The notes under the pieces are model-generated. The model worked only from the letters and a program-made list of their open reading frames with translations. It made no database searches and had not been told where the DNA came from. Source: a virus. From it: a DNA stretch of 64,000 bases. Shown here one piece after another: positions 1 through 64,000 of this stretch. Location: positions 62,001-126,000 of the IMG/VR virus record IMGVR_UViG_3300046318_000520. The stretch is one strand, 5' to 3'. Within the stretch, counting starts at the first letter, position 1; every line of letters starts with the position of its first letter. Made by a program: the position numbers and the translations under genes.

Positions 1-272
1 TCTAAGTACGTAATACCGGCAGCATGAAAATCTGCAGGTGTAACCATGCGTCTTTCTATAGACGTATCATGATTACCGGCTACAAATATTTTATGCTTGA
101 CAGGTATGGATTCATACCAGGTAATAAATGATCTCACTTCAGGCTCGTTCCGGTATGGGTCTCTCCAGTTAGAGCAGTCACCACTGTGGATGACTACGTC
201 TATATCTTTAAAGCGTTCATCAGGAAACGTACCATGAAATCCATGGGTGTCAGATATGTGCAGAATTTTCAT
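1..272 (-). CDS. Calcineurin-like metallophosphoesterase (C-terminus off window)
   Basis: Read from the ATG at 272 down to the window edge, this 90-codon fragment begins MKILHISDTHG and continues with HSGDCSN and AGNHD. These are the SDxH, GD and GNHD metal-binding motifs of calcineurin-like phosphoesterases. The family hydrolyses phosphomonoesters or phosphodiesters with two metal ions. Phage copies are often next to nucleotide or DNA repair genes, as here beside a dNMP kinase. The substrate cannot be told from this part. The start overlaps the preceding gene by 23 nt, as expected for a tight minus-strand operon. The family call is firm. Confidence 0.85.
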   Translation of the reverse strand, partial: MKILHISDTHGFHGTFPDERFKDIDVVIHSGDCSNWRDPYRNEPEVRSFITWYESIPVKHKIFVAGNHDTSIERRMVTPADFHAAGITYL

Positions 273-468
273 AATGTTTGGTTATATAGTTTTTAGCAAA
301 CTTGATCTTCCATTCACCGGTGTGACCGTCTTCATCAAGAGTATACATAATAGCATCTTCTACTTTTCTTTTTTCTATCTCTATAAGATTAGATACCAGG
401 TTTTCAAAGACTTCATTGGTCTCGTACCTGGATCTTACATAATCAGCTAAGCGTTGTACTGGGGTCAT
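250..468 (-). CDS. Small hypothetical protein
   Basis: This 72-residue ORF overlaps the phosphoesterase start by 23 nt and the dNMP kinase end by 26 nt. It is Glu/Lys-rich and mostly helical in appearance, with a central stretch EIEKRKVEDAI and a charged tail. I do not recognise a family. The overlapping stop-start spacing argues that it is a real, translationally coupled member of the operon. No catalytic motif or membrane segment is visible. Confidence 0.6.
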   Translation of the reverse strand: MTPVQRLADYVRSRYETNEVFENLVSNLIEIEKRKVEDAIMYTLDEDGHTGEWKIKFAKNYITKHYENSAHI

Positions 469-1264
469 ATCCTTCTTTTTTAAGAATGGTGTTAACAGTA
501 AACATTAAAGACAATATATCAGAGCCATTCATGATCTTGTGATCAAAGTTCCAATCATCTAGTCCGGTCTCTGATGGGTGAGCGTTGATAGCTTTTACAC
601 CAGGACGGTCTACACGTATGACAATACCACCGGCATCTTTGATAGCCTGGGCTTCATTAGGAAACCGGGTGTCTGTGATGATCCAGTTGGGTAACTTAGC
701 ATGATCTTCTGCTCGTACTTGAGGATAGTATTCTCCTGGTTTGTAATCTGCCATCAGAGCATTAACCCAGGTATTAGGATGTAGTCCGTTACGGCAGGCG
801 TCAGTACCCAGCTCTTGTAAAAACTGTCTGACAGTCATCTGTTGCATACCTACTGCGTATTCCATTCTGAACTCACCGTAGATTTGTTTAAGCATAGGAA
901 TAAAAGCTTCAGCTTCTTCTTTTGTAGTATACCTGCCCTTCTGAACTAATAGTTTACCATTGTCTATAAGAGATATAGTATAATAATTCCACTGTTCAGG
1001 TAAGTAAGTTTTCTTAAACTCTTGGTCTTCAAACTTGTCTGCTGGAATACCAGTAAGATAGCCAGCTATCATTTTAAGTTTACCTGCCCATTTCTTAATT
1101 TCCCAGCCAGACTCTTCCTCTAACCACCACTCATGTTGTGTATGATAAAAAGTAATAAGCTCTTCTATAGTATACTGGTCAGGAATCTTTGAGTTTGCTA
1201 TTTGTATCAGCTTACCTATAGTGTCTTTGCCAGTTCCAGAGTAACCATTAATTCCAATAATCAT
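443..1264 (-). CDS. Deoxynucleoside monophosphate kinase-like P-loop protein
   Basis: A 273-residue protein whose first residues, IIGINGYSGTGKDT, form a P-loop of the nucleotide monophosphate kinase type. A later WIITDTRFPNEAQAI segment is typical of phage deoxynucleotide monophosphate kinases such as T4 gp1. Such enzymes phosphorylate dNMPs to dNDPs for phage DNA synthesis. The ATG start at 1264 places the P-loop at the very N-terminus, as in the family. A hairpin lies immediately upstream. The P-loop kinase call is strong; the dNMP specificity comes from family and context. Confidence 0.8.
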   Translation of the reverse strand: MIIGINGYSGTGKDTIGKLIQIANSKIPDQYTIEELITFYHTQHEWWLEEESGWEIKKWAGKLKMIAGYLTGIPADKFEDQEFKKTYLPEQWNYYTISLIDNGKLLVQKGRYTTKEEAEAFIPMLKQIYGEFRMEYAVGMQQMTVRQFLQELGTDACRNGLHPNTWVNALMADYKPGEYYPQVRAEDHAKLPNWIITDTRFPNEAQAIKDAGGIVIRVDRPGVKAINAHPSETGLDDWNFDHKIMNGSDILSLMFTVNTILKKEGYDPSTTLS

Positions 1265-1280
1265 AATATGTTTTTAAGGA

Positions 1281-1301
1281 GGGAGGGTAGTTAACCCTCC
1301 C
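1281..1301 (-). terminator. Hairpin after the ligase gene
   Basis: GGGAGGGT at 1281-1288 pairs with ACCCTCCC at 1294-1301 around a 5-nt loop. It sits between the ligase stop (1313) and the dNMP kinase start (1264). The run that follows on the minus strand is TCCTTAAAAA rather than a clean T-tract. It may therefore attenuate transcription or stabilise an mRNA end rather than terminate fully. Confidence 0.45.
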
Positions 1302-1312
1302 TTGTTATTTAT

Positions 1313-2398
1313 TTACTTATCTAATCTGATTCCAACTGTTACCGGAAACCTGGGTAATCCATCATCAGTGTATTCAAAGAATCTGATTTCAGCAGTCTTG
1401 CCGATGTATTGATCTTTAAACATGAGCCAATGCCTACGCTCGTCATGGGAAAACTTCATACCTGAGCTAAACCTCTTTCCGTTTAGTTCATAGATAGGTT
1501 GACCCCATTCTGGTCTGGCATCAGAGGGAACAATATCAATGATAGGTAGTGCCATATCTTTGAAGTCTTTATACTTTAAAAGATTTTCACTTCGTGCATT
1601 AACCTTGTAACTTTCAGAACCCCATCTTACAATGCTTCCTTCAAAACCTTCAGTAAGGTTAAGAGCATGAAATTTGATAAGTTCTTCTTCTGTAGTAATT
1701 CTTATAGTATCAACCAGTTCAATATGCTCACATTGGATATCCCAGCGTTGACTTATTACATCAAACCTGTCAGAGAAAGAATCATCACCTATCATGTCGT
1801 AGTTGTGAAACTTTACCAACTCTGTTTCGTCTGGTCTGTATTTCTTAATGAGCCTCATGTTGTCTTGAAAAGATTTACCATGAGCATAAAGCTCACCATC
1901 CAGTATAAAACCTTCAGGAAGTTTACGCAGGTCAGCCAGGATGTGTTCACAAGTGTCAATAGGAGATCCGGTTCTGGAAGTCAGACTGGCATTAGGACCA
2001 CAAACAGCAAGAGCTCTCATGCCGTCAAGTTTAGGCTGGACGTAAACGACATTAGTATGCCAGTTGATCTTGTGACCATGGTCTTTAAAATCTTTAGCCA
2101 ACATAGGAAGTACAACTGCAACAGTATTAGCTGCTTCTATAGTGGTGAAATAGTCCTCTTTGAGCTTTTCTGCTATTTTGCTTTGCATTTCTGAGATAGC
2201 TTGCTCTTCAGCTGTACTTTCATTAGACTTACCTACGTTCTTAGGTTTACATGTTTTACGGTTAGTTACCAGGTTACCATCCAGTAACCCTGCTGATTGT
2301 ACCAGGTCAGCTCCTTCTGTATAAATATTTAAGATACGAATCTTACCTTTGCTGTCTTTTTTATATAAGCTTATCATTTTCTTTGCGTTTGTTGTCAA
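1313..2398 (-). CDS. ATP-dependent DNA ligase
   Basis: A 361-residue ATP-dependent ligase that seals nicks through a lysine-AMP intermediate. The nucleotidyltransferase motif I is VQPKLDGMRA, with the Lys in KLDG as the adenylated residue. Then follow a LTSRTG segment, motif III-like FILDGELYAHG, motif IV EGSIVRWG and motif V ENLLKYKDF. The C-terminal part is consistent with a short OB-fold domain. An N-terminal extension of roughly 100 residues precedes motif I. The start overlaps the upstream gene by 38 nt. It belongs to the replication block with polymerase, primase and helicase. Confidence 0.92.
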   Translation of the reverse strand: MTTNAKKMISLYKKDSKGKIRILNIYTEGADLVQSAGLLDGNLVTNRKTCKPKNVGKSNESTAEEQAISEMQSKIAEKLKEDYFTTIEAANTVAVVLPMLAKDFKDHGHKINWHTNVVYVQPKLDGMRALAVCGPNASLTSRTGSPIDTCEHILADLRKLPEGFILDGELYAHGKSFQDNMRLIKKYRPDETELVKFHNYDMIGDDSFSDRFDVISQRWDIQCEHIELVDTIRITTEEELIKFHALNLTEGFEGSIVRWGSESYKVNARSENLLKYKDFKDMALPIIDIVPSDARPEWGQPIYELNGKRFSSGMKFSHDERRHWLMFKDQYIGKTAEIRFFEYTDDGLPRFPVTVGIRLDK

Positions 2399-2708
2399 TA
2401 TAAGTTTCTAATAATTCATCTACTTCTTCCAGTTCTTCTGCAGTCAGCTGTGAAAACTTTTCTGTAAGCAGCATGACATAGACAAGATCTGTATTGTCAA
2501 GCTCCTTTTTTATTTTAAGTACCACATCTGAGCTGGGAAGAAGATCACAGAGGTGGTTAATAGCCACCTCTACTTTCTTCTGGGATTGGGCCAGTGTATA
2601 TTTTTGCTTATGACTTAATAGTGATTTTGCAAAATCAAGCCTGATCTCTATACACTTCATGTGTTGCATGACGCACATAAATAGTTCTCCAATAGTTCCT
2701 TTATCCAT
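2361..2708 (-). CDS. Hypothetical helical protein
   Basis: A 115-residue ORF upstream of the ligase, overlapping it by 38 nt and starting 3 nt after the next gene's stop. It looks largely alpha-helical. The N-terminal half contains several Cys and Met residues and a HxxC pattern, and the C-terminal half is acidic (AEELEEVDELLETYID). No known domain is recognised. Its position between a DUF932-like gene and ligase suggests a replication or accessory role, but that is only context. Confidence 0.6.
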   Translation of the reverse strand: MDKGTIGELFMCVMQHMKCIEIRLDFAKSLLSHKQKYTLAQSQKKVEVAINHLCDLLPSSDVVLKIKKELDNTDLVYVMLLTEKFSQLTAEELEEVDELLETYIDNKRKENDKLI

Positions 2709-2711
2709 AGA

Positions 2712-3551
2712 TTACATGAATGTTACTCCGTATATTTCTTTTACATTACTGGGTTCTATGTTCACTTGTACAAGATCTTGTACAGTTTCTTGTACAGGTT
2801 CTAAGATCTGAACTGGTTTTTGAATACCTGTATTAAGCATGCCGTACTGATCTATAAAAAAGCTGTGTACTTTTTGATGATCTGACAGATAGCTCAACGG
2901 ATGGGATTCTTTTAAAGAAAGCGTGATGTGATTGTATAGGGCCCATGCTGAATCCGGATGGCAATTATAGTTGAAACTGGGCTTATCCATTTCACGCTTT
3001 ACTATACCAGTCTGGGTCAGGGTGAGAATTTCCTGCTCAGCAAAAAGCCGACCAAGGATAGTTCCTTTTTCCCTGGGTGTAAGTATCACATCTTTGAGTA
3101 TTTCTTTGTCCTGGATCAGCTCATCATAGTGCTGTCTTGCGTTAGCAATCTGGTTAATAATATTAGACTCTACATCATAGAGTGCAGAGCCGGAATGTTT
3201 GCGGGAATAGGTCATCATATCAGAAGATATAACCCCGTTCATACATACAAAGACGCTGGCTCCAACGGCACATTTAAACCTGAGTTGCTTGTTATAAGAG
3301 TTACACCAGGCAAACATCATTCCCATATCCTTATCGGTGGAATGTGAAAGCTTGATGGTTCCCTGGGCAACCTGCTGGTCCATGGTTGCCTTGTATGTGG
3401 TGCTTTGAATCTCCAATCCAGCCTGGTGAAGTTCCTGGCTGATTTTATCTATGACATAACCGTGTGGAATAACAGCATACTTGTTGCCATGCTGGGGCAG
3501 AGCTACGGAACGTAGGTCTTGTTCTGATACAATAAGCGTTTTTGCGGGCAT
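2712..3551 (-). CDS. DUF932-like phage protein
   Basis: A 279-residue protein that resembles the DUF932 family of phage and plasmid proteins. It has an N-terminal IPHGYVIDKISQ region, a central LRFKCAVGASVFVCMNG segment and a later HPDSAWALYNHITLSLKE stretch close to the conserved family pattern of a small-residue loop followed by an aromatic helix. The biochemical function of DUF932 proteins is not established, although they usually sit near replication genes, as here directly upstream of the polymerase. The C-terminus carries a Val/Gln/Pro-rich repeat (KPVQILEPVQETVQDLVQ) that is probably a flexible linker. Confidence 0.6.
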   Translation of the reverse strand: MPAKTLIVSEQDLRSVALPQHGNKYAVIPHGYVIDKISQELHQAGLEIQSTTYKATMDQQVAQGTIKLSHSTDKDMGMMFAWCNSYNKQLRFKCAVGASVFVCMNGVISSDMMTYSRKHSGSALYDVESNIINQIANARQHYDELIQDKEILKDVILTPREKGTILGRLFAEQEILTLTQTGIVKREMDKPSFNYNCHPDSAWALYNHITLSLKESHPLSYLSDHQKVHSFFIDQYGMLNTGIQKPVQILEPVQETVQDLVQVNIEPSNVKEIYGVTFM

Positions 3552-3560
3552 ATTATTCTG

Positions 3561-5501
3561 TTAAAAAAGTGAGAGTTGTTGAAATGCACTGGGTCTTGTG
3601 GTCTCTATCTGTTCTATTTGTTTATTTATTTCTTCCAAGTAGTAGTTTATATTGATCTTATAATCTGAAAATGGGACAGATGGATCCATCTTATTGACGA
3701 CAGTCTGCATCCATTCACCGGATTCTACTTGTATAGAGCGGCCATCCGGATTACACTTTACAAGCTTGACGCCATCGGAGGAAATAAAATACCTGACGAT
3801 CTTCTGTAACCGGTTAATTGTTAGTGTTCCCATGTTGATAAACCTTTCTTCAAAATACCAGACACTTTTGGATTTGACACCTGCACAATAGTCAAGAATA
3901 TCCTGGTTCTGCATTAGAAAAGTCCTGGGTTCTATGCCGTTAACAAAATATGCATAGATGGCTTTGGGAATAATCAGAAAGCTTTTGTTCTTGTGAAACA
4001 CACTCACTTTCTTTTTAGCAAGGTCTTCCCATTCAAAAGCACCTTTGCATTTTACTTTTCCCTTCTTATTAATAGCAATATAATTGTTAACGTCACGGAT
4101 AATCATCTTGGAATACTCATCATGTTCCAGGTCAAGCTTAGTCAACATAGACCAGCGTTGACAGATCTCCATATATTTTTCAATCTTATCCGTAGGCAGC
4201 ATGGTCTCCATACCGTCTGTGTTTTGCATGAGTGGTATGGCTTCCGGGATTTCTTCACAGATCATTTCATAAAGCATGCTTAACAACAACTGACCATTAA
4301 TAGTAATCTGCATGGTCATCTTTGGATCGTATAGAAAACTGTTTTCGTCACCAGTAAGACCGTATGTACTGTTAAGAATAATCTTAAAGACATAGTTCTT
4401 GGGATCTGTTTTAGGAATCTTTTTACGTTCATCAAAGAACCATTCATAGAGTTCAGTGAATTCATCCTGAGGAATATGTTCCGGATGAAACTTATTACGG
4501 ATAGCCAGGTTAGGATAAAAACTCACAACATCTGAAGTGATGATGGTCCAGCCAGGAGGTGCTTCATAAACACCTGTAGCACGAGCACCGTGAATACCAC
4601 CGAGCCCATAGTCTGTATTCATACCTTTATACTTGACCGTATACTTAAACCCGTCTTTAGTGGACGTGATTACCTTGGTTCTCAGATAGTCATGCATCTT
4701 TTGAAATTCAGGTGTGTTAAACTTGATATACGGAAGCATGCACTGGCCAAGATAGATCTCCGTGCGTGGTGTACGCAGCGTTTTGATTTCTGACTTATGC
4801 CATCCCAGTTTCTTGGAAAGAAAGTGCAGGAACAGTTCTTTAGATATCCTTGGTTCAGATGCACTGTACAGGTCTATGCCGTATTCCTTGGTTAGGTTCT
4901 GGCGCAGGACAATCTGTTCCTTGGAATGAACCAAGATCTGCTTAGTAGACAAGACGTCATTAATACAATATTTGATCACACTTTGCAACTGGTCATTATT
5001 TGTAACCGGTTGATTGTGATGATGAGGCATCTCCTCTACGTTCTCCCAGTCTATGGAATACTGTATCCATTTCAAAGAACTCATCTTGGCTTTGTTATCC
5101 CAGTGATTCATCTTAAAAAGATCTATCTGCCTGATCTTGATCTGGTCAGGACGGTACTGCTGGAATTCATTTCTGTTAGAGCGTTCAATGATTTCCTGGG
5201 CCTTGCTGTATATTTCTTTTACAAGGTCAGCTGTACTTAGCCTGAGCAGGTCACGCTGCTTAAAAAGCATCCATTGTGTAATCTGTGCATCAAAAGCCAG
5301 TCCGTTGTAGGAAATATGCCACTGATTAAGATTGACACAGTCGTTAAGAAACTGTACCATCTCAGGAAAATCATTCTGATCTTCATGAATGACAAACACT
5401 TTTTTGACAGACTCATCTTTATAGTGTTGAAACACTGCTACAAAGCAGTTCACTATTGTCTCATAATCCATTACCCAATGCGTAGGTGTTGCTGTTTTCA
5501 T
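3561..5501 (-). CDS. Family B DNA polymerase
   Basis: A compact 646-residue DNA polymerase with 3'-5' proofreading. Exo I is VMDYET (residues about 10-14), Exo II is SYNGLAFD and Exo III is YCINDV. In the polymerase domain, motif A is TSDVVSFYPNLA, motif B is KIILNSTYG and motif C reads QNTDGMET. Motif C has the form TDG in place of the classical DTD. The size and pattern match the short family-B enzymes of some Bacteroidota phages. No terminal-protein insertion can be asserted. An intergenic terminator from the upstream gene precedes it, so it probably also has its own promoter. Confidence 0.92.
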   Translation of the reverse strand: MKTATPTHWVMDYETIVNCFVAVFQHYKDESVKKVFVIHEDQNDFPEMVQFLNDCVNLNQWHISYNGLAFDAQITQWMLFKQRDLLRLSTADLVKEIYSKAQEIIERSNRNEFQQYRPDQIKIRQIDLFKMNHWDNKAKMSSLKWIQYSIDWENVEEMPHHHNQPVTNNDQLQSVIKYCINDVLSTKQILVHSKEQIVLRQNLTKEYGIDLYSASEPRISKELFLHFLSKKLGWHKSEIKTLRTPRTEIYLGQCMLPYIKFNTPEFQKMHDYLRTKVITSTKDGFKYTVKYKGMNTDYGLGGIHGARATGVYEAPPGWTIITSDVVSFYPNLAIRNKFHPEHIPQDEFTELYEWFFDERKKIPKTDPKNYVFKIILNSTYGLTGDENSFLYDPKMTMQITINGQLLLSMLYEMICEEIPEAIPLMQNTDGMETMLPTDKIEKYMEICQRWSMLTKLDLEHDEYSKMIIRDVNNYIAINKKGKVKCKGAFEWEDLAKKKVSVFHKNKSFLIIPKAIYAYFVNGIEPRTFLMQNQDILDYCAGVKSKSVWYFEERFINMGTLTINRLQKIVRYFISSDGVKLVKCNPDGRSIQVESGEWMQTVVNKMDPSVPFSDYKININYYLEEINKQIEQIETTRPSAFQQLSLF

Positions 5502-5542
5502 ATTGTATAGTGTTCAGTTAAGCTGTCCCCCCTTGATATTAA

Positions 5543-5572
5543 TGAAAAAAAAGGGAGACGTTAATCTCCCTT
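5543..5572 (-). terminator. Rho-independent terminator
   Basis: On the minus strand AAGGGAGA and TCTCCCTT form an 8-bp stem with a 6-nt loop, followed directly by a run of eight T. It lies between the stop of the 5597-6010 gene and the start of the polymerase, so it separates two transcription units. Confidence 0.85.
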
Positions 5573-5596
5573 GTATTCATAGACATATGATCTAAC

Positions 5597-6010
5597 TTAG
5601 ATAGTAATCAGATTACTAGCTTTGGTTTCTACAGGAGTCTCTGTTTTTTGTTCCAGGTATTGATTGTAATCAAATACATCAGAATTCAGAGCAATCATGT
5701 TGATCAGTTCTTTGATCTCTTCTTTGGTTTCTATATAGTATTCATAATAGGTTTCCATTGTCTGGCGGGATTCTGCATAGTCTTTTCCACCGGGACGCTT
5801 GCCAATCTTAAGCATCTCAGGATCACCCAGGGCATTAAGCTTTGGTACCATCTGCAGTGTTTCTTTCTTTTCTTTGCCAATAAGAGCAAGCACACCTACT
5901 TCAAGGTCATAAATAGCTTCGTTGTATGGAGCTTCTATCGTGGCTGGGATCAGTCTGAAAGTTTTTTTGTTACCCCATGTGGAAGTAACCAATAACATTG
6001 ATTTATTCAT
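5597..6010 (-). CDS. Hypothetical protein
   Basis: A 137-residue protein with an N-terminal strand-rich part (SMLLVTSTWGNKKTFRLIP) and a charged helical C-terminal half containing YYEYYIETKEEIKELIN. I do not recognise the family. It is the last gene before a strong terminator and lies 23 nt after the next upstream gene, in the replication operon. No transmembrane or catalytic motif is seen. Confidence 0.6.
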   Translation of the reverse strand: MNKSMLLVTSTWGNKKTFRLIPATIEAPYNEAIYDLEVGVLALIGKEKKETLQMVPKLNALGDPEMLKIGKRPGGKDYAESRQTMETYYEYYIETKEEIKELINMIALNSDVFDYNQYLEQKTETPVETKASNLITI

Positions 6011-6033
6011 AAGTTCTCTATTTATTCTACAAA

Positions 6034-6594
6034 TTAAACACCTTTATTTAAGCTCTCCAAATTTTCTACAGGAATTTTTAAAGTTTCTTTGTCCATATCC
6101 CAGCTGTCACAGAGTTCTCCGATCTTTTTTAGGAGACTGGGATCTACGTTTAACAGCTTGGCATACACCTCGTAATACTTCTCAGGGTATAAATACGAGT
6201 CTATGTATTTGTATTCTGAAGAAAGCTCACCGTAGTATTCCTTGATGGCCTTTTTGAGCATGGTACTAAGCTTACTGTATTTTCCTGTAAGAAAGTGAAA
6301 CCAGTCATTCTGGTACACCTCAAAATCAAAAACATAAATATTGTAATCCTGGATGTGAATAACCTCTTTGTACAAGGGGTTACCTGTCAACATCTGGGAT
6401 TCAAAGGCCAGAAATTCTTCTGTCTTATCTGCTCTATAGCTGACAATTAGTTTTATATCATCTGCTCCGTATAAGTCATGTAAGGATATATACGTACCAG
6501 AGGGACTAAATGCACTGCTTTTTTTAATACCTAAAACAGGGAACAAAAAACTTCTGGACTTTTGAAAGTACTTTCCATACAATGAGTCTATCAT
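6034..6594 (-). CDS. Hypothetical aromatic-rich protein
   Basis: A 186-residue protein with unusually many Tyr and Phe residues. One segment, YNIYVFDFEVYQNDWFHFL, superficially resembles an exonuclease-type DFExY motif, which is notable next to a polymerase operon. The rest of an exonuclease motif set is not evident, so I do not assign that function. It is separated from the neighbouring nuclease gene by only 9 nt and is likely co-transcribed with it. Confidence 0.55.
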   Translation of the reverse strand: MIDSLYGKYFQKSRSFLFPVLGIKKSSAFSPSGTYISLHDLYGADDIKLIVSYRADKTEEFLAFESQMLTGNPLYKEVIHIQDYNIYVFDFEVYQNDWFHFLTGKYSKLSTMLKKAIKEYYGELSSEYKYIDSYLYPEKYYEVYAKLLNVDPSLLKKIGELCDSWDMDKETLKIPVENLESLNKGV

Positions 6595-6603
6595 ATTTAT
6601 TTC

Positions 6604-7635
6604 TTATAGAACTACGTTGCCTTTTGCAAACTCATAGGGCAGGTCGTAGCTCCGGTTCACATAATGCCATTCAGCTGTCTCTAGCACTGTCTTAAATCTA
6701 TCTAACCACTTGTTAAGTGTGGTTTCTGTAACAGGAAAGGAATAGGTTTGGAAAGCCCGGTCAATCACTACAAAGTGAAACTTCACCTGGTACTTATCTT
6801 CTTCTATAAGCTTAAGGTACAATCCGGCTATCATAATCATGTACACCACACATTGTAACCAGTATGAATAGTATTCCACACTCTCCGGGAAGTCTTTCAG
6901 ATCCTTAGAGGTTGTCTTGATATCATTGACATAGATGATCTTATTATCATGGTCTATTACAATGTTATCAATGATACCCTTCAGACCAAAGATCTTACCA
7001 GGGATGTCCATCTGCAGCATCTGCTCGTTGATCACTTCTATGTTATCAAACTCAGAAACATCAGATCCAATAAGACTGCAAACAGCTTTGTTAGTCTTGA
7101 CAATTTCTACGGCACTGCTGCAAAACTTAAAGGTTTCTTCGTCAATGAGGGTTTTAGAACCCTTCATCTTAAGAAAAGACCAGTATATGAATGCTTCAGC
7201 TGTCATTATTTTCTCTAAACGCTGCTTATCAGTCTTAAGACTCTGGTGATAGTTCATATCCATCATAACATCCAGAATAGCTCCTTCAAATTCTTCTAGC
7301 TTTTCCCTGGGATCACCGTTGCGTGAAAGCTCTACATGATGACGGTACACTCTGTCTATTACAATACGGAGGTTACCGGATGGTAGTGTGGCAGGGGAGA
7401 CCATGAATTCTTTTTCAAACTTTTCAGGTTCTAAAAGCAATAGATGAATAAGCTTACCCTGAACCAGATGTGTATCCAGTCTTTCTTCTTTAAGTCCCAG
7501 CACATACATTTGATAAAAAACCTGGGGATTCCATATCAGCTTGTTAAGACTACTATAAGAGTAGTAGAACTTGCTGGCGTAAAATGATTTTTCCTGGATC
7601 TGAATGCTTTCTTGCATTAATTCTTCTAGTTCCAT
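6604..7635 (-). CDS. PD-(D/E)XK exonuclease, RecE/DUF3799-like
   Basis: A 343-residue nuclease. The N-terminal YYSYSSLNKLIWNPQVFY and LVQGKLIHLLLLEPEKF regions are typical of the DUF3799/exonuclease VIII-like group. The active-site core is visible as GLKGIIDNIVIDHD followed by IIYVNDIKTTSKD, giving the D...DxK signature, with a downstream YSYWLQCVVYMIM helix in the position of the Q/Y motif. The enzyme would resect DNA ends in phage recombination. The Sak4-like ATPase and SSB-like protein downstream are plausible partners. Confidence 0.8.
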   Translation of the reverse strand: MELEELMQESIQIQEKSFYASKFYYSYSSLNKLIWNPQVFYQMYVLGLKEERLDTHLVQGKLIHLLLLEPEKFEKEFMVSPATLPSGNLRIVIDRVYRHHVELSRNGDPREKLEEFEGAILDVMMDMNYHQSLKTDKQRLEKIMTAEAFIYWSFLKMKGSKTLIDEETFKFCSSAVEIVKTNKAVCSLIGSDVSEFDNIEVINEQMLQMDIPGKIFGLKGIIDNIVIDHDNKIIYVNDIKTTSKDLKDFPESVEYYSYWLQCVVYMIMIAGLYLKLIEEDKYQVKFHFVVIDRAFQTYSFPVTETTLNKWLDRFKTVLETAEWHYVNRSYDLPYEFAKGNVVL

Positions 7636-7657
7636 GATTTAATTTTCTTTTGTATGA

Positions 7658-8098
7658 TTATTTATTCTTTGATGTCCAGGCATTCATTGCCCTGTCACCA
7701 TGTCCAATAACACAACTTCTGCAGAGAACAGAAACCCATCCGGATGTTACTCCCAGGTCTTGTTCTGATCCACAGTCCTGGCAGGTGTGATTACACATAT
7801 GTTCAGCCATGCTGATCATACCTTCTACAATGTCGTCATGACCGTTGGTATAGAACCTGAGTCCTCCGAACTTTTCTTTTAGCTGCACACAAGTGACCTG
7901 CTTAGGCTTGAGCGGGTCATGCTTGGTATACCGGGTTGTCTTATCTATATAGTTTTGGATAGCACCACAGAGCTTGTCTATAATAGATAGCCAACCGGTA
8001 GGTGCATCCTGCCAATTACACTGTCCGGGATTACCTTCGTAGTCCTGAAAGATCTTGGGATACTTAGCTATTAGTCCTTCTGTAGATATCTTTTCCAT
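7658..8098 (-). CDS. Zinc-ribbon protein of the KFGGLRFY type
   Basis: A 146-residue protein containing KEKFGGLRFYTNG followed by cysteine pairs HTCQDCGSEQ and VLCRSC, which look like a four-Cys zinc site. The KFGGLRFY plus zinc-ribbon arrangement is one I associate with uncharacterised phage proteins. The N-terminal part contains WLSIIDKLCGAIQNYID and PKQVTCVQLKEK, so it may be a folded helical domain. Its stop region overlaps the next gene by 28 nt. The function is unknown; DNA or RNA binding is possible through the zinc site. Confidence 0.6.
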   Translation of the reverse strand: MEKISTEGLIAKYPKIFQDYEGNPGQCNWQDAPTGWLSIIDKLCGAIQNYIDKTTRYTKHDPLKPKQVTCVQLKEKFGGLRFYTNGHDDIVEGMISMAEHMCNHTCQDCGSEQDLGVTSGWVSVLCRSCVIGHGDRAMNAWTSKNK

Positions 8099-8322
8099 AC
8101 ACCTTGTTCTGTTAAAAATGTACTGATACGTTTAGCTGTAGCCTGGTCATAAGTAAGGGCTTCGGTCATTTCAATAAAATGATAAAGCTCATCTATCTTT
8201 TTATTGGCAGTGTCTAGTTCTGCTATATAAAAATCAGCATCACTTTGCATGGCTTCATTATACTCCTGTTGGTAATCAACTGCAGCATCTATAGTCTCTA
8301 CGGAAAACATTGGGTCTTGCAT
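8071..8322 (-). CDS. Small acidic hypothetical protein
   Basis: An 83-residue acidic, helical ORF (for example DADFYIAELDTANKKIDELYHFIEM) with coiled-coil character in the middle. It overlaps the zinc-ribbon gene by 28 nt and follows the upstream gene by 2 nt, consistent with translational coupling. No family is recognised. Confidence 0.55.
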   Translation of the reverse strand: MQDPMFSVETIDAAVDYQQEYNEAMQSDADFYIAELDTANKKIDELYHFIEMTEALTYDQATAKRISTFLTEQGVWKRYLQKD

Positions 8323-8324
8323 AG

Positions 8325-8564
8325 TTATTTTTTTAATTTATCAAGTATTTTTTGCATCTCAGCAAGCACCTTCCTGTTCATATGATGGGTGCTTTTAGGG
8401 TCCGGGTCCAGCTCAGAAAGCGTTCTGTATCTTTCTTTAAGCTTAACCAGTTCCATGTTGTTGTTCTCCATAGCATCAGCTACTCTTTTAAGTTGAATGG
8501 CAATCTCTGGAAAGGTGTGCTCTATAAGCTTACGACCCATCATGGTCTCGTGTAATTCAGGCAT
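8325..8564 (-). CDS. Small helical hypothetical protein
   Basis: A 79-residue ORF with predicted long helices (FPEIAIQLKRVADAMENNNMELVKLKERYRTL) and likely coiled-coil oligomerisation. It lies 2 nt from both neighbours, in the same operon as the HNH endonuclease. I do not recognise a family. Confidence 0.55.
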   Translation of the reverse strand: MPELHETMMGRKLIEHTFPEIAIQLKRVADAMENNNMELVKLKERYRTLSELDPDPKSTHHMNRKVLAEMQKILDKLKK

Positions 8565-8566
8565 GT

Positions 8567-8953
8567 TTACTTTTTTTCTGTTTTAGTTTTTACATTATGA
8601 CAAGCCTCACAGAGTACCTGCAGGTTGTCTATTTCACAAAAGAGTCTTTCTACAAACCCTGGTAGGTCTTGTGCACAATTAAGACTTCCTGCTGGGCAAA
8701 TATGATCCACGTTTATAAGTTTATCAGCGTACCATTTTAAACATTGGGCACACTGATACTCAAACTTTTGACGTTTATTTGGTCCTTTGTAGGGTCTCTT
8801 GGCTTCAAGCTTGCACTGTGTAATGGGTTTCCACCAGCGGGATTTTTGTCTTAAAGCAGATCGGATAAAGCTCCAGAAAGCAGACTCAGTCATAGTACCC
8901 GCGTTGCGGGTCTTGGTCACTCTTGGTTTTTTAGTAGTCTTGGCACGGCTCAT
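8567..8953 (-). CDS. HNH endonuclease
   Basis: A 128-residue HNH nuclease. The metal-binding CxxC (YQCAQCLKWY) is followed by INVDHICPAG, with the catalytic His in the first strand of the beta-beta-alpha fold, and then DNLQVLCEACHNVKTKTE, with a second CxxC and the final His/Asn. The N-terminus is very basic (RAKTTKKPRVTKTRN) and could bind DNA. It could be a free-standing homing endonuclease or a packaging-associated HNH, but terminase is more than 40 kb away. A TAnnTTTG promoter box lies just upstream. Confidence 0.85.
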   Translation of the reverse strand: MSRAKTTKKPRVTKTRNAGTMTESAFWSFIRSALRQKSRWWKPITQCKLEAKRPYKGPNKRQKFEYQCAQCLKWYADKLINVDHICPAGSLNCAQDLPGFVERLFCEIDNLQVLCEACHNVKTKTEKK

Positions 8954-8973
8954 ATATGTAGAAGTTAGCTCTA

Positions 8974-8981
8974 CAAATATA
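8974..8981 (-). promoter_or_regulatory. Bacteroidota-type -7 box upstream of the HNH gene
   Basis: On the minus strand TATATTTG matches the Bacteroidota -7 consensus TAnnTTTG, and the hexamer TGTAGA straddles its 3' edge. It lies about 20 nt before the HNH start and after the primase-side genes, making a local promoter plausible. Confidence 0.5.
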
Positions 8982-9011
8982 AGGAAGTTCTATATTTTAA
9001 TAATGTAGACT

Positions 9012-9992
9012 TTATACATACGCTCCTGTTTTTTTATTCAGCAGCGGAACCAGCCGGTTGCGTACTTCCTTGGCACCAAAATCCCTGATAGAATCTGAGA
9101 GATCCTTGCTCATTGGTAACAGTAAAGGATGGATTTTATAATCATCCCTGTATTTTTCCATGGCTTTTATGCCAGGCTCGTCATTGTCAAACATGGCAAT
9201 GACAGTAGAATACATTTCTTTGTAATCATCTATAAGATTCTTACGTATCATACTGTTTTCTGAGTCAGGAGCTATGACATCTACGTTTAACCTCAGGCTT
9301 TTCAAGCTCATGATGTCTTTCAAACTGGAGGCAATCACAAGTGTGTGGTGGCCTTCTAGTTGTTCAGAGCCCTGTACATAGTCTCTGATCTTGAGAAACT
9401 TCTTATCCTGGGTTTTAGGTTGGTAAATCTTATATAGAGCACCATCTTCCTTGTAATAACCATAGATATAATTTCCTTTTATGTACAGTTCCTTGTCATC
9501 CTTGGTCATCTTGTAATAATCCAGTGGACGCACGTGATACTGGTCCAGTAATTTAGAACCAATATTAAACTGTGTCCAGTAATACTGATCCTGGCTGCTC
9601 CAGCTTCTAAAACAAACCTGCTCCACCTTATACTTAGAAGCCTGTTTGAATTCCTTCAAGTCGTAGCCTCCGTTATTATGCAGCACAAAGTCATTGTATT
9701 TTTCTACAATGAGCCCGCAGCTTTTATAAAAGCTCAGGCTGGTGATTTCCTTTACCAGGGTAAGATGGTCACCACCTATGCCGGTAGAAAAATCCTTAAA
9801 CTTATACTGCTGTTTTTTATCATCAAAGTAAATACACATACTGGGTGTTTTCTCCTTGGGATTAAACATGGATTTTACCTTGACGTCCTGGCCGCTGAGC
9901 TTTTCCTTTAGCTCACAAAAATGTTCAAACACCCAGGGTACCGGAACATCTTTGATATCATGTACTAGATTTTTTGTGTTAAACATAAACAT
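9012..9992 (-). CDS. DnaG-type DNA primase (TOPRIM)
   Basis: A 326-residue primase-like protein. The N-terminal SMCIYFDDKKQQYKFKDF and FSTGIGGDHLTLV match the DnaG zinc-binding-domain region, although the usual metal-binding cysteines are missing. The C-terminal TOPRIM core has HTLVIASSLKDIMSL (with Ser where Glu is usual) and VIAMFDNDEPGIKAM, giving the DxD metal site. It would make RNA primers at the phage fork together with the DnaB-like helicase encoded nearby. It is shorter than bacterial DnaG and lacks an obvious helicase-interaction domain. Confidence 0.82.
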   Translation of the reverse strand: MFMFNTKNLVHDIKDVPVPWVFEHFCELKEKLSGQDVKVKSMFNPKEKTPSMCIYFDDKKQQYKFKDFSTGIGGDHLTLVKEITSLSFYKSCGLIVEKYNDFVLHNNGGYDLKEFKQASKYKVEQVCFRSWSSQDQYYWTQFNIGSKLLDQYHVRPLDYYKMTKDDKELYIKGNYIYGYYKEDGALYKIYQPKTQDKKFLKIRDYVQGSEQLEGHHTLVIASSLKDIMSLKSLRLNVDVIAPDSENSMIRKNLIDDYKEMYSTVIAMFDNDEPGIKAMEKYRDDYKIHPLLLPMSKDLSDSIRDFGAKEVRNRLVPLLNKKTGAYV

Positions 9993-10011
9993 ATATTGAG
10001 AGTAAATAAAA

Positions 10012-10037
10012 AGAGGGGAAAGTAGAAACCCTCCCCG
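10012..10037 (-). terminator. Terminator between SSB-like gene and primase
   Basis: The minus strand reads GGGGAGGG, a loop, then CCCCTC and TTTTTATTT. The stem is short but GC-rich and followed by a T-run, in the 79-nt gap after the SSB-like gene. Confidence 0.6.
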
Positions 10038-10071
10038 TAATCAAACAATTAAAAATGAACACAGACAGATT

Positions 10072-10683
10072 TTACATATCAAAATCATCATTGATCGGCT
10101 CAAAACTGCTCACAGTTTTAGTGATCAAAGGTTTAAAATGATATTGGTTTGACTTGTCAAACTTATCCAGTTTGGTTTCGTCAAGGTTTACAAACTTGTA
10201 CCTTGGCAAAGAGAGTTTAAGAATGGTTTTACCATTGTATTCTTCTTCTGTTCCTTTAAGGAACCAGTAAGAATCCCTGCCTTTAAGTACCTTGATTGCT
10301 TGTGCAACCCAGTCTTCCAAAGAAGACGCAGAAATGTTATCCAGTTCAGCTCTCAGACCAAGCTCAATAGAGATGGCTGTAAGTTTAAACATGATCTCAT
10401 TTTTCATCGGGTTGGTTTCATTGTGCTGATCTGTCCACATAGTAGCTGTTACTCTGCCTGACTGACCTTTAAACTTTGGACCATTCTCTTCTCCACGATT
10501 GATAGACCAGCCCTCAAAGTTTTCCAACGCTGGTCCTTCCAGTGTCAGTTCTAAAACTTTCTTGTCACCTGCACGGCTGGTTCTCACCTGGCCATCAAAG
10601 ATGTGGGCATACACTACTCCGGGCTGAAGGGATTTTTCTGATCCACCGGTTGTCTTTACTTCTTGTCCTTTTGTACTAAACAT
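10072..10683 (-). CDS. Putative single-stranded DNA-binding protein
   Basis: A 203-residue protein placed between primase and a Sak4-like ATPase. It is strand-rich, has aromatic residues suited to ssDNA stacking, and ends in an acidic tail (EPINDDFDM) like the protein-recruiting tails of SSBs. Lys/Arg-rich strands (GQVRTSRAGDKKVLELTL) could form an OB-fold. I do not see a definitive SSB signature, so the call rests on size, tail and neighbours. The recombination cassette of exonuclease, SSB and ATPase makes the role reasonable. Confidence 0.55.
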   Translation of the reverse strand: MFSTKGQEVKTTGGSEKSLQPGVVYAHIFDGQVRTSRAGDKKVLELTLEGPALENFEGWSINRGEENGPKFKGQSGRVTATMWTDQHNETNPMKNEIMFKLTAISIELGLRAELDNISASSLEDWVAQAIKVLKGRDSYWFLKGTEEEYNGKTILKLSLPRYKFVNLDETKLDKFDKSNQYHFKPLITKTVSSFEPINDDFDM

Positions 10684-10712
10684 GTTACTGGGTTTTGATT
10701 GAATAATAAATA

Positions 10713-11396
10713 TCAGTTTTCATAGGCCAGGATTGAATCCTTGACCAGGTTAAGATCATTGGGAATCTCTGCTGTGTCAAACATCCCACGGGGTGACTTG
10801 CAGGTGTTCTCACCGTTGTTTTGGGTTTCAAACACATACCTTAGTTCTCCGTCTTTGTTCTTTTTTACCTTGCCAAAAAGCACGATAGAAAACAGACCTT
10901 CCAGAGAAAGCTTTTCGTCCACCATTTTACCGATGGTCTTGGCTTTAACCTTGCGTTTGCCTTCTGTATCCGTAGATTCTTCAGCATGGGTTAAAAAGAT
11001 AATAGTCAGATCATCTCTCAGATCTTTTGGCAGTCGTGCAATACGTGCCAGGTGTGCACCAATACGAGTGAACTTTTCATATCCTTTTTCATCTACGGAA
11101 TCAAAGAATTCAAAAGAGCTCATATACTGGAAGTCATCTACAATGATGGTCTTGATCTCGGTACGCTTCTCATTGACGTAGCGCATACAAGCCTCTATCT
11201 GCTGAGGGCTGGATCCACCATACAGGTTACCGGTAGGATTGTCTTTACTCCAGACACTATACCTTTTCTTCCAGCCTTTGAAGGGCAGGGGCTTGTTTGC
11301 CACGTTAATAATAAATGTTTCCTTAGGATCAAGATTCTCTATACTGGTTGATTTACCAGTACCGGGGTCTGCAATTATCAATATTCCTTGTGCCAT
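10713..11396 (-). CDS. Sak4/RecA-like ATPase
   Basis: A 227-residue P-loop ATPase. Walker A is IIADPGTGKST near residues 6-16 and Walker B is IKTIIVDDFQYM. A later TIIFLTHAEE strand carries the sensor region. This matches short AAA/RecA-fold proteins such as phage Sak4, which promote single-strand annealing together with SSB. The upstream SSB-like gene and nearby exonuclease VIII-like gene support a recombination role. It follows the neighbouring gene by 2 nt. Confidence 0.8.
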   Translation of the reverse strand: MAQGILIIADPGTGKSTSIENLDPKETFIINVANKPLPFKGWKKRYSVWSKDNPTGNLYGGSSPQQIEACMRYVNEKRTEIKTIIVDDFQYMSSFEFFDSVDEKGYEKFTRIGAHLARIARLPKDLRDDLTIIFLTHAEESTDTEGKRKVKAKTIGKMVDEKLSLEGLFSIVLFGKVKKNKDGELRYVFETQNNGENTCKSPRGMFDTAEIPNDLNLVKDSILAYEN

Positions 11397-11398
11397 AA

Positions 11399-11995
11399 TT
11401 AAAAGGGTAAATTGTTATACGGTTTTACAATAAGGTCATTGATCCAGGATTTAAAGCTCACAGGTCTTCCTGTGTGAATAGCAATGTAATCCCTGATAGT
11501 CATTTCTGCATAAGGAGCATCTGCTTTAGGAGCAAGCTGTTCTGCAGCAGGTTTAGATTGTTCCTCAGGTACAGGTTTTGAACTAAACACTTTATCAAAA
11601 CTTGCAACAGCAGAACCTTTTGATATGGCTACAGCTGTAGGGTTTACTACACGCAGCTCATCAAGAGGAACCAAATAAGATCCTTTCTCATTGAGTTCAT
11701 ACTCTTCATCAAAAGCATTGTTAAAGGGAACCCTGTATACCCTGCGCTCTGTATCCAAAGGATCCAGGTTACGGGTAACCAGTTCAAAATAAAAGCCCTT
11801 TTCTTTTTTAAATTCAGATGCAAAGATTCCTATGACCTGACGCTTGCGGTCATCATAGAAAGGCATCTTCATGTTAAAATCTAAAGGGGAGATCTCCAGG
11901 TCTTTAATAAGATCCATATGATGCTGACGGATAGCGTCAAGCTTCTGCCGCTTCCGTTCCTTCACCTCATCAGGGCTTTGTGTGTAATTATTCAT
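11399..11995 (-). CDS. Hypothetical protein between DnaB and Sak4
   Basis: A 198-residue protein with a helical N-terminal part (DEVKERKRQKLDAIRQHHMDLIKDL), a strand-rich middle (GFYFELVTRNLDPLDTERRV) and a Pro/Ala/Glu linker (KPVPEEQSKPAAEQLAPK) before a C-terminal tail. This could be a DNA-binding domain tethered to a protein-binding peptide. No family is recognised. It sits 2 nt from Sak4 and 10 nt from the helicase gene, so it is likely part of the replisome operon. Confidence 0.55.
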   Translation of the reverse strand: MNNYTQSPDEVKERKRQKLDAIRQHHMDLIKDLEISPLDFNMKMPFYDDRKRQVIGIFASEFKKEKGFYFELVTRNLDPLDTERRVYRVPFNNAFDEEYELNEKGSYLVPLDELRVVNPTAVAISKGSAVASFDKVFSSKPVPEEQSKPAAEQLAPKADAPYAEMTIRDYIAIHTGRPVSFKSWINDLIVKPYNNLPF

Positions 11996-12005
11996 GTGTT
12001 ATTGT

Positions 12006-13079
12006 TTATAATTCTGAGCCCACATCTGCTGAAGGGCTTGTTTCAGTTTTTTTTCTCTGGCTACGGGGTATATAATCACTGGTACCACCTGGGTTATCTG
12101 CACTAGGTGGTATGATTTCCATCATTCTCTGACGATTAAACTCTGCTTCAAAGAAAAGTATAGGGTCATTGTTACTGGCATTACGTACTTTAAGCAAGTG
12201 CATAAAGATGTGGTTCTCGTCACAATGAAACTTTTGCGGACCGTAACACCGGATGTCTGCTTTTGCAGGACGGTTTAGTACCACCAGCATATCAGATCCC
12301 TGCATCAGGGCGTCACCGCCAAAAATGTCAGATGATGTAGGATAGTTAGCAATAGATCCTGGTGTTTTACGGGCAGCTTCGTCAATGGTACGGTTGAGCT
12401 GAGAAAGCATAATCACTATGATAGGCAGCTCATTTTTTATTTTCATGAGCATTTCTACTGTATTATACAGCGTGGTGATTTTTTCTTTTTCAGACGGGTT
12501 CTTTTTAACCAGCCAGGAGTGATCTATAGTTACAATCAATGGATTACCGCTTGGTTTACCATCTTTACCAGGAAGCGTATTATAAAAATGATGTATGGCA
12601 TCATATATTTCCTGGTGAGTCATTGGCGTACCTAAAAACAACCTATGTATTCCTTTAGCGTACATAGCTTTTGTTTCTTGCCTATATCTTTCCAGCATCT
12701 GCATGCTCCATTCATCAAGCTGTTGATGACTGCTTAACACTACATTATAATCCTTGGCAATCTGGGCAGCAAAGTCACGTGTGCCGTATTGCTTAGTGCC
12801 CATTTCAAACTGGAATTCCAGCAGGTTAAAAGGCATGTTTGGATTACGGGTGTGTGATTCCCTAAGCAGTTGAGAAGCCACCATTGTTTTACCTGAGCCC
12901 GGACGGGCAGCAATAGTCAATATGGTTCCCCATTCCAATCCGTTGATACCGGCATTGTTAAGTCCAGCCCACGGTGTTTTAAAGGAAGTAATTCTTCCTG
13001 TTCTACGGTCCTGTATATACTTTAGTGAATCATCAAGAACTTCCAGGTAATTCTTGGCACCATAAAGAAGCTGGCTCAT
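12006..13079 (-). CDS. Replicative DNA helicase, DnaB C-terminal type
   Basis: A 357-residue RecA-fold helicase. It has GTILTIAARPGSGKTM (Walker A), a LLEFQFEMG segment, LIVTIDHSWLVKK (Walker B), IVIMLSQLNR (sensor Gln) and the DnaB-type loop with GSDMLVVLNRP. The N-terminal DnaB domain is missing, so it is a single-domain helicase like those of several phages. It would unwind the fork for the family-B polymerase and recruit the primase. Its start overlaps the previous gene's stop by 4 nt. Confidence 0.9.
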   Translation of the reverse strand: MSQLLYGAKNYLEVLDDSLKYIQDRRTGRITSFKTPWAGLNNAGINGLEWGTILTIAARPGSGKTMVASQLLRESHTRNPNMPFNLLEFQFEMGTKQYGTRDFAAQIAKDYNVVLSSHQQLDEWSMQMLERYRQETKAMYAKGIHRLFLGTPMTHQEIYDAIHHFYNTLPGKDGKPSGNPLIVTIDHSWLVKKNPSEKEKITTLYNTVEMLMKIKNELPIIVIMLSQLNRTIDEAARKTPGSIANYPTSSDIFGGDALMQGSDMLVVLNRPAKADIRCYGPQKFHCDENHIFMHLLKVRNASNNDPILFFEAEFNRQRMMEIIPPSADNPGGTSDYIPRSQRKKTETSPSADVGSEL

Positions 13080-13279
13080 ACTCCTGCAGTTTGTAGGCCT
13101 TTACCTACGGCTTCCATAAGTTTATCCATGCCTTGATCAAGACCGTCAATAAAAGATTTACGCTCTGTTATTAATATAGCAGTATGAAAAGCATCAAATG
13201 ATATACCTCTTAGAGTGCTTATACCATCAAGAGCCACTGTGCTTTTGTTAAATAGTTCCTGGATTTCTTCTGTTGTCAT
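13076..13279 (-). CDS. Small hypothetical protein
   Basis: A 67-residue ORF coupled by 4-nt overlaps to the helicase gene and to the small membrane protein upstream. It is helical, with Leu/Ile heptads and a Gly-rich C-terminus (LDQGMDKLMEAVGKGLQTAGV). No family is recognised. The tight coupling supports expression. Confidence 0.6.
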   Translation of the reverse strand: MTTEEIQELFNKSTVALDGISTLRGISFDAFHTAILITERKSFIDGLDQGMDKLMEAVGKGLQTAGV

Positions 13280-13458
13280 TGTTTGCTGATTTTATTAAAA
13301 ATGAATTGATATAGTTTATAGGATACAAGAATGACTATTTCTATAGCCACATACTGCCAGAAGTTCATGCTAACAATAAGGTTATCTACAAAAACCCAGT
13401 TTAACAGTGTAAAAACAATAGACAGAAAGAAACCATGTAGTGTTTTTTCATAATCCAT
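13276..13458 (-). CDS. Small membrane protein with two TM helices
   Basis: A 60-residue protein with two hydrophobic stretches, GFFLSIVFTLLNWVFV and YVAIEIVILVSYKLYQFIF, and a basic C-terminal end. It is an inner-membrane protein by sequence. It lies in the replication operon, not in the lysis island, so it could anchor replication or alter the host membrane. A holin-like role is possible but not supported by position. Confidence 0.65.
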   Translation of the reverse strand: MDYEKTLHGFFLSIVFTLLNWVFVDNLIVSMNFWQYVAIEIVILVSYKLYQFIFNKISKQ

Positions 13459-13467
13459 GATATAGTT

Positions 13468-13998
13468 TTATTTAGGAATTTGCTGAAGCAGTGACCTGTC
13501 TTCTCTGATCATCTCACAGTAGTCTGCCAGTTTAGATATAACTACTTTGTTAAGATCACTTTTCTTAATAAAATAACTGCTTGTCATCATGTACTCAAAG
13601 TTCTCCCTGCTCTTGCAATAGACATAGTAGTCAGTGGCTTCTAATATAAGTTCCCATCCATACTCAGGGTAGTTCTTAAAGAACCATACAAAATTGTCCT
13701 TGAGTGTTTTGGTGTTCTGCCGGGCAAGTTCATTGTGTGGAGGTATTCTTTTACTGGGAAATATTTCCCTGTATTCTTTTACTTTGTCCAGGAAATCTTC
13801 TCCCAGCACTTCTGCATCTACTTTTTTTTTGGTTTTAACTAGTCTTGTTTCAAATTCATTGAGAACGGCTATACCTTTTTCTGTCAGTTTGTTGTCTGTA
13901 GTAAGCAAACCCTTTGCCTGACATATAAGGGCTTCTGCTTTTTCATTAATCACATTACCTGGTGATATTTTAGAATAGTAACAGCTGATCAGGTACAT
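13468..13998 (-). CDS. Hypothetical protein
   Basis: A 176-residue protein, start chosen at the internal Met (MYLISCYY) because an earlier ATG at 14052 would overlap the DnaA-domain gene by 83 nt. It is Lys/Glu-rich and helical, with WFFKNYPEYGWELILEATDYY in the middle. It resembles no family I can name. Its position directly after the DnaA-like gene suggests a replication-initiation partner or loader, which is only a guess. Confidence 0.55.
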   Translation of the reverse strand: MYLISCYYSKISPGNVINEKAEALICQAKGLLTTDNKLTEKGIAVLNEFETRLVKTKKKVDAEVLGEDFLDKVKEYREIFPSKRIPPHNELARQNTKTLKDNFVWFFKNYPEYGWELILEATDYYVYCKSRENFEYMMTSSYFIKKSDLNKVVISKLADYCEMIREDRSLLQQIPK

Positions 13999-14506
13999 TT
14001 GATTGGGGCTGATACTGTAGGTTCTGCACGGGTTCCATAGTTGATGACTCATCGGCTGTTAGATTTTGTGATTGATCCTGGTGTTTTTTAATGTGGTTTA
14101 TAATGTTCAGATACTTTTCTCTGAACACAGGGTCTGTTTCTATCAGATTATGAAATAGCTTAAGAGCATTCATAACCGTAGTGTGATCTCTCTTGCCAAG
14201 AATATCACCAATAGAGGTGAGTGTATACTTCATTTGCTTGGCTATATAGCAGAAAATAAATCTCAGCTCAGTGATTTCCCGGTATCTGTGTTTGCAATCC
14301 AGGTTAAGCTTCATATCATGTCGGTAGGGGAGAAAGGGTGCAAAAAGATCTTTAAGTTCATCAAGAGAAAGAAGCATCAACTCTGCTGTATCTACAGAGA
14401 ATTTTGGAAGAACGGTGGGGAAATAACCCAGTTTGTCATAAAAAGTCACTCTGAACTCTTCAATCATTTTTTTCTCCAGTCTGGCGGCATACTCTGTTGG
14501 GTTCAT
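13970..14506 (-). CDS. DnaA domain IV-like DNA-binding protein
   Basis: A 178-residue protein whose middle carries the DnaA DNA-binding domain: YREITELRFIFCYIAKQM, then LTSIGDILGKRDHTTVMNAL, which is the helix-turn-helix plus the DnaA signature region (consensus GxRDHTTVxxA). It lacks the AAA+ ATPase domain. In bacteria this domain binds 9-mer DnaA boxes. Here it probably recognises DnaA-box-like sites on phage DNA to start replication or repress genes. An inverted pair of such boxes is found at 44290-44308. Tandem TACATTTG boxes lie upstream. Confidence 0.85.
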   Translation of the reverse strand: MNPTEYAARLEKKMIEEFRVTFYDKLGYFPTVLPKFSVDTAELMLLSLDELKDLFAPFLPYRHDMKLNLDCKHRYREITELRFIFCYIAKQMKYTLTSIGDILGKRDHTTVMNALKLFHNLIETDPVFREKYLNIINHIKKHQDQSQNLTADESSTMEPVQNLQYQPQSNVPDQLLLF

Positions 14507-14525
14507 ATTTTAAAAGTTGGGTTTA

Positions 14526-14544
14526 CAAATGTAGAACAAATGTA
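14526..14544 (-). promoter_or_regulatory. Tandem -7 boxes for the leftward replication operon
   Basis: On the minus strand TACATTTG occurs twice, 11 nt apart, each matching TAnnTTTG. They lie 20-38 nt upstream of the DnaA-like gene start and back to back with the rightward promoter at 14575. Confidence 0.5.
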
Positions 14545-14574
14545 GAATTAATCTACAGAAATCCTAAAAAATTC

Positions 14575-14591
14575 GTATATTATATTGTAGA
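14575..14591 (+). promoter_or_regulatory. 17-nt promoter block GTATATTATATTGTAGA
   Basis: This exact 17-mer occurs three times in the window (here, 24022-24038 on the minus strand and 43000-43016) and in diverged form at 44366 and 56841, always upstream of a gene start in the reading direction. TATATTG resembles the Bacteroidota -7 box. Here it would drive the rightward lysis island. Confidence 0.65.
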
Positions 14592-14642
14592 TAGCGGCTA
14601 ACCTCTACACTCTCTAAGTTTATATATATAAATATTTCTACT

Positions 14643-14897
14643 ATGGCTAATTTTTATGCCCAAAAAGACGGTAATGGTTATCCCATTCCAGGTACTATGA
14701 TGAGCGTGGATGGCTCTGTTCCTGCAGTGAACAACATCATAGCAATCCCTGCCTCAGATGTTTCTTCTACAAAGACCCATCCAATAGGTCTGCGCTATTT
14801 TGTACGTAAAGATGCAGTGGGTAACATTATACCCAACTCATTGATTATCAGCTTTGAAAAGCCTTCAGGATCTGTTTACGAGTTCAAAAAAGCCTAA
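14643..14897 (+). CDS. Small phage protein at head of lysis island
   Basis: An 84-residue protein beginning MANFYAQKDGNGYPIPGTMM. It is strand-rich, with Gly/Pro turns and a C-terminal LIISFEKPSGSVYEFKK, and looks like a compact beta protein, perhaps virion-associated. It is first in the plus-strand island, 50 nt after the 17-nt promoter block. No function is recognised. Confidence 0.65.
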   Translation: MANFYAQKDGNGYPIPGTMMSVDGSVPAVNNIIAIPASDVSSTKTHPIGLRYFVRKDAVGNIIPNSLIISFEKPSGSVYEFKKA

Positions 14898-14906
14898 CCC
14901 CTAACA

Positions 14907-15230
14907 ATGGCCACTACATCTACCATGGATAAAATAAAAGTCTGGGCATTTCCTGGAATGATGAGCGTCCTAGCAGCTATTATATGGCAGGATGTCCAGG
15001 AAATTAAAAGTGACACTAAGGCACTTTTAGCTCAGTCTATGATTGATAAAACAAGAATAGATAACCTTGAAAGAGAAGTGTTTGGTAAGACTAATACTGG
15101 ACTAGAGTTTCCTGTAAAAGCACCACAGGATATGCCAAGGCCTGTCCTTAGTGACTTTGTAGCAACCAAACCGGAAGAACAGTATTTCAATGAGAAAAAG
15201 GAATCAGATAATAAACCAAAAATCCTATGA
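14907..15230 (+). CDS. Membrane-anchored coiled-coil protein
   Basis: A 107-residue protein with one N-terminal hydrophobic segment (VWAFPGMMSVLAAIIW) followed by a polar helical stretch (DVQEIKSDTKALLAQ...IDNLEREVF). This topology, a signal-anchor then coiled coil, is common in small phage lysis-cassette proteins such as holin or spanin-like products. The stop overlaps the next gene's ATG by 4 nt. The exact role is not determined. Confidence 0.6.
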   Translation: MATTSTMDKIKVWAFPGMMSVLAAIIWQDVQEIKSDTKALLAQSMIDKTRIDNLEREVFGKTNTGLEFPVKAPQDMPRPVLSDFVATKPEEQYFNEKKESDNKPKIL

Positions 15231-15847
15231 AATCTTCATCATGGCTGACCATTATTGTTATTCTGGTAGTCATAATCCTTTTGCAAAGACTTGATTGTAA
15301 TGTCGGTCCAGGTACAGAGGCACCTAAAAACGATACAACAGTAGTCAGGGATACCATCTGGCAGCATTATGACACTACGGTAAAAAAGTCTACAGTGGTC
15401 ATCAAGACTATTCATGACACTCTTCCGGTCAAATACTACCCGCATCCCATGTATGACAGTCTTAAGGTGCAGTATCAAGAACTGGCTAAAGATTTTTTAG
15501 CCAGGAGAATATATGCAGACACACTTAAAATTCCCCAGATCAAAGGACTATTCATAGTCAACGACACTGTAAAGAATAATAGACTAATAAGTAGCAGCTG
15601 GAGTGCTGACTACATTATTCCCAAGGTCACTGAAACAATTACTATCACAAAATATCCTAAACCTGAACGCCAGTTTTATGTAGGTGGCGGGTTGTCTGCT
15701 AATATGACAAGCCTTGGTATGGCTCAGGCAGGGATACTTTACAAGGATCGTAAAGACAAGATCTTCGGTGCTTTTGTAGCTGCTGTACCTAATGGAAAGA
15801 TTTCCTATGGTGTGCAGTCATATTGGAAAATCAGATTTAAAAAATGA
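15227..15847 (+). CDS. Single-pass membrane protein, spanin-like candidate
   Basis: A 206-residue protein with an N-terminal anchor (WLTIIVILVVIILL) followed by a long periplasmic part. That part has repeated Asp/Thr/Val dipeptides (DTTVVRDTIWQHYDTTVKKST) and a C-terminal strand-rich domain beginning FYVGGGLSANM, which looks like a small beta-barrel-type fold. The island context with holin-like and endolysin genes suggests an envelope-disrupting role, but a true i-spanin is usually smaller. No lipobox is present (the Cys context is QRLDC). Confidence 0.5.
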   Translation: MKSSSWLTIIVILVVIILLQRLDCNVGPGTEAPKNDTTVVRDTIWQHYDTTVKKSTVVIKTIHDTLPVKYYPHPMYDSLKVQYQELAKDFLARRIYADTLKIPQIKGLFIVNDTVKNNRLISSSWSADYIIPKVTETITITKYPKPERQFYVGGGLSANMTSLGMAQAGILYKDRKDKIFGAFVAAVPNGKISYGVQSYWKIRFKK

Positions 15848-16125
15848 AAAACATATTCAAATACATAGAACCTATATGGCTTGGAAACAAGGGAAAAGTG
15901 TCCATTAGAAGGGTACTGGCTCTTGCTTTCACTATAGATTTTATACGAAATACTTCCCATGCCATCCATAAATGGGACGTAGCCAAGTCATACTCTGACG
16001 TGGCCATGTTACTTGGCATAGAAGCCGGACTTATTGCAGCTCTACTGTCTTTGACTACATATACCAGTGTTGTTAATGACAAACTGAACAACAGTAGTTC
16101 AGAACCAGTTCCCCCAGTGGAATAA
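15844..16125 (+). CDS. Putative holin
   Basis: A 93-residue protein with hydrophobic segments near VLALAFTIDFI and LLGIEAGLIAALLSLTTY, an amphipathic N-terminus and a polar Ser/Pro/Glu tail. The size, membrane segments and position directly before the endolysin are those of a phage holin, which would form membrane lesions. The start overlaps the previous stop by 4 nt. Holins share little sequence, so this is a context call. Confidence 0.55.
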   Translation: MKNIFKYIEPIWLGNKGKVSIRRVLALAFTIDFIRNTSHAIHKWDVAKSYSDVAMLLGIEAGLIAALLSLTTYTSVVNDKLNNSSSEPVPPVE

Positions 16126-16143
16126 TAATCAACTCCATATCCT

Positions 16144-16671
16144 ATGAAATTACCTAAAGCCTATCAGTGGCTTGCATCTGAAGATGCACCACGTCATCTA
16201 CTTAAAGCCATAGAACTATTTGGAACTGCTGAGACCGTTGGGTCTAAGCATAACCCTGTGATCATAGGCTGGGCCAAAGAACTTAGCCTGGATAAAGTGT
16301 ATGTCACAGATGAAATACCCTGGTGCGGGCTCTTTGCGGGAATTATTATGCACAGGGCCGGACGTCCCGTAGTAAATAGCCCGTTGTGGGCACTCTCATG
16401 GAACAAGTTTGGCGTAGGTGTGACCGAGCCTATGCTGGGTGATATTGTCACGTTTAAGCGTGACGGAGGCGGTCATGTCGGTATATACGTTGGTGAAGAT
16501 GCTACAGCATATCACGTACTGGGTGGCAATCAAGGAAACCAGGTGTCAGTGACTCGTATTGCTAAATCAAGATTATCAGCTGCCAGAAGACCTGAGTACA
16601 ACAGTAAGCCTGTAAACGTACGTAAGGTGATGTTAGCCAGTAATGGTGTGCTCTCAACTAATGAAGCATGA
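16144..16671 (+). CDS. Endolysin, CHAP/NlpC-P60-like (TIGR02594 type)
   Basis: A 175-residue peptidoglycan hydrolase. The catalytic Cys lies in DEIPWCGLFAGIIM and the catalytic His in GGGHVGIYVGED, with the downstream YHVLGGNQGNQVSV strand typical of TIGR02594-type phage lysins. This is a cysteine peptidase/amidase fold that cuts peptide bonds in the cell wall. No secretion signal is visible, so it would need the holin. A downstream membrane gene overlaps by 4 nt. A strong, motif-based call. Confidence 0.88.
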   Translation: MKLPKAYQWLASEDAPRHLLKAIELFGTAETVGSKHNPVIIGWAKELSLDKVYVTDEIPWCGLFAGIIMHRAGRPVVNSPLWALSWNKFGVGVTEPMLGDIVTFKRDGGGHVGIYVGEDATAYHVLGGNQGNQVSVTRIAKSRLSAARRPEYNSKPVNVRKVMLASNGVLSTNEA

Positions 16672-17039
16672 TACTACTAAAAGTCATATTTGTTGTACTA
16701 TATTCTTTTCTGAATATACTACTGGCTAATCATGATGCCTTAAAAATATCAAGACATCAGAAAATAGAACATGGTACCAATGCACTTGTTTACCTGGCTC
16801 TGATTCTACCGGCAGGATACCTGACTAACAGCTGGATATTTCTGATTGGACTGCTGGCTTTGAGAAGAATAGTTTTTGACACAGCTCTTAATCTTATTAG
16901 AGGACTAAAGTTTAACTATATTTCTAAAACTACTACGTCTATCATAGACAGACTGTCTTATAACATTCAAGACAAGTTTGGCTACATACCTTATTATGGC
17001 GTGTTTGCCATAATACTAATCATCTCAATCTTTTTATAA
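16668..17039 (+). CDS. Multi-pass membrane protein
   Basis: A 123-residue protein with about four hydrophobic helices (LKVIFVVLYSFLNILLA, LVYLALILPAGYL, WIFLIGLLALRRIVF and YYGVFAIILIISIFL). It overlaps the endolysin stop by 4 nt and its own stop overlaps the next ATG (TAATG), so all three are coupled. It may be a second holin or an antiholin-like protein. No family is recognised. Confidence 0.6.
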   Translation: MILLKVIFVVLYSFLNILLANHDALKISRHQKIEHGTNALVYLALILPAGYLTNSWIFLIGLLALRRIVFDTALNLIRGLKFNYISKTTTSIIDRLSYNIQDKFGYIPYYGVFAIILIISIFL

Positions 17040-17167
17040 TGGCAAAAGGTAAAGGCGGTGGAGAAAGCCGCAAGATCAACTTTGGTAAAAGACGCAAGGG
17101 TAAAGCCCTTAAGCGCAAGGGACCAAAGGACAAGTCAACATCTGTCTACAGAGGACAGGGAAAGTAA
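17039..17167 (+). CDS. Tiny highly basic protein (42 aa)
   Basis: A 42-residue ORF, starting at the ATG that overlaps the previous stop, encodes a Lys/Arg/Gly-rich protein (MAKGKGGGESRK, later KRRKGKALKRKG). It has no hydrophobic segment and would bind nucleic acid or acidic surfaces. It is the last gene before a strong terminator, which supports a real transcript end here. It is too short for usual length cut-offs. Confidence 0.65.
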   Translation: MAKGKGGGESRKINFGKRRKGKALKRKGPKDKSTSVYRGQGK

Positions 17168-17196
17168 AAGACCGGTTGTTAGCCGGTCTTTTTTTA
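17168..17196. terminator. Bidirectional terminator
   Basis: AAGACCGG and CCGGTCTT form an 8-bp stem around a 7-nt loop, followed on the plus strand by TTTTTTATTT and preceded by an A-run that serves the minus strand. It separates the plus-strand lysis island from the convergent minus-strand gene whose stop is at 17194. Confidence 0.85.
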
Positions 17197-17535
17197 TTTA
17201 ATCCTCCATACACGCCTGGTGCCATCCAGTAGTTTTCTGGTTGTCACCATAAATCCTGTCTTTACTTCTTTTGCAAACTGTTTACAAGCATAGTGAACAC
17301 CATTTGGATTTCTACTCAACGGATCTGATGTTGGTATTAAAAAGCTGTCACCAACTTTCATCATATCAAAAGGAAAGTGATTGTTAAATTCACGCCTTCT
17401 ACCCATGATTGTAATACCAGATTCAACATTGTAGGTGTAAACTTTTGGAGCTTCACCTGGTTTTGTTCTTGTAATAGTTGCTGTCACCTGTTTTGCAACA
17501 GGTTTTGGGACAGGTTTTGTTTTACTGGTTGCCAT
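17194..17535 (-). CDS. Small phage protein with FPFDxMKxGDSF motif
   Basis: A 113-residue protein: a Lys/Pro/Thr-rich N-terminal tail (KTKPVPKPVAKQ) followed by NNHFPFDMMKVGDSFLIP and a C-terminal FMVTTRKLLDGTRRVWR. The FPFxxMxxGDSFxVP-like motif with a basic aromatic tail recurs in many small phage proteins, but the function is unknown to me. It is isolated between a terminator and the VWA module, so probably has its own promoter. Confidence 0.6.
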   Translation of the reverse strand: MATSKTKPVPKPVAKQVTATITRTKPGEAPKVYTYNVESGITIMGRRREFNNHFPFDMMKVGDSFLIPTSDPLSRNPNGVHYACKQFAKEVKTGFMVTTRKLLDGTRRVWRIK

Positions 17536-17626
17536 AATTAAAATTTTTATGTCCCCAAAGTAAGATTTAATTCATACTTTACTAAGATATAATTCAGATT
17601 TTAGTTATTTAGTTACCAAATGGTAA

Positions 17627-19141
17627 CTATACTGTTAAACCTTTGTTATTAACTCTATGTACTTTTATGCCATCAAATACGACAACTTGTGCATTGTCTG
17701 AGTATTTTTCTATGACATTACTATTAAAAGAATCAAACCTTGCTCCTTTGATACCAATGAAAAAAGCTTTACTGGAGTAAATACTACATCTATCTTCTGC
17801 ATCTGTAATAATAATAGCATTGTTATTATTTCTTTCAACACTCATAACAGCAGCATCAATAGTTGTACCACCGCCACAGTCAATCATTGATATAGACACC
17901 AGATCATTTTGATATTTCTTGACGCGGGTGTCAAACAAATAAACATCATTGAGCATATCCATCTCAAGCAGTTTAGCTGTAAATGATTTACAAAAATCCA
18001 ACTTAGAAATATACTGACCACCTTGTCTGTCTACACCAGAGTCTGAACTCATAGAACCAGATACGTCAATATAAACATCAATCTTACCGATATACTTAAC
18101 ATCTTTGATCTGTACATCTTCTGCCATGATTTTACGCAGTGCAGGATGCAGAAATACAAAGTCATCAAGACCAGCCAGATTATCTGAGTTGAACAGATCC
18201 TCATACTTTACAACTTCACGAGAGGAAAAGTAAGAAGTTGATTTATCCAGCAGCTTTTTGATCTTGTCTTTCAAAGATCCCATAGACATGTTGATCTTCT
18301 GTAGCTTCTCTGCAATCTGTCTCATATAATCAGGAGACAGTTTACCTGCTATGTCACCACCGCTTTTATTGGCTTCATCAAACATCTTCTGCTGAATGTC
18401 ATCAGAAAGATTATCATCCATGTTTTGACACATCTGTTGGGCTTCTTCCATAGCTTTTTCAAGCTGGTCCTTGCTCATCTTATTGTCAAACATTTTATTA
18501 ACAGCATCATCCAGATCCTTCTGATCAAATTCAGATCCTTTGCCATTCATGGCATTCTGAATCTTTTCAGCTGTTTCAGGATCTGTATACTCCATGGCAG
18601 CCATTTGCATCATATAATACATCATGATACTGCGGGTAAACATACTGGACTTTAAAGATGATGATTCTGTCATGATCTTTCCCACCGGGTTATTGGCTTT
18701 CTCTAAAAACTTAAACTTGGTATGCGTTTTATCAGTGCGTTCTTCAAATTCAAGGTTTTCCATACGGTTATAGTACATCTTGAATATATCACGCATCATG
18801 TGTTTTGGAAACTTATTATACTTTTCTACAACCTTTTTGCTAAACGCTGCAAAGTCAGGCTTTTTAGCATCATCCAGCTTCTTAAACTGGGAATGAGCAG
18901 AGAACTTTGCATAGTAGTCCTTTACTGTTTTAGAACCGGCGTTGGTTATATACGTATCTACAATGTTTTCCAGTCTTCTCTCATCCAAATAGTGCAAATG
19001 AGGACTGATCAGATCAGGCTTTTTGTAAAAATCCATTTTACCAAAAAGACCATCTTTGGTTTTATAATGTCCATCCATCTCACCTTTCTTGACTTTCTCA
19101 AGAATGGTATATACGTTTTTATACTGTTTTCCACTTGCCAT
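17627..19141 (-). CDS. VWA-domain protein, CobT-like partner of MoxR ATPase
   Basis: A 504-residue protein with a C-terminal von Willebrand A domain. IDVYIDVSGSMSS supplies the MIDAS DxSxS (D359, S361, S363), with CGGGTTIDAAV and IIITDAED giving the remaining metal-coordinating loops. The N-terminal 330 residues are helical, highly charged and Met/Gln-rich. VWA proteins pair with MoxR/CobS AAA+ ATPases in chaperone-like complexes that remodel or insert metal into client proteins. The ATPase is the next gene upstream, so the two form one module. Confidence 0.82.
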   Translation of the reverse strand: MASGKQYKNVYTILEKVKKGEMDGHYKTKDGLFGKMDFYKKPDLISPHLHYLDERRLENIVDTYITNAGSKTVKDYYAKFSAHSQFKKLDDAKKPDFAAFSKKVVEKYNKFPKHMMRDIFKMYYNRMENLEFEERTDKTHTKFKFLEKANNPVGKIMTESSSLKSSMFTRSIMMYYMMQMAAMEYTDPETAEKIQNAMNGKGSEFDQKDLDDAVNKMFDNKMSKDQLEKAMEEAQQMCQNMDDNLSDDIQQKMFDEANKSGGDIAGKLSPDYMRQIAEKLQKINMSMGSLKDKIKKLLDKSTSYFSSREVVKYEDLFNSDNLAGLDDFVFLHPALRKIMAEDVQIKDVKYIGKIDVYIDVSGSMSSDSGVDRQGGQYISKLDFCKSFTAKLLEMDMLNDVYLFDTRVKKYQNDLVSISMIDCGGGTTIDAAVMSVERNNNNAIIITDAEDRCSIYSSKAFFIGIKGARFDSFNSNVIEKYSDNAQVVVFDGIKVHRVNNKGLTV

Positions 19142-19148
19142 ATTAGAA

Positions 19149-19238
19149 TTATTTTAACAGATCACTAAGTTCCTGAATGGTAGCCGGTTTAAAGACCGGC
19201 GTACCATCAGGATTAAAGTGATCTAATCTTAAAAAGGG
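19149..19238 (-). other. Candidate -1 frameshift extension of the MoxR gene
   Basis: The MoxR frame ends ...NPF-stop at 19229. Just before the stop lies CCCTTTT (19232-19238), which fits the X-XXY-YYZ slippery form with codons CCT and TTT. The -1 frame stays open for 27 further codons to a TAA at 19149-19151, beginning LRLDHFNPDGTPVF and ending IQELSDLLK. A long imperfect hairpin begins 8 nt downstream. The sequence features are direct; frameshifting itself is inference. Confidence 0.55.
19160..19223 (-). other. Long hairpin downstream of the slippery site
   Basis: GATCACT (7 bp), an internal loop, then CCTG, ATGGTA and GCCGGT pair with ACCGGC, TACCAT and CAGG across small bulges, capped by a 6-nt loop. 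In all about 23 bp are paired over 64 nt. No T-run follows, so it does not look like a terminator. It is placed as a frameshift stimulator would be. Confidence 0.7.
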
Positions 19239-20368
19239 TTACTAGCACTTCTTTCTTCTACAGGCATTTCTTCCATCATCTGGTCAAAATCATCGGAAGA
19301 CTGATAGTCTTGACGTGCCGGGTGATTAGCCAGGATATACTGCATGGAGAGTTCTATCTCACCAACTTGTCCTTCATCCATGATACCACGGGAAGTGTAA
19401 GTATTAATAAGACTTTCTACTTCAGCAATAGCCAGCTCAAGTTGTTCATTGGTAGTGTAGCTGTGCAGCATCTCCACCTTAGACATTACTGCCTTAACTT
19501 CTGGACTCATCAGTTTGTTCTGCAGTTCAGAACCCGCTGACTGAGAAATCATGATCTGGGCAGTCTTTACCAGGGCTTTGTCTACACTGATGTCCCATAT
19601 GTACGAAACAGCTTTGGTAAGCGTTGGTACAAAAGTTAGTGTACGGTCAGAACTGTGCTGGTAACCTACTTCCAGGTATTTCTCCAGTTTGGTCACAGGT
19701 ACTTCTACCATGTCCAGTTCTGCTCTGTTTGGTACACCAATCTTAAATGATTCTTTGTAATTACGGGCACCCTTGTTAAAATATTTGACAAGCTCACCTG
19801 CAGATACGCGGTTTACAGTCATCTTTAACATAAAACGGTCCCAGAACGGAGAATCAGACTCTTCTTTAGGAATCTCATTACAAGTAGCTACGAATAACTT
19901 CCACTTACAAGGGATCTTGTGCTTACCGTTAAAAAGAAACTTCTCGTTCATAACACCTAGCATGGCATTACGGATACCGGCTGATGCTTTATCTACCTCG
20001 TTAATAATAACAATCTCTGCTTCTGCAATAGGAGCTGCCACTTCATACCTGTTTTCTGTAAACAGTTTACCAAGATCTGGCATACCCTTGACTTCTGAAG
20101 CCTTGGTACCCTCGTCAGTCTCCAGGATGTAGATCTTGTTGGCAAAATCCTGGGCGGTCATCTTACCGTCTTTGTTTAGCCAGGCTTTAGCATATTCTAT
20201 AATGGTCTTAGTTTTAGCTACACCAGGTTCACCTACGAGCAAACAAGGCAGACCGGTTGATTCTGCCAGGGCCAGCATTTTGAATACTTCTTCTTTGTTG
20301 ATCAAAGATGTATCAATTGTTCTTATTTCCTGTGTTGTCTTTTTAGTTATAGATTTAATTTTTGACAT
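19229..20368 (-). CDS. MoxR/CobS-type AAA+ ATPase
   Basis: A 379-residue AAA+ ATPase. The start was chosen at MSKIKSITKK (20368), because an upstream start would overlap the next gene by more than 200 nt. Walker A is LLVGEPGVAKTKT (about residues 44-55), Walker B-like is EIVIINEVDKASAG and the sensor-1 region is KLFVATCNEIP. This is the MoxR/CobS subfamily, which works with VWA proteins as ATP-driven remodelling complexes. The ordinary stop is at 19229, but a slippery heptamer and hairpin there suggest a minor extended form. Confidence 0.88.
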   Translation of the reverse strand: MSKIKSITKKTTQEIRTIDTSLINKEEVFKMLALAESTGLPCLLVGEPGVAKTKTIIEYAKAWLNKDGKMTAQDFANKIYILETDEGTKASEVKGMPDLGKLFTENRYEVAAPIAEAEIVIINEVDKASAGIRNAMLGVMNEKFLFNGKHKIPCKWKLFVATCNEIPKEESDSPFWDRFMLKMTVNRVSAGELVKYFNKGARNYKESFKIGVPNRAELDMVEVPVTKLEKYLEVGYQHSSDRTLTFVPTLTKAVSYIWDISVDKALVKTAQIMISQSAGSELQNKLMSPEVKAVMSKVEMLHSYTTNEQLELAIAEVESLINTYTSRGIMDEGQVGEIELSMQYILANHPARQDYQSSDDFDQMMEEMPVEERSASNPF

Positions 20369-20414
20369 TTTTGGCTTGTGATTAAGTGTTTGTGAAATGT
20401 TTGGTCTAATTAGG

Positions 20415-20840
20415 CTAGAGGTTTGCAAAGGCTGAAGCAGAGTCTGCGTCTGAGAACCCTGTTCCGCTATGTCCTGAAAGATTTTCTTCAACAGGGAAGT
20501 TACTGACTGGTAATACCTGCTCTGCTCTGCTGGATTTGACTGGCTCAGATCTAAGTACGCGTTCCACAGTAGCCTCATGTCTTTGTTCAATATCTGATAC
20601 GGGGGCTGAGATAGTGCTTGATCCATCTTTGGTGTCATCTATAATGTTAAATACAGTAATGTTTGTCTCAGCATTTTTAAGAGCAGGATGTTTACGGATC
20701 ATAGTGATCTGCTGGTCTTTAGCATTATATTTGTCCTGGATACTACCATATCCAACATCATCACGCTTCATCCATGTAAGGCCATTGTCTAAATCTTCTA
20801 AGATCTGTGATACGTACAGATCAACTTTGTTTACTGCCAT
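20415..20840 (-). CDS. Hypothetical protein of the MoxR-VWA module
   Basis: A 141-residue protein ahead of the MoxR gene by 46 nt. The N-terminal 75 residues are Asp/Lys-rich and probably folded (VDLYVSQILEDLDNGLTW). The rest is a low-complexity Ser/Glu/Val tail (TISAPVSDIEQRHEATVERV, then FPVEENLSGHSG). The tail could be an unstructured adaptor segment. It ends in a TAG stop. Function is unknown; its position suggests a client or adaptor of the ATPase. Confidence 0.55.
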   Translation of the reverse strand: MAVNKVDLYVSQILEDLDNGLTWMKRDDVGYGSIQDKYNAKDQQITMIRKHPALKNAETNITVFNIIDDTKDGSSTISAPVSDIEQRHEATVERVLRSEPVKSSRAEQVLPVSNFPVEENLSGHSGTGFSDADSASAFANL

Positions 20841-20852
20841 AGTTTTGATTTT

Positions 20853-21569
20853 TTACCAGTTAATACAAAAATGTTTACCATTATTCTGTTGAATAATTTC
20901 ATTGACCCTATTAAAAAGATCTCCGCTGTCCCACACTCCGCCACTATAAGCAGCAGATGCCGGATGAGAAGCTTTTAATATGTAATGATTATCTCCAATT
21001 ATACTTTCCAGTTCCTGGGCTTTCTTACCCAGCAAGCAGAAAATAAGGCCTGAGTTAGTCAGGCTTAGCATATCTATCAAATAGGCAATGAATTCTTGCC
21101 ATATATCATAATGAGAACCTATCTTGTCTATTTGACAAGTGAGTGCTGTGTTAATAAGAAGCACGCCCTGGTTTGCCCAGCGGGTCAGGTCAGGATCCTG
21201 GTCAAAGACACCGTCTTTGTAAACTGTTTTTTCTATCTCATCAAAGATTTTCTGCAAACTAGCCTGTGGTTTCATAGTCATACCGCAGCTAAAAGCCATG
21301 CCGTCAGCTACACCCAGGTAAGGATAAGGATCCTGTCCTATGATTACCACTTTAAGCTGGTTTACAGGAGATTCTTCAAAGGCTTTAAACACATGTTTAA
21401 GAGGCGGTGTAAATCTTTTACCATCTTCACGCAGCTGATACAGTGTCTCCAAAATCCTATCAAAGTCACTGGACATAATAAAAGACCTAAGTTTGACAGC
21501 CCAGCCAGAGGGCGTGAGTTTTTCTATCAGCTTGGTCTTAATTTCTTGAAGGTCTACAGTTTGTATCAC
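20853..21569 (-). CDS. ung: Uracil-DNA glycosylase family 1
   Basis: A 238-residue UDG. The water-activating motif is VVIIGQDPYPYLGVADGMAFS, LLINTALTCQ is the second conserved segment, and the DNA-intercalation region reads KASHPASAAYSGG in place of the usual HPSPLS. The enzyme excises uracil from DNA. UDG is a recurrent gene of crAss-like phages. The start at 21569 matches the family's normal N-terminal length. Confident, motif-based assignment. Confidence 0.93.
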   Translation of the reverse strand: MIQTVDLQEIKTKLIEKLTPSGWAVKLRSFIMSSDFDRILETLYQLREDGKRFTPPLKHVFKAFEESPVNQLKVVIIGQDPYPYLGVADGMAFSCGMTMKPQASLQKIFDEIEKTVYKDGVFDQDPDLTRWANQGVLLINTALTCQIDKIGSHYDIWQEFIAYLIDMLSLTNSGLIFCLLGKKAQELESIIGDNHYILKASHPASAAYSGGVWDSGDLFNRVNEIIQQNNGKHFCINW

Positions 21570-21604
21570 AAAAGTTCTTTATTTTTGTTATTAAATTCTA
21601 CAAT

Positions 21605-21892
21605 ATGGCTACCTATACAGGCATCAAAACAGAAAGCACTTTTCCAATTACAGTAGGAGGAGGGACCCTGGTCAATCTTCAGAAACTGTTATTATATATT
21701 CTTGCTGATAAAACAGAACAAGAAATCAATGAAGCTTTTGAAAAGATCCTGAAAAAACAGTTTGATGAAGAATGGATAGAACACTATGCTTTTCTTGCAG
21801 CTATGATCAACGTCATAGAGAGTGCAGCCCGTGAAAAAGGACTCACTGTTGAAGAAAACCTAGATGAACAATCTAATAAACAAGAAAATTAA
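21605..21892 (+). CDS. Small plus-strand hypothetical protein
   Basis: A 95-residue acidic helical protein encoded on the plus strand between two minus-strand genes. Its 3' end overlaps the next gene's end by 20 nt in convergent orientation. The middle (TEQEINEAFEKILKKQFDEEWIEHYAFLAAM) looks like a folded helical bundle. It needs its own promoter in the 35-nt gap after the divergent UDG start. No family is recognised. Confidence 0.55.
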   Translation: MATYTGIKTESTFPITVGGGTLVNLQKLLLYILADKTEQEINEAFEKILKKQFDEEWIEHYAFLAAMINVIESAAREKGLTVEENLDEQSNKQEN

Positions 21893-22268
21893 CGTCCTCA
21901 CCAATCTCCATAGCAGCCTGAATAGCCAGGGAAAGTTCCTCACGGGAACATTCACCAAAGCTTTTAGCCAGGAAATACTCTTTTCCTGCCACTTGCCTGG
22001 CTATACATAAGCCAGCACGGTCCTTTACCAGGATCTTCATGTTTTCTACTGTCTCTCCAATATGAATGGCCAGCTGACGTATGATTACGTGCAGTTTGGC
22101 CAGTTGTGGCAGAGTACCATCATCGTGTTGCACTTCATAGAAGCACTCCACTATACTACCTTCCGGTATGTGCGTGACATACATCTCCTCCTGTTTTGAT
22201 ACAGCAGCAGACAGAGGTCTTAACAAACCTTCTCTTTTAATAAACTTACCTGTGAAGTGATGTGTCAT
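21873..22268 (-). CDS. Hypothetical protein downstream of SF2 helicase
   Basis: A 131-residue protein following the helicase by 9 nt. It is strand-rich with a Val/Ile core (EGSIVECFYEVQHDDGTLPQLAKLHVIIRQ) and resembles a small OB- or TBP-like beta fold, though no family is recognised. As a helicase operon member it might be an accessory factor. Confidence 0.55.
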   Translation of the reverse strand: MTHHFTGKFIKREGLLRPLSAAVSKQEEMYVTHIPEGSIVECFYEVQHDDGTLPQLAKLHVIIRQLAIHIGETVENMKILVKDRAGLCIARQVAGKEYFLAKSFGECSREELSLAIQAAMEIGEDVNFLVY

Positions 22269-22277
22269 ATTACTTTT

Positions 22278-23381
22278 TTAGGCGTATTCAAAATGCTTGA
22301 TTTTTTCCTGGTCAAGATCTTTAAGAGCTTCTTTTACCCAGCGTTCATCTACCGTGTTCTTGTAACACAGGATGTGTACAATAGCAGTGTCATCAGGGTT
22401 AAGTCTAAGTAACCTGCCTATACGCTGATTAGACTTTCTCTCATTACCATATGCATGCATGATTATTCCGGCCCGAAGATTGGGAATATTAATACCCTCG
22501 TTGAGCTGCATTACACAGGAGAGCTGAGTTATTTCATCTCTTTTAAACTTGTCAAGATTAATTTCTGAATCAGCATTACCTGAGTGATAGGAATCTTTAC
22601 AGATACGGTCTGCCTGGTCCTGCGTATTACAAAAGGCAATACACTTGTCCTCTATTTCTGATAATAGATTCTTAGTATAGTGTTCTTTGGTTCTGAAGTC
22701 CATGATGACACGCATTCTCATGACAGATGATATCTGTTCTTCTTTTTTACTTTGTGCACGCATGATCCGGTCCGTCCAGTAGCCATAGCTTTTTTGCTCA
22801 GATGTATAAAACGTACCGTTTTTTGTTTTAACAGGGAAGTTATTCTCTGAAGACAAAGAAAGATAGTGCACTATGATACGGTAGTCATTAAGGATCTGGT
22901 CATCTACAGCATCGTCTGTTATATAGGTATATAGAACAGGACAATACCTGGAAACCATTTGACCTTTCTCACTTTGAGCATATCTGGGCGGAGTACCTGT
23001 GAGACCCAGTATTCTTTCCTTATATTGCACAAGAAAAAGATTATGGGAATATAACAAACTATGACACTCGTCCAGTATGACAATGTCATAGTTAACGGGA
23101 TCAAACTTATTCAAAGACAAATACGTAGTGAATTCTACGTTTTCTAAACTGATACCGAACTTTTCAGCATCTGATCTCCAGGAATCAAAGATGCTCAACT
23201 TAGGTGCTACGACTAATATCTTTAGCTTACCCATATTGAGATCCTGATAATGACTCATATACTTTAAACCAATAAGTGTTTTACCGACCCCCATGCTCAC
23301 AGCCAAACCTGCTCTTTTGTATTTAAAAGCTACTTCTAAAGCCTCAGCTTGTATACTGTCTCTTGTATTTTTTTGTTTCAC
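22278..23381 (-). CDS. SF2 DEAD/DEAH-type helicase (new N-terminus after GIY-YIG insertion)
   Basis: A 367-residue superfamily 2 helicase. Motif I is AVSMGVGKTLIG, motif II is VILDECHSL, motif III is GLTGTPP and motif VI is NQRIGRLLRLN. It begins with GTG at 23381 inside the end of the GIY-YIG gene. A second, diverged copy of its first codons lies upstream at 24065-24148 and breaks off exactly before the Walker A codons. The present N-terminus therefore appears to have been supplied with the insertion. It could serve replication-fork or recombination remodelling. Confidence 0.85.
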   Translation of the reverse strand: MKQKNTRDSIQAEALEVAFKYKRAGLAVSMGVGKTLIGLKYMSHYQDLNMGKLKILVVAPKLSIFDSWRSDAEKFGISLENVEFTTYLSLNKFDPVNYDIVILDECHSLLYSHNLFLVQYKERILGLTGTPPRYAQSEKGQMVSRYCPVLYTYITDDAVDDQILNDYRIIVHYLSLSSENNFPVKTKNGTFYTSEQKSYGYWTDRIMRAQSKKEEQISSVMRMRVIMDFRTKEHYTKNLLSEIEDKCIAFCNTQDQADRICKDSYHSGNADSEINLDKFKRDEITQLSCVMQLNEGINIPNLRAGIIMHAYGNERKSNQRIGRLLRLNPDDTAIVHILCYKNTVDERWVKEALKDLDQEKIKHFEYA

Positions 23382-24006
23382 ATAACTGTTTTTTAGTTAT
23401 ACATTCTTGTTCTGGTCTTAATAGAAAATGATTTTTGTATCTACTAACAACTCTTTTTCCTTTAAGATTTATAGTACCGTTTACTACTGCTTGAGAATGG
23501 TTAAGCCCTGGATAAAGCTTTTCTAGTTTTTTACCAGCAGCTCTTTCAGACTCATATGTTCCTATACAGTTACAATTAATATCATAAATAACTACAGGTT
23601 TTTTCTTATCGTCATGAGTAGGATATTTAAGAAGTCCTAACAACTTTTGTTGTTTAAGCGTAGCTGAGGATTTTCTTCTAGACTCTTCAGAAGGAGTATT
23701 CCTAATAACCTCTAGCGTAATGTTGTATACTGGTTTTAAATTATTAATATACTCCTGCTCTTTTTGAGTCAGAAGTTTTACAGGAACTTCTTCAAGAATT
23801 AAAACATCAAAATGGTCTTGACCATGCTTATTGTAGCTATTTTGGAGATACGGATTAGCATGAATACCACGTTGTAACTCTGATTGGTGGCGTTTTAATC
23901 TGTAATAAATATTCTTACTACTACCGATGTACTGCTTTTTGTTCTTGATATTAGTTATACAGTAAATACCACAGATTTTTAAGCCAAAAGATCTAGAAAT
24001 GTTCAT
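23344..24006 (-). CDS. GIY-YIG homing-type endonuclease
   Basis: A 220-residue protein with an N-terminal GIY-YIG nuclease domain: GIYCITNIKNKKQYIGSS, then NIYYRLKRHQSELQRG and YNKHGQDHFDVLILEE. The catalytic Tyr, Arg and Glu positions are present. The C-terminal half (RRKSSATLKQQKLLG and GTYESERAAGKKL) resembles the modular DNA-binding repeats of group I intron endonucleases. It sits between a relic of the helicase start and the complete helicase gene. The 3' end overlaps the helicase by 38 nt. A 17-nt promoter block lies just upstream. Confidence 0.88.
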   Translation of the reverse strand: MNISRSFGLKICGIYCITNIKNKKQYIGSSKNIYYRLKRHQSELQRGIHANPYLQNSYNKHGQDHFDVLILEEVPVKLLTQKEQEYINNLKPVYNITLEVIRNTPSEESRRKSSATLKQQKLLGLLKYPTHDDKKKPVVIYDINCNCIGTYESERAAGKKLEKLYPGLNHSQAVVNGTINLKGKRVVSRYKNHFLLRPEQECITKKQLCETKKYKRQYTS

Positions 24007-24021
24007 AGGATTTAGGTTTAG

Positions 24022-24038
24022 TCTACAATATAATATAC
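24022..24038 (-). promoter_or_regulatory. 17-nt promoter block GTATATTATATTGTAGA (minus strand)
   Basis: Identical to the block at 14575 and 43000. It lies 16 nt upstream of the GIY-YIG start, inside the region brought by the insertion, so the endonuclease probably has its own promoter. Confidence 0.6.
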
Positions 24039-24148
24039 TTAAAATGTAGAACTTTTACAAATAAACCCATGGAAATTCCCAAACCGCAACGTTTATTATT
24101 AAACGCTACGGTGAGAGCTTCCTGTTGGATCTCGTCTCTTTTAGACAT
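24023..24148 (-). pseudogene. Relic of the original SF2 helicase 5' end
   Basis: A 41-codon ORF starting at the ATG that overlaps the stop of the 24141-24419 gene. Its first 28 residues (MSKRDEIQQEALTVAFNN, then GLGISMG) align with the helicase N-terminus (RDSIQAEALEVAFKYK, then GLAVSMG). Homology ends exactly at SMG, where the helicase continues VGKT. After that the frame runs into unrelated sequence and a TAG. It therefore looks like the displaced first exon left by the GIY-YIG insertion. Confidence 0.75.
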
Positions 24149-24419
24149 ATTGTACGGTGTTTATACGAGCATGTAAGAATGCTGATACAATGATGTTTAA
24201 ATAACGAAGACAGGTTGTGTCAGCACGGTTAATAGCAGCATATAAATCATTATTACATACTGCTCGTACAAAATCCCCACCTGTCAACACACCATCTCTG
24301 TGCATCATTACAGATCTGACAATATCAGTAAGATGTAATTCTGGTTCAACATGCCAATTGCTAATAATTTCTTTGGCTTTCTGCGTATATGCATCTCTAA
24401 GCTCATCGTAATTATCCAT
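24141..24419 (-). CDS. Small helical hypothetical protein
   Basis: A 92-residue protein (HLTDIVRSVMMHRDGVLTGGDFVRAVCNNDLYAA). The RDGVLTGGxFVxAVxNNDLYxA pattern is one I associate with small phage proteins. Function unknown. Its stop codon overlaps the start of the helicase relic, which places it directly upstream of the helicase in the original operon. Confidence 0.6.
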   Translation of the reverse strand: MDNYDELRDAYTQKAKEIISNWHVEPELHLTDIVRSVMMHRDGVLTGGDFVRAVCNNDLYAAINRADTTCLRYLNIIVSAFLHARINTVQYV

Positions 24420-24765
24420 TGTATAAAGATTTTAGAATTTCATCCCTTGATATAAAATCTACGTTTTGTTCCACCTCTTCCAGTGTAATAACACAGTCTA
24501 CAGTTTCACCTTCTTCATCTACACCTACAATGAGCCCGTTACCTGCAAAAGGCTGGTGAGCTCCCTTATAAGTAAAGAAGTGATCACATGGTTTCAGAAG
24601 TCCTTCTTCATCAACCAGTATGCTATCCTGATCTGTAATATAATAAGCTGTTTCAACCATGTCTGCTTTTAAAGCATAATACCACTGATCCAGCATGTCT
24701 TTTTTATCATTGAGCTTTAGTTCTTTTACAGTTTTGTTAAATGCATCAATTAATATTGCTTTCAT
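24412..24765 (-). CDS. Hypothetical protein
   Basis: A 117-residue acidic protein overlapping the next gene by 8 nt. The middle, LLKPCDHFFTYKGAHQPFAGNGLIVGVDEEGE, suggests a beta-rich fold. Its N-terminal helix is Asp/Lys rich. No domain is recognised. Confidence 0.55.
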   Translation of the reverse strand: MKAILIDAFNKTVKELKLNDKKDMLDQWYYALKADMVETAYYITDQDSILVDEEGLLKPCDHFFTYKGAHQPFAGNGLIVGVDEEGETVDCVITLEEVEQNVDFISRDEILKSLYNG

Positions 24766-24770
24766 ACTTG

Positions 24771-25634
24771 TTAATTTAGTAGTTCTGAAATACCAGGCGT
24801 TTCTTGAGGTAGCATTTTAGCTTTACGGATATAACCATGCTTTTCAAAGCTGTCTATGTAGATCAATTTTCTTTCTGAATGACCTGTTCCACAAGCTTGT
24901 AAACGCAGGTGTCCTTTGACTAAAAACCCTTCGGTTTTTATAATGGAAGTATACCAGCTGGAATCTATAATATGAACGTTTTGCTTATTCGGGTTTTTAT
25001 ACTGAACATTATTCACTTTACCGGTAGACTTACCCATTACAACCTTTAGTTCATGATCAGCATAGCTTCTGAACATTACCATCAAACCTGTACCATCACC
25101 CATTTGTATCAAACTGTTTATTAAGTCATTACCCGCATCATCAAGAGATAGTCCTATAGGGCAATACATCTTATAAACATCTGTATAAGCACAGTCTTTA
25201 TGCATACCTATGTTCTTACGGGAGAAACCCAGGATATCTTCTACGAAAGATACAGTTGACATAGTGCGTTTCTCTTTGTCAATCTTATAAAACATAGCTA
25301 CCTTGTTTCTTAAAATAATTCCAGTTGTATATTTTAAGTTTTTAAACATGTAGTCCGGATCTTTTTCAAAAGCTATCCGTAAAGATTCTTTTGACAGTTC
25401 TACGGCCCTAATAAAACTTTCTGCGGGCATGGTTATGTTCTTTCTAAACTCATCCATGTTTTCTCTAAGAAAAGATTTGATTTCAGATGCTGACCAGACA
25501 TATTCAGGAGACATTTTCTGAGTTCCATCAGGTTCTGAAAACCCAACATAAGGTGTTGGTTTGTAATGAGTGAAATCCATTGGACCATTTAGTATACTGA
25601 GAATAGGATACTTATCAATTTTATCTGACATCAT
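24771..25634 (-). CDS. Hypothetical protein
   Basis: A 287-residue soluble protein with no recognised domain. It contains an N-terminal YKPTPYVGFSEPDGTQ segment, a central KVAMFYKIDKEKRTMSTVSF part and a C-terminal ACGTGHSERKLIYIDSFEKHGY. The mixture of strands and helices suggests a folded enzyme-like domain, but no catalytic motif stands out. It lies in an operon of small unknowns and has 5-nt spacing to both neighbours. Confidence 0.55.
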   Translation of the reverse strand: MMSDKIDKYPILSILNGPMDFTHYKPTPYVGFSEPDGTQKMSPEYVWSASEIKSFLRENMDEFRKNITMPAESFIRAVELSKESLRIAFEKDPDYMFKNLKYTTGIILRNKVAMFYKIDKEKRTMSTVSFVEDILGFSRKNIGMHKDCAYTDVYKMYCPIGLSLDDAGNDLINSLIQMGDGTGLMVMFRSYADHELKVVMGKSTGKVNNVQYKNPNKQNVHIIDSSWYTSIIKTEGFLVKGHLRLQACGTGHSERKLIYIDSFEKHGYIRKAKMLPQETPGISELLN

Positions 25635-25639
25635 AAGAT

Positions 25640-26026
25640 TTAGTTTAAACGGTTCTCTGAATAACCAAGTTCTTTGGCTTCTGCAGGATTCATTTCAATC
25701 CAGCTGTGGCAAGACCGGCATACAGCCAACCATGAAGAGATCACATTGTGATTTTCTCCACGGCCAGCTTTATGGTGTATGTCAGTAGCTGCTAGGGTAC
25801 AGTTTAATAAACGGGCCTGACAATGAGAGTGAAGTGCTAGAAACGCAACGCGTTTTTTGCTGTATTCATCCATAGTCTTTTGCATTTTGCTTGATACAGG
25901 GGCAATAGCTTTAGGCTTTTCTATTTTATACCAGCATTCCTTGCAGTATTTTTCTTTACCGTGACTCTTCCAGATCTGTTTGAGCTGCTTGCAACCATGG
26001 CATGCTTTCAATTTGACTTGTATCAT
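25640..26026 (-). CDS. HNH-like/NinG-type zinc protein
   Basis: A 128-residue protein; start chosen at MIQVKLKACHG (26026) to limit overlap with the next gene. It has two zinc-ribbon pairs (ACHGCKQL, KYCKECWYK) and a C-terminal HNH-like unit ATDIHHKAGRGENHN...AVCRSCHSWIEM. This arrangement resembles phage HNH proteins of the NinG-like type involved in recombination. The downstream tail NPAEAKELGYS is also common in such proteins. Nuclease activity is likely but untested. Confidence 0.65.
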   Translation of the reverse strand: MIQVKLKACHGCKQLKQIWKSHGKEKYCKECWYKIEKPKAIAPVSSKMQKTMDEYSKKRVAFLALHSHCQARLLNCTLAATDIHHKAGRGENHNVISSWLAVCRSCHSWIEMNPAEAKELGYSENRLN

Positions 26027-26213
26027 AGTTAGTTTTCTTACGGATGATGACGCCGTCTTTGACGGATTTACCAAGAATACCCACCGGCTGACGGATGTAG
26101 GCAATTTCTACTGGTCCATCAGAAAGTATCCTGTCAAGAAGTAAACGGTCTACTTCGTTTTCTGGAATAAGAACCAGCTGCGTAGTACCATTTGCTATAA
26201 ACACGTGTTCCAT
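25956..26213 (-). CDS. Small hypothetical protein
   Basis: An 85-residue protein (TTQLVLIPENEVDRLLLDRIL) overlapping the HNH-like gene by 71 nt in a different frame. It is one of several small overlapping ORFs here. The N-terminal half looks like a mixed alpha/beta fold. No family is recognised, and the large overlap lowers confidence in one of the two starts. Confidence 0.5.
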   Translation of the reverse strand: MEHVFIANGTTQLVLIPENEVDRLLLDRILSDGPVEIAYIRQPVGILGKSVKDGVIIRKKTNYDTSQIESMPWLQAAQTDLEESR

Positions 26214-26214
26214 T

Positions 26215-26733
26215 TTATTGTGGTTTAATACCTAATTCAAAGAAGTTTTCCGGTAGAAGTCCTTCGTTGACAAGTTTGTGAGCAATATGAACTTGATTAA
26301 TGCCAAGTTCTTTAAAAGATTGAGTGGACGATATTTTACCTTCTGGTTTCACAGTGGTAATAGCTTTAATAATTGGACTGTTAGGAAAAATAGTCAGTAG
26401 TATATTATCCAGTTTAGAATAAACCACTTCCGTTTTCCAACGATTAAGTGTTTCCTGGATCTGCTGGTGCTTTTCCTGGAGAGTAGAGCGTTTGGTCTTT
26501 GGCATACGCTGTATTTCATCTTCTGTATAGAAGTTTAGACCATACACTGTCTTAGCATAGATTCTTTGCTGTATCTTATTGAACACTGGCCTGGATATTT
26601 CCTGATATCTGGGTTGTTGTTCAGCTTGATACGTTTCCTTGTACTCAAGGAATTGATAACGGTTGCTTTCTCTAAATGAGATTATAATACCTTCTGCTGT
26701 GGCACAGACGGTTTTGTTTGGGTTGTATTTCAT
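26215..26733 (-). CDS. Hypothetical protein
   Basis: A 172-residue basic protein, rich in Gln/Arg/Tyr (FNKIQQRIYAKTVYGLNFYTEDEIQRM and TLQEKHQQIQETLNRWK). It may bind DNA or protein through its helical middle. Its C-terminus has a hydrophobic helix. It is preceded by a -7 box (26771) and a perfect hairpin (26801-26833), so it starts a new transcript. Confidence 0.55.
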   Translation of the reverse strand: MKYNPNKTVCATAEGIIISFRESNRYQFLEYKETYQAEQQPRYQEISRPVFNKIQQRIYAKTVYGLNFYTEDEIQRMPKTKRSTLQEKHQQIQETLNRWKTEVVYSKLDNILLTIFPNSPIIKAITTVKPEGKISSTQSFKELGINQVHIAHKLVNEGLLPENFFELGIKPQ

Positions 26734-26770
26734 AACCTTACAATTATTAGGTAAAAGGAATAAAAGTCTA

Positions 26771-26778
26771 CAAATCTA
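26771..26778 (-). promoter_or_regulatory. -7 box upstream of 26733 gene
   Basis: On the minus strand TAGATTTG followed by TAGAC matches TAnnTTTG with the recurrent TGTAGA-like element. It lies 38 nt before the ATG at 26733. Confidence 0.5.
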
Positions 26779-26800
26779 ATACAAGTTCTACATAAATAGA

Positions 26801-26833
26801 AGAGAGGATCTGGATTTTATCCAGATCCTCTCT
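26801..26833 (-). terminator. Perfect 15-bp hairpin
   Basis: AGAGAGGATCTGGAT and its exact complement pair around a 3-nt loop (26801-26815 with 26819-26833), directly after the 26862-27329 gene on the minus strand. The following TTCTATTTATG is only partly T-rich. A terminator or mRNA stabiliser is likely. Confidence 0.65.
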
Positions 26834-26861
26834 AATATAATAATAAAAGTTCTCTAACTAA

Positions 26862-27329
26862 TTAGAGTTCAGCTCGGCTGGGTCTAAGCCTACCAATAGC
26901 TTTTTGTGCAGCCATAACTTCTTTAATCTCAGTGCTATTATTATGCGTAATGAGTTCATCATGTGCATTCTCATTGAGGGTATAAAAAGTCTGGCGGTAA
27001 ATAGGCATATCATCTACCCGGCAAATAATACCTGTGCTACCTGCTATTTTCAGGTCACGGTCAGGATTTTCTGCATTAAAAGGCTCAAAAGATTCTCTGA
27101 CAACAATTTTACCAGCCAGCTCAAAGCCATCGTGATAATTTACTTCCAGCAGATCTTCTACTTTACCTTTAAGAAGAGCAAAACGCTTAGAAAGTCTAAG
27201 CCAGCCTTCATCATTAACCTGGGTTACAACTTGTTCAAGTCTTACGTAACCATACTCCGGATTGTTTTGTGATACGTTGATCACAGTACCTGCTTCATTA
27301 GCAACTACTTTTACTTTACTGTTTTTCAT
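26862..27329 (-). CDS. Hypothetical protein
   Basis: A 155-residue protein; the start MKNSKVKVVANEAG at 27329 is preferred because an upstream start would lie inside a terminator. It is strand-rich with a conserved-looking YGYVRLEQVVTQVNDEGWL segment. It ends in a basic tail (GRLRPSRAEL). The layout between two hairpins indicates a monocistronic unit. Function unknown. Confidence 0.6.
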   Translation of the reverse strand: MKNSKVKVVANEAGTVINVSQNNPEYGYVRLEQVVTQVNDEGWLRLSKRFALLKGKVEDLLEVNYHDGFELAGKIVVRESFEPFNAENPDRDLKIAGSTGIICRVDDMPIYRQTFYTLNENAHDELITHNNSTEIKEVMAAQKAIGRLRPSRAEL

Positions 27330-27358
27330 ACAGTGTGTTTGTTTAAATGTTAGGAAAT

Positions 27359-27390
27359 AAAAAAAGCCCCTGGTTAAATAACCAAGGGCT
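27359..27390 (-). terminator. Rho-independent terminator
   Basis: AGCCC-TGGTTA pairs with TAACCA-GGGCT across a short mismatch and is followed on the minus strand by a T-run. It ends the 27415-27663 transcript and supports the downstream 27329 start. Confidence 0.8.
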
Positions 27391-27414
27391 ATGCGCGTTA
27401 AAAAAGTAGATCTT

Positions 27415-27663
27415 TCAATCCTTTTCAGGATCAAAGTCTATATCGGAGTCCGTAGATTTGTCGTCATCATATGATTCTGTGAGATCAGGGCGGATACTGC
27501 TTTCAGAAGGAGGTTGTTTGAGTAGTACTGAACCAAACCAGGGATTTTCTAAAACTTCCCCATAGTTATAGGCAATGAGGTACTCAAGTTCTTCATCTGT
27601 CATTTCAATATACTGCTCTGTACTGATCTCAATCACCTTTCCATTTGGTAATTGGTAGAGCAT
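27415..27663 (-). CDS. Small acidic protein
   Basis: An 82-residue protein with an N-terminal strand-turn (NGKVIEISTEQYIEMTDEELEYLIAY) and a strongly acidic Asp/Ser-rich tail (DDDKSTDSDIDFDPEKD). The tail could mimic DNA, as in phage anti-restriction proteins, but that is speculation. It is preceded by the TTTTGTAGA-type promoter element near 27710 and followed by a terminator. Confidence 0.6.
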   Translation of the reverse strand: MLYQLPNGKVIEISTEQYIEMTDEELEYLIAYNYGEVLENPWFGSVLLKQPPSESSIRPDLTESYDDDKSTDSDIDFDPEKD

Positions 27664-27741
27664 AAGGTTAGCATTTACTATAAAGCTAACATCTACAATC
27701 AGTTCTACAAAATATTGAAAACTAAAGTGCGGACTATAGAG

Positions 27742-27927
27742 CTATAACTTTTTAGACTCAGGACCAAAACGCTGTAAATTGGCAAATTTCTTCTTCCAAT
27801 ACGCGTTTGTCTTATTGATGTCTTCTTGTCTTTTCAGTAGCTTTTCTTTAAGCTCTGAGTTTTCTTTCTCCAGTTCTTGTATACGTTTTGAATATTTGGG
27901 TACGAGGCTGAATAATTTGTCAAGCAT
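27742..27927 (-). CDS. Small coiled-coil protein
   Basis: A 61-residue protein dominated by heptad repeats (RIQELEKENSELKEKLLKRQ), a clear coiled coil. It sits 2 nt downstream of an HTH protein gene, so it could be a partner of that regulator. No catalytic role is suggested. Confidence 0.6.
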   Translation of the reverse strand: MLDKLFSLVPKYSKRIQELEKENSELKEKLLKRQEDINKTNAYWKKKFANLQRFGPESKKL

Positions 27928-27929
27928 AA

Positions 27930-28358
27930 TTAAAATGTGATCTCAACAAGTCCTCTTTTAATGTGTACTTTTTTGGCTTGTAAGATATTTACTTCCAGTT
28001 CATTAATTCGGAAAACAAAACCTTCAGTTCCTAATACAGGACTAAGATCAGGTGCTTGTGCTACTGTTTTCTTAACAGATACACTTGACCTGGCTTGTTT
28101 TACTGTTTCAGTAATTCTGTCTGTTGCTGCACGCATTTCACTAAGATTCATTGCAGGTGCTGTAGTCTTTCTTGATTTAGTCCTGCTTCTTCTTTTGCGG
28201 GCAAGAATACCTGCGTCTACTAATTTAGCCCTGATGGCGTTAACCCTACCTAGGGTAGTTTCTGTTAATGCTGCTGTTTCTTTAACAGTAATTCCTGACA
28301 GCAATAGATCTGTTAAATCTTTCTTTTTCTCTTGTGAGAGTTTTGAAATCCGACTCAT
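27930..28358 (-). CDS. HTH protein, paralogue A
   Basis: A 142-residue protein with an N-terminal helix-turn-helix (LLSGITVKETAALTETTLGRV), a basic Arg/Lys/Ser linker (RKRRSRTKSRKTT) and a short C-terminal beta unit (GFVFRINELEVNILQAKK ending VEITF). The same HTH-linker-beta layout occurs in the next gene (28439-28786), so the two are diverged paralogues. It probably acts as a DNA-binding regulator or DNA-organising protein. Confidence 0.65.
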   Translation of the reverse strand: MSRISKLSQEKKKDLTDLLLSGITVKETAALTETTLGRVNAIRAKLVDAGILARKRRSRTKSRKTTAPAMNLSEMRAATDRITETVKQARSSVSVKKTVAQAPDLSPVLGTEGFVFRINELEVNILQAKKVHIKRGLVEITF

Positions 28359-28387
28359 AAACGAACTGTTTATTGGTTTGAGGTAAT

Positions 28388-28417
28388 AAAAAAAGGGTAC
28401 CCGTTGGGATACCCTTT
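28388..28417 (-). terminator. Rho-independent terminator
   Basis: AAAGGGTA pairs with TACCCTTT around a 10-nt loop, followed on the minus strand by a seven-T run. It separates the two HTH paralogue genes. Confidence 0.8.
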
Positions 28418-28438
28418 CATGAAAATTTAGCTAAGCTC

Positions 28439-28786
28439 TTAAAAATTAATTTCTATCTTATCTTTTCCTATCGTGACATTCTTGGCCTGATCAGATATCT
28501 GTACAGATATTCCGTTCACTACAAACTTAAATCCATCCTGTTGTGCTAAAGAGTTTACCGATTGAACAGTGTTGTTAATGTTGCTTATAGGTTCTACTGA
28601 ACCAGTGGGACGTTTTCCTCTTACAGAAGGAAACTTTAGTCCCTGGCTTTTAAACCGGTTCTTGTAATTATGTACACTGGAAATAGCCATTCCAAATGCT
28701 TTTGCAATGTCTTCTGGTGCTGTACCTTTTGCAACCATTGTCTTCATTTGCTGTATTTCTGCAGCTGTAAGACGTTTGTTAGCCAT
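28439..28786 (-). CDS. HTH protein, paralogue B
   Basis: A 115-residue protein; start at MANKRLTAAEIQQ (28786). The N-terminal HTH is MVAKGTAPEDIAKAFGMAISSVHNYKN, and the C-terminal beta unit is GFKFVVNGISVQISDQAK ending KIEINF. It matches paralogue A in architecture and in the C-terminal pattern. The GxxFxVNxxxVxI core resembles a small dimerisation or ligand-binding fold. Probably a DNA-binding regulator; the two may compete or respond at different times. A TATTGTAAAAC box lies upstream. Confidence 0.65.
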   Translation of the reverse strand: MANKRLTAAEIQQMKTMVAKGTAPEDIAKAFGMAISSVHNYKNRFKSQGLKFPSVRGKRPTGSVEPISNINNTVQSVNSLAQQDGFKFVVNGISVQISDQAKNVTIGKDKIEINF

Positions 28787-28875
28787 ACGTTTTATTTGTT
28801 TTACAATATTACAATTTTTCACATAAAATTTGGATTTTACTATATTTACATATACAATTTCTATTAACAATGCCT

Positions 28876-28971
28876 TGTAACTGATTGATTATCAAAGCGT
28901 TTATCTGCCTTACAAGCAGAGGGTCGGCGGTTCAAACCCGTCAACTCCCACCTGATAATCAAGTAGTTACA
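28876..28971 (+). other. attP-like site: tRNA-Val 3' fragment framed by inverted repeat
   Basis: A 3' tRNA piece runs from about 28895 to 28952. It has anticodon stem TCTGC/GCAGA with loop CTTACAA (anticodon TAC, Val), T-arm GGCGG-TTCAAAC-CCGTC and acceptor 3' strand AACTCCC, then ACC. The 5' acceptor strand is absent. The fragment is flanked by imperfect inverted repeats at 28876-28894 (TGTAACTGATTGATTATCA) and 28953-28971, which match at 17 of 19 positions. A tyrosine integrase starts 27 nt downstream. This is the layout of a phage attP that restores a host tRNA gene on integration. Confidence 0.8.
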
Positions 28972-28997
28972 CGGTTTACTTAAACTAAAAGTTGACC

Positions 28998-29867
28998 ATG
29001 TTTCTTACGAAATCCTTAGATTACGCTTTTGACAAGCTAAATGTGGAGCCACATACCAAAGAGTGTGTGGCTTCTTCATTGAAATACATTCAACTGGCCA
29101 TACGCAAGCTTGCATTCAATCAAATAGAAACCAGTAAGATCACCAGAAAGCATATCAGACTAATCATGGACCAGTGTGAGCAGGATCGTAAGCTCTCACC
29201 ACGCAACTGGAATGCATACAGGACGTACCTGGTTATGCTCTTTGAACAGTTGGTAGAATATGAGCTAGTGGATGATAATCCTGTCATACAGCTTAAAAAA
29301 CGCCAGGAAGATGATGTGATCAGAAAAGTGCTCACTTTAGAGCAGCGTAATCTGCTAATTAACCACCTTACTGAGACAGATCCTGTGTTTTTACGCTTTA
29401 TCAAGATATTCTTTCATTCCGGTGCCAGACGTACTGAACTCTTTAGTCTGCGTATAGAAAACATATACCTGGAAAAAGGATCCTACCAGGTTTTCGTCAA
29501 AAAAGGACGAAAGAAACGCTGGGTTACCAAAGTCATAAAAGACATTGCCCTTCCTTTATGGAGGGAGCAGATCAGTGATCACTTGACCGGATATATATTT
29601 TCTACAGGATTGTTACCAGGTCCAAATCAGATTAGACCTGAACAGGCAACACGCAGGTGGAAAAGACATGTTAAAGATAAATTGAACATAAAAGCAGATT
29701 TGTATTCCTTAAAACATCTGAACACAGATGAAGTGTCTGCAGAGCTGTCTTTGGCAGAAGCAGCACGGCTTAATAGTCACTCTATACAGATGGCTAGAAA
29801 ACATTATGCTATAAATGAGTCAACAAGGGAACTGGAACGGTTAAAAAAGATCTCAAACCACTTTTAA
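28998..29867 (+). CDS. int: Tyrosine recombinase/integrase
   Basis: A 289-residue integrase; start at the ATG at 28998 (an in-frame TTG lies 6 nt earlier). The N-terminal part is a SAM-like core-binding domain. The catalytic domain shows SGARRTELFSLRIEN with the box I Arg, LYSLKHLN in place of HxLRH, LNSHSIQMARKHYAIN with the box H/W and the catalytic Tyr. The Y-x-L-K variant replaces the usual H-x-L-R. It is directly beside the tRNA-Val attP-like site, supporting site-specific integration into a host tRNA gene. Confidence 0.88.
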   Translation: MFLTKSLDYAFDKLNVEPHTKECVASSLKYIQLAIRKLAFNQIETSKITRKHIRLIMDQCEQDRKLSPRNWNAYRTYLVMLFEQLVEYELVDDNPVIQLKKRQEDDVIRKVLTLEQRNLLINHLTETDPVFLRFIKIFFHSGARRTELFSLRIENIYLEKGSYQVFVKKGRKKRWVTKVIKDIALPLWREQISDHLTGYIFSTGLLPGPNQIRPEQATRRWKRHVKDKLNIKADLYSLKHLNTDEVSAELSLAEAARLNSHSIQMARKHYAINESTRELERLKKISNHF

Positions 29868-30415
29868 GAAGTCTTTTCTTCTATAAAGCTTTTCAGCAGG
29901 TCTGTGAATCTTCCTGTAGCTTCTGACATAGACTGCATGTCAGGTAGTAATGTCAATGAAACGTTATCTATAAAATTACCGTCTTCATCAACTTTATGAC
30001 CATTACGGATCATTTCGTAGATATTGCACTCTTTTTTAATAATGCTTTCTATATGCACTATTACCACTTCCTTTTTTATAGGAAGGTCTTTCCAGTTTTC
30101 ATCTATCTCTTTACCTTTTTCTCCAGTGCGCAACCAGGCTTCAGAAGCCCAGGCTACTGCAAAAACGGTAAACTTTTCTTTTACCTTTTTTGAAATCTGT
30201 GGGAGCATTGTTGTAACAAAAGATTCTTTTCCTTCTTCTGTAAGCAAGCTGTCCGGAATAGGTACATGAATAATAGCCTGGGTTTTTTCTTCATCTTTGT
30301 TTGTTGCAAAGATGGTAAAATGGGGAGGCAGTCCTCCTGCATCACTGGTGCCCTGAACAATCATCTCAAGATAATCAGCTTTAAGCTGTTCAAACTTTTC
30401 CATTGTAATGTCCAT
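29864..30415 (-). CDS. Hypothetical protein
   Basis: A 183-residue protein overlapping the integrase stop by 4 nt in convergent orientation. It is soluble, with strand-rich parts (PHFTIFATNKDEEKTQAIIH) and a Lys/Glu-rich helical part. WASEAWLRTGEKGK and KEVVIVHIES give a mixed alpha/beta impression. I do not recognise the family. Confidence 0.55.
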   Translation of the reverse strand: MDITMEKFEQLKADYLEMIVQGTSDAGGLPPHFTIFATNKDEEKTQAIIHVPIPDSLLTEEGKESFVTTMLPQISKKVKEKFTVFAVAWASEAWLRTGEKGKEIDENWKDLPIKKEVVIVHIESIIKKECNIYEMIRNGHKVDEDGNFIDNVSLTLLPDMQSMSEATGRFTDLLKSFIEEKTS

Positions 30416-30424
30416 ATAAGGGTT

Positions 30425-31276
30425 TTAAAAGATATACCGGATACCAGCCGGATCAAAGAATTCTGCATACAGTTTGGTAAAGTCCTGTATCATTTGACGT
30501 TTAAGCTGCCATTGGTAACGGATATTATCTGGTGCATACTGGCTGTCTTTCATTTCCTGTATGTCTGGTCTCCAGATTAATGATCTCACCTCATCTGAGT
30601 TACGAGCATGTTGATGTACATTATGTGTGAGGAATATACACTCACACTTGACATTTATACCAGCTTCCCAGATTTCCTTAAAAAGTTTGTGATACTCAAC
30701 TAACCACCCGTCATGATAAATGATAGGAGAGAAGTTGATGTGCACTTCCATGTGATTCTGTAGCCTAGTAATACTAGCTATACGATCTGAGATTTTATCT
30801 GTACCTGGTTCTAATACATCAGAATATATCTGAGGCATCAGGCTTACCCTGACTCTGTGTTTGACCGGGTCCATATTGTACCAATAAGGTAACAACATTG
30901 TAGGATACTTGGTAGCAAACGTGCTTTTAGCCTTGGGCTCTACATTGAAATAGTCAAAGACTATTTGCCAATCATAATGCTTACGCATAAGAGCTACGTC
31001 AGTGCTGCATCCAATATCAATAGTGTAATATTCAGAATCTACTTGATTAGGAATCTTCGGCCAGGGTTGTTTTTGTACCCATTGATCTACAGATGCTATA
31101 ATGGGTAAGAAGTTTTCATTGACATACACTTTGTCATGATTATATCTACCTACATAGCAGTAGGAGGACATACATCCTCCTAAACAGCCATATATAAAGT
31201 TTGGACTGATAGCATCAGAGCTACGTCCATTGTCTCTTGTAATAAGAGTTTTAGTTTTTTGCTTGATGATCTGCAT
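30425..31276 (-). CDS. Spore photoproduct lyase-like radical SAM protein
   Basis: A 283-residue protein in which CLGGCMSSYCYVGRYN (from residue 31) places cysteines at 31, 35 and 40. The classical SplB pattern is Cx3Cx2C; here it is Cx3Cx4C. The downstream KVYVNENFLPIIASVDQW and HINFSPIIYHDGW segments fit the SplB family. Such enzymes use SAM to repair the spore photoproduct thymine dimer. Phage members might repair UV damage. The altered Cys spacing makes exact function uncertain. The start overlaps the upstream tiny zinc gene's stop (TAATG). Confidence 0.7.
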   Translation of the reverse strand: MQIIKQKTKTLITRDNGRSSDAISPNFIYGCLGGCMSSYCYVGRYNHDKVYVNENFLPIIASVDQWVQKQPWPKIPNQVDSEYYTIDIGCSTDVALMRKHYDWQIVFDYFNVEPKAKSTFATKYPTMLLPYWYNMDPVKHRVRVSLMPQIYSDVLEPGTDKISDRIASITRLQNHMEVHINFSPIIYHDGWLVEYHKLFKEIWEAGINVKCECIFLTHNVHQHARNSDEVRSLIWRPDIQEMKDSQYAPDNIRYQWQLKRQMIQDFTKLYAEFFDPAGIRYIF

Positions 31277-31380
31277 TAGTTTTTTGTTTTACAAGTGGGA
31301 CAGATCGGTAGACTCTTTTTCTTTTTATAAAAAGTCTGTGTAAATAGCTTTCTACAGTTTTTGCATTTTATCCATTTCAT
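31276..31380 (-). CDS. Tiny zinc-ribbon protein (34 aa)
   Basis: A 34-residue ORF, coupled to the radical SAM gene by a TAATG overlap. It contains KCKNCRK and CPTCKTKN, that is two CxxC pairs, so it is a minimal zinc ribbon. It would bind nucleic acid or partner the radical SAM enzyme. The length is typical of phage mini-zinc proteins. Confidence 0.65.
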   Translation of the reverse strand: MKWIKCKNCRKLFTQTFYKKKKSLPICPTCKTKN

Positions 31381-31383
31381 AGG

Positions 31384-31548
31384 TCATTTTGTTTCTTCTT
31401 TTTCTGTCCTGTGAATATGTGTTGTTCTGATATTTGTCTGACTGATTACAGGTCTGTCAGACGTAATAATACGATAGGCTAAAGCAGCACCAGTAACTGT
31501 AAAAAAGATCATTAGGCCACCGCCTGTTAGAGAAAGAAATGTATCCAT
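31384..31548 (-). CDS. Small membrane protein (54 aa)
   Basis: A 54-residue protein with one hydrophobic helix (GGGLMIFFTVTGAALAYRII) and a polar C-terminal tail rich in Thr, His and Lys/Glu. It lies 3 nt upstream of the tiny zinc gene in the same operon. Probably an inner-membrane protein of unknown role. Confidence 0.6.
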   Translation of the reverse strand: MDTFLSLTGGGLMIFFTVTGAALAYRIITSDRPVISQTNIRTTHIHRTEKEETK

Positions 31549-31634
31549 GGTTTATGGTTTAATTGTTAAAGAAAGAAAAACCTCCAGTGTAGAAACACCG
31601 GAGGAAAATTTATAATAAACAATAAAAAACTAAG

Positions 31635-32413
31635 TGGAGGTAGCCGGATTTGAACCGGCGTCCAAACGAGAAGTCAATAAACAAAGAGATGTTACATGCT
31701 TAGTACTGATATCTACTCCGGGATCCCGTATGTAAATAATCTGCACCGTAGTTTTGATCTGTTCATTATGTATATCCCGGCAACATGTGTTACGTTAGTT
31801 CAAAAGAACTCGTACAACTCATGGGAGGAGCGGCATCATCTCCATTCTGTCTTAAAAACAATATGAACTAATCAGTAGGGCTGACCATGTTATGGTCCGA
31901 TCCACCACCTGGTTTTAGCTATCAAGTGTGAAACCAGGAAAGTCCACTTTTATACAAGAGGGCACAGGAAGCATACAGTCAGAACTTTGAGAGTTCAATA
32001 CTCTTAACGGTTCGTTTGGCCCAGTGTTTATTACCCTTTTCCCCAACCGCCTATCGTCTGTTTAGGTTCCTGACAATGTATAATAGGAGGGCTGGATGTA
32101 CGTTCATGACTTTGGGAGCGTAACTCTTAATATCAATGGGCTAGTGTTTATCCTCCTGTTTTTTTGGACCTCATCTATCCAATGTTCCAGAGATGCCGTT
32201 TTGCCATTTTCTGTTGCCAGGGATAGCTCCCCCGTAGGTTAGGCTGCTACTGCAACCTCACCGAAGATAGAAGCTAAAATAGCTTCACCTTCTGCTACAC
32301 GAGAAGACTGTGTCTTGCCGTTTAAAAGTTAGCTCCGTGATTAAAGTGGTTTGAGAACCTTCCCACTGCATGTTTGCTTACCACTCACAAGTCTGTCAAA
32401 ACCTGTTACCCCC
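31635..32413 (-). ncRNA. ssrA: tmRNA (ssrA) with central expansion
   Basis: The minus-strand 5' end GGGGGTA pairs with the 3' acceptor strand TACCTCC, giving 7 bp with one G-U. The 3' end has the tmRNA tRNA-like domain GGACGCCGG-TTCAAAT-CCGGC and the conserved ACTAAGCATGTA upstream. A 5' half with AACAGGTTTTGACAG matches known tmRNAs. The tag ORF (32239-32295) can be read as AEGEAILASIFGEVAVAA. Length is 779 nt, about twice normal. Several hundred extra nucleotides with many hairpins lie between tag and 3' domain. CCA is not encoded. Confidence 0.75.
32239..32295 (-). other. tmRNA proteolysis-tag ORF
   Basis: The tag reads AEGEAILASIFGEVAVAA and ends TAA, with the resume codon GCA at 32293-32295. 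The terminal VAVAA resembles ssrA degradation tags ending in AA. The tag is longer than the common 8-15 residues but within the known range. Confidence 0.6.
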
Positions 32414-32419
32414 ATATTG

Positions 32420-32671
32420 CTAGTTTAAATCTAATGCTTTAGTCCACTTCTTACAAGAAGCTACAGGATCTTTAACATAGTCTGTTAATTCAGCCATTGC
32501 AGCCAACGGATCTGTAAATGCAATGGATTTACATCCAACACGTACTACGCAGCCTGAAGTAAAAAACTGAATAGTCACTTCATACTGCTGTCTTAATTGA
32601 TCAGCTGTAGGAATGTACTGATCTGAATAATCATTTTGTGGTTCTGGAACATGTGATAAATCCGGTCTCAT
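32420..32671 (-). CDS. Small hypothetical protein
   Basis: An 83-residue protein upstream of the tmRNA on the minus strand. It has PEPQNDYSDQYIPTADQL at the N-terminus and a later SIAFTDPLAAMAELTDYV segment. Mixed alpha/beta character, no recognised domain. The stop is only 7 nt from the tmRNA 5' end, so the RNA must be processed from or started within this transcript. Confidence 0.55.
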   Translation of the reverse strand: MRPDLSHVPEPQNDYSDQYIPTADQLRQQYEVTIQFFTSGCVVRVGCKSIAFTDPLAAMAELTDYVKDPVASCKKWTKALDLN

Positions 32672-32713
32672 TGTTTGTTTTTTTTGTGTTATAAATCCTA
32701 TCTAAAGTTTAAC

Positions 32714-33049
32714 TTATCCTTTAATGTCTACGTGAATTGTTTTACCTGATAAAACATCCTCTATCAGGTCCTCAATCATCTGACGTTGCTCTGCGTTCAA
32801 CAGAGATACTCTATCCACTATTGCCGGTGTGGCAAATGGATCTGACTTGATCTCTACTGATATTCCTTTTCTTACATCGTCATCAAAATGAGGAAAAGTT
32901 AGTATGTCAGTGATGATCCAGTTTAGCCTGCGGGAATAGTCCTTAAAAATATAAGCACCACGAGTATTTGGTGTGGATCTTATAAAATCTTGCATAAATT
33001 CATTTGCCATCTTTACATGTTGTATGGCTTGTACAATATTACTGACCAT
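32714..33049 (-). CDS. Hypothetical protein
   Basis: A 111-residue protein with a helical N-terminus (IVQAIQHVKMANEFMQDFI) and an Arg/Asp-rich middle. It overlaps its neighbour by 11 nt. No family recognised; likely a small cytosolic protein. Confidence 0.55.
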   Translation of the reverse strand: MVSNIVQAIQHVKMANEFMQDFIRSTPNTRGAYIFKDYSRRLNWIITDILTFPHFDDDVRKGISVEIKSDPFATPAIVDRVSLLNAEQRQMIEDLIEDVLSGKTIHVDIKG

Positions 33050-33353
33050 GAGCTTCAGATTTTACAAGGTCAAGAGCTATTTGGTGTCCAGCTAATGCAT
33101 CTTCATGAGATGTATAACGTTTCTGGTACTGATCATGCTCACCACCAAATATCATAGTCTCCCATAATATAGGAGTATCAGATCCTAATGGTGCATGATT
33201 AAACCCAAGAAATACAGTAGAGACACGAATATCATCGTTTATACGATCTTGCTGAGTGATCTTCATTTCAGCATCTTCATAAAGCTTAAGTGATTCTTGA
33301 AGGGACACCTCGTAAGGTTTTTTGTCCTTGTCTAAAAGATAAAAGTGAGCCAT
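33039..33353 (-). CDS. Hypothetical protein
   Basis: A 104-residue protein; start MAHFYLLDKDKKPYEVSLQE (33353) is chosen because an earlier start would lie within the tRNA-like gene at 33382-33450. It contains STVFLGFNHAPLGSDTPILWET followed by a GGEHDQYQKRYTSHEDALAGH stretch. The GFNHxPxGxxTPxLWETxxFGGxxD-like pattern is common to small phage proteins of unknown role. Confidence 0.6.
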   Translation of the reverse strand: MAHFYLLDKDKKPYEVSLQESLKLYEDAEMKITQQDRINDDIRVSTVFLGFNHAPLGSDTPILWETMIFGGEHDQYQKRYTSHEDALAGHQIALDLVKSEAHGQ

Positions 33354-33381
33354 AGTGTTGTGGTTTTGAGATAAATAAGAG

Positions 33382-33450
33382 TAACCAGGGCTGGATTCAA
33401 ACCAGCGTTCATACTCCATAAGAGGTGCCTATTCTCTTGGCTACCTGGTT
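33382..33450 (-). tRNA. Divergent tRNA-like gene, short anticodon arm
   Basis: Acceptor AACCAGG/CCTGGTT (7 bp), D-arm GCC-AAGAGAATA-GGC and T-arm GCTGG-TTTGAAT-CCAGC are all present. Between D- and T-arms only 19 nt remain, whereas a normal tRNA has about 22, and the central hairpin is CTC-TTATG-GAG. No standard 7-nt anticodon loop with U33 can be drawn. It lies in the operon between two genes. Confidence 0.45.
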
Positions 33451-33460
33451 ATAAGTTTAG

Positions 33461-34069
33461 TTATTTGTATTTTCCCACCCATTGTACTCCTTGGGCGGTG
33501 GTGATTGTTTTGGGTGATGAGTATGGTACATCATTAGGATAAAATATCTGAGAAGGTGTTAATACATCTTCTTTCTCAAACACTGTTGGGTATTGGTGGA
33601 TAGATTCATACTTTGTCAAAAGTTGACCTATCATCCATACTTCATTTGGATGTTTCTTGTCATGGATTCTACACCAATTAGCAAACTCAAGCATATCCTC
33701 CTCTGTGTACTTATACTTCTCACGAGCTTTGTTGTAACCATTCATAAATGCTAATCTTCTAACAAGGCATTGTTCTTCTGCCCATTCACACATTGGATAA
33801 TTCATTTCAGCCAACTCATCAACACCATCTTCCTGATGTCGGGAATATGGTGGTAGTAAGTCTACACCTTCAAGGAGGGGTGAGCCGTTGAGTGGGAGGT
33901 GGGCAATGATAAGTTTACATACTGATAGATCTGTTAAATAGTCTGGAAACATATTAAGAATACGACCATCTTCTAAGTGCCATCTATCTTTAAAAGGTCT
34001 AACATCTCTAATTTTTGAATCATCTACTACCAATAGGTAGTTGTCGGTTTTAATTAGTTTGTGCGTCAT
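33461..34069 (-). CDS. Hypothetical protein
   Basis: A 202-residue protein. The C-terminal half has MLEFANWCRIHDKKHPNEVWM and a Tyr-rich tail. The N-terminal part begins LIKTDNYLLVVDDSKIRD. CEWAEEQCLVRRLAFMNGYNKAREKYKYTEEDM is a helical segment seen in small phage proteins of the 'YNKAREKY' type. The function is not known. Its stop precedes the divergent tRNA-like gene by 11 nt. Confidence 0.6.
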   Translation of the reverse strand: MTHKLIKTDNYLLVVDDSKIRDVRPFKDRWHLEDGRILNMFPDYLTDLSVCKLIIAHLPLNGSPLLEGVDLLPPYSRHQEDGVDELAEMNYPMCEWAEEQCLVRRLAFMNGYNKAREKYKYTEEDMLEFANWCRIHDKKHPNEVWMIGQLLTKYESIHQYPTVFEKEDVLTPSQIFYPNDVPYSSPKTITTAQGVQWVGKYK

Positions 34070-34299
34070 AATTCTTGGTTTAGAGGTTCTATCCAGCCCA
34101 GTCTGAGCTTGTCTACTGGTGTAAGAGCTGAAGTGTAGTTCATGTAGTTATCCCATTCTTCAGCACAGTGATAAACCACCCGCACTGCTGTAGGGGTGTG
34201 ATCTAGGATCTCTTTTACTATACCGTTTTCATACTTAGACTCGTCACATCCTATAAAAGGAACGTAATGTACTTTGTCTCCTGCTTTAAGATGTGTCAT
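34066..34299 (-). CDS. Small hypothetical protein
   Basis: A 77-residue protein (MTHLKAGDKVHYVPFIGCDESKYENGIVKEI) in an overlapping pair with its neighbours (4 nt each). The GDKVxYxP...xxENGIVKxI pattern with later TAVRVVYHCAEEWDNY resembles a small SH3-like beta barrel. No known family. Confidence 0.6.
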   Translation of the reverse strand: MTHLKAGDKVHYVPFIGCDESKYENGIVKEILDHTPTAVRVVYHCAEEWDNYMNYTSALTPVDKLRLGWIEPLNQEL

Positions 34300-34661
34300 G
34301 TGGTTTTAGGTTTAGATTGTTCTTGATACCAGTTAAGGAATTCCCATATCATTTTTACTACCAATTCTTTTTTTGCACTCATTAATGCATAAAGTAGATT
34401 GGTATTATGATCCGTTAATGGTCTTGTTTTAGACATGAAGACTATGGGTTTAATCTTCTCAACCACTGTCATTATCCAGTTCCAGTCTGTGTGAAACAGC
34501 ATAGACGCTGGTTCAAGAGTCTTACGTATATGCTCTCCAAGCTTTACAGCTTCAGTAGGATGCTCGTAGAAATCAAAGTCTGGGTCATCAGGTGTGAGAT
34601 TGACATACCCTAAGAACTCAGCACACATCTTGTTGTACTCTTTTATATCAAACTGTTTCAT
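34296..34661 (-). CDS. Hypothetical protein
   Basis: A 121-residue protein with N-terminal FDIKEYNKMCAEFLGYVNL and a middle LFHTDWNWIMTVVEKIK. The small-cytosolic-protein look and overlap with the next gene suggest an operon with 34066 and 33461. Function unknown. Confidence 0.55.
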   Translation of the reverse strand: MKQFDIKEYNKMCAEFLGYVNLTPDDPDFDFYEHPTEAVKLGEHIRKTLEPASMLFHTDWNWIMTVVEKIKPIVFMSKTRPLTDHNTNLLYALMSAKKELVVKMIWEFLNWYQEQSKPKTT

Positions 34662-34693
34662 GGTTGTTTGTTTTAGGTTTTATGTCAAAGAAC

Positions 34694-34734
34694 TAAAAAA
34701 AGTGACACTCTAGGTTATCCAGCTTACAAGTGTC
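34694..34734 (-). terminator. Terminator after the tRNA-like cluster
   Basis: On the minus strand GACACT and AGTGTC pair around a 19-nt loop and are followed by ACTTTTTTTA. It ends the transcript coming from the tRNA-like region at 35.4-34.9 kb. Confidence 0.7.
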
Positions 34735-34929
34735 GTGGCTGTCCTCTCAGGATGTACGTTGCCATACAGAGCCTCTTTTCTGTCATACAGAGAGAGTGAG
34801 GAATAGATCGTTGAGAAGTGTTTCCCAGATGATCAACCTGCCGTTATTAAGTAACGGTACTTACCCCTATGGTTATCACACCATTTCTCATCATGTGGGG
34901 CACACCATCCGCTGATAAGACGGAACGTG

Positions 34930-35023
34930 AAGTCAGGACAGGGTACGATCCTGTAAGAAGGACTTATTTTCTTTTGCCTCTAACCCATTGGGTATAGCGT
35001 TTAACCGATTCCGCCACCTGACT
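34930..35023 (-). tRNA. Class II tRNA-like gene, Leu/Ser-type, divergent
   Basis: Acceptor AGTCAGG/CCTGACT (7 bp) and D-arm GCG-GAATCGGTTAAA-CGC are normal. The region from D-arm to T-arm is 42 nt, about 8 longer than a normal class II tRNA, and the anticodon hairpin is ACCC-AAT-GGGT with a three-nt loop instead of seven. The T-arm ACAGG-ATCGTAC-CCTGT lacks U54 and A58. The isotype cannot be assigned. It is likely an eroded or re-purposed tRNA. Confidence 0.5.
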
Positions 35024-35083
35024 ATAGGGCCCGATATCCGCGTTTTCATCTCACTCGGGCCATGATGAGCTTCCGACGAGTTG

Positions 35084-35181
35084 CAGCTGAGACAGGATTT
35101 GCACCTGTACAAGAACCGTTGTTAACCGTCCATGTTCCTACCCCACGGTGAAGAGATGCGTCTACATTCCGCCACTCAGCT
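35084..35181 (-). tRNA. Class II tRNA-like gene, Leu-type, divergent
   Basis: Acceptor AGCTGAG/CTCAGCT (7 bp) and D-arm GCG-GAATGTAGA-CGC are present, but the D-loop lacks the GG pair region. The anticodon arm cannot be folded as a stable 5-bp stem with a U33 loop. T-arm ACAGG-TGCAAAT-CCTGT has G55 for U55. It is the second class II-like gene of the cluster. Confidence 0.5.
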
Positions 35182-35203
35182 GTTTGAGGATGAGAAGTCC
35201 TCT

Positions 35204-35274
35204 GTGTTGTGCAAGATGTGTTGCCTTTAAAACACACCCCGACTGTTTCATTCCCTTCTCAGTGGGAACAACAC
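35204..35274 (-). other. Structured RNA-like element in tRNA cluster
   Basis: GTGTTGT at 35204-35210 pairs with ACAACAC at 35268-35274. Inside on the minus strand TTCCC pairs with GGGAA and TGTGTT pairs with AACACA, a three-way-junction layout of 71 nt. It lacks a T-loop, so it is not a tRNA. It may be a spacer RNA or an eroded tRNA. Confidence 0.35.
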
Positions 35275-35279
35275 GTAAA

Positions 35280-35398
35280 TGGTTGCAGAGATGGGATTTC
35301 AACCCATGACCTCCCGGGTATCACCCTGGCGCTCTATTCTCGGAGTAAGGATACCGCGTTATCAGTCCCGGTCCTATTCCTTTCTGAGCTACTCTGCA
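35280..35398 (-). tRNA. tRNA-Ile (GAT) with large D-loop insertion
   Basis: Acceptor TGCAGAG/CTCTGCA (7 bp), T-arm ATGGG-TTGAAAT-CCCAT, and anticodon arm CCAGG-GTGATAC-CCGGG with U33 and anticodon GAT are recognisable. A73 and CCA are encoded. The D-stem GCTC/GAGC encloses about 50 nt in place of the usual 8-10. The insertion folds into an imperfect hairpin (AGGA/TCCT, CCG/CGG). The loop of this inner hairpin contains ACTGATAAC, similar to a tRNA-Ile anticodon loop. The T-loop has G56. Confidence 0.6.
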
Positions 35399-35513
35399 TA
35401 TTCCATGTTTAACTGGCACACGGTAACCAAGCCTCATCAGAAAGACCTGTGTTGTTCATGGGAGCATGAGCCCCCACCCAGGTATTACGCACTGCTACTT
35501 TGCTGAATAAAAT

Positions 35514-35572
35514 AGAGGGTTTCCCACTTAGCCCTGGTGCAATACCAGGGTTTTTCATACTGTTTACCCTCT
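35514..35572 (-). terminator. Nested hairpin terminator candidate
   Basis: AGAGGGT/ACCCTCT encloses the inner hairpin CCCTGGT-GCAAT-ACCAGGG. On the minus strand the outer stem is followed by ATTTTATT, and on the plus strand the inner hairpin is followed by TTTTTC. It could end the 35580-35912 gene and start the tRNA-like cluster transcript. Confidence 0.55.
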
Positions 35573-35579
35573 TAGATCT

Positions 35580-35912
35580 TTATATGGTGAAGCTTATTTT
35601 TTCCTTACAAGCTTCTATTGTTACTATAGAACTTACGCTGGCATTTTTTGATTCATACCAGGACACAAATTGTAATAAAATTTGTAAATCCATTACTTCA
35701 GCATAGTCCATAAACATATTTACACCTTTAATATGGTAACCATTACCATCATTAATCATTTGACAAACAACTTCTCCACGGATAGATTTAGACCAGGAAT
35801 TTCCTGTCCTGATCAACTTGTATACATCATCAGCATCTTCATTTTCACTGATGTCAATGTTGTAATCATGAGAGTTATCAACAAATACTCTGTACTTTTT
35901 TTCTTTTTTCAT
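35580..35912 (-). CDS. Hypothetical protein
   Basis: A 110-residue protein with acidic strand-rich N-terminus (YNIDISENEDADDVYKLIRTG) and basic N-terminal tail (KKEKKYRVFVDNSHD). It resembles a small mixed alpha/beta fold. Stop at 35580, followed by a nested hairpin. No recognised family. Confidence 0.55.
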   Translation of the reverse strand: MKKEKKYRVFVDNSHDYNIDISENEDADDVYKLIRTGNSWSKSIRGEVVCQMINDGNGYHIKGVNMFMDYAEVMDLQILLQFVSWYESKNASVSSIVTIEACKEKISFTI

Positions 35913-36184
35913 ATTAGATTTTTATAAAGATTTTACAATCTATCCCAGGGACTACGTTCAGGATCATTATGCAGTTCTAATGAGTATCAACCGTTCGTTT
36001 GACGGAGCTCAATCATCATGACGTACTACTTAGTTTTAACTGGTCGGGGTGCAAGACAGAAACTTACTTATAGGCTCCTGAGATCAGATTGATGGTTTGT
36101 ACCAAGAGCCCAGCAGTCCAATCCAATACCAGCAGCTTTGCAGACTCTGATACGTGAAAAAACCTACTGGGCCTTGGCACTTGA
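35913..36184 (-). other. Noncoding stretch with hairpins
   Basis: No credible gene on either strand. On the minus strand CCGT-CAAACGA-ACGG forms a 4-bp hairpin with a T-arm-sized loop, and CCCAGCAG/CTACTGGG pair over a longer span. No acceptor-length stem could be found, so no RNA gene is called. Confidence 0.3.
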
Positions 36185-36463
36185 TTATTTCAAAAGAGTG
36201 GTTACCCAACTCTCGTTTTTGCCTCTGCGGGTCCTTTTTATAAGACCCAGGTTAATTAAACTGTCTAACGTTCTTCGTACACTGGACTGGTCCAAGCCAC
36301 ATTCATCAGACATTTTACTGACGCTCACTGTAGTTTCACCTGTTTCGTTATGAGCATAACTGGCAAGTAAAAGATACAATCCCTTCTCACGGAGCGGAAT
36401 GTCAGGGTTCCGCACCACGTTATTACTTACCTGGGTGAACCCATTTTGTAGAAGTGATTTCAT
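36185..36463 (-). CDS. Winged-helix DNA-binding protein, replication-initiator type
   Basis: A 92-residue protein; start at MKSLLQNGFTQVSNN (36463), just downstream of a -7 box so that an earlier start at 36487 would precede the promoter. It reads IPLREKGLYLLLASYAHN then VSVSKMSDECGLDQSSVRRTLDSLINLGLI, a winged helix-turn-helix as in plasmid/phage replication initiator N-domains. It probably binds operator DNA or represses its own operon. Confidence 0.7.
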   Translation of the reverse strand: MKSLLQNGFTQVSNNVVRNPDIPLREKGLYLLLASYAHNETGETTVSVSKMSDECGLDQSSVRRTLDSLINLGLIKRTRRGKNESWVTTLLK

Positions 36464-36471
36464 GCGGAAAA

Positions 36472-36479
36472 CAAATATA
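36472..36479 (-). promoter_or_regulatory. -7 box upstream of the winged-helix gene
   Basis: TATATTTG on the minus strand, 9 nt before the ATG at 36463, with TTCTACAAATG further upstream. The transcript would be nearly leaderless. Confidence 0.5.
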
Positions 36480-36541
36480 GAGAACATTTGTAGAACTTGA
36501 AAGAGTAAAAGGGGAATTTTTTTAGAATTCCCCTTAATTTA

Positions 36542-37189
36542 CTATTCACCATCCGTATTAAATAGATTGTTCAACATGTTATCTATGTCAAAATCACCCC
36601 CTCCGCCTCCGCTTGAGACATTTTTGCCATAATAAAAGTTCTTAGACTTGATCATGTTATAATAAGTATCCCATGAATACTGGGAACTTTTTACTAGATC
36701 AATTCTTTTAAACAACATACCAGGCGTAATAGCGTGATTGTGGTTGTCAGTATCACTTTTTTTGCCATCATCACTGTCATCCTCATCATCAGATGAAGCT
36801 AACTTGTGCTCTATAAAAAGATCAGCAACACTCATTAAGAAATTAAGCTTGGATTTTATTGCTTTAGGAACATCAGGCCTGTTAAGAGCTATGTATTTAC
36901 CTATAACATCACTGGTAAGATCCTGAAGTTTCATGAATGTCAGCAATGTAAATTCATATTCTAAAGGATTTGTAATAAGACTCAGGGTTCTTGAAAGATC
37001 TCCGGTCACTGTTTTAAACTCACTTGGACAGTCTTCACGGTCCTCATAAAGTTCCATACCTTGCAAAGCATTTGCTATGGTTGAAAAAATAATCTTTTCC
37101 CTGCAACGGTAGAGCTGGTTTTGAGAAAGATTCATGGCTTCATTAAGACTGTCAGCTTGATGATTGATACTAGCGGATTTTAAAAACAT
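36542..37189 (-). CDS. Hypothetical protein with acidic low-complexity tail
   Basis: A 215-residue protein, start MFLKSASINHQADSLNEA (37189), chosen to avoid overlap with the ParB-like gene. It has a helical core (SQNQLYRCREKIIFSTIANAL and FTLLTFMKLQDLTSDVIGKYI) and a C-terminal SSDDEDDSDDGKKSDTDNHN plus a Gly-rich stretch. It could be a ParB partner or DNA-binding adaptor; no family is recognised. Confidence 0.6.
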   Translation of the reverse strand: MFLKSASINHQADSLNEAMNLSQNQLYRCREKIIFSTIANALQGMELYEDREDCPSEFKTVTGDLSRTLSLITNPLEYEFTLLTFMKLQDLTSDVIGKYIALNRPDVPKAIKSKLNFLMSVADLFIEHKLASSDDEDDSDDGKKSDTDNHNHAITPGMLFKRIDLVKSSQYSWDTYYNMIKSKNFYYGKNVSSGGGGGDFDIDNMLNNLFNTDGE

Positions 37190-37199
37190 AATCGTGGTT

Positions 37200-38003
37200 T
37201 TAGAGAGTGTAAAGATTTGAGAAAAATTCTGCAGCGGACTGTGTAGAAGATGCTGCGATGTGAAGAGATGAGATTTCATCTTTGATTTGTGTCATAAACT
37301 CTTTATGATCGTAGTCATTGTAATTACTTCTTACAAAATGAATGAATCCATTAACCAGGTTTTTATACTGGTGACGGTCATATTTTGGAAATAGTGATAC
37401 AAGATCACTTACCATATCAAGCATTTCAACAGCCTGGTCTTCATTTTTGATTTTGAAGCTGCCGTCTTTAATGACACGTAAAGAGCCAAAGACATCAAAG
37501 GAATTGTGCAGAATACCTGCTATAGAGCAGAATTCCAGATCATAAACATTGTGATAGGACATCAAGCGTTTATAATCAGGCCTGATATAGGACCAGGATT
37601 GCACATAGTCTGTCAGTTTCCAGGGCTTTGAGCTGTTGTTCAGCATAGCTAAACATTCTATCAACTCTTCTTCTGAACTGATGCTTATTTCTACATATGG
37701 AACATCCATGTTATTACGCAAGCATGCATAATATAAATGAGTGCCATCAAGGATGTATGTACCTATAAGTTCAGGAAGATTTAATTTAGAAACGACAACA
37801 GGACGGATGATACCAAACTTCTTGATAGAATTTGACATCTTAGAGACATGCCCAGGTGAAGGATCACGATTTATACCTTTAAGAAGTTTGAAGCCAGTCT
37901 CTGAATCCTTGGGAAGGAGTTTGACATTAAAAACATTTTTCAGGGCTTGTTTTAAACCTGAATTCTTGCTTTTTATAAAGCTTTGATTTTCTTTCATTTT
38001 CAA
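37200..38003 (-). CDS. ParB/Srx-like protein
   Basis: A 267-residue protein with a ParB N-terminal domain: LKGINRDPSPGHVSKMSNSI, then FGIIRPVVVSKLN and YILDGTHLYYACLRNNMDVPYVEI. This is the ParB/sulfiredoxin fold, which in ParB binds CTP. A helical C-terminal half may provide DNA binding. In phages such proteins serve partitioning, recombination or regulation. Its downstream neighbour ends in an acidic tail. It is not in an obvious parA context, so partition is uncertain. Confidence 0.72.
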   Translation of the reverse strand: MKMKENQSFIKSKNSGLKQALKNVFNVKLLPKDSETGFKLLKGINRDPSPGHVSKMSNSIKKFGIIRPVVVSKLNLPELIGTYILDGTHLYYACLRNNMDVPYVEISISSEEELIECLAMLNNSSKPWKLTDYVQSWSYIRPDYKRLMSYHNVYDLEFCSIAGILHNSFDVFGSLRVIKDGSFKIKNEDQAVEMLDMVSDLVSLFPKYDRHQYKNLVNGFIHFVRSNYNDYDHKEFMTQIKDEISSLHIAASSTQSAAEFFSNLYTL

Positions 38004-38082
38004 TGAATTAGTGTTTATTCAAGAAAGAAATCATAAAAGGAGGCACAGATAGACATCTCACCTCCGGACTTCATGGAAATAC

Positions 38083-38205
38083 TTAATTTTTTATTATAAT
38101 GATGGGCACTATGTATGTCAGATCTATAAGAACAGATATTAAGAACATCTTTATCTTTTCAGACTTGGTACCCACCCAGTTTGTAACAACAACAAGTGTC
38201 AGCAT
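38083..38205 (-). CDS. Small membrane protein
   Basis: A 40-residue ORF starting MLTLVVVTNWVGTKSEK with a second hydrophobic stretch (FLISVLIDLTYIVPIIIIK). It follows a terminator hairpin, so it needs its own promoter. The short length makes it uncertain. Confidence 0.4.
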   Translation of the reverse strand: MLTLVVVTNWVGTKSEKIKMFLISVLIDLTYIVPIIIIKN

Positions 38206-38220
38206 AGAAATCTTTTTAAT

Positions 38221-38275
38221 GGTTAGAAAATAATGATTAGAACCCCTACGTCTTACGATTTCGGGGTTTCTAACC
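38221..38275 (-). terminator. Hairpin after the VWA-like gene
   Basis: GGTTAGAAA (38221-38229) can pair with TTTCTAACC (38267-38275) and, alternatively, TTAGAACCCC pairs with GGGGTTTCTAA. Both follow the 38281-39126 stop on the minus strand, and the minus strand continues CATTATTTTC. A likely terminator with two alternative folds. Confidence 0.6.
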
Positions 38276-38280
38276 ACAGA

Positions 38281-39126
38281 TTATTTTAGCTTGCTAAATA
38301 CCTGATTAACAAGCTGCACAGGTCCAGGTGCATTATTACCTATAATGGCATGATACCCATAGTTATCATGTTCTTCCATTACAGATTCACACATAGGACT
38401 GCCATAGCCATAATTCATTTCGTACTTCTGTGACAACCATGTGAGAAAAAACGTATGACGATAAGCACCCGTTGTAAATACAGGTGCAAATGTTGTCCAG
38501 TTAAATCTTTCCTGGGCACTTTTTATCCGAACCTGGGTGACGTCATGTTTAAACCCGTCATTATTACGAAATGCTGAAGTACTAAATGTACATAGCCATA
38601 TCTCGGTACAGATACCGGCAGTCTCTAATGCATAAATAGTTGGAATGGCAGACTGAGCTATTTTCATGAGCATCTCGTCATCACATCCTGCACTTACACA
38701 CATATTGATGGCCAGCTTAACTGTTGGCTTAGAGGCGTTTTTACTGGTGATAAAATAAGTATCATCACCACCCACTGCTCTGGATACAGATATACGAGAA
38801 CCAAGCTCTTTATACTTGATTTTCTTCTTGTATGTCAGGGCCTGGGTAATAAGCTTTTTATAGCTTTTGTCAGCCATAGTAGTCTTAATACTTTCAGAAC
38901 ACAGCGTTCTTCCCTTACTGGGATCATTACGTGTACGAAGAAACGTGTCTTTAGAACATTCATTACCATAACGCCAGCTACTGGATGATTCATTCAATAT
39001 ACTATTGTAATCAGAATCGTTTGATGAATAAGCTGTTTCAGGAAACTCAGTAGTTGATACGCTCATGAACTCCTTAAGAGAGTCAAGCGTAACATAGAAC
39101 GTGTCTTTAATGATTTTTGTCTTCAC
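38281..39126 (-). CDS. VWA-like partner of AAA ATPase (second module)
   Basis: A 281-residue protein downstream of a MoxR-like ATPase. It contains KLAINMCVSAGCDDEMLMKIAQSAI and ICTEIWLCTFSTSAF, which resemble VWA-type strands and helices, but the MIDAS DxSxS triad is not clear. A C-terminal HTFFLTWLSQKYEMNYGYG segment is aromatic. The pairing with the ATPase repeats the layout of the 17.6-20.4 kb module. VWA identity is inferred. Confidence 0.55.
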   Translation of the reverse strand: MKTKIIKDTFYVTLDSLKEFMSVSTTEFPETAYSSNDSDYNSILNESSSSWRYGNECSKDTFLRTRNDPSKGRTLCSESIKTTMADKSYKKLITQALTYKKKIKYKELGSRISVSRAVGGDDTYFITSKNASKPTVKLAINMCVSAGCDDEMLMKIAQSAIPTIYALETAGICTEIWLCTFSTSAFRNNDGFKHDVTQVRIKSAQERFNWTTFAPVFTTGAYRHTFFLTWLSQKYEMNYGYGSPMCESVMEEHDNYGYHAIIGNNAPGPVQLVNQVFSKLK

Positions 39127-39191
39127 GTTAGTTTTTTTAATGGTTAGAAAAAAAAGAAGGGAGTGTATTGCTACAACTCCCCACTTTGTGT

Positions 39192-40208
39192 TTACACGCC
39201 CACCGTGGAAATCAATTTATCACGTAGGGTTTCGTCCCAATGTTGTGATGTCATTTCTAACACCTCACGCTTGGTAAAACCATTGCTTAACAGCATGCTT
39301 GCATCATAAATACTCCTGGTGGAAAACTTTTCTGTTTCCACATGATTCTTCATCCAGTTACGGATTTTCATAAACCAGTTGTAATGATGCTGAGCTATGT
39401 TATTTTCTACGTTTTGATCATAATCAATCTCCAACCTGCAGAGTTTAAAACGGTCAAGAAATGCCATGTCCTGCATTTCTCTACCCTGATACTCTAATGA
39501 TCCTGAACCCCAGGTGTTACCTGCAAGAATGCAATAAAACTCAGGATGTTTAACCGCTACAGGTTTATGTGTGCGGTTAGGTACAGCTATTTGACCAGAA
39601 CGGTCAAAAGCTGCGTTTAAGACCACTGCTATACTTGGGCTCATTGCGTCATATTCATCTATGAGAAAGACGCCCCCATTCTCATAAAATCTGAGAAAGG
39701 AAGATTCCACATAGTTGTTAATATTAGCAAAGCCCGTAAGCTCTGATTTACTAGCTTCTTGATTACAGGAGAAACTCCCATATTCAAGATTCATGGCATC
39801 AGCTGCCTGCTTGGCAAGTGTACTCTTGCCTGAACCGGTGGGTCCTACCACCATGGCCTGACCAAACAATTGCAGAAAGCTTAAAAGCTTTGGCAGTTTG
39901 GCATGGCATGTTGGATCACTAACAGTGGCCTTGAGTTCTTTGTTTAAGAAGATCTCGGTGCGTTTGCTCTCCATAAAAGAGCTAATGATACCATCACGCT
40001 GAATGGTCAGGTCAGCTGTGAGCTTATCACAGACCATTTCAGACACTCCGTGCCTGATTTGAACTATTTCCTTTCCAAGGTAGTTCACAACCTCTTTTTG
40101 CAGCATTTCTGCCAGTTTATCGTGTCTTAGTTTGTAAGCCACGAGCTCGTTCACTCTTTCAGTGATTAAAGTTTCTGGAATGCTGATTGAAAACTGTTTC
40201 TGTTCCAT
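39192..40208 (-). CDS. MoxR-like AAA+ ATPase (second module)
   Basis: A 338-residue AAA+ ATPase. Walker A is VVGPTGSGKSTLAKQ, Walker B is GGVFLIDEYDAMSPS, sensor 1 is YCILAGNTWGSGS and the arginine finger-like region is FLDRFKLCRLEIDY. The N-terminal 100 residues are helical and charged. This is a MoxR/CbbQ-type ATPase; the downstream gene is the probable VWA-like partner. It differs in sequence from the ATPase at 19.2 kb, so the two modules are old duplicates or separate acquisitions. Confidence 0.85.
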   Translation of the reverse strand: MEQKQFSISIPETLITERVNELVAYKLRHDKLAEMLQKEVVNYLGKEIVQIRHGVSEMVCDKLTADLTIQRDGIISSFMESKRTEIFLNKELKATVSDPTCHAKLPKLLSFLQLFGQAMVVGPTGSGKSTLAKQAADAMNLEYGSFSCNQEASKSELTGFANINNYVESSFLRFYENGGVFLIDEYDAMSPSIAVVLNAAFDRSGQIAVPNRTHKPVAVKHPEFYCILAGNTWGSGSLEYQGREMQDMAFLDRFKLCRLEIDYDQNVENNIAQHHYNWFMKIRNWMKNHVETEKFSTRSIYDASMLLSNGFTKREVLEMTSQHWDETLRDKLISTVGV

Positions 40209-40257
40209 TTTGTTCGGTGGGGTTTTTATAATGATTGAAATGTTTACAGAAGAAAAA

Positions 40258-40483
40258 AGGGGAAGATCCCGTTCCCGTAGTACTGAAGGATCTTCCGCCT
40301 CGGTTAAGTGTTAGGAGACTCCTTGCCTATGGCAGGGTCTCAGATGTGGGTTACTACGTGAGCACTTCGTTGAGAATACTATGTTCCCAATCTTATTGCC
40401 ACCCCGTAGGAAGCCGGTAGTCATTCTAACCAGCTATCGTGTCACTCCAGGGCTTGATCCTGGTATGCTTGCCAACGTGACTA
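40258..40483 (-). other. Noncoding, structured stretch between ATPase and small genes
   Basis: No credible gene between 40209 and 40591. GGAAGATCC pairs with GGATCTTCC (40261-40296, 9 bp). GAGAC encloses a TGCC-ATA-GGCA hairpin in the 40.32-kb part. At 40441-40481 on the minus strand GTCAC and GTGAC enclose a T-arm-like hairpin CCAGG-ATCAAGC-CCTGG. This is a minihelix of 41 nt with no D- or anticodon arm. Function unknown. Confidence 0.35.
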
Positions 40484-40490
40484 AAAACAA

Positions 40491-40586
40491 GATTTATGAG
40501 AGCTTATAAATGAGCTCCTATTAATACTGTATTATATATACTATATATAGTATTATTTACAGCTCAAAAATGAGCTCTCATAAATC
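40491..40586. repeat. Nested inverted repeat / cruciform
   Basis: GATTTATGAGAGCT (40491-40504) and AGCTCTCATAAATC (40573-40586) are a perfect 14-bp inverted repeat. Inside, TGAGCT pairs with AGCTCA and AATACT pairs with AGTATT around a TACTATATATAGTA palindrome. It lies 6 nt from the stop of the 40592-40792 gene. It may be a terminator, an operator or an origin-like element. Confidence 0.6.
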
Positions 40587-40591
40587 AGAAA

Positions 40592-40792
40592 CTAAATGTC
40601 CAAATACTCCACCCCGTCAATCACTTTTACGGGTGGTGCACACATGATCATGTCATGGTTATTTCCCTTTCCAAGCTGCAGATGCAGCTGGTTAGAACGT
40701 ATTCCACGTTCTGCTTTCTTTTTGGCATCCACTTGAATAGAATAAACTCGGATGCCGTTAACTGATTTCTGTGTTGAGAAGACAATCTTCAT
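40592..40792 (-). CDS. Small hypothetical protein
   Basis: A 66-residue protein (MKIVFSTQKSVNGIRVYSIQVDAKKKAERG), likely a small beta-rich protein. It is separated from its neighbours by about 30 nt. A large cruciform lies just past its stop. Function unknown. Confidence 0.55.
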   Translation of the reverse strand: MKIVFSTQKSVNGIRVYSIQVDAKKKAERGIRSNQLHLQLGKGNNHDMIMCAPPVKVIDGVEYLDI

Positions 40793-40825
40793 GAGAGAAT
40801 GTATTAGCGTGGTTAAAAAACAATG

Positions 40826-41113
40826 TTAGATCTGATAGCCAAATATTAGCCATGCTAAGCATGCACCTGTACCAATGACACAGATGTAGTTCATGATTAA
40901 CTGAGCCCTGCGTTGGTCCCTACGTTCTTTAGAATAAGCAGACCAAGAGTAAGTATCCAGTAACATGGCAATTGATGCCACTAAGAACCCTAACATAAGA
41001 ACTACTAAGAAGTCCTTGTCTAAGTGCTTAGAAGGACTAAACATGATGTACAGTCCATAGCACAGGATAACAGATGCTAATACTAGCATGATTTGGGAGA
41101 TTTTAGCCGTCAT
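40826..41113 (-). CDS. Small membrane protein with about three TM helices
   Basis: A 95-residue protein; the ATG at 41113 is chosen over an in-frame TTG at 41119. Hydrophobic segments are SQIMLVLASVILCYGLYIMF, FLVVLMLGFLVASIAMLL and NYICVIGTGACLAWLIFGYQ. A charged loop (SKERRDQRRAQ) lies between the second and third. It is an inner-membrane protein, probably altering the host envelope; no family is recognised. Confidence 0.62.
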   Translation of the reverse strand: MTAKISQIMLVLASVILCYGLYIMFSPSKHLDKDFLVVLMLGFLVASIAMLLDTYSWSAYSKERRDQRRAQLIMNYICVIGTGACLAWLIFGYQI

Positions 41114-41131
41114 GACCAATCAATTTTGCGG

Positions 41132-41260
41132 TTAATAAAACTTGTTTGCTTTTCTGACTACGTCATTCCATGACGCTTTACCCCTGCACCCGTATCCGGA
41201 TGTTTTGCAGGAGCTGAATAATACAGAGGCAATAAAAACTAAGAGCAGAATTTTCTTCAC
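41132..41260 (-). CDS. Tiny lipoprotein (42 aa)
   Basis: A GTG-initiated ORF of 42 residues: MKKILLLVFIASVLFSSCK, a signal peptide with lipobox FSSC. The mature peptide is short and basic. Such small phage lipoproteins often block superinfection by related phages. No ATG is available in this frame, so the GTG start is accepted. The gene follows the membrane protein operon. Confidence 0.6.
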   Translation of the reverse strand: MKKILLLVFIASVLFSSCKTSGYGCRGKASWNDVVRKANKFY

Positions 41261-41296
41261 GGTGTGTAAAGTTTAATTGATGACAAAGAAAAAGGG

Positions 41297-41518
41297 CTAT
41301 TTCAAGCCCTGTTCTTTCTTAACACGATGCCACTGATAGAAGAGATCATCCATCTCTTCTTCCAGCTGTTGCCACCTAGTCTTAGACTTTCCTGGTGGAA
41401 CTTCATTCCAAACGTCATCACTATAAAACCTGTAGGCTTTATTAATAACTTGAATGACTTCAGCACATTCTTCTGCCAGGGCTAGTGCTGGAATACCCTC
41501 ATCTTTATGTAAACCCAT
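41297..41518 (-). CDS. MazG-like small pyrophosphohydrolase
   Basis: A 73-residue protein with LAEECAEVIQVINKAYRF and LEEEMDDLFYQWHRV, matching the EExxE and ExxD metal-binding motifs of MazG-like NTP pyrophosphohydrolases. It is shorter than MazG (about 100 residues per domain) and might work as a dimer or tetramer. Phage MazG-like proteins are thought to act on nucleotide pools such as ppGpp-like or modified dNTPs. Confidence moderate because of the short length. Confidence 0.65.
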   Translation of the reverse strand: MGLHKDEGIPALALAEECAEVIQVINKAYRFYSDDVWNEVPPGKSKTRWQQLEEEMDDLFYQWHRVKKEQGLK

Positions 41519-41523
41519 AATCT

Positions 41524-41778
41524 TTAGTCAAAGTCAAACTCCTCAAACGGATCTTTACCAGACAGTATACACTCCTTAAGAGCCAAAAGGTTCTCAAGAA
41601 ATGTTTCTTCATCAGGAGAAGAACAGAGATATGCATCTGTATCCTTACCCTTAACTACCCATTCAACAAGCTCGTGTTTGTCATTAACAACAAGAAGACA
41701 GTCAGATGACACAGCCAGATAGAATGGATAGATGTCATTAACCATTTGGATAACTGGTTTAGTAGTAGTCTTTACCAT
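41524..41778 (-). CDS. Small hypothetical protein
   Basis: An 84-residue acidic protein with strand-rich beginning (FYLAVSSDCLLVVNDKHELVEWVV) and acidic tail (GKDPFEEFDFD). The acid tail might bind protein partners. It follows the MazG-like gene by 5 nt. No family is recognised. Confidence 0.55.
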   Translation of the reverse strand: MVKTTTKPVIQMVNDIYPFYLAVSSDCLLVVNDKHELVEWVVKGKDTDAYLCSSPDEETFLENLLALKECILSGKDPFEEFDFD

Positions 41779-41815
41779 ATGTAAATGTGATTTAGTGACA
41801 AAATAATTCCCCTCT

Positions 41816-42037
41816 GCGTTCAGTTGTACTTTATGGTCACCCCATCAAGTGGGAGTGTGCACACCCGTAGTGTACATTACAACTGCCTGTCCTTGGGAAA
41901 CAGGTTATGACGCATTAGAATAAAAACATATCTACCCAAGCCCCTGCGGCCCTTGCCGTTGTTCAAGCTGTCCTTATTATGACAGTAGGTTAGTACACAC
42001 CGTTTGCAACCGATATGCATTACTTGGGAGATATGTC
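41816..42037 (-). ncRNA. Candidate structured noncoding RNA
   Basis: About 220 nt of gene-free sequence with long-range stems. CAGTTGTA/TACAACTG (8 bp) encloses CCCA-CTTGA-TGGG and a GTGTGCACAC palindrome. ACATATCT-CCCAAG pairs with CTTGGG-AGATATGT (14 bp, one bulge) around smaller hairpins CTGTC/GACAG and CGGC/GCCG. These look like two multi-branched folds in tandem. The strand is inferred from the flanking minus-strand genes. No known RNA family is recognised. Confidence 0.45.
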
Positions 42038-42334
42038 TTATGAACTAAATATTTTGGACCATTCTTCTCTCTCAGCTTTTGTCATAGTCTCTATTTTACA
42101 GAAGAACTGATCACAGTCTACATCACCTTGCCATCCTACATTCCAATGAGAAGAGAACTGCATATAGTCTACACCATCTAAGCGTATAGTGATCCAACTA
42201 GTAGAACCATTCTCGTTATGACTAATCTTATCTCTGTTAGACTCTACTAGGTGAGTATAAAACTCTTCTGATGAAACTTCTATCAAATCTTGATTGAAAT
42301 GATAGTACTTAGCATATAGTTCAGACTTTCTCAT
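42038..42334 (-). CDS. Hypothetical protein
   Basis: A 98-residue protein (LYAKYYHFNQDLIEVSSEEFYTHLV, WITIRLDGVDYMQFSSHWNVGWQ). The pattern of Tyr/Trp-rich strands suggests a small beta fold. Just downstream on the same strand lies the structured stretch. No family is recognised. Confidence 0.55.
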   Translation of the reverse strand: MRKSELYAKYYHFNQDLIEVSSEEFYTHLVESNRDKISHNENGSTSWITIRLDGVDYMQFSSHWNVGWQGDVDCDQFFCKIETMTKAEREEWSKIFSS

Positions 42335-42517
42335 GGTTATAGCTATTTAATCCGCTTGCCAGATGTAATTAGAGCAAGAGGATAATGTTATTAAATATGG
42401 TCTTGTGGTTGTCTAGCACTCACACATTCACACACAACTGCATAGTAATCAATTACTTATATCAGTTATATGAATGCGTTTATGATTAAGGTTGCAGGTA
42501 CAGCACTGATTAGAGTA

Positions 42518-42588
42518 ACAAACAGCCTAACTGAAATAGTTAAGCTGTTTGTACACGCTACAAAAGGGAGAGATTATCTCTCCTTTCC
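42518..42588 (-). terminator. Terminator overlapping the end of the 42574 gene
   Basis: AAAGGAGAGAT pairs with ATCTCTCCCTTTT on the minus strand (42563-42588), overlapping the stop codon. A second hairpin AACAGC-AACT/AGTT-GCTGTT lies further downstream at about 42520-42553. Together they end the leftward operon that begins at 42825. Confidence 0.6.
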
Positions 42589-42825
42589 CAATTGCAGTGT
42601 GGAATTACACAACCATAAGGTTCCTTCTAAGGATTCACCGGTCTTGGTCTTGAGGTCAGGACCACCTACAGTGATAAAGCCAGGCTTTTCATCACTATAG
42701 CCTGTGGCCACAAACACAGTGCCGACAGGAGTTCCTACAAACTCACGGCCCTTGCCTTTTACAAACTGCAGACTGTCAATACCAATGAACTTCTTGAATT
42801 GAGAATAAGGCATCATTCCTTTCAT
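42574..42825 (-). CDS. Hypothetical protein
   Basis: An 83-residue protein starting MKGMMPYSQFKKFIGIDSLQFVK, Gly/Thr-rich with a VGTPVGTVFVATGYSDEKPG segment. It is the first gene of the leftward transcript at the divergence point, so it may be an early phage gene. No family is recognised. Confidence 0.55.
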   Translation of the reverse strand: MKGMMPYSQFKKFIGIDSLQFVKGKGREFVGTPVGTVFVATGYSDEKPGFITVGGPDLKTKTGESLEGTLWLCNSTLQLGKER

Positions 42826-43036
42826 AAAAAAGATTTATAGATTTATTAATGGGGGTACAAGCACCCTATTAGTAAGGAGGGGAGTTGATGATTAGTACTC
42901 CCTCTCATCCTCCAATACACTATGGGGGTAGTTTGTATTTAGATTTATGCCGGGGGTATTTTTATGTAGAGATTAGCCGGGGGCTTTGGAGATATATCCG
43001 TATATTATATTGTAGACTAAACTACTACGTCCCCTT
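42826..43036. promoter_or_regulatory. Divergent control region between left and right arms
   Basis: No gene in 211 nt. Four G5 tracts lie at 42851, 42924, 42952 and 42979, the last three spaced 28 and 27 nt with similar flanks (ATGCCGGGGG and AGCCGGGGG). The 17-nt promoter block GTATATTATATTGTAGA is at 43000-43016. Repeats of this regular spacing suggest operator sites that set the left/right switch. Confidence 0.5.
43000..43016 (+). promoter_or_regulatory. 17-nt promoter block for the right arm
   Basis: Exact copy of the block at 14575 and 24022, placed 20 nt upstream of the PhoH ATG and right after the last G5 repeat. Confidence 0.65.
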
Positions 43037-43687
43037 ATGAAAGAACCAAACAGAGTAAGAAAGACAGAAATTAAGTATACCCTCACACTTAATGAGGAGC
43101 AAAAAGAGGCTAAGAGGCTTATATTAGAAAATCAGATAGTAGTCATCACGGGACGGGCAGGCTGTGGAAAATCCTTAGTCTCTGCACAAACTGCCCTGGA
43201 CTTTCTCTTTAAAAAGCAGATAGATCAGATCTTTGTCACCCGTGCCACTATAGAGGTGGGGAACTCCTTGGGCTTTTTGCCCGGGGGTATCAATGACAAG
43301 TTCAATCCGTATTTAGAGGCATTTATGGAGAACCTGGCCAAATGCTATGATAAGAACAAGATAGACCAGCTTATTCAGGACGAGCGTGTCCTGGCCTATC
43401 CGGTGCAGTTCATTCGGGGTAAAACGATAGATGACATTCTCATTGTAGAAGAGGCCCAGAATCTAAGCAAAGCACAGATGCTGGCTATTCTCACCAGGCT
43501 TGGAAAGAACGGTAAGATCATCATAAACGGGGACAACGAGCAAACAGATATACATGATTCTTATAACGGGCTCACCTATGCCATAGACCTGTCTAAGAAA
43601 ATAGAGGGTGTAGAATGGATCAAACTAAAAGAGAACCACCGCTCAGACCTGGTGGGCAAGATATTAACATATGAGTATGGATCTTAA
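43037..43687 (+). CDS. PhoH-like ATPase
   Basis: A 216-residue P-loop ATPase. Walker A is VVITGRAGCGKSLVS, then IFVTRATIEVGNSLGFLPGG, Walker B DDILIVEEAQNLS and sensor GKIIINGDNEQTDI. This is the PhoH family, found in many phages and thought to bind RNA or nucleotides. It is the first gene of the right arm. Start at ATG 43037 after a strong promoter block. Confidence 0.85.
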   Translation: MKEPNRVRKTEIKYTLTLNEEQKEAKRLILENQIVVITGRAGCGKSLVSAQTALDFLFKKQIDQIFVTRATIEVGNSLGFLPGGINDKFNPYLEAFMENLAKCYDKNKIDQLIQDERVLAYPVQFIRGKTIDDILIVEEAQNLSKAQMLAILTRLGKNGKIIINGDNEQTDIHDSYNGLTYAIDLSKKIEGVEWIKLKENHRSDLVGKILTYEYGS

Positions 43688-43847
43688 AGAGTAGCTTTGC
43701 TATAATAGGCAACTGACTATTTACTCACTCACATAATTATTTATTTCTGGTTACTTACACACCGGGAAAAAATATACATACGGCTTTTGTCAGGTTCAAA
43801 TTGCTTAAGAGGTTTTCTTTGCTAACTCTTAAAAACCTTGTAGAACT

Positions 43848-44222
43848 ATGGTGAGTGCATATATTATGAACCTTGGCGTCCAACTTTGGGGTAAGAAATG
43901 GAGATCAGTTATTTTATGGAGCCTGCGTGACGGACCCCTGAGATTCTCTGAGATAAAGCTTGAACTACCCGGATGCTCAGTAAAAGTGCTTTCTGAAGCA
44001 CTCAGTGAGCTGGAAGGAAATCAGCTAATCATCAGGACACAGTATAACACTATACCGGTCAGGGTGACCTATCATTTGCATGAAGACACTATGCCAATTA
44101 TCGTTGCTCATCGTACCTACAGGAAATTCCTGGCCACCTTTTTACTTGCCCGTACAGAGCAATATAAACTTTCCGAAGAGGTAACTAGAGAACTAAAAGA
44201 AATGTTAGTTTCCCCTAAGTAA
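43848..44222 (+). CDS. HxlR-family transcriptional regulator
   Basis: A 124-residue winged-helix protein. VQLWGKKWRSVILWSLRDGPLRFSEI and CSVKVLSEALSELEGNQLIIR give the HxlR/MarR-like wHTH, with HLHEDTMPIIVAHRTYRKF as the C-terminal helix. HxlR proteins act as repressors or activators. In this phage it would control the right-arm switch. It is monocistronic with a terminator at 44252. Confidence 0.82.
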   Translation: MVSAYIMNLGVQLWGKKWRSVILWSLRDGPLRFSEIKLELPGCSVKVLSEALSELEGNQLIIRTQYNTIPVRVTYHLHEDTMPIIVAHRTYRKFLATFLLARTEQYKLSEEVTRELKEMLVSPK

Positions 44223-44251
44223 CATACTACCCTAAAAATTATAATAACAAT

Positions 44252-44280
44252 GCCGCTCACACTAAATGAGCGGCTTTTTT
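44252..44280 (+). terminator. Rho-independent terminator
   Basis: GCCGCTCA and TGAGCGGC pair around a 7-nt loop and are followed by a T6 run. It ends the HxlR gene. Confidence 0.9.
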
Positions 44281-44289
44281 GTTTTATGC

Positions 44290-44308
44290 TATCCACAATA
44301 CGTGGATA
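44290..44308. promoter_or_regulatory. Inverted DnaA-box-like pair, possible origin
   Basis: TATCCAC-AATAC-GTGGATA is a perfect inverted repeat made of two DnaA-box-like sequences (close to TTATCCACA). About 60 nt of very AT-rich DNA follows before the promoter block at 44366. The phage encodes a DnaA domain IV protein at 13970. No gene lies between 44281 and 44399. Confidence 0.5.
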
Positions 44309-44365
44309 ATATGTAGAGGTTGACTACAATATATAGATTAAATTTGTAGAGTTTAAACTTATTTA

Positions 44366-44382
44366 GTATATTATAGTGTAGA
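44366..44382 (+). promoter_or_regulatory. Diverged promoter block
   Basis: GTATATTATAGTGTAGA matches the 17-nt block with one change, 17 nt upstream of the ATG at 44400. It shares upstream GAGTTTAAA with the block at 56841. Confidence 0.6.
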
Positions 44383-44399
44383 ACAACATCATTATCCCT

Positions 44400-44600
44400 A
44401 TGGCAAAAGTACATGCTAGTTCCCATTACAGAGAGACCACCAACCGCTTCGGTGAAAAAATCATGATACCTGTTGTCAACGTAACAGACGGTATGGCTGA
44501 GCGTGCCCTGGGTATGCAGATGATCAAGGCTACCAACCGCAGCAAGTATATCACCTACAATGAATATCACGTCTCTGCTAAAAAGAAAACCAACATATGA
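44400..44600 (+). CDS. Small hypothetical protein
   Basis: A 66-residue protein (MAKVHASSHYRETTNRFGEKIMIPVVNVTDGM). Its Gly/Tyr/Met composition and a later KYITYNEYHVSA suggest a beta fold. It begins a new promoter-driven unit and overlaps the next gene by 4 nt. Function unknown. Confidence 0.6.
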   Translation: MAKVHASSHYRETTNRFGEKIMIPVVNVTDGMAERALGMQMIKATNRSKYITYNEYHVSAKKKTNI

Positions 44601-44890
44601 TGACTACACATAGCTGCAAACTTCATTGCCATACAATGGATCCGGATAAACTGGAACTGATGGGATTGGAAGACCAGGGTAAGTGGATGCCCTTTACATT
44701 TCATATGGATATTGTCATAGCCTGTAAATTAACCAGTGATGAGGAAGATATGAATATAGTCAACTGCACCACCATATTTACAGATGGCGGAGACGCTTAT
44801 ATTATAGACACTCCGTACAAAGAGTTTCATCAAATGTTTAAAGATTATCACAACCCGGTTGCTGCTTCAACAGAAGAAGCTGACTTGTAA
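44597..44890 (+). CDS. Hypothetical protein
   Basis: A 97-residue protein overlapping its neighbour by 4 nt. It starts MMTTHSCKLHCHTMD, has a Cys/His-rich N-terminal stretch and later YIIDTPYKEFHQMFKDYH. A zinc site is possible from the CxxxCH cluster. No recognised family. Confidence 0.55.
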   Translation: MMTTHSCKLHCHTMDPDKLELMGLEDQGKWMPFTFHMDIVIACKLTSDEEDMNIVNCTTIFTDGGDAYIIDTPYKEFHQMFKDYHNPVAASTEEADL

Positions 44891-44901
44891 AACCAAATAA
44901 T

Positions 44902-45246
44902 ATGCCAGAAACAACACAAGAAGAAAAAAACATTCCAACCAAAGAAGAAATCATTTCTTTTTTGAAAGAGCAAATTGAGGTCAAAGAACTTCAGTTTAGA
45001 CTTCAGGAGCTAAATGCCAACCTGGCTTCAGCCCGTGCAGAGGAACTAAAAGCTTTGTCTTTTATTTCTCAAATGACCACCCAGCAACCCACCGGTAAAG
45101 AATACGAAGGTGGTCAACCTCACACCATCACCGAAGAAGATCTTGCAAACAACCCTGAATTGGTTGAACAAGGTTTAAAAGTGGGAGATGATGTAATTAT
45201 TCCAGCTGCAGAACAACCAAAGCGTTCCCTCAAGAAAGGTAAATAA
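44902..45246 (+). CDS. Acidic hypothetical protein
   Basis: A 114-residue protein with a coiled-coil-like N-terminal half (KEEIISFLKEQIEVKELQFRLQELNANLASARAEEL split by loops) and a C-terminal Gly/Pro/Thr-rich part. It lies 11 nt after the previous gene in the same unit. No function is recognised. Confidence 0.6.
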   Translation: MPETTQEEKNIPTKEEIISFLKEQIEVKELQFRLQELNANLASARAEELKALSFISQMTTQQPTGKEYEGGQPHTITEEDLANNPELVEQGLKVGDDVIIPAAEQPKRSLKKGK

Positions 45247-45249
45247 ATC

Positions 45250-45681
45250 ATGACTACGCTCTACAAGCTTAAAGATTACACGCACACTTTCAAGTTTGAA
45301 AAGGATCATCCAAAGGAGCTTCGGTGGGATGACAAATACAAAATGTACATGCTTACCCAGCATGATCGGTGCCAGGGTATTTGGTTAAAAGATAAGGAGC
45401 AGCTTGTAGCTGAGTTGATAGTGAGCTGGGAAAGTGATAGTGTATTGCACGGTGACAGCATAACGGTGCTCTCTGAATACAGGAGAAACGGATTAGCCAC
45501 CAAGCTTGTAGACGAAATGATTGTATGGGCAGGTAATATGGGATTTGAATGGTTTACAGGAGAGGCAAGAAAAGGTAGTTCCTGGAACGTATTTGAAAAC
45601 ATGGGTGCTGAGCCTCTTTTTACACATAAGAACTGGCAAAAAACAAAAGAAGATTATATGTTTTTTAAAATGAAGATTTAA
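45250..45681 (+). CDS. GNAT-family N-acetyltransferase
   Basis: A 143-residue protein with GNAT motif A, ITVLSEYRRNGLATKLVDEM, and a downstream NMGFEWFTGEAR strand, followed by NVFENMGAEPLF. GNAT enzymes transfer an acetyl group from acetyl-CoA to an amine. In phages they can modify host polymerase or DNA bases. The substrate cannot be told. It overlaps the next gene by 1 nt. Confidence 0.8.
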   Translation: MTTLYKLKDYTHTFKFEKDHPKELRWDDKYKMYMLTQHDRCQGIWLKDKEQLVAELIVSWESDSVLHGDSITVLSEYRRNGLATKLVDEMIVWAGNMGFEWFTGEARKGSSWNVFENMGAEPLFTHKNWQKTKEDYMFFKMKI

Positions 45682-46052
45682 TGGCTTTAGTAAACCAAGT
45701 TGATAAAAGAGTGAAGATGTCACAGTGGGAAATTGTAAAATTTCAGTTGTTAACCCACTGCTATTTGTATAAAATAACGGTGAGTGAAAATGACCTGGAC
45801 TGCCTCACTCTTCTTGCCATTGAAGGGGAAGCTGAACTTACTAGTTTCTGTTCTAAAGCCTTTGACCTGAACATTTTTTCTTCCATTCAGACAGTGAGAA
45901 ACTGCCTGACTAAAGTGGCCAAAAAAAATCTTATTAAAAAAGAAGGTAAAAACAAGAAAAAGATATACCTCAATCCGGAACTCAAGGTGCATTCACAGGG
46001 AAATATACTGCTGGATTTTAAATTTCTGAGTATTGAAACCCCTAAAGGCTAA
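45681..46052 (+). CDS. Hypothetical, winged-helix-like protein
   Basis: A 123-residue protein with helical blocks (SQWEIVKFQLLTHCYLYKITVS, DCLTLLAIEGEAELTSFCSKAF and TVRNCLTKVAKKNLIKKEG) compatible with a winged helix, as in structure-related phage proteins. It overlaps the IHF-like gene by 20 nt. No certain family. Confidence 0.5.
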   Translation: MALVNQVDKRVKMSQWEIVKFQLLTHCYLYKITVSENDLDCLTLLAIEGEAELTSFCSKAFDLNIFSSIQTVRNCLTKVAKKNLIKKEGKNKKKIYLNPELKVHSQGNILLDFKFLSIETPKG

Positions 46053-46464
46053 AGAGCTCATACCGGTAGTTTGTGATAAAACGGATATTCCTGCCGATGC
46101 AGTGAAAGCCATTGTTGATTTTTACTGGCAGGAAGTGAGAAACAGTATATCAAGTTTAAAACACCAGCGCATTCATTTGACCAACCTGGGTGATTTTACG
46201 ATTAAACATTGGAAACTAGATGAGCGGATAAAACATATAGAACTCTTTGATGAAAAAAATAAACAAAAAGGATTACAGCTTATAAATGCGCGGTTCAAAA
46301 CAGCAGAGACCTTATATGATCTAAGGGCTGTTAAAAAGCAAATAGCTGAAGAGCAGCAAAGAGCCGACTTTATCAAGCATTATAAAAAAACGCTGAATGA
46401 AACTAAACAGCATCATACAGATCTGGAAGCACAAGGGTCAGATCATGGAGGGGATAACGAATAA
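46033..46464 (+). CDS. IHF/HU-like DNA-bending protein
   Basis: A 143-residue protein; TTG start at 46033. It begins MKPLKAKELIPVVCDKTD, then VDFYWQEVRNSISSLKHQRIHLTNLGDFTIKHWKLDE, close to the HU/IHF beta-arm core (consensus LxxVGxFxV). crAss-like phages characteristically carry IHF-like subunits. It would bend or package DNA, or shape recombination. The C-terminal coiled-coil tail (KKQIAEEQQRADFIKHYKKT) is unusual. Confidence 0.72.
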   Translation: MKPLKAKELIPVVCDKTDIPADAVKAIVDFYWQEVRNSISSLKHQRIHLTNLGDFTIKHWKLDERIKHIELFDEKNKQKGLQLINARFKTAETLYDLRAVKKQIAEEQQRADFIKHYKKTLNETKQHHTDLEAQGSDHGGDNE

Positions 46465-46723
46465 CATCTTTAAAAGAGAAGATGTGGAACGTGTTGCGGA
46501 TGCCCGCATGGAAATCTGTACAAACTGTCCTATATATGACGCAAGTGGAGTGGGATGTATGGTGCTTGGAACACACCCCTGCTGTAACCAGGACAAAGGA
46601 GGATGTGGATGCTCTCTAACTTTTAAAACACGATCTCTGTCTTCATCATGCCCTATGGGCCGCTGGGAAGCAGAGATGACTCAGGAAGAAGAAGATAAAT
46701 TAAACGAAAAGCTCGGTATTTAA
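46445..46723 (+). CDS. Cys-rich protein, conserved in crAss-like phages
   Basis: A 92-residue protein; start MEGITNNIFKREDV (46445). It has eight Cys residues: EICTNCP, VGCMVLGTHPCC, KGGCGC and SSSCPMGRWEAE. The layout ADARMxxCxxCP...CC...GCGCSLxxKTRSLSSSCP is one I associate with a small protein present in Bacteroidota phages. Zinc binding is likely. It overlaps the IHF-like gene by 20 nt. Function unknown. Confidence 0.65.
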   Translation: MEGITNNIFKREDVERVADARMEICTNCPIYDASGVGCMVLGTHPCCNQDKGGCGCSLTFKTRSLSSSCPMGRWEAEMTQEEEDKLNEKLGI

Positions 46724-46726
46724 TCC

Positions 46727-47119
46727 ATGCCTAAGAAAATCAGGAGTGTACAGGACAACGTTTGTTTGTCCATCGTGCACTCCGTAACTAAACAAAAAAC
46801 TGTATACCAAAAACTGAGCGGGGGAGAGTCCTTCCCTGAGCAGAAGGAGGTGCTCATTAAACAACTACATGTAAACAAGTGGTTCAAAAAAGACGGAATC
46901 ACTAGTGTTGAAGAGTATGTCACCGCAAAAAACACCATAGCAAAGAACAGGTCTATTGTCTTTGACAAATATTCCGGAAGGTTCTATGCTACCTACCATT
47001 CAGCCAGTGATGTTATGAATAGCATCACGGGTCCAAATGTTAACCAAATCGGATTCAGACATGATACTCAGATTCACACCACACGACCACAAGTATACAA
47101 GCATAAAGGAGGAAGATAA
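46727..47119 (+). CDS. Hypothetical protein
   Basis: A 130-residue protein (VCLSIVHSVTKQKTVYQKL, LHVNKWFKKDGITSVEEYV). It has basic strand-rich parts. It overlaps the downstream nuclease by 59 nt, which suggests that one of the starts is later. No family recognised. Confidence 0.55.
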   Translation: MPKKIRSVQDNVCLSIVHSVTKQKTVYQKLSGGESFPEQKEVLIKQLHVNKWFKKDGITSVEEYVTAKNTIAKNRSIVFDKYSGRFYATYHSASDVMNSITGPNVNQIGFRHDTQIHTTRPQVYKHKGGR

Positions 47120-47897
47120 ACAAGACTGGATCAGTGCCACCACTTTTATCGGAAACTTTAAGCAGCCCTTTGAAGCAGACAAGATAGCAGAAAAATGCTC
47201 CCGCACCAAGAAAAGCAAATGGTACGGACTTACACCGGAAGAAATAAAAACCGCCTGGAAATCTGAAGCCAAGCGTGCCACTGACCTGGGCACCTGGTAC
47301 CACAACCAAAGGGAATCCGATCTGTGTTCCCTACAAACCATAGAACGTAGCGGAGTTACTGTTCCCATCTTTAAGCCCCAGGAAATAGAAGGTGTAAAAT
47401 ATTCTCCCAACCAACGACTTGTTAACGGGGTCTACCCGGAACACATGGTGTATTTGAGATCGGCAGGTATATGTGGCCAGTCAGATCTTGTTGAAGTGAT
47501 TGACGGAGAGGTACACATCACAGATTACAAAACCAACAAGGAAATAAAGTCATCGGGCTTTACCAACTGGGAAGGTGTTACTACCAAGATGTACAATCCT
47601 GTGAGCCATTTAGATGATTGCAACCTCAGTCATTATTCATTGCAGCTGAGCCTGTACATGTTTATGATTTTAAAGCATAATCCCAAACTAAAGCCAGGTA
47701 CACTTACCATTCACCACATCACTTTTGAGGAACTGGGAAAGGATACGTTTGGCAATCCCATCAGTGCACGGGACAGTAACGGAGATCCTATTGTAACGGA
47801 CATCATTCCCTACGATCTGCCTTATCTGAAATCTGAAATAATATCATTGTTGCACTGGCTGGAAGACAACCGTCATAAAATAAAAGCAAAGAGTTGA
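47061..47897 (+). CDS. PD-(D/E)XK nuclease, Cas4/RecB-like
   Basis: A 278-residue nuclease; start at MILRFTPHDHKYTSI (47061), because an earlier ATG at 47037 would overlap the upstream gene by 83 nt. The active-site strand is SAGICGQSDLVEVIDGEVHITDYKTNKE (D...DYK), with the Q motif NLSHYSLQLSLYMFM downstream. This matches Cas4/RecB-like exonucleases. It may act in DNA end processing or in degrading host DNA. Context: cluster of nuclease genes 47-50 kb. Confidence 0.8.
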   Translation: MILRFTPHDHKYTSIKEEDKQDWISATTFIGNFKQPFEADKIAEKCSRTKKSKWYGLTPEEIKTAWKSEAKRATDLGTWYHNQRESDLCSLQTIERSGVTVPIFKPQEIEGVKYSPNQRLVNGVYPEHMVYLRSAGICGQSDLVEVIDGEVHITDYKTNKEIKSSGFTNWEGVTTKMYNPVSHLDDCNLSHYSLQLSLYMFMILKHNPKLKPGTLTIHHITFEELGKDTFGNPISARDSNGDPIVTDIIPYDLPYLKSEIISLLHWLEDNRHKIKAKS

Positions 47898-48574
47898 GGG
47901 TAGTGTTTGACCATATTAATGGCTTTGGAAAAGTAAGTGACCAGGATTTTATCTACTCTCAACCTCATGGTGTGCTTGAGCCTGGAGAAACTCCGGAAGA
48001 AGCTTTGGAGCAGGGGTGGATACCCTGGGATGGAGATTGGTATAATCTGAGATCTGTACGCATAGACGTGTCTGAGTACAAACCGCACAAAACTACCCGT
48101 AGACTAGCTAAAAAAGTGACAGCTCTGCACCAGGAGTTTAAAGATAGTCCCGAACTGCGTGATTTGTATCAAAAGTATTGTGACTATCGTGGTTATAAAC
48201 GTACGATTACATGGGAGCAGTTGTTTACAGGACACATGATAGGCTACTATATTGATGGAGAGATCAAGGCTTATTCTACCGTAGAGCATTTTCATAGTGT
48301 GATGGTAGCTACACAATTTGTATGGGATTACAAAGAACCAGAGCTTTCTTTAGGTAAGGTGGCACAGATGTACGAGTGTGTTCTAGCAGCTTCTTCTAGT
48401 TACACCCATGTTTACATACTTGGCGGATACGAAAAGTGCTGCATGTATAAGTCAGACTTCTATGGGTTTGAGTGGTGGACCGGAACCGAGTGGAACAAAG
48501 ACAAAGAATTGTACAAAAAGCTTTGCCTCCGGGATGAAGCTGCAATAGTTACCTATGATGACAATGATTTATGA
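47894..48574 (+). CDS. Hypothetical protein, transferase-like
   Basis: A 226-residue protein; TTG start at 47894 overlapping the previous TGA by 3 nt. ELRDLYQKYCDYRGYKRTITWEQLFTGHMIGYYIDGEIKAYSTVEHF is reminiscent of GNAT-fold aminoacyl or acyl transferases, with a Trp- and Tyr-rich C-terminal part. I do not recognise a defined family. It overlaps the next gene by 20 nt. Confidence 0.5.
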   Translation: MRVVFDHINGFGKVSDQDFIYSQPHGVLEPGETPEEALEQGWIPWDGDWYNLRSVRIDVSEYKPHKTTRRLAKKVTALHQEFKDSPELRDLYQKYCDYRGYKRTITWEQLFTGHMIGYYIDGEIKAYSTVEHFHSVMVATQFVWDYKEPELSLGKVAQMYECVLAASSSYTHVYILGGYEKCCMYKSDFYGFEWWTGTEWNKDKELYKKLCLRDEAAIVTYDDNDL

Positions 48575-48767
48575 GCCAACTAACAGAGTGGAGGTTAGCA
48601 CACCCAAAGGAAACGGCATTGTATGGTTGGTAACAGACTACGGACATGAAACAGATACGATTTACACAGTGATTATAGATGAGTCAGGAGAGTTTTGGCA
48701 GTTTACACACCGAGACATCAGGGCTAAAAAGAACATAACATTTCAAAGACATGGTAAGACTATTTGA
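48555..48767 (+). CDS. Small hypothetical protein
   Basis: A 70-residue beta-rich protein (VEVSTPKGNGIVWLVTDYGHE, YTVIIDESGEFWQFTHRDI) that looks like a small SH3-type fold. Overlaps both neighbours (20 and 17 nt). Similar to small phage proteins that begin 'EVxTPxGxGIV'. Function unknown. Confidence 0.6.
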   Translation: MMTMIYEPTNRVEVSTPKGNGIVWLVTDYGHETDTIYTVIIDESGEFWQFTHRDIRAKKNITFQRHGKTI

Positions 48768-49263
48768 TATACAGAATGGTAAGGTGATACCCTCGGAGCA
48801 CTGCTACACTTTGAGCACACTCAAAGCTGTCATGGATGAATATGAAGATGAGGCTCCTAAAATATATGCCTACATATTCTACATGACCTGCCCTAATCCC
48901 GATCTAAATCCCTTTTTTGATGTACCAGAATCTGAAAAAGAAGAGCTTATTCTCAGAGAAGTTGATGCTGACTTTTCAACTGATGACACTGTTATTGATG
49001 ACGCTATCAAGCTGTGCCAGAAAATGTACCAGACATCAACGTACCGGGCTTATATGGGTATCAAGACGATGCTGGACCGGCTTGCTAAGTATATGGAGAC
49101 AACAGAGATTGAGCACGGAAGAGATGGAAACATTACTGCTCTGGTCAACGCTGCTGCCAAGTTTGAAGCTATACGCCAATCGTTTAAGGGAACTCTAAGG
49201 GACCTTGAAGAAGAGCAACAATCACAAGTTAGAGGTGGACAAAATTTAGCATACGATCAATAA
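48751..49263 (+). CDS. Hypothetical helical protein
   Basis: A 170-residue protein, helical and acidic (VIPSEHCYTLSTLKAVMDEYEDEAPKIYAYIFY; IKTMLDRLAKYMETTEIEHGRDGN; VNAAAKFEAIRQSFKGTLRDLEEEQQ). The C-terminal coiled coil and position upstream of terminase suggest a virion or packaging assembly protein such as a small terminase-like factor, but there is no proof. Confidence 0.5.
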   Translation: MVRLFDIQNGKVIPSEHCYTLSTLKAVMDEYEDEAPKIYAYIFYMTCPNPDLNPFFDVPESEKEELILREVDADFSTDDTVIDDAIKLCQKMYQTSTYRAYMGIKTMLDRLAKYMETTEIEHGRDGNITALVNAAAKFEAIRQSFKGTLRDLEEEQQSQVRGGQNLAYDQ

Positions 49264-49269
49264 AATATT

Positions 49270-49917
49270 ATGCAGACAACAATTAATCCCTACAAGGAAT
49301 ACAAACAGAGACTTAACAGCATGTTAGAAAAAGCCATCAAGATAAAAATACCTGATGCTGAGTATGACATAATAAAAGACTTTGCCGAGCAATGGAAAGT
49401 TGAAAAGATAAAAGCAGGTGTTCATTACACTATAGACCAGAACTACATGACCTCAAGAAGTCTTACAGGGCATGCCGGTCAGATTGCTTTGGAACATCAT
49501 CTTAATGTGAAGTTCACAGACCTGGATCCAACGTTTGGTTATGAAAAAAATCTACCGGATCTATCACCCGTTGGCCTGCGTGTCGGTATAAAAACACACC
49601 GCTTTGATAATCCTCCGTTGCTGAACTACCTACCTGTTAGTGTTTATGAAAAAATGGATGAGCAGACACAAAAGAAACACTACTACCCACAGATCATTTT
49701 ATCAAGGGATCCTAATTGCGCCAAGACCTTTTATATCCTGGGAGTTTATTCAGTGAATATTCTCTGGCACCCTGACTACACAGAAAAAGGTTTGATCTAT
49801 GATGAGAACCTGGCAAACCGTGGTACTAAAATTCCTTTTATAGGACTACACAGAGGGCATGTGTTTAACAGTTTGGAAGAACTTAAAAATATCGTTGGTC
49901 CCAAATGGACCATTTAA
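49270..49917 (+). CDS. Endonuclease-like hypothetical protein
   Basis: A 215-residue protein with GHAGQIALEHHLNVKFTDL, NLPDLSPVGLRVGIKTHR and later YYPQIILSRD. The E...D...xxK spacing (LEHH, PDL, GIK) is compatible with a restriction-like PD-(D/E)XK fold, but the motif is not conclusive. It lies in the nuclease cluster between a PDDEXK exonuclease and an SNase. Confidence 0.45.
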   Translation: MQTTINPYKEYKQRLNSMLEKAIKIKIPDAEYDIIKDFAEQWKVEKIKAGVHYTIDQNYMTSRSLTGHAGQIALEHHLNVKFTDLDPTFGYEKNLPDLSPVGLRVGIKTHRFDNPPLLNYLPVSVYEKMDEQTQKKHYYPQIILSRDPNCAKTFYILGVYSVNILWHPDYTEKGLIYDENLANRGTKIPFIGLHRGHVFNSLEELKNIVGPKWTI

Positions 49918-49920
49918 AAT

Positions 49921-50274
49921 ATGATCAATAACCTATACACCTACAAAGCCACTGTCAACCGGATAATTGACGGGGACACAGCAGAACTGACCATTGACCT
50001 GGGATTCACCGTAAAGTGGAAATCCACTTGCAGGTTCTATGGTATAAACACACCTGAATTAAAAAGCAGAGATGTAGCCGTCAGAGATAAAGCCAAAGAT
50101 GCCAGGCTATATGTAAGCACACAATTAATAACAGGACTGGAAGTGATGATTGTTTCCCGTATGCTGGATAAATATGGCAGGCCACTGGTGGATATTTACT
50201 ACGGAAAAGATTTTACAAATCATATTAACCAGGAGCTTGTTGACAAGCAACTGGCTGTGACATATTTATTGTAA
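49921..50274 (+). CDS. Staphylococcal-nuclease-like (SNase) nuclease
   Basis: A 117-residue SNase-fold protein: TVNRIIDGDTAELTIDLGF, RFYGINTPELKSRDVAV and RMLDKYGRPLVDIYYG. These contain the DGD Asp, the INTPE Glu and a catalytic Arg candidate in ISVxxKYGRxL. It cuts DNA or RNA with Ca2+. The stop codon overlaps the tRNA-like gene at 50270 by 5 nt. It is one of four nuclease-type genes in 47-50 kb. Confidence 0.82.
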   Translation: MINNLYTYKATVNRIIDGDTAELTIDLGFTVKWKSTCRFYGINTPELKSRDVAVRDKAKDARLYVSTQLITGLEVMIVSRMLDKYGRPLVDIYYGKDFTNHINQELVDKQLAVTYLL

Positions 50275-50364
50275 GGTGGTGAAACTGGCAGACACACCTC
50301 CCGGTCTCGGAGGCGGGAGTGGGGAATCCCCGCTCGTTTGGAGGTTCAAATCCTCCCCTTACAG
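50270..50364 (+). tRNA. Class II tRNA-like gene (Leu-type), abnormal anticodon arm
   Basis: Acceptor TGTAAGG/CCTTACA (7 bp), D-arm GTG-AAACTGGCAGA-CAC, variable arm GAGTGGGG-AAT-CCCCGCTC (8 bp) and T-arm GGAGG-TTCAAAT-CCTCC fit a class II tRNA. The anticodon arm has two possible folds: CCTCC-CGGTCTC-GGAGG, which has G33, or CTCCCG/CGGGAG with a 10-nt loop. Neither yields a normal Leu or Ser anticodon with U33. It overlaps the SNase stop. Confidence 0.6.
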
Positions 50365-50396
50365 CTGATTTATTAATTAACAATAAACCTAAAAAC

Positions 50397-50927
50397 ATGA
50401 AAAAGGTTATTTTTTTAGCATTAGTAATTTTTGCAATGTCGTGCACCAAGAGTACTGACAGCGTTATCCATGGTACCAAGCAGGAAGCCGGAGCCTGGGT
50501 ATATGATTCTGCATTTAAAAAACCGGTACAGGTTACAGATAATTTCTATCTGATCAGCCCAACCTGGGGACAGTCGTTTGATTATGCTTCTAAGAGAGCA
50601 GACAGGGAACTCTACGTAGGCCTGGCTGTATTGCTGCTGGCTATAGCCGTGTTTCTGGTGATATCAAAAGCTAAAGACGCCGCATGGGTGCCTAAGTTTT
50701 TTGATAACACACACATCTTTAACATGTGTCTTTTCATTTTACTCTCATCTAGTGCTTCTTCTTTTTTAGCTCATCCCGGTGGTATCAGATTTAATAATGA
50801 CAAATGGGTCAATAAGATTGACTATGACAAAGTAATTAAAGAGTCAGGATCTACACAACCTATCTGGGACAGTCTTGAAACCAACTGCCTTATTGTAGAC
50901 GGTCCTTACAATTGTTATACTAAATAA
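50397..50927 (+). CDS. Lipoprotein with additional membrane segments
   Basis: A 176-residue protein; start MKKVIFLALVIFAMSC (50397) gives a signal peptide with lipobox FAMSC. Then come a periplasmic stretch, hydrophobic helices VGLAVLLLAIAVFLVI and FNMCLFILLSSSASSFL, and a C-terminal soluble part (WVNKIDYDKVIKESG). An earlier start at 50319 lies inside the tRNA-like gene. It may be a membrane-linked superinfection or envelope protein. No known family. Confidence 0.65.
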   Translation: MKKVIFLALVIFAMSCTKSTDSVIHGTKQEAGAWVYDSAFKKPVQVTDNFYLISPTWGQSFDYASKRADRELYVGLAVLLLAIAVFLVISKAKDAAWVPKFFDNTHIFNMCLFILLSSSASSFLAHPGGIRFNNDKWVNKIDYDKVIKESGSTQPIWDSLETNCLIVDGPYNCYTK

Positions 50928-50959
50928 TCAAAGACAGCTGCAAATAAAGGGGAGTATAT

Positions 50960-51006
50960 GTGCAGTAACCCCAGGGATGATATCTCCCACTGCACTCTTT
51001 TTTTTA
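50960..51006 (+). terminator. Rho-independent terminator
   Basis: GTGCAGT pairs with ACTGCAC (50960-50995) with an inner GGGA/TCCC stem, followed by a run TCTTTTTTTTAAA. It separates the two lipoprotein genes. Confidence 0.85.
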
Positions 51007-51026
51007 AATCATAACCTAATAAAACT

Positions 51027-51206
51027 ATGAAAGCTACCATTCTTATTCTCGGCTTGTTTCTTACAGCCTGTGGTACTAGTACTGTACCCACTCCATCTAG
51101 TATTACGGAACCAGGTGATGACAGCTCAGTCATCCTGCCTAAAGATATTGACAGCTTACGTGCTGACAGTAGTTTCGGACGTCCCCATCCTCTTAACATT
51201 CTATAA
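51027..51206 (+). CDS. Small lipoprotein (59 aa)
   Basis: A 59-residue protein: MKATILILGLFLTACGT, signal peptide with lipobox LTAC, then a Ser/Pro/Asp-rich mature region. Small phage lipoproteins of this type often block superinfection by inactivating receptors. It follows a terminator and precedes the terminase-linked gene. Confidence 0.7.
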   Translation: MKATILILGLFLTACGTSTVPTPSSITEPGDDSSVILPKDIDSLRADSSFGRPHPLNIL

Positions 51207-51214
51207 TAACAACT

Positions 51215-51496
51215 ATGCAAAATGAAGTTTACACAGATCATGAAGGATTTGGTTTTTACATCCCAGGTCAAGAACCTGTTCATGGACCTGACAATAGTTG
51301 CTATAATTATGTCTTTCACTATAATGGCTATGCTGGCTTGTGGGCTGCTATTCCTCGTGATGTGTACAATGATTACTGGAGTGACAGTAATACTCCTGGT
51401 GTCATTCGTAGCAAGTCCATTCAAACGCTTGTGGAGATACTTTATAAAACCCAAGGAGACCCTTCTCTGATAGACCAGTTGACCCGTGAGCAATAA
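51215..51496 (+). CDS. Small hypothetical protein before terminase
   Basis: A 93-residue Tyr/Gly-rich protein (YTDHEGFGFYIPGQEPVHGPD, CYNYVFHYNGYAGLWAAIPRDV). Its stop overlaps the terminase GTG start by 11 nt, so translation is coupled. It could be a small terminase-associated or virion protein. No family is recognised. Confidence 0.55.
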   Translation: MQNEVYTDHEGFGFYIPGQEPVHGPDNSCYNYVFHYNGYAGLWAAIPRDVYNDYWSDSNTPGVIRSKSIQTLVEILYKTQGDPSLIDQLTREQ

Positions 51497-53693
51497 TCCG
51501 GTGTATATAGAAGTGCCCACCTATGAAAACAACCAGTGGGGCGTCACAGTATTTCAGACACGGGATGAGTTCCGTGACTTTCTTGTGCCCCTGTTTAAAG
51601 AACCGGGTGAGTATCAGTTTGACGAAGCTTCTAAAATCTTTAATGTAGAGGGAAGAAAGTTCCAGCAACAGGGTTATTACTGTGCGGCACCTGTTAAGAC
51701 TAAAGACTTTATTACCTACTGGAATGACCAGAAAAACAAATGCCGCTTTGGTATCATTGTAAAATCAGACAGCAACACCTGGTATTTATCAAGAGACTAC
51801 TACATGTGGTTGAACTTCCTGCCAATCTATGACAAGGAAGAAAAACGATTTGACTTTGCCAAGATAAGGGACGCCCAGTATCACATGGCCATGTACGAGA
51901 TCCTGGCTGAGATGCATTACAAGCATGCCATCATTTTAAAGAAACGTCAGATTGCATCTTCTTATTTTCACATGGCCAAGCTCATTAACCAGTGGGTCTT
52001 TGAACAGGGTGCTGTTCTTAAGATTGGTGCCAGTCTTAAAGATTATATTAACGAGAAAGGATCCTGGAAGTTTTTAAATGAGTATAGAAACTTTTTAAAC
52101 GAGCACACTGCCTGGTACAGACCGGCAGAACCAGACAAGGTGGGAGCGTGGAACCAGCAGATCAAGGTGAGACAGGGTGGTCGTGATACCTATAGAGGTA
52201 ACAAGTCCACCATAAACTCATACAGCTTTGAAAAGGACCCCACAAACGGTGTGGGTGGACCTGTGACATACTTCTTTCATGAAGAGGCAGGAATAGCCCC
52301 TAAAATGGACGACACCTATGGCTTTATGAAACCGGCCCTTAAGTCTGGTCATATCATCACCGGTCAGTTCATAGCTGCAGGATCAGTGGGTGACCTGGAT
52401 CAGTGTGAACCCATGAAAGAATACATCCTGCATCCTGAGGAAAACGGATTCTACGGGGTGCCTTCTAATCTTATTGATAAGGACGGGACAATAGGCAGCA
52501 CTGGGTTGTTTATTCCGGAACAGTGGAGTATGCCTCCGTATATAGATCAATACGGTAACTCTAAAGTGCAGGAGGCATTAGAGGCCTTAGAGACTGAGTT
52601 TGCTAAAATGAAAAAAGAGCTGGCCCCGGATGCATACCAGCTTACCGTTTCACAGCAACCACGTAACATAGAGGAAGCATTTGCCACCCGTAAGGTGAGC
52701 GTATTTCCGCCACATCTTATTTCTAAACAACTGCAACGTATATCAGACAAAGAATACCCTGTTGAATATTTAGAACTCTCTCGTAATGCAGAAGGAAAGC
52801 TTACAGACAAACCCAGTCGTAAGATTCCCATCATGGACTTTCCCATCTCTAAAAAAACAGAAGATAAAGAGGGAGTGCTCTGTGTATACGAGCGTCCCTG
52901 TAAAGATCCACAGTTTGGAAACTATTACGCTTCCATTGACCCGGTGGGAGAGGGTAAGACAACAACATCAGAGTCACTGTGTGCTATCTATGTATATAAA
53001 AACCCGGTGGAAGTAATCAAAGATGACGGCAATGGTAAAGTGGAGCACAGTATAGAACGGGATAAGATTGTGGCTTCTTGGTGCGGACGTTTTGACGACA
53101 TCAACAAAACCCATGAACGCCTGGAGATGATCATTGAATGGTACAATGCCTGGACCATTGTGGAAAATAACGTGGCCCTGTTCATTCAGTATATGATTAG
53201 CCGCAAACGCCAGCGGTATTTGGTGCCCAAGGACATGATCTTATTTCTTAAAGATATTGGGGCTAATCGTAATGTATTTCAGGAATACGGATGGAAAAAC
53301 GTGGGTACACTGTTTAAAGGAAACATTCTCTCCTATGGTATTGAATTTCTAAAAGAGGAGCTGGATGTACAAACAAAAGAAGATGGCACCATTGTAAAAA
53401 CCACCTACGGCGTGGAACGAATACCTGATCCCATGCTCCTTAAAGAGATGCAGGCCTACCAGGAAGGGGTGAATGTGGACAGGTTAGTGGCATTTTGTGC
53501 CCTGGTTGCGTTCTCTAAAATACAACTTTCTAATAGAGGTTTTGCCAAACGTGTAGAACATACAGGCCAAAAGTTGGAGAACTCACAAAAATTCAGTAAA
53601 TTAAATTATACCCCCTTTAGGCATTTGGGTGGATCTGGTAACGGGTCACCAAACCAGAGACCTTCCCGTAACGCTTTCAAAAACCTTCGTTAA
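51486..53693 (+). CDS. Large terminase subunit (TerL)
   Basis: A 735-residue packaging ATPase-nuclease; GTG start. Its ATPase part has KHAIILKKRQIASSYFHMA in place of a classical Walker A, Walker B GPVTYFFHEEAG, and the nuclease part has ASIDPVGEGKTTTSES (Asp), WTIVENNVALF and DRLVAFCALVAF. The degenerate Walker A and long N-terminal region resemble TerL of crAss-like phages. It would cut and pump DNA into proheads. Followed by the portal and scaffold-capsid genes. Confidence 0.82.
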   Translation: MSNNPVYIEVPTYENNQWGVTVFQTRDEFRDFLVPLFKEPGEYQFDEASKIFNVEGRKFQQQGYYCAAPVKTKDFITYWNDQKNKCRFGIIVKSDSNTWYLSRDYYMWLNFLPIYDKEEKRFDFAKIRDAQYHMAMYEILAEMHYKHAIILKKRQIASSYFHMAKLINQWVFEQGAVLKIGASLKDYINEKGSWKFLNEYRNFLNEHTAWYRPAEPDKVGAWNQQIKVRQGGRDTYRGNKSTINSYSFEKDPTNGVGGPVTYFFHEEAGIAPKMDDTYGFMKPALKSGHIITGQFIAAGSVGDLDQCEPMKEYILHPEENGFYGVPSNLIDKDGTIGSTGLFIPEQWSMPPYIDQYGNSKVQEALEALETEFAKMKKELAPDAYQLTVSQQPRNIEEAFATRKVSVFPPHLISKQLQRISDKEYPVEYLELSRNAEGKLTDKPSRKIPIMDFPISKKTEDKEGVLCVYERPCKDPQFGNYYASIDPVGEGKTTTSESLCAIYVYKNPVEVIKDDGNGKVEHSIERDKIVASWCGRFDDINKTHERLEMIIEWYNAWTIVENNVALFIQYMISRKRQRYLVPKDMILFLKDIGANRNVFQEYGWKNVGTLFKGNILSYGIEFLKEELDVQTKEDGTIVKTTYGVERIPDPMLLKEMQAYQEGVNVDRLVAFCALVAFSKIQLSNRGFAKRVEHTGQKLENSQKFSKLNYTPFRHLGGSGNGSPNQRPSRNAFKNLR

Positions 53694-53697
53694 TCCT

Positions 53698-54012
53698 ATG
53701 GAACACTCAGAACTACACCAGGAAAAGATCCAGATATTAAGCCGTTTGATTAAGGAAAGCTCTCTGACCCTGGAAGAAGCCTTGTTGCTTTTACAGGAAG
53801 AAGAGGAGATTACTCCTGTTTCTACACCCAGCTACATACCGGGAACAACAACACCCTGGTCCAATCCTTACTACGGCAGTGGCACATTGCCTCTTACTGG
53901 GACTATCACTGTTGCTAACACACATGGTGGAATAGGACTTAACACTACTACTACAGCTACATACCCTAATCTCAATACTCCGCAGACCCTGACTGCTGAT
54001 CTAAATACCTAA
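53698..54012 (+). CDS. Hypothetical virion-associated protein
   Basis: A 104-residue protein, start at MEHSELHQEKIQ (53698). It has an acidic helical N-terminus (EEALLLLQEEEEI) and a Thr/Gly/Pro/Asn-rich C-terminal half with TTTPWSNPYYGSGTLPLTGT. Placed between terminase and portal, it may be a small packaging or head protein. Function unknown. Confidence 0.6.
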   Translation: MEHSELHQEKIQILSRLIKESSLTLEEALLLLQEEEEITPVSTPSYIPGTTTPWSNPYYGSGTLPLTGTITVANTHGGIGLNTTTTATYPNLNTPQTLTADLNT

Positions 54013-54017
54013 GAAAA

Positions 54018-56771
54018 ATGCAGATATATAATGCCATGGATCTCAAGGCTGGTAAAAAGGCCGAATATACAAAGATGGGTACTCTTACCCAGCCTATTCA
54101 ATTTCTTCCTGAAAAGGAGAAAAACGAGGAATGGCGTTCTCATAATCTTGACTGGTTAGAGTTTCAGGGTATGAAACAGCTCAGGCGCAATGCCCGCAGG
54201 CTGATGAAGAATTACAAGCTTGCAAAAGGTATTATAGATAAGACCGACTATATAGTGGAGGATAATAACGAGACTGCAGAGCTGATTGATATACTTACCA
54301 AAGAAGATCAATCTGCTTTAGAGCTAAAGTTCTATCCCATTATTCCCAATGTCGTAAACGTGCTGTGCAATGAGTTTTCTAAAAGAAGCTCACGGATCAT
54401 GTTTAGGGCAGTGGATGACATTTCTTACCAGGAAATGCTGGAGGAAAAAAGAGCCATGATAGAGGACGTGTTGGTTCGGCAGGCTGAACAAAAGATCATG
54501 ATGAAGATCATGGAGCAGGGAATGGACTTTGAATCTGAGGAAGCTCAGCAAATGATGAGCCCTGAGAACATCCGCAGTCTTCCTGAAATTGAGCAGTTCT
54601 TTAAAAAGGATTATAGAAGCCTTATAGAAGAGTGGGCCACCCATCAGATGATCATAGACAATGAAAGGTTCAGGATGGAAGAGCTTGAGGAGCAGGGTTT
54701 TCGGGACATGCTTATTACAGACAGGGAATTTTGGCACTTTGATCTTAAAGAAGATGACTATGAAATAGAGCTGTGGAACCCGCTGTTGACTTTCTATCAT
54801 AAATCTCCTGATGTCCGCTATATTTCCCAGGGTAATTGGGTGGGTAAGATGGACATGATGAGCGTCAGTGATGTCATTGACAAGTACGGCTGGATGATGA
54901 ACCAGGATCAGCTTGAAGCATTGGAGGCCATATATCCGGTACGTTCTGCTGGTTATGCCGTACAAGGTTACCAGAATGACGGATCTTATTATGATGCAAC
55001 CAAATCTCATGAATGGAACACACAGATGCCATCTTTGGCTTATCGTCAGTACATGAGCGTCTATGATGGAAAGTTTGGTACCGGTGATGTTGTTGAATGG
55101 ATCCTCTCAGATTCAGAAGACTTGCAGGACTTTGGAAAGTCTCATATGCTCAGGGCCACAACTGTATATTGGAAGAGCCAGCGTAAAGTCGGACACCTTA
55201 CTAAGATTACAGAAGAAGGAGAAATAATCCAGGATATTATTTCCGAGCAGTACAAAATAACAGACAAGCCAATGTATAATACGGCTGTCTATAAAGATAA
55301 ATCAAAAGACAATCTGCTTTTTGGTGAGCACATTGACTGGATCTGGATTAATGAGGTGTGGGGAGGAATTAAGATTGGACCTAACCGCCCTGCTTTCTGG
55401 GGACAAAACAACCCCGGGGGCATCAACCCAATATATCTTGGTCTGAACGGGGGAAAGCCCGGACGTATTCCTTTTCAGTTTAAAGGGGATAGCACACTTT
55501 ATGGATGTAAACTTCCTGTAGAAGGTGCCGTGTTCGGGGATAGAAACACCCGTTCAGTATCTCTTGTAGATACGATGAAGCCTTTTCAAATAGGCTATAA
55601 CATTGTTAATAATCAGATAGCTGATATCCTGGTAGATGAACTGGGAACCGTAATCATGCTGGACCAGAACGCTTTACCACGTCACTCCATGGGAGAAGAC
55701 TGGGGTAAAAATAACCTGGCCAATGCTTACGTAGCCATGAAGAATTTCCAGATGTTACCCCTTGACACATCCATCACCAACACTGAGAACGCCCTGAACT
55801 TTCAGCACTATCAAGTCTTAAACCTGGAACAAACCAATCGTTTGTTATCCAGGGTAAACCTTGCAGGTTACTTTAAGAACCAGGCCTTTGAGGTGATTGG
55901 TCTGAATCCTCAGCGGATGGGTCAGCAGATTGCCCAGCAACAGACTGCCACCGGAGTGGAACAGGCTGTCAGTGCCTCATATGCACAAACCGAGCAGTAT
56001 TTTATACAGCACTCTGATAACCTGATGCCGCGTGTACACCAGATGCGTACTGACCTGGCCCAATACTACCATTCCACAAAACCAAGCGTACGCCTGCAGT
56101 ATATCACCCGTGAGGATGAAAAGGTGAATTTTCAAATGAACGGAACGGATCTACTGATGCGTGACTTTAATATATTCTGCACCACTAAGACAAACTCACG
56201 CTCTATTATGGAGCAGCTTAGGGGACTGGCTCTGAATAACAACACAACAGGTGCTTCCATATTTGACCTTGGAAATATTATAAAAGCAGAGTCCATTGCA
56301 GAACTTACCGGCGTGCTTAAAAGTGCAGAAGAAAAAAGCAATGCACAGAAGCAGGCTGAAATGCAGCAGCAGCAACAAATGCAGCAGGAGCTGCTGGAAT
56401 CCCAGGAGCGTCAAAAACAAATGGATCTTCAGTTTAGAGCAGAACAATCTGATCTTGACAGGCAAACCCAGATTACTGTGGCTGAAATTAGGTCCGCAGG
56501 GTATGGTGCCCAGTCTGATGTTAATCAAAATCAGATGAGTGATTACCAGGATGCCATAGCTGACATCCGTAAACAGGACCAGTACCAGGATGCAATGAAT
56601 TTTAAACGTGAGCAAGAGGTAAATAAAAACAGTACCAACCAATCTAAGCTCAACCTGGATCGTGAAAAACTTCAAACACAGCGTGACATAGCAGACAAAC
56701 AACTGCAGATTGCCAGGGAGAATAAGAACAAATATGACGTTTCCAACAGCTCTTCCAAGAAATCTAAATAA
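54018..56771 (+). CDS. Portal protein, crAss-like type
   Basis: A 917-residue portal that forms the dodecameric vertex ring. The N-terminal region (NYKLAKGIIDKTDYI) and the middle part (DWIWINEVWGGIKIG, NIVNNQIADILVDELG) fit crAss-like portals. The C-terminus is a long Gln-rich coiled-coil tail (EMQQQQQMQQELLE, then RQTQITVAEIRSAGYG). Such tails are common in this family. Identity is supported by size, position after terminase and before scaffold/capsid. No alternative is likely. Confidence 0.8.
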   Translation: MQIYNAMDLKAGKKAEYTKMGTLTQPIQFLPEKEKNEEWRSHNLDWLEFQGMKQLRRNARRLMKNYKLAKGIIDKTDYIVEDNNETAELIDILTKEDQSALELKFYPIIPNVVNVLCNEFSKRSSRIMFRAVDDISYQEMLEEKRAMIEDVLVRQAEQKIMMKIMEQGMDFESEEAQQMMSPENIRSLPEIEQFFKKDYRSLIEEWATHQMIIDNERFRMEELEEQGFRDMLITDREFWHFDLKEDDYEIELWNPLLTFYHKSPDVRYISQGNWVGKMDMMSVSDVIDKYGWMMNQDQLEALEAIYPVRSAGYAVQGYQNDGSYYDATKSHEWNTQMPSLAYRQYMSVYDGKFGTGDVVEWILSDSEDLQDFGKSHMLRATTVYWKSQRKVGHLTKITEEGEIIQDIISEQYKITDKPMYNTAVYKDKSKDNLLFGEHIDWIWINEVWGGIKIGPNRPAFWGQNNPGGINPIYLGLNGGKPGRIPFQFKGDSTLYGCKLPVEGAVFGDRNTRSVSLVDTMKPFQIGYNIVNNQIADILVDELGTVIMLDQNALPRHSMGEDWGKNNLANAYVAMKNFQMLPLDTSITNTENALNFQHYQVLNLEQTNRLLSRVNLAGYFKNQAFEVIGLNPQRMGQQIAQQQTATGVEQAVSASYAQTEQYFIQHSDNLMPRVHQMRTDLAQYYHSTKPSVRLQYITREDEKVNFQMNGTDLLMRDFNIFCTTKTNSRSIMEQLRGLALNNNTTGASIFDLGNIIKAESIAELTGVLKSAEEKSNAQKQAEMQQQQQMQQELLESQERQKQMDLQFRAEQSDLDRQTQITVAEIRSAGYGAQSDVNQNQMSDYQDAIADIRKQDQYQDAMNFKREQEVNKNSTNQSKLNLDREKLQTQRDIADKQLQIARENKNKYDVSNSSSKKSK

Positions 56772-56840
56772 TTATAGCTCTATAATCCGCACGTTAGGTC
56801 TCTTTTAGTTCTACATTTTAAATTTTTAGAGTTTAAAGTT

Positions 56841-56858
56841 GTATATTATTTATGTAGA
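56841..56858 (+). promoter_or_regulatory. Diverged promoter block upstream of capsid genes
   Basis: GTATATTATTTATGTAGA resembles the 17-nt block with altered spacing and shares upstream GAGTTTAAA with the 44366 copy. It is 25 nt before the scaffold-like gene, so capsid genes may have their own promoter. Confidence 0.55.
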
Positions 56859-56883
56859 GCTACACCAAAAAAACCAATAAGTT

Positions 56884-58128
56884 ATGGAAAACAACCCCAC
56901 TAGTGTACAAACTTCTGTACAAACAGTAGACCTTGATATAGACAGCTGGTTAGGAGCCCCCGGTGCAGAGAGTGTTGTAACACCCACTGAACCTGAAAAG
57001 TTAAAAGCTAACATCTTTTCACAGGGAAAAACAGACATGAGTTTTCTGGATGATGCAGATGAAGTAATTGATGACAAAGAAGACAAAGTTTCCCGTGAAA
57101 CGTCTCTAACCAAAGAACAAACAGCTGATCTTTTAAATAATCTGGATGATGAGGATGAGACCAAAGGTAAACCAGGACGTCCCAAAACAGAAAAATCAGG
57201 ATTAGTTGAGTTTCTTAAAAAAAGAATAGAGTCAAAGGACATGTTTGCCTTTGATGACTATGATGAAAATACACAAGATCTGGGAGATTACCTGGGCACG
57301 TTGTCTGAAAAAGATATAGATGAACTCTGGCAGGCCAACATGGATAACATGAAGCAAGAAGTTGCGGCCAAGACACCTAAAGAGTTTTTTGAATCCCTTC
57401 CGGATGAATTGCAATATGCTGCTAAATATGTAGCAGACGGTGGTCAGGATCTAAAAGGATTATTCCAGGCTCTTGCCCGTGTTGAACAGGTACGAGAGCT
57501 TGATCCTACAGAAGAGAACGACCAGGAAAATATTGTAAGATCTTATCTCAGTGCCACAGGTTTTGGAAACGCTGAAGAAATAGATGAAGAGTTGACTACG
57601 TGGAAAGACCTGGGAGTGCTTGAAAAAAAGGCCAAGCAGTTCAAACCCAAACTGGACCAGATGCAGGAAGAGATTGTTCAATCTCAGTTGCAGGATCAGG
57701 AAGCCAGAAAAGAACAACAGCAGGAAGCTGCTGATGCATATATAAAAAACGTATTTGAAGCCCTTCGTCCAGCTGAGATTAACGGTCTTAAACTGGATAA
57801 AAAAACACAGGCCCAGCTTTATTCTGGTCTTGTTCAGCCTCAATACCCTTCCATTAGCGGACGCCCAACAAACCTATTGGGACATCTTTTAGAGAAGTAC
57901 CAGTTTGTTGAACCCAACTACCCGCTTATTGCAGAAGCCCTTTGGTTATTGTCTAATCCTGACGAGTACCGTCAAAACCTGACAAAGCAAGGAAAAACCC
58001 AGGCTGTTGAACAAACTGTAAGACAGTTAAAAACAGAGCAGAGTCGTAAAACGGTAAGTACCTATAACGATGATGACGAACCAAAATCCAGAAAAATAGC
58101 CAGACCTCAGAATATTTTTAAAAGATAA
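56884..58128 (+). CDS. Scaffold-like/head-assembly protein
   Basis: A 414-residue acidic protein between portal and major capsid protein. It has a disordered N-terminal part with KLKANIFSQGK and a long helical Glu/Lys-rich middle (KPKLDQMQEEIVQSQLQDQEARKE split by Gln) with coiled-coil character. Location and composition are those of phage scaffolds, which are removed before DNA packaging. The sequence family is not certain. Confidence 0.65.
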   Translation: MENNPTSVQTSVQTVDLDIDSWLGAPGAESVVTPTEPEKLKANIFSQGKTDMSFLDDADEVIDDKEDKVSRETSLTKEQTADLLNNLDDEDETKGKPGRPKTEKSGLVEFLKKRIESKDMFAFDDYDENTQDLGDYLGTLSEKDIDELWQANMDNMKQEVAAKTPKEFFESLPDELQYAAKYVADGGQDLKGLFQALARVEQVRELDPTEENDQENIVRSYLSATGFGNAEEIDEELTTWKDLGVLEKKAKQFKPKLDQMQEEIVQSQLQDQEARKEQQQEAADAYIKNVFEALRPAEINGLKLDKKTQAQLYSGLVQPQYPSISGRPTNLLGHLLEKYQFVEPNYPLIAEALWLLSNPDEYRQNLTKQGKTQAVEQTVRQLKTEQSRKTVSTYNDDDEPKSRKIARPQNIFKR

Positions 58129-58164
58129 TTTTTTTCAATCCTAACCCTATAAAACAAAAGCCTC

Positions 58165-59784
58165 ATGGCAACACCAGTTTTAAACAATGGTATATTTCTA
58201 CGGGATACCAGCTATCAAACTAGCTCACACGTAGACTCTTACCACCTTTCTAATCTGCTTAAATCAGCAGAACCAACTGACCTCGGTCCGGTTGATCTGT
58301 GGGCTATGGCACAAAAGGTTGAAATGCCTTTGTATCAAATGTCTTCTTTTGGCGGAAAGAACGTTATCAGTGTAGATAACGCACGTGGAGAGTACAAGTG
58401 GCAGATTCCAGTTACACAGGATCTTCCTTACATCACAGAAGACATTGAATCAGCTAACTCTACAAAGGGTATTGATGGTCAGTCTTTCAAAATTAAATTA
58501 AACAAGCGTTCATTTGGCCATGGTGATATCATCACCTATGACAAGTACAACGGAGTTGAAATGTACATCGTAGCAGACGATATTATCCCTGCCGGTGATG
58601 GTTTCATCTACACTGTGCAGCTTGTTAACAACGACAGCACTAAGTTCCTGGACAGCAAGTATGTTCGTCAGGGTACTAAGATGTTCCGTAAAGGTTCTGC
58701 TCGTGGAGAGTACGGAGAGAAATTCTCTGATCTTGGTAATGTAAGTGCAGGTTTCCGTGAATTCTACAACTATGTTGGAGGTGCTGAAGCTCACGTTCAC
58801 TATTCTATCTCTAGTCGTGCAGACTTGATGATGAAAGGTGGAATGAAAGCTGATGGAACTGTTCCTGTAGTTGAGATGTGGAGAAACTTTGACAAGAACA
58901 TTGATCCTTCTGTTTCCAGCATGGAATCTATGGCTGACAAAATGGGTAAGGACTATGTAAAGAAAGCCTACCAGTCTGGCCAGTTGACACGTTCTTTCTT
59001 GACTACACTTGAGGCAGCTCATTTGACCAAGATTGCTAATGACATTGAAACCTACCTCATGTGGGGACAAGGTGGAAAGGTTAAGCAAGATGGTCCAGAT
59101 GATATCCGTTTGTCAGTGGGTCTTTGGAAGCAGCTTGATAACTCTTTCAAACGCATCTACAATAAGTCTTCTTTCAACTTGGATCTTTTCAAATCTGAAA
59201 TCTTCAACTTCTTCAACGGAAAGGTTGAGTTCCAGGGACCAGATCCTAAGCGTCAGCTGGTTGTACAAACCGGTTTGGGTGGAATGAAACTTATCAACGA
59301 AGCCATTAAGAAAGAAGCTATCAACTCTGGTCTTGTTATCAACGCCTCTGAGGTTGGTGCAATCACCGGAAAAGGTATGGATCTTAACTTTGGTTTTGCT
59401 TACACTCAATACGTAATTCCGTTCTTGGCTAACGTTAAGTTTGTCTTGAACCCTGCGTTTGACAACATTCACACCAATGATATTGAGAACCCAATCATTG
59501 ATGGTTTCCCATTGTCTTCTTACAACTTCATCATTTTTGATATCACTGAGAACACTAACGACAACATCTACTTGTTGAAGCTTTCTTGGGATAATCAATT
59601 GAAATGGTTCTATCAGAACGGTACCATGGACTACATGGGACGTACTCAAGGTTTCCAGTCTTCTGGCAACTTCAATGGTTACAGAGTATTCATGACACAA
59701 ACAATGCCTGCAGTATGGGTTAAAGATCCTACTAAAGTATTAAAGATCGTTATGCGTAACCCTGTTACTGGTGGATCATTCTAA
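58165..59784 (+). CDS. Major capsid protein
   Basis: A 539-residue capsid protein. It starts MATPVLNNGIFLRDTSYQTS and has Gly/Asn/Thr-rich strands (GPVDLWAMAQKVEMPLYQM and SVDNARGEYKWQIP), consistent with an HK97-like fold of the crAss-like kind. Position after a scaffold-like gene and before a terminator support the role. The codon use is strongly biased to GGT, GCT and AAC-type codons, unlike upstream genes, as in highly expressed proteins. Fold assignment is from context and composition. Confidence 0.78.
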   Translation: MATPVLNNGIFLRDTSYQTSSHVDSYHLSNLLKSAEPTDLGPVDLWAMAQKVEMPLYQMSSFGGKNVISVDNARGEYKWQIPVTQDLPYITEDIESANSTKGIDGQSFKIKLNKRSFGHGDIITYDKYNGVEMYIVADDIIPAGDGFIYTVQLVNNDSTKFLDSKYVRQGTKMFRKGSARGEYGEKFSDLGNVSAGFREFYNYVGGAEAHVHYSISSRADLMMKGGMKADGTVPVVEMWRNFDKNIDPSVSSMESMADKMGKDYVKKAYQSGQLTRSFLTTLEAAHLTKIANDIETYLMWGQGGKVKQDGPDDIRLSVGLWKQLDNSFKRIYNKSSFNLDLFKSEIFNFFNGKVEFQGPDPKRQLVVQTGLGGMKLINEAIKKEAINSGLVINASEVGAITGKGMDLNFGFAYTQYVIPFLANVKFVLNPAFDNIHTNDIENPIIDGFPLSSYNFIIFDITENTNDNIYLLKLSWDNQLKWFYQNGTMDYMGRTQGFQSSGNFNGYRVFMTQTMPAVWVKDPTKVLKIVMRNPVTGGSF

Positions 59785-59790
59785 ATAATA

Positions 59791-59853
59791 GTCAGTAGGC
59801 AAGGAGCCCCGTAAGGCTTCTTGCACACTTACTGACCTATAGTCTTTCTTTTT
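59791..59853 (+). terminator. Terminator after the major capsid gene
   Basis: GTCAGTA pairs with TACTGAC and inside it GCAAGGAGCC pairs with GGCTTCTTGC with one G-U pair (59791-59836). It is followed by CTATAGTCTTTCTTTTTAC. Strong terminator for the capsid transcript. Confidence 0.88.
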
Positions 59854-59869
59854 ACTTTAAAATGTTCCT

Positions 59870-60052
59870 ATGAAATTAATCTTTGGTAATTCCCCTATCA
59901 CTTCAATTTTAGGTTACCTCATTGCCGGTCTGGTGGTTATTGAACAATCACTTGTTGCCGGAGAAACAAACTGGGTCTCTATTGGTGTTGCTGTATTAAC
60001 TGCCTTGTTGGGCCGTAAAGCAGCTGATGCTGAAAAAGTAGAGAAACTTTAA
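59870..60052 (+). CDS. Small membrane protein
   Basis: A 60-residue protein with one or two hydrophobic stretches (SILGYLIAGLVVIEQSLVA and GVAVLTALLGRKAA) and a Lys/Glu C-terminus. A holin-like or membrane-associated virion protein is possible. It follows the capsid terminator. No certain family. Confidence 0.55.
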   Translation: MKLIFGNSPITSILGYLIAGLVVIEQSLVAGETNWVSIGVAVLTALLGRKAADAEKVEKL

Positions 60053-60219
60053 ATCAGTAACAGTACTCAGAACGGATAGCTGCCACCGGTATTGCACCGG
60101 ATAACACCCGTACCAGTCTGAGTCATTTTCCTCTCCCGGAATAGTATTCCAGGACGCCTGTCGGGATTGTACCCTTCTTGAGAGCTTACCACTCTGACAG
60201 GCACAACACATAATAAGTT
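60053..60219 (+). other. Noncoding stretch with two branched folds
   Basis: No gene. CTCAGA/TCTGAG (60066-60122) encloses CCGGT-ATTGC-ACCGG. GCCTGTC/GACAGGC (60156-60202) encloses AGAG-CTTACCA-CTCT and a short GGG/CCC hairpin, forming a three-way junction. GGAAT-AGT-ATTCC lies between them. Arm sizes resemble tRNA acceptor and T-arms, but no anticodon arm is present. Strand is taken from the flanking genes. Confidence 0.4.
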
Positions 60220-60456
60220 ATGAGCAACAAAGTACGCATTGGCAGAATGGTCAAAATTGACAACAAGAATAAGAAGAAGTTCTCTACTGAGGCTCCTGTC
60301 TATTTTGCCGTGATGGTCAAGTATAAAGTTGACGGTGTGGATAAGGTCAGGAACCTTTTGTTCACTGACTGGGAAATGGAACGTGCAGCCGTGAGAGCTG
60401 ACAAGAACCCGGAAGACCTGCTTATACAAAGCGGTATTTCCAAGATCATTGATTAA
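60220..60456 (+). CDS. Small hypothetical virion-region protein
   Basis: A 78-residue protein (MSNKVRIGRMVKIDNKNKKKF) with a basic beta-rich N-terminal half and a helical C-terminal half (WEMERAAVRADKNPEDLLIQ). It lies in the structural gene block. Function unknown. Confidence 0.6.
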   Translation: MSNKVRIGRMVKIDNKNKKKFSTEAPVYFAVMVKYKVDGVDKVRNLLFTDWEMERAAVRADKNPEDLLIQSGISKIID

Positions 60457-60458
60457 GT

Positions 60459-60475
60459 AGTTCGGAAATCCCGAA
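60459..60475 (+). other. Short hairpin between 60456 and 60504 starts
   Basis: GTTCGG-AAATC-CCGAAC is a 6-bp hairpin between the stop at 60456 and the next ATG codons. It ends one nt before an in-frame ATG at 60477, so the later ATG at 60504 is the more accessible start. Confidence 0.5.
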
Positions 60476-60503
60476 CATGTTTATAAAACCAAAAAACCAA
60501 ACC

Positions 60504-61517
60504 ATGAGTGTAACCATTGTGGAGAAGTACCCACAGAACAAACGTTCAACCATTGCCATCCGACCCTACTTTGATCCTGTTGTAGATAACATGGGACTGC
60601 AGAAATACGGATTGAGTCTTTTTGACGGAGCCTTTCATGAAGAGCAGCTTGCATGCTTAGAGATCAACGGTATCAAAAGATATCTTACCGGTCTCAATGA
60701 ATTTTCCCCTGATATAAAAGACCTGCCAGCAGATGAGCAGGAAGCTAAGGTAAAACAGATCCGTATTGTTATAGCCCAGTTGGAAAAAGAACTGGCGGCC
60801 AACGTAGTGGATCCTAAAGATGAGATGTTCTGGAATAAACTCAAGTTGCTCAAACCAGACAACTTTGATTTCTGGGACAAGATAAAGATTAGGTGCGGTA
60901 ACGAGCCTGTATACCTGGAGCCTGACAAAGATCCTTATGATCTGATCAGACTCTACGCTATAGAATCAGGTGGATTTTCCATCATTGCCAAGTCCTTGGA
61001 AGAAGCCAGGCGTATGTCGGTTCCTCCTAAGTTCTACCTGGACAAACTGGAAGAAACTGCATCTATACAAACAGAAGTAAAGAAACTTCGTAACAAGGCA
61101 CTTGCTGAACTACAGAAGTTGTTTGATAAGAACCAGAATAAGCTGCTCTATGTAGCCAAGGTGCTGGATCCCAATTCAGCCCAGTACAGGAAGAGTACAC
61201 CAAACGATATCATCTATGACAACATGGATAAATATATCAACGGTGACCTGGTGGAAAAAGACAAACGTAAAACCGCTCAGAGATTCTTGGATGCTTCAGG
61301 ACTAGACATGGAAAGTTTAAAAATCAGGGCCATGGTAAAGGACAGTTCATACTACAAGTTCATTGCTACTAAGTCAGATGGTTTTATCTATCACATGGAA
61401 ACAGGTACAATGCTGGGACGTACTCCTTCAGACATTGCAGAATACCTGAAAAATCCGCTTAACGAAGAGATTCTTATCAACCTTACTAAGAAGGTAGAGC
61501 AATATTGGAATCAGTAA
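60504..61517 (+). CDS. Structural-region protein of unknown role
   Basis: A 337-residue protein; ATG at 60504 is preferred (an in-frame ATG at 60477 directly abuts a hairpin). It is soluble and charged, with a helical middle (LDKLEETASIQTEVKKLRNK then ALAELQKLFDKNQNKLLYV) and a C-terminal FIYHMETGTMLGRTPSDIAEYLKNP. Its place among capsid and connector genes suggests a virion or assembly protein. No family recognised. Confidence 0.6.
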   Translation: MSVTIVEKYPQNKRSTIAIRPYFDPVVDNMGLQKYGLSLFDGAFHEEQLACLEINGIKRYLTGLNEFSPDIKDLPADEQEAKVKQIRIVIAQLEKELAANVVDPKDEMFWNKLKLLKPDNFDFWDKIKIRCGNEPVYLEPDKDPYDLIRLYAIESGGFSIIAKSLEEARRMSVPPKFYLDKLEETASIQTEVKKLRNKALAELQKLFDKNQNKLLYVAKVLDPNSAQYRKSTPNDIIYDNMDKYINGDLVEKDKRKTAQRFLDASGLDMESLKIRAMVKDSSYYKFIATKSDGFIYHMETGTMLGRTPSDIAEYLKNPLNEEILINLTKKVEQYWNQ

Positions 61518-61524
61518 AAACAGT

Positions 61525-61559
61525 ACCCGGGATGCTTCCCGTCAGAACAGCACCCGGGT
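61525..61559 (+). other. GC-rich hairpin between structural genes
   Basis: ACCCGGG (61525-61531) pairs with CCCGGGT (61553-61559) around a 21-nt loop. It lies in the gap between the 61517 stop and the 61573 start. The CCCGGG arms are themselves palindromic. It may limit read-through or stabilise the mRNA. Confidence 0.45.
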
Positions 61560-61572
61560 CATTATATAATTC

Positions 61573-62274
61573 ATGAACAACAACCTCTTACAAATTAAAA
61601 TTAAACAGCGGTTGAATAAACTGGCTTCTTTTGATTATGATAATCTTGAGTGCTGGATGGTCCAGGAAGCTTTTAATAAAGCTCAGATAGAATGGGCCAG
61701 AAGACACATCTACGGGATGAACATACGCAAGGAAGGAGCAGAGCAATCAAGCGGTCTGATAGATGATCTTCAGAAACTTCTTATACAGAAGCTAATGACA
61801 TCATCCAAGAAAGACAAGTTCTTTGAGTCAGAGTTTTTGCCAGCTGATTATTTGCACTTTGTACGGGTTGATGTAAAAGCAAAAGCTGACTGTTGCCCCG
61901 AAAGAGATATGACAGTCTATGAAACAGAAGAGGCCAATGTAGGCGTTCTGTTAAGAGATTCTAACAGGGAACCCAATTTTGAATGGGCAGAGACTTTTGT
62001 AACCCTGGTTGGAAACAGGCTGAGGGTGTATACCGAAAACAAGTTTGACGTAACACAAACCAGCCTTACATACTACCGTCTTCCCAAGCAGGTCCAGTTT
62101 CTGGGATGCACCAATCCTTCTACGGGAACAGCCTATACAGCTGCCCAGGATTGTGAATTCACAGACGACATAGCCGAGATACTTGTAGATGAAGCAGCAG
62201 CCATCCTTGCAGGTGATATAGAGAGCATGAACCAATACCAGAGAGAAACGCAAAATGCACAAAGAAATAGCTAA
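61573..62274 (+). CDS. Head-tail connector/ring protein candidate
   Basis: A 233-residue protein. The N-terminal half is helical (IKQRLNKLASFDYDNLECWM, EWARRHIYGMNIRKEG) and the C-terminal half is strand-rich with an ESMNQYQRETQNAQRNS tail. Its position after capsid genes and overlap with the next gene by 1 nt fit a portal-proximal ring protein of the crAss-like phages. Sequence support is weak. Confidence 0.5.
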   Translation: MNNNLLQIKIKQRLNKLASFDYDNLECWMVQEAFNKAQIEWARRHIYGMNIRKEGAEQSSGLIDDLQKLLIQKLMTSSKKDKFFESEFLPADYLHFVRVDVKAKADCCPERDMTVYETEEANVGVLLRDSNREPNFEWAETFVTLVGNRLRVYTENKFDVTQTSLTYYRLPKQVQFLGCTNPSTGTAYTAAQDCEFTDDIAEILVDEAAAILAGDIESMNQYQRETQNAQRNS

Positions 62275-62690
62275 TGGCACTAACTAAAATACCAAGACCT
62301 GGTCCAATGGGGCCGTGTACGGAGACAGCAAACTTGCTTGCTCATGCCCAAGGTATGATAACAAGCTTGCATCAGCTTCACCTAAAAGTTTCAGGACCTG
62401 GATCTTTTGCTGCTCATAAAGCCCTTAATGAGTTTTATGACGGCATGCCGGATCTGGTAGACGCAGTAGCAGAACAATACCAGGGAGCTCGTGAAAAAAT
62501 CCTGGATATTCCTGCACCTGCACCATATAAATGTGGATCTGTACCAGAAGCCCTGGCCCATTTAAAAGAGTTGTATAACGAGATTCAAGAGCTGCAAAAA
62601 ATCATGCCGTTCTCTGAGATAGTTAATCAGCTAGATGAGATGAAAAGTCTTATAGCCTCTACCAAGTATAAACTCATGTTCTTACAATAA
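62274..62690 (+). CDS. Small structural-region protein
   Basis: A 138-residue helical protein coupled by a TAATG overlap with the previous gene. It has TANLLAHAQGMITSLHQLHL, LVDAVAEQYQGAREKILDI and NQLDEMKSLIASTKYKL, all helical. Probably a connector or neck component. Function is not recognised. Confidence 0.5.
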   Translation: MALTKIPRPGPMGPCTETANLLAHAQGMITSLHQLHLKVSGPGSFAAHKALNEFYDGMPDLVDAVAEQYQGAREKILDIPAPAPYKCGSVPEALAHLKELYNEIQELQKIMPFSEIVNQLDEMKSLIASTKYKLMFLQ

Positions 62691-62729
62691 CAAAATATTT
62701 ATTTTTTATAACCCTTAAATTGAAACATC

Positions 62730-64000
62730 ATGTATTTTCCACATTCCTTTAGGAAGTCCTTCTTGGTTTCCTCTGGTACGCTGGCTTCAGGTGTAGCTAC
62801 CTCTGCCCTCACTGCAGGACAGATCGGTATGTATGCTCCTACCAGTGCTACCAACTCTACCTTGGCAACAGTTGCTGCCAGCGTAAGTCCTTTTTATGTC
62901 ATCCAAGGTTCTTACTTTGCTGCTGACAAAATTGGTTCTCACGGTGGGTACAAAGAGTCTGTCAAGTCTAAGCTTGTCAACCCTAAGTACATCAGCCGCG
63001 TTATTAGTGTAGTCGGTAAGTCTGCCGTTAACCAGGTAGTAAAAGTAAGTGCTAATGGCATTGGTCTAACTGCTGACGAGACTTACAGGCTTCGTTTGGA
63101 CGTTAAAGGTTCTCCAGCTCTTAGGTTCTTGAACCATCAGTTGTACAGAACTTTAGATCATTACTCTGGTTGTGCTAATGCTACTAATCCTTCTTTTAAG
63201 AAAGATCCGGTTTTGGCTCTTCTTGCTTGGAAAGATCAGATTAACAGCTATGCGTTTTTTGATCAAATGATTAAAGCCCGTGTGTACAAGTATGTAACAG
63301 TACTTTCTGCTACTTCAGCAGTAACTGCTACCACAGCTCAAACAACCATTCCTATGACATCAACCACTGGTGTTGTAGTAGGTCAAAAAGTTGTTGGTAC
63401 AGGTATTCCTGCTAATAGCTTTGTAACCACTGTAACTGCTAATACAAGCATCATAATCAAGTATCCAACTCAAGCTGTAGCTCCAACTATTGCTTCTAAC
63501 GTATCTATGCAGTTTTTTACTGACGTATACACTGAAGCTGGAACTGTAGCAGTTATTCCTGGTACTGCTATTGCAACCGGTTTGACTTCTGTTGCTTACA
63601 GCTTTGAGGTAGATGCTGCTTCTTTCACTTACACTCAGGTTCCTCATATTGAGTTTACACTCGGTTATGTAGAAACCAGCTTTGCTGCATGTACTTTCAC
63701 TCCTACAGATAAGTATGAGTTGGAACCATTGGTTGCTTATGCTGCTGTTGTAGATGAGAGCGGTGACCCTTGCTTATCAAGTCCTTTTAACGCAAACTCA
63801 GCTGTCAACTCTGCTACTAACCCTTATTTGTCTAGCCATGGTGTTGAGATGCAGGCTCCTGTACAAGCTTCTGGCTTGGGTGAGACTTTGCTTCGTGAGC
63901 TTATCTTGGATGGTCGTTACCTCCAGAACGCTTACCCTGACTCCAGTCGTGTAGACAGCTTGAGGATGAGAGAGATTGAATCTGATCCAGCTTTGGCTCA
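62730..64000 (+). CDS. Virion structural protein (C-terminus off window)
   Basis: The first 423 codons of an ORF running off the edge, starting MYFPHSFRKSFLVSSGT. It is Ala/Thr/Val/Ser-rich and strand-rich, with high use of GCT, ACT, GTA codons. At about residues 191-260 a block with GVVVGQKVVGTGIPANSF resembles Ig-like GTGIPxxxxV beta domains found on phage virion surfaces, inserted in a larger folded chain. It may be a tail tube, sheath or head decoration protein. Identity unresolved. Confidence 0.6.
   Translation, partial: MYFPHSFRKSFLVSSGTLASGVATSALTAGQIGMYAPTSATNSTLATVAASVSPFYVIQGSYFAADKIGSHGGYKESVKSKLVNPKYISRVISVVGKSAVNQVVKVSANGIGLTADETYRLRLDVKGSPALRFLNHQLYRTLDHYSGCANATNPSFKKDPVLALLAWKDQINSYAFFDQMIKARVYKYVTVLSATSAVTATTAQTTIPMTSTTGVVVGQKVVGTGIPANSFVTTVTANTSIIIKYPTQAVAPTIASNVSMQFFTDVYTEAGTVAVIPGTAIATGLTSVAYSFEVDAASFTYTQVPHIEFTLGYVETSFAACTFTPTDKYELEPLVAYAAVVDESGDPCLSSPFNANSAVNSATNPYLSSHGVEMQAPVQASGLGETLLRELILDGRYLQNAYPDSSRVDSLRMREIESDPALA

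Follow-up and report, generated by a model that had tools for sequence, protein, structure and literature searches.

An intron-less GIY-YIG homing element that very probably replaces the 5' end of a phage helicase gene at the Walker A codons

The window, i.e. the whole stretch of 64,000 nucleotides of viral DNA analysed here, very probably harbours a homing element which lacks an intron and supplies a new start to the gene it invades, that of a phage helicase. Such a homing event at the helicase Walker A site, with replacement of the 5' end, had been proposed in an earlier note made from the letters of the window, and the proposal gains support from the comparison of empty and occupied alleles as well as from the respective affinities of the stranded and the replacement gene ends. 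The window sits in a 127.7-kb virus record, and matches to phage or ATPase families were obtained for its capsid, terminase, portal, DnaB-like, DNA polymerase and MoxR-type ATPase genes. Distantly related capsid proteins occur in crAss-like gut phages, Cellulophaga phages and a Leptolyngbya phage, helicase relatives are found in Flavobacterium and Bacteroides phages, and the virus is probably a relative of the Crassvirales.

Organisation of the locus in the window

On the minus strand, the locus reads as a stub of the helicase 5' end, then TTTATTTGTAAAAG..., then a GIY-YIG homing endonuclease gene (HEG) and finally the helicase gene (Table 1). The stub encodes the 28 residues MSKRDEIQQEALTVAFNNKRCGLGISMG, its frame continuing as LFVKVLHFKYIIL before a stop, and breaks off at ATGGG, just short of the Walker A codons VGKT, which are missing from it. 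The earlier note had described such an N-terminal copy ending at SMG upstream of the GIY-YIG gene, together with a helicase starting inside the end of that gene and complete in motif I; both are present as described, since the GTG start (23381) sits within the final 38 nt of the GIY-YIG ORF and the helicase keeps Walker A (SMGVGKT) and motif VI (QRIGRLLR) intact. The divergence of the two N-terminal copies is likewise borne out, with 60% nucleotide identity over 81 nt, their resemblance at the protein level within the locus reaching an E-value of about 3e-7.

Table 1. Features of the helicase locus, in coordinates of the window
Feature	Position	Strand	Remarks
Stub: native helicase 5' end, 28 codons, severed after ATGGG	24066..24148	-	81% nucleotide identity to the L078 N-terminus (sister empty allele)
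Whole mobile unit, 776 bp, counted from the base after the first ATGGG through the end of the second ATGGG	23290..24065	-	Left end TTTATTTGTAAAA..., then HEG, then replacement helicase 5' end including the second ATGGG
Promoter-like block TTTG-N20-TATATTAT, left end of the unit	24030..24062	-	Constant spacing in 11/11 HEG-bearing loci
GIY-YIG homing endonuclease gene, 220 aa, weak NUMOD1 match	23344..24006	-	PF01541, I-TevI structures, PHROG homing endonuclease
Replacement helicase 5' end, GTG start, VKQKNTRDSIQAEALEVAFKYKRAGLAVSMG	23290..23381	-	First 38 nt overlap the HEG
Restored SF2 (XPB/ResIII-like) helicase, 367 aa, full-length, Walker A at the insertion point	22278..23381	-	Pfam, PHROG, structures

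Regarding the endonuclease, its product matches Pfam PF01541 at an E-value of 1.6e-12 (48 bits vs. a cut-off of 22.6) and aligns to the I-TevI catalytic domain (1mk0/1ln0) at 8e-18, the residues I14-Y15, Y26-I27-G28, R36, E83 and N95 being invariant (alignment A2); the protein has a GIY-YIG catalytic domain with its conserved catalytic residues. The helicase matches ResIII (2e-11) and Helicase_C (3e-9) in Pfam, besides the phrog_16 DNA helicase and XPBII structures. Because a contig from a different sample (L001) is 100% identical to the window across 5.9 kb and the same gene architecture is seen in several independent contigs, the locus is not an assembly artefact.

The earlier note had also suggested that the unit carries its own promoter block, a suggestion strengthened by a TTTG-N20-TAnnTT motif found just inside the left junction in all of the HEG-bearing loci examined. 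For the main Bacteroides sigma factor, the pattern reported is TTTG near -33 and TAnnTTTG at -7 (PMC7366714), to which three loci (L051, L156, L157) fit exactly and the block of the window fits only loosely. The strict Bacteroidota promoter consensus gave 0 matches in the window vs. 1.5 expected, and it is therefore the conservation across loci that carries the promoter reading. The block would drive both the HEG and the helicase.

Empty and occupied alleles among relatives

Relatives were collected by helicase, GIY-YIG and left-end pattern searches; the left-end pattern gave 56 matches in viral contigs, most of them by chance, and a scan of genome contigs found no relatives. The helicase tree comprises 66 rows, namely 55 uninterrupted helicases, nine with the unit and two with footprints. 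Relatives with an intact helicase, for which the earlier note had called, are thus plentiful, 55 distinct loci having a single uninterrupted gene and no stub (empty alleles). The unit is carried, with the helicase in view, by nine distinct loci (the window, L003, L013, L015, L016, L026, L051, L156 and L157), to which are added two HEG-bearing loci truncated by contig ends, L046 and L159, the HEG of the latter being close to that of L026. As for the co-occurrence that was also to be checked, the GIY-YIG gene, the stub and the replacement N-terminus occur together, the exceptions being two footprints of HEG loss (L005, L080), which keep the replacement.

Every unit starts directly after the small-Met-Gly (or equivalent) codons preceding (V/T)GKT, its first bases being TTNTTTGTAAAA or a near variant, and the stubs of the divergent members L156 (Walker A SVGTGKT) and L157 (ATGVGKT) end at the same point. 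The length found in the window recurs in L003, and the remaining close members range from 773 to 943 bp. The right end is of two types, either a 220-aa HEG overlapping the helicase start (the window, L003, L013, L015, L026) or a 257-268-aa HEG with an additional C-terminal segment (L016, L051, L156, L157); in L156, two additional genes lie between HEG and helicase. The insertion site, after ATGGG and before the Walker A VGKT codons, is fixed, with empty alleles in relatives.

Near-sister pairs show which N-terminus is native. The helicase bodies of L003 (occupied) and L094 (empty) are 93% identical, and the N-terminus of the latter shares 90% nucleotide identity with the L003 stub vs. 52% with the L003 replacement, identity returning at ATGGGGGTCGGTAAAACC, i.e. 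the Walker A codons. Similarly, the N-terminus of the empty allele L078 is 60% identical to the window replacement, far below its match to the stub (Table 1), and the upstream gene is conserved between L078 and the window as far as the start codon of the stub. From these sister comparisons, both ends of the unit are fixed, the stub being the native start and the functional start foreign; the architecture, the exact left boundary and the right boundary at the Walker A codons are all apparent in the aligned sequences.

More broadly, the nearest neighbour is an empty allele for 6/6 alignable stubs and another replacement copy for eight of the nine replacement N-termini, the exception being the L051 replacement, which is nearest to an empty allele; at 81 nt, these N-termini offer too little sequence for a firm tree. 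A T-R pair near the start occurs in 9/9 replacement copies, 4/55 empty alleles and 0/5 stubs (replacement vs. empty, Fisher p 2.6e-8, relatedness not corrected for). Stub and replacement thus have the opposite affinities that were expected, and the unit carries a divergent copy of the host gene end by which the reading frame is restored.

On the helicase tree, the occupied alleles do not group together but are scattered, requiring at least eight changes, four of them forced by well-supported (starred) branches. The HEG is often far more alike between phages than the helicase or the neighbouring gene, as in L013/L026 (HEG 93%, helicase 67%, neighbour gene 79%), L013/L016 (HEG 87%, helicase 59%) and L013/L015 (HEG 80%, helicase 58%, neighbour gene 46%), from which it follows that the HEG spreads horizontally, independently of its host gene. 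HEG identity exceeds helicase identity in 23 of 36 pairs, the exceptions notably including those that involve L157 and some that involve L156 or L051; this reverse pattern in the most distant pairs is as expected if recent transfer took place within only part of the family. Like the empty and occupied alleles themselves, repeated acquisition in different phages is apparent in the sequences. An ordinary free-standing HEG adjoining its target, brought upstream of the helicase with a foreign 5' end by illegitimate recombination and not repeatedly homing, has a parallel in the T4 seg genes, which adjoin their cleavage targets and carry co-converted flanks along when they spread (PMC2988022), but the identical precise junction recurs in scattered helicase lineages and HEG and helicase identities are strongly discordant in some of them, which makes this account very improbable.

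After-life of the unit and proposed homing cycle

The stub is disrupted in L016; in L015 it closes with a stop at the junction, and in L013, L026, L046 and L159 it is cut down to about 17 nt. Relatives in which both copies are functional separate genes, a situation that would speak against the replacement proposed in the earlier note, were looked for and none was seen, the stubs being frameshifted, stopped or trimmed in other phages. The possibility that the stub encodes a functional peptide was rejected on the same observation, and the native end is left behind as a non-functional fragment. Besides, of the two footprints, L005 retains the stub and the left end with the HEG gone, and L080 just the final ~35 nt of the HEG plus the replacement 5' end. 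Decayed stubs and footprints of this kind are what a homing gene would be expected to leave behind.

The exact coincidence of the stub end with the beginning of the helicase body could also suggest an RNA-level element, e.g. a group I or group II intron, the stub being an exon 1 spliced, or bypassed by the ribosome, to VGKT, and related GIY-YIG enzymes indeed adjoin a group I intron in L005 and probably reside in an intron at the Walker A codons of a DnaB-type gene in L160. Such an exon 1 would nevertheless be redundant because the helicase body already has its own N-terminus and start, and it is broken or trimmed in L013, L015, L016 and L026. An Rfam intron search of the locus at gathering and relaxed thresholds found nothing, neither a group I catalytic RNA core nor any match between 22800 and 24600 even at E<=1; the same program finds group I introns in L005 and L026 but misses the probable L160 one at the gathering threshold, so that the absence of a match is not proof. 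Taken together, an RNA-level explanation is most improbable, slightly more so than a free-standing HEG. Equally hard to credit is a tandem duplication of the helicase, with the upstream copy mostly deleted and the GIY-YIG gene landing later between copies, as the two adjacent N-termini might suggest, given that phages with dissimilar stubs share both the position of the break, to the base, and the TTTATTTGTAAAA-like sequence that goes with it, that the copies within one phage are less similar than stub and empty sister allele, and that two full copies in one phage were not seen among the loci examined.

In the homing cycle favoured here, the GIY-YIG enzyme would cleave phage helicase genes that are still uninterrupted, at the Walker A codons (SMG|VGKT) or close to them, and repair would copy in the promoter-like block, the HEG and the donor helicase 5' end up to and including ATGGG. 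Fused in frame to the recipient's VGKT..., this incoming end would give a helicase that is full-length but chimeric, and the original 5' end of the recipient would be left upstream as a stub that later decays. The replacement 5' end probably also renders the occupied allele resistant; like cleavage and its exact position, this resistance is inferred from the sequences compared. Gly occupies the second position ahead of SMG (GLGISMG) in 36/55 empty alleles, compared with 0/9 replacements, some stubs also being without it (empty vs. replacement, p 2.5e-4, relatedness not corrected for). Such absence of Gly in replacements would fit a lost recognition sequence and is only suggestive of recoding for resistance. 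The immediate core of the replacement copies (AGCATGGGGGTTGG) is also found in empty alleles, e.g. L105, and resistance must therefore lie further upstream, or be absent. A recoding of serine from TCN to AGC was rejected as a general resistance change, many empty alleles having AGC/AGT and the L051 and L005 replacements TCC.

Related elements, known systems and significance

A mirror image of the unit, i.e. an apparent 3'-end replacement, was found in a phage exonuclease gene (L170:3277-4720), where a related GIY-YIG gene follows an exonuclease gene with a divergent C-terminus and a native-type C-terminus (CLKIKDSYEGMEFINPIKSTLVYAK...) is stranded downstream of the HEG; uninterrupted exonuclease relatives (L235-L246) have the native end in place. 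In L204:3011-4540, about 50 nt of a gene 3' end are present as near-identical duplicates on either side of a GIY-YIG domain that is joined in frame with the upstream gene; this may be a 3'-end replacement of very recent date.

Several other elements were observed in relatives. The L016 helicase is also broken at motif VI (QR|IGRLLRLNP; 3100-4420), in an intron-like manner and with another GIY-YIG gene, and looks like it carries two kinds of homing element. In L005:9470-10523, a group I intron (Rfam RF00028, 10211-10478) in the neighbouring MoxR-type ATPase gene is associated with a GIY-YIG gene 49% identical to that of the window, and an Rfam group I intron lies downstream of the helicase in L026:4848-5095. 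The GIY-YIG gene of L160:1-1200 lies in the probable group I intron mentioned above, at Walker A codons (GARPG) of the DnaB-type helicase gene; P-loop codons seem to be a favoured target of the GIY-YIG family to which the window enzyme belongs. Of note, an intergenic stretch directly upstream of the helicase (L080:3600-3790, L159:3740-3930, also L026, L113, L117 and L134) is conserved and probably structured; it ends in a terminator-like hairpin (TTAGCTGTACCAGAACAGCTAATTTTTT), has no Rfam match and is a candidate non-coding RNA.

Among known systems, the WHO elements of Torulaspora/Lachancea yeasts, which target FBA1 and replace its 3' end (Coughlan et al., 2020, PMC7282813), share with the phage unit an intron-less homing gene that swaps one end of the target gene for a donor end, the decay of the old end and the absence of splicing. 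They differ in being yeast nuclear elements with an intein/zinc-finger type (HO-like) endonuclease, as opposed to a phage GIY-YIG enzyme acting on the 5' end at a helicase Walker A, and in that cleavage has been demonstrated for WHO and is predicted for the phage unit. The mobile ORFs of fungal mitochondria (Allomyces atp6; Glomus atp6/atp9/cox2/nad3, the atp9 element being of GIY-YIG type) likewise combine an HEG with a gene end of foreign origin that is in frame with the host gene and leave the native end stranded and diverged, but they replace the C-terminus (PMC3630166). Given its replaced 5' end, the phage unit would work alike without being a member of either family. T4-type HEGs (segs, Aeh1 mobE, T4 mobA) also lie beside phage genes or split them (PMC2988022), within or next to replication genes, and the segs are also GIY-YIG enzymes; there, the gene is intact or split into reassembling pieces, whereas the window gene is rebuilt full-length via a replaced end. 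With I-TevI and intron-encoded GIY-YIG enzymes, the unit shares the catalytic domain, and related enzymes occur in group I introns of relatives, but an intron was not found at the window locus. No phage or 5'-end precedent for gene-end replacement was found in the open-access literature.

On balance, we lean towards end replacement being a general means of survival for phage HEGs that has largely gone unnoticed, with a resistant 5' (helicase) or 3' (exonuclease, L170) end; with the same measured preference, GIY-YIG enzymes would colonise conserved replication genes without introns or inteins, repeatedly making gene ends chimeric. The first codons of phage genes may consequently differ in ancestry from the remainder of the gene, and short ORFs upstream of HEGs may be stranded gene starts, both of which call for caution. 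With empty, occupied, stub-decayed and HEG-lost alleles all available from nature, the homing cycle can be put to a direct test. The end-replacing strategy, reported from fungal mitochondria and yeast, would now extend to phages and to the 5' end, and would constitute a third route, after self-splicing introns and inteins, by which selfish DNA can occupy a phage gene at its most conserved site and not destroy it.
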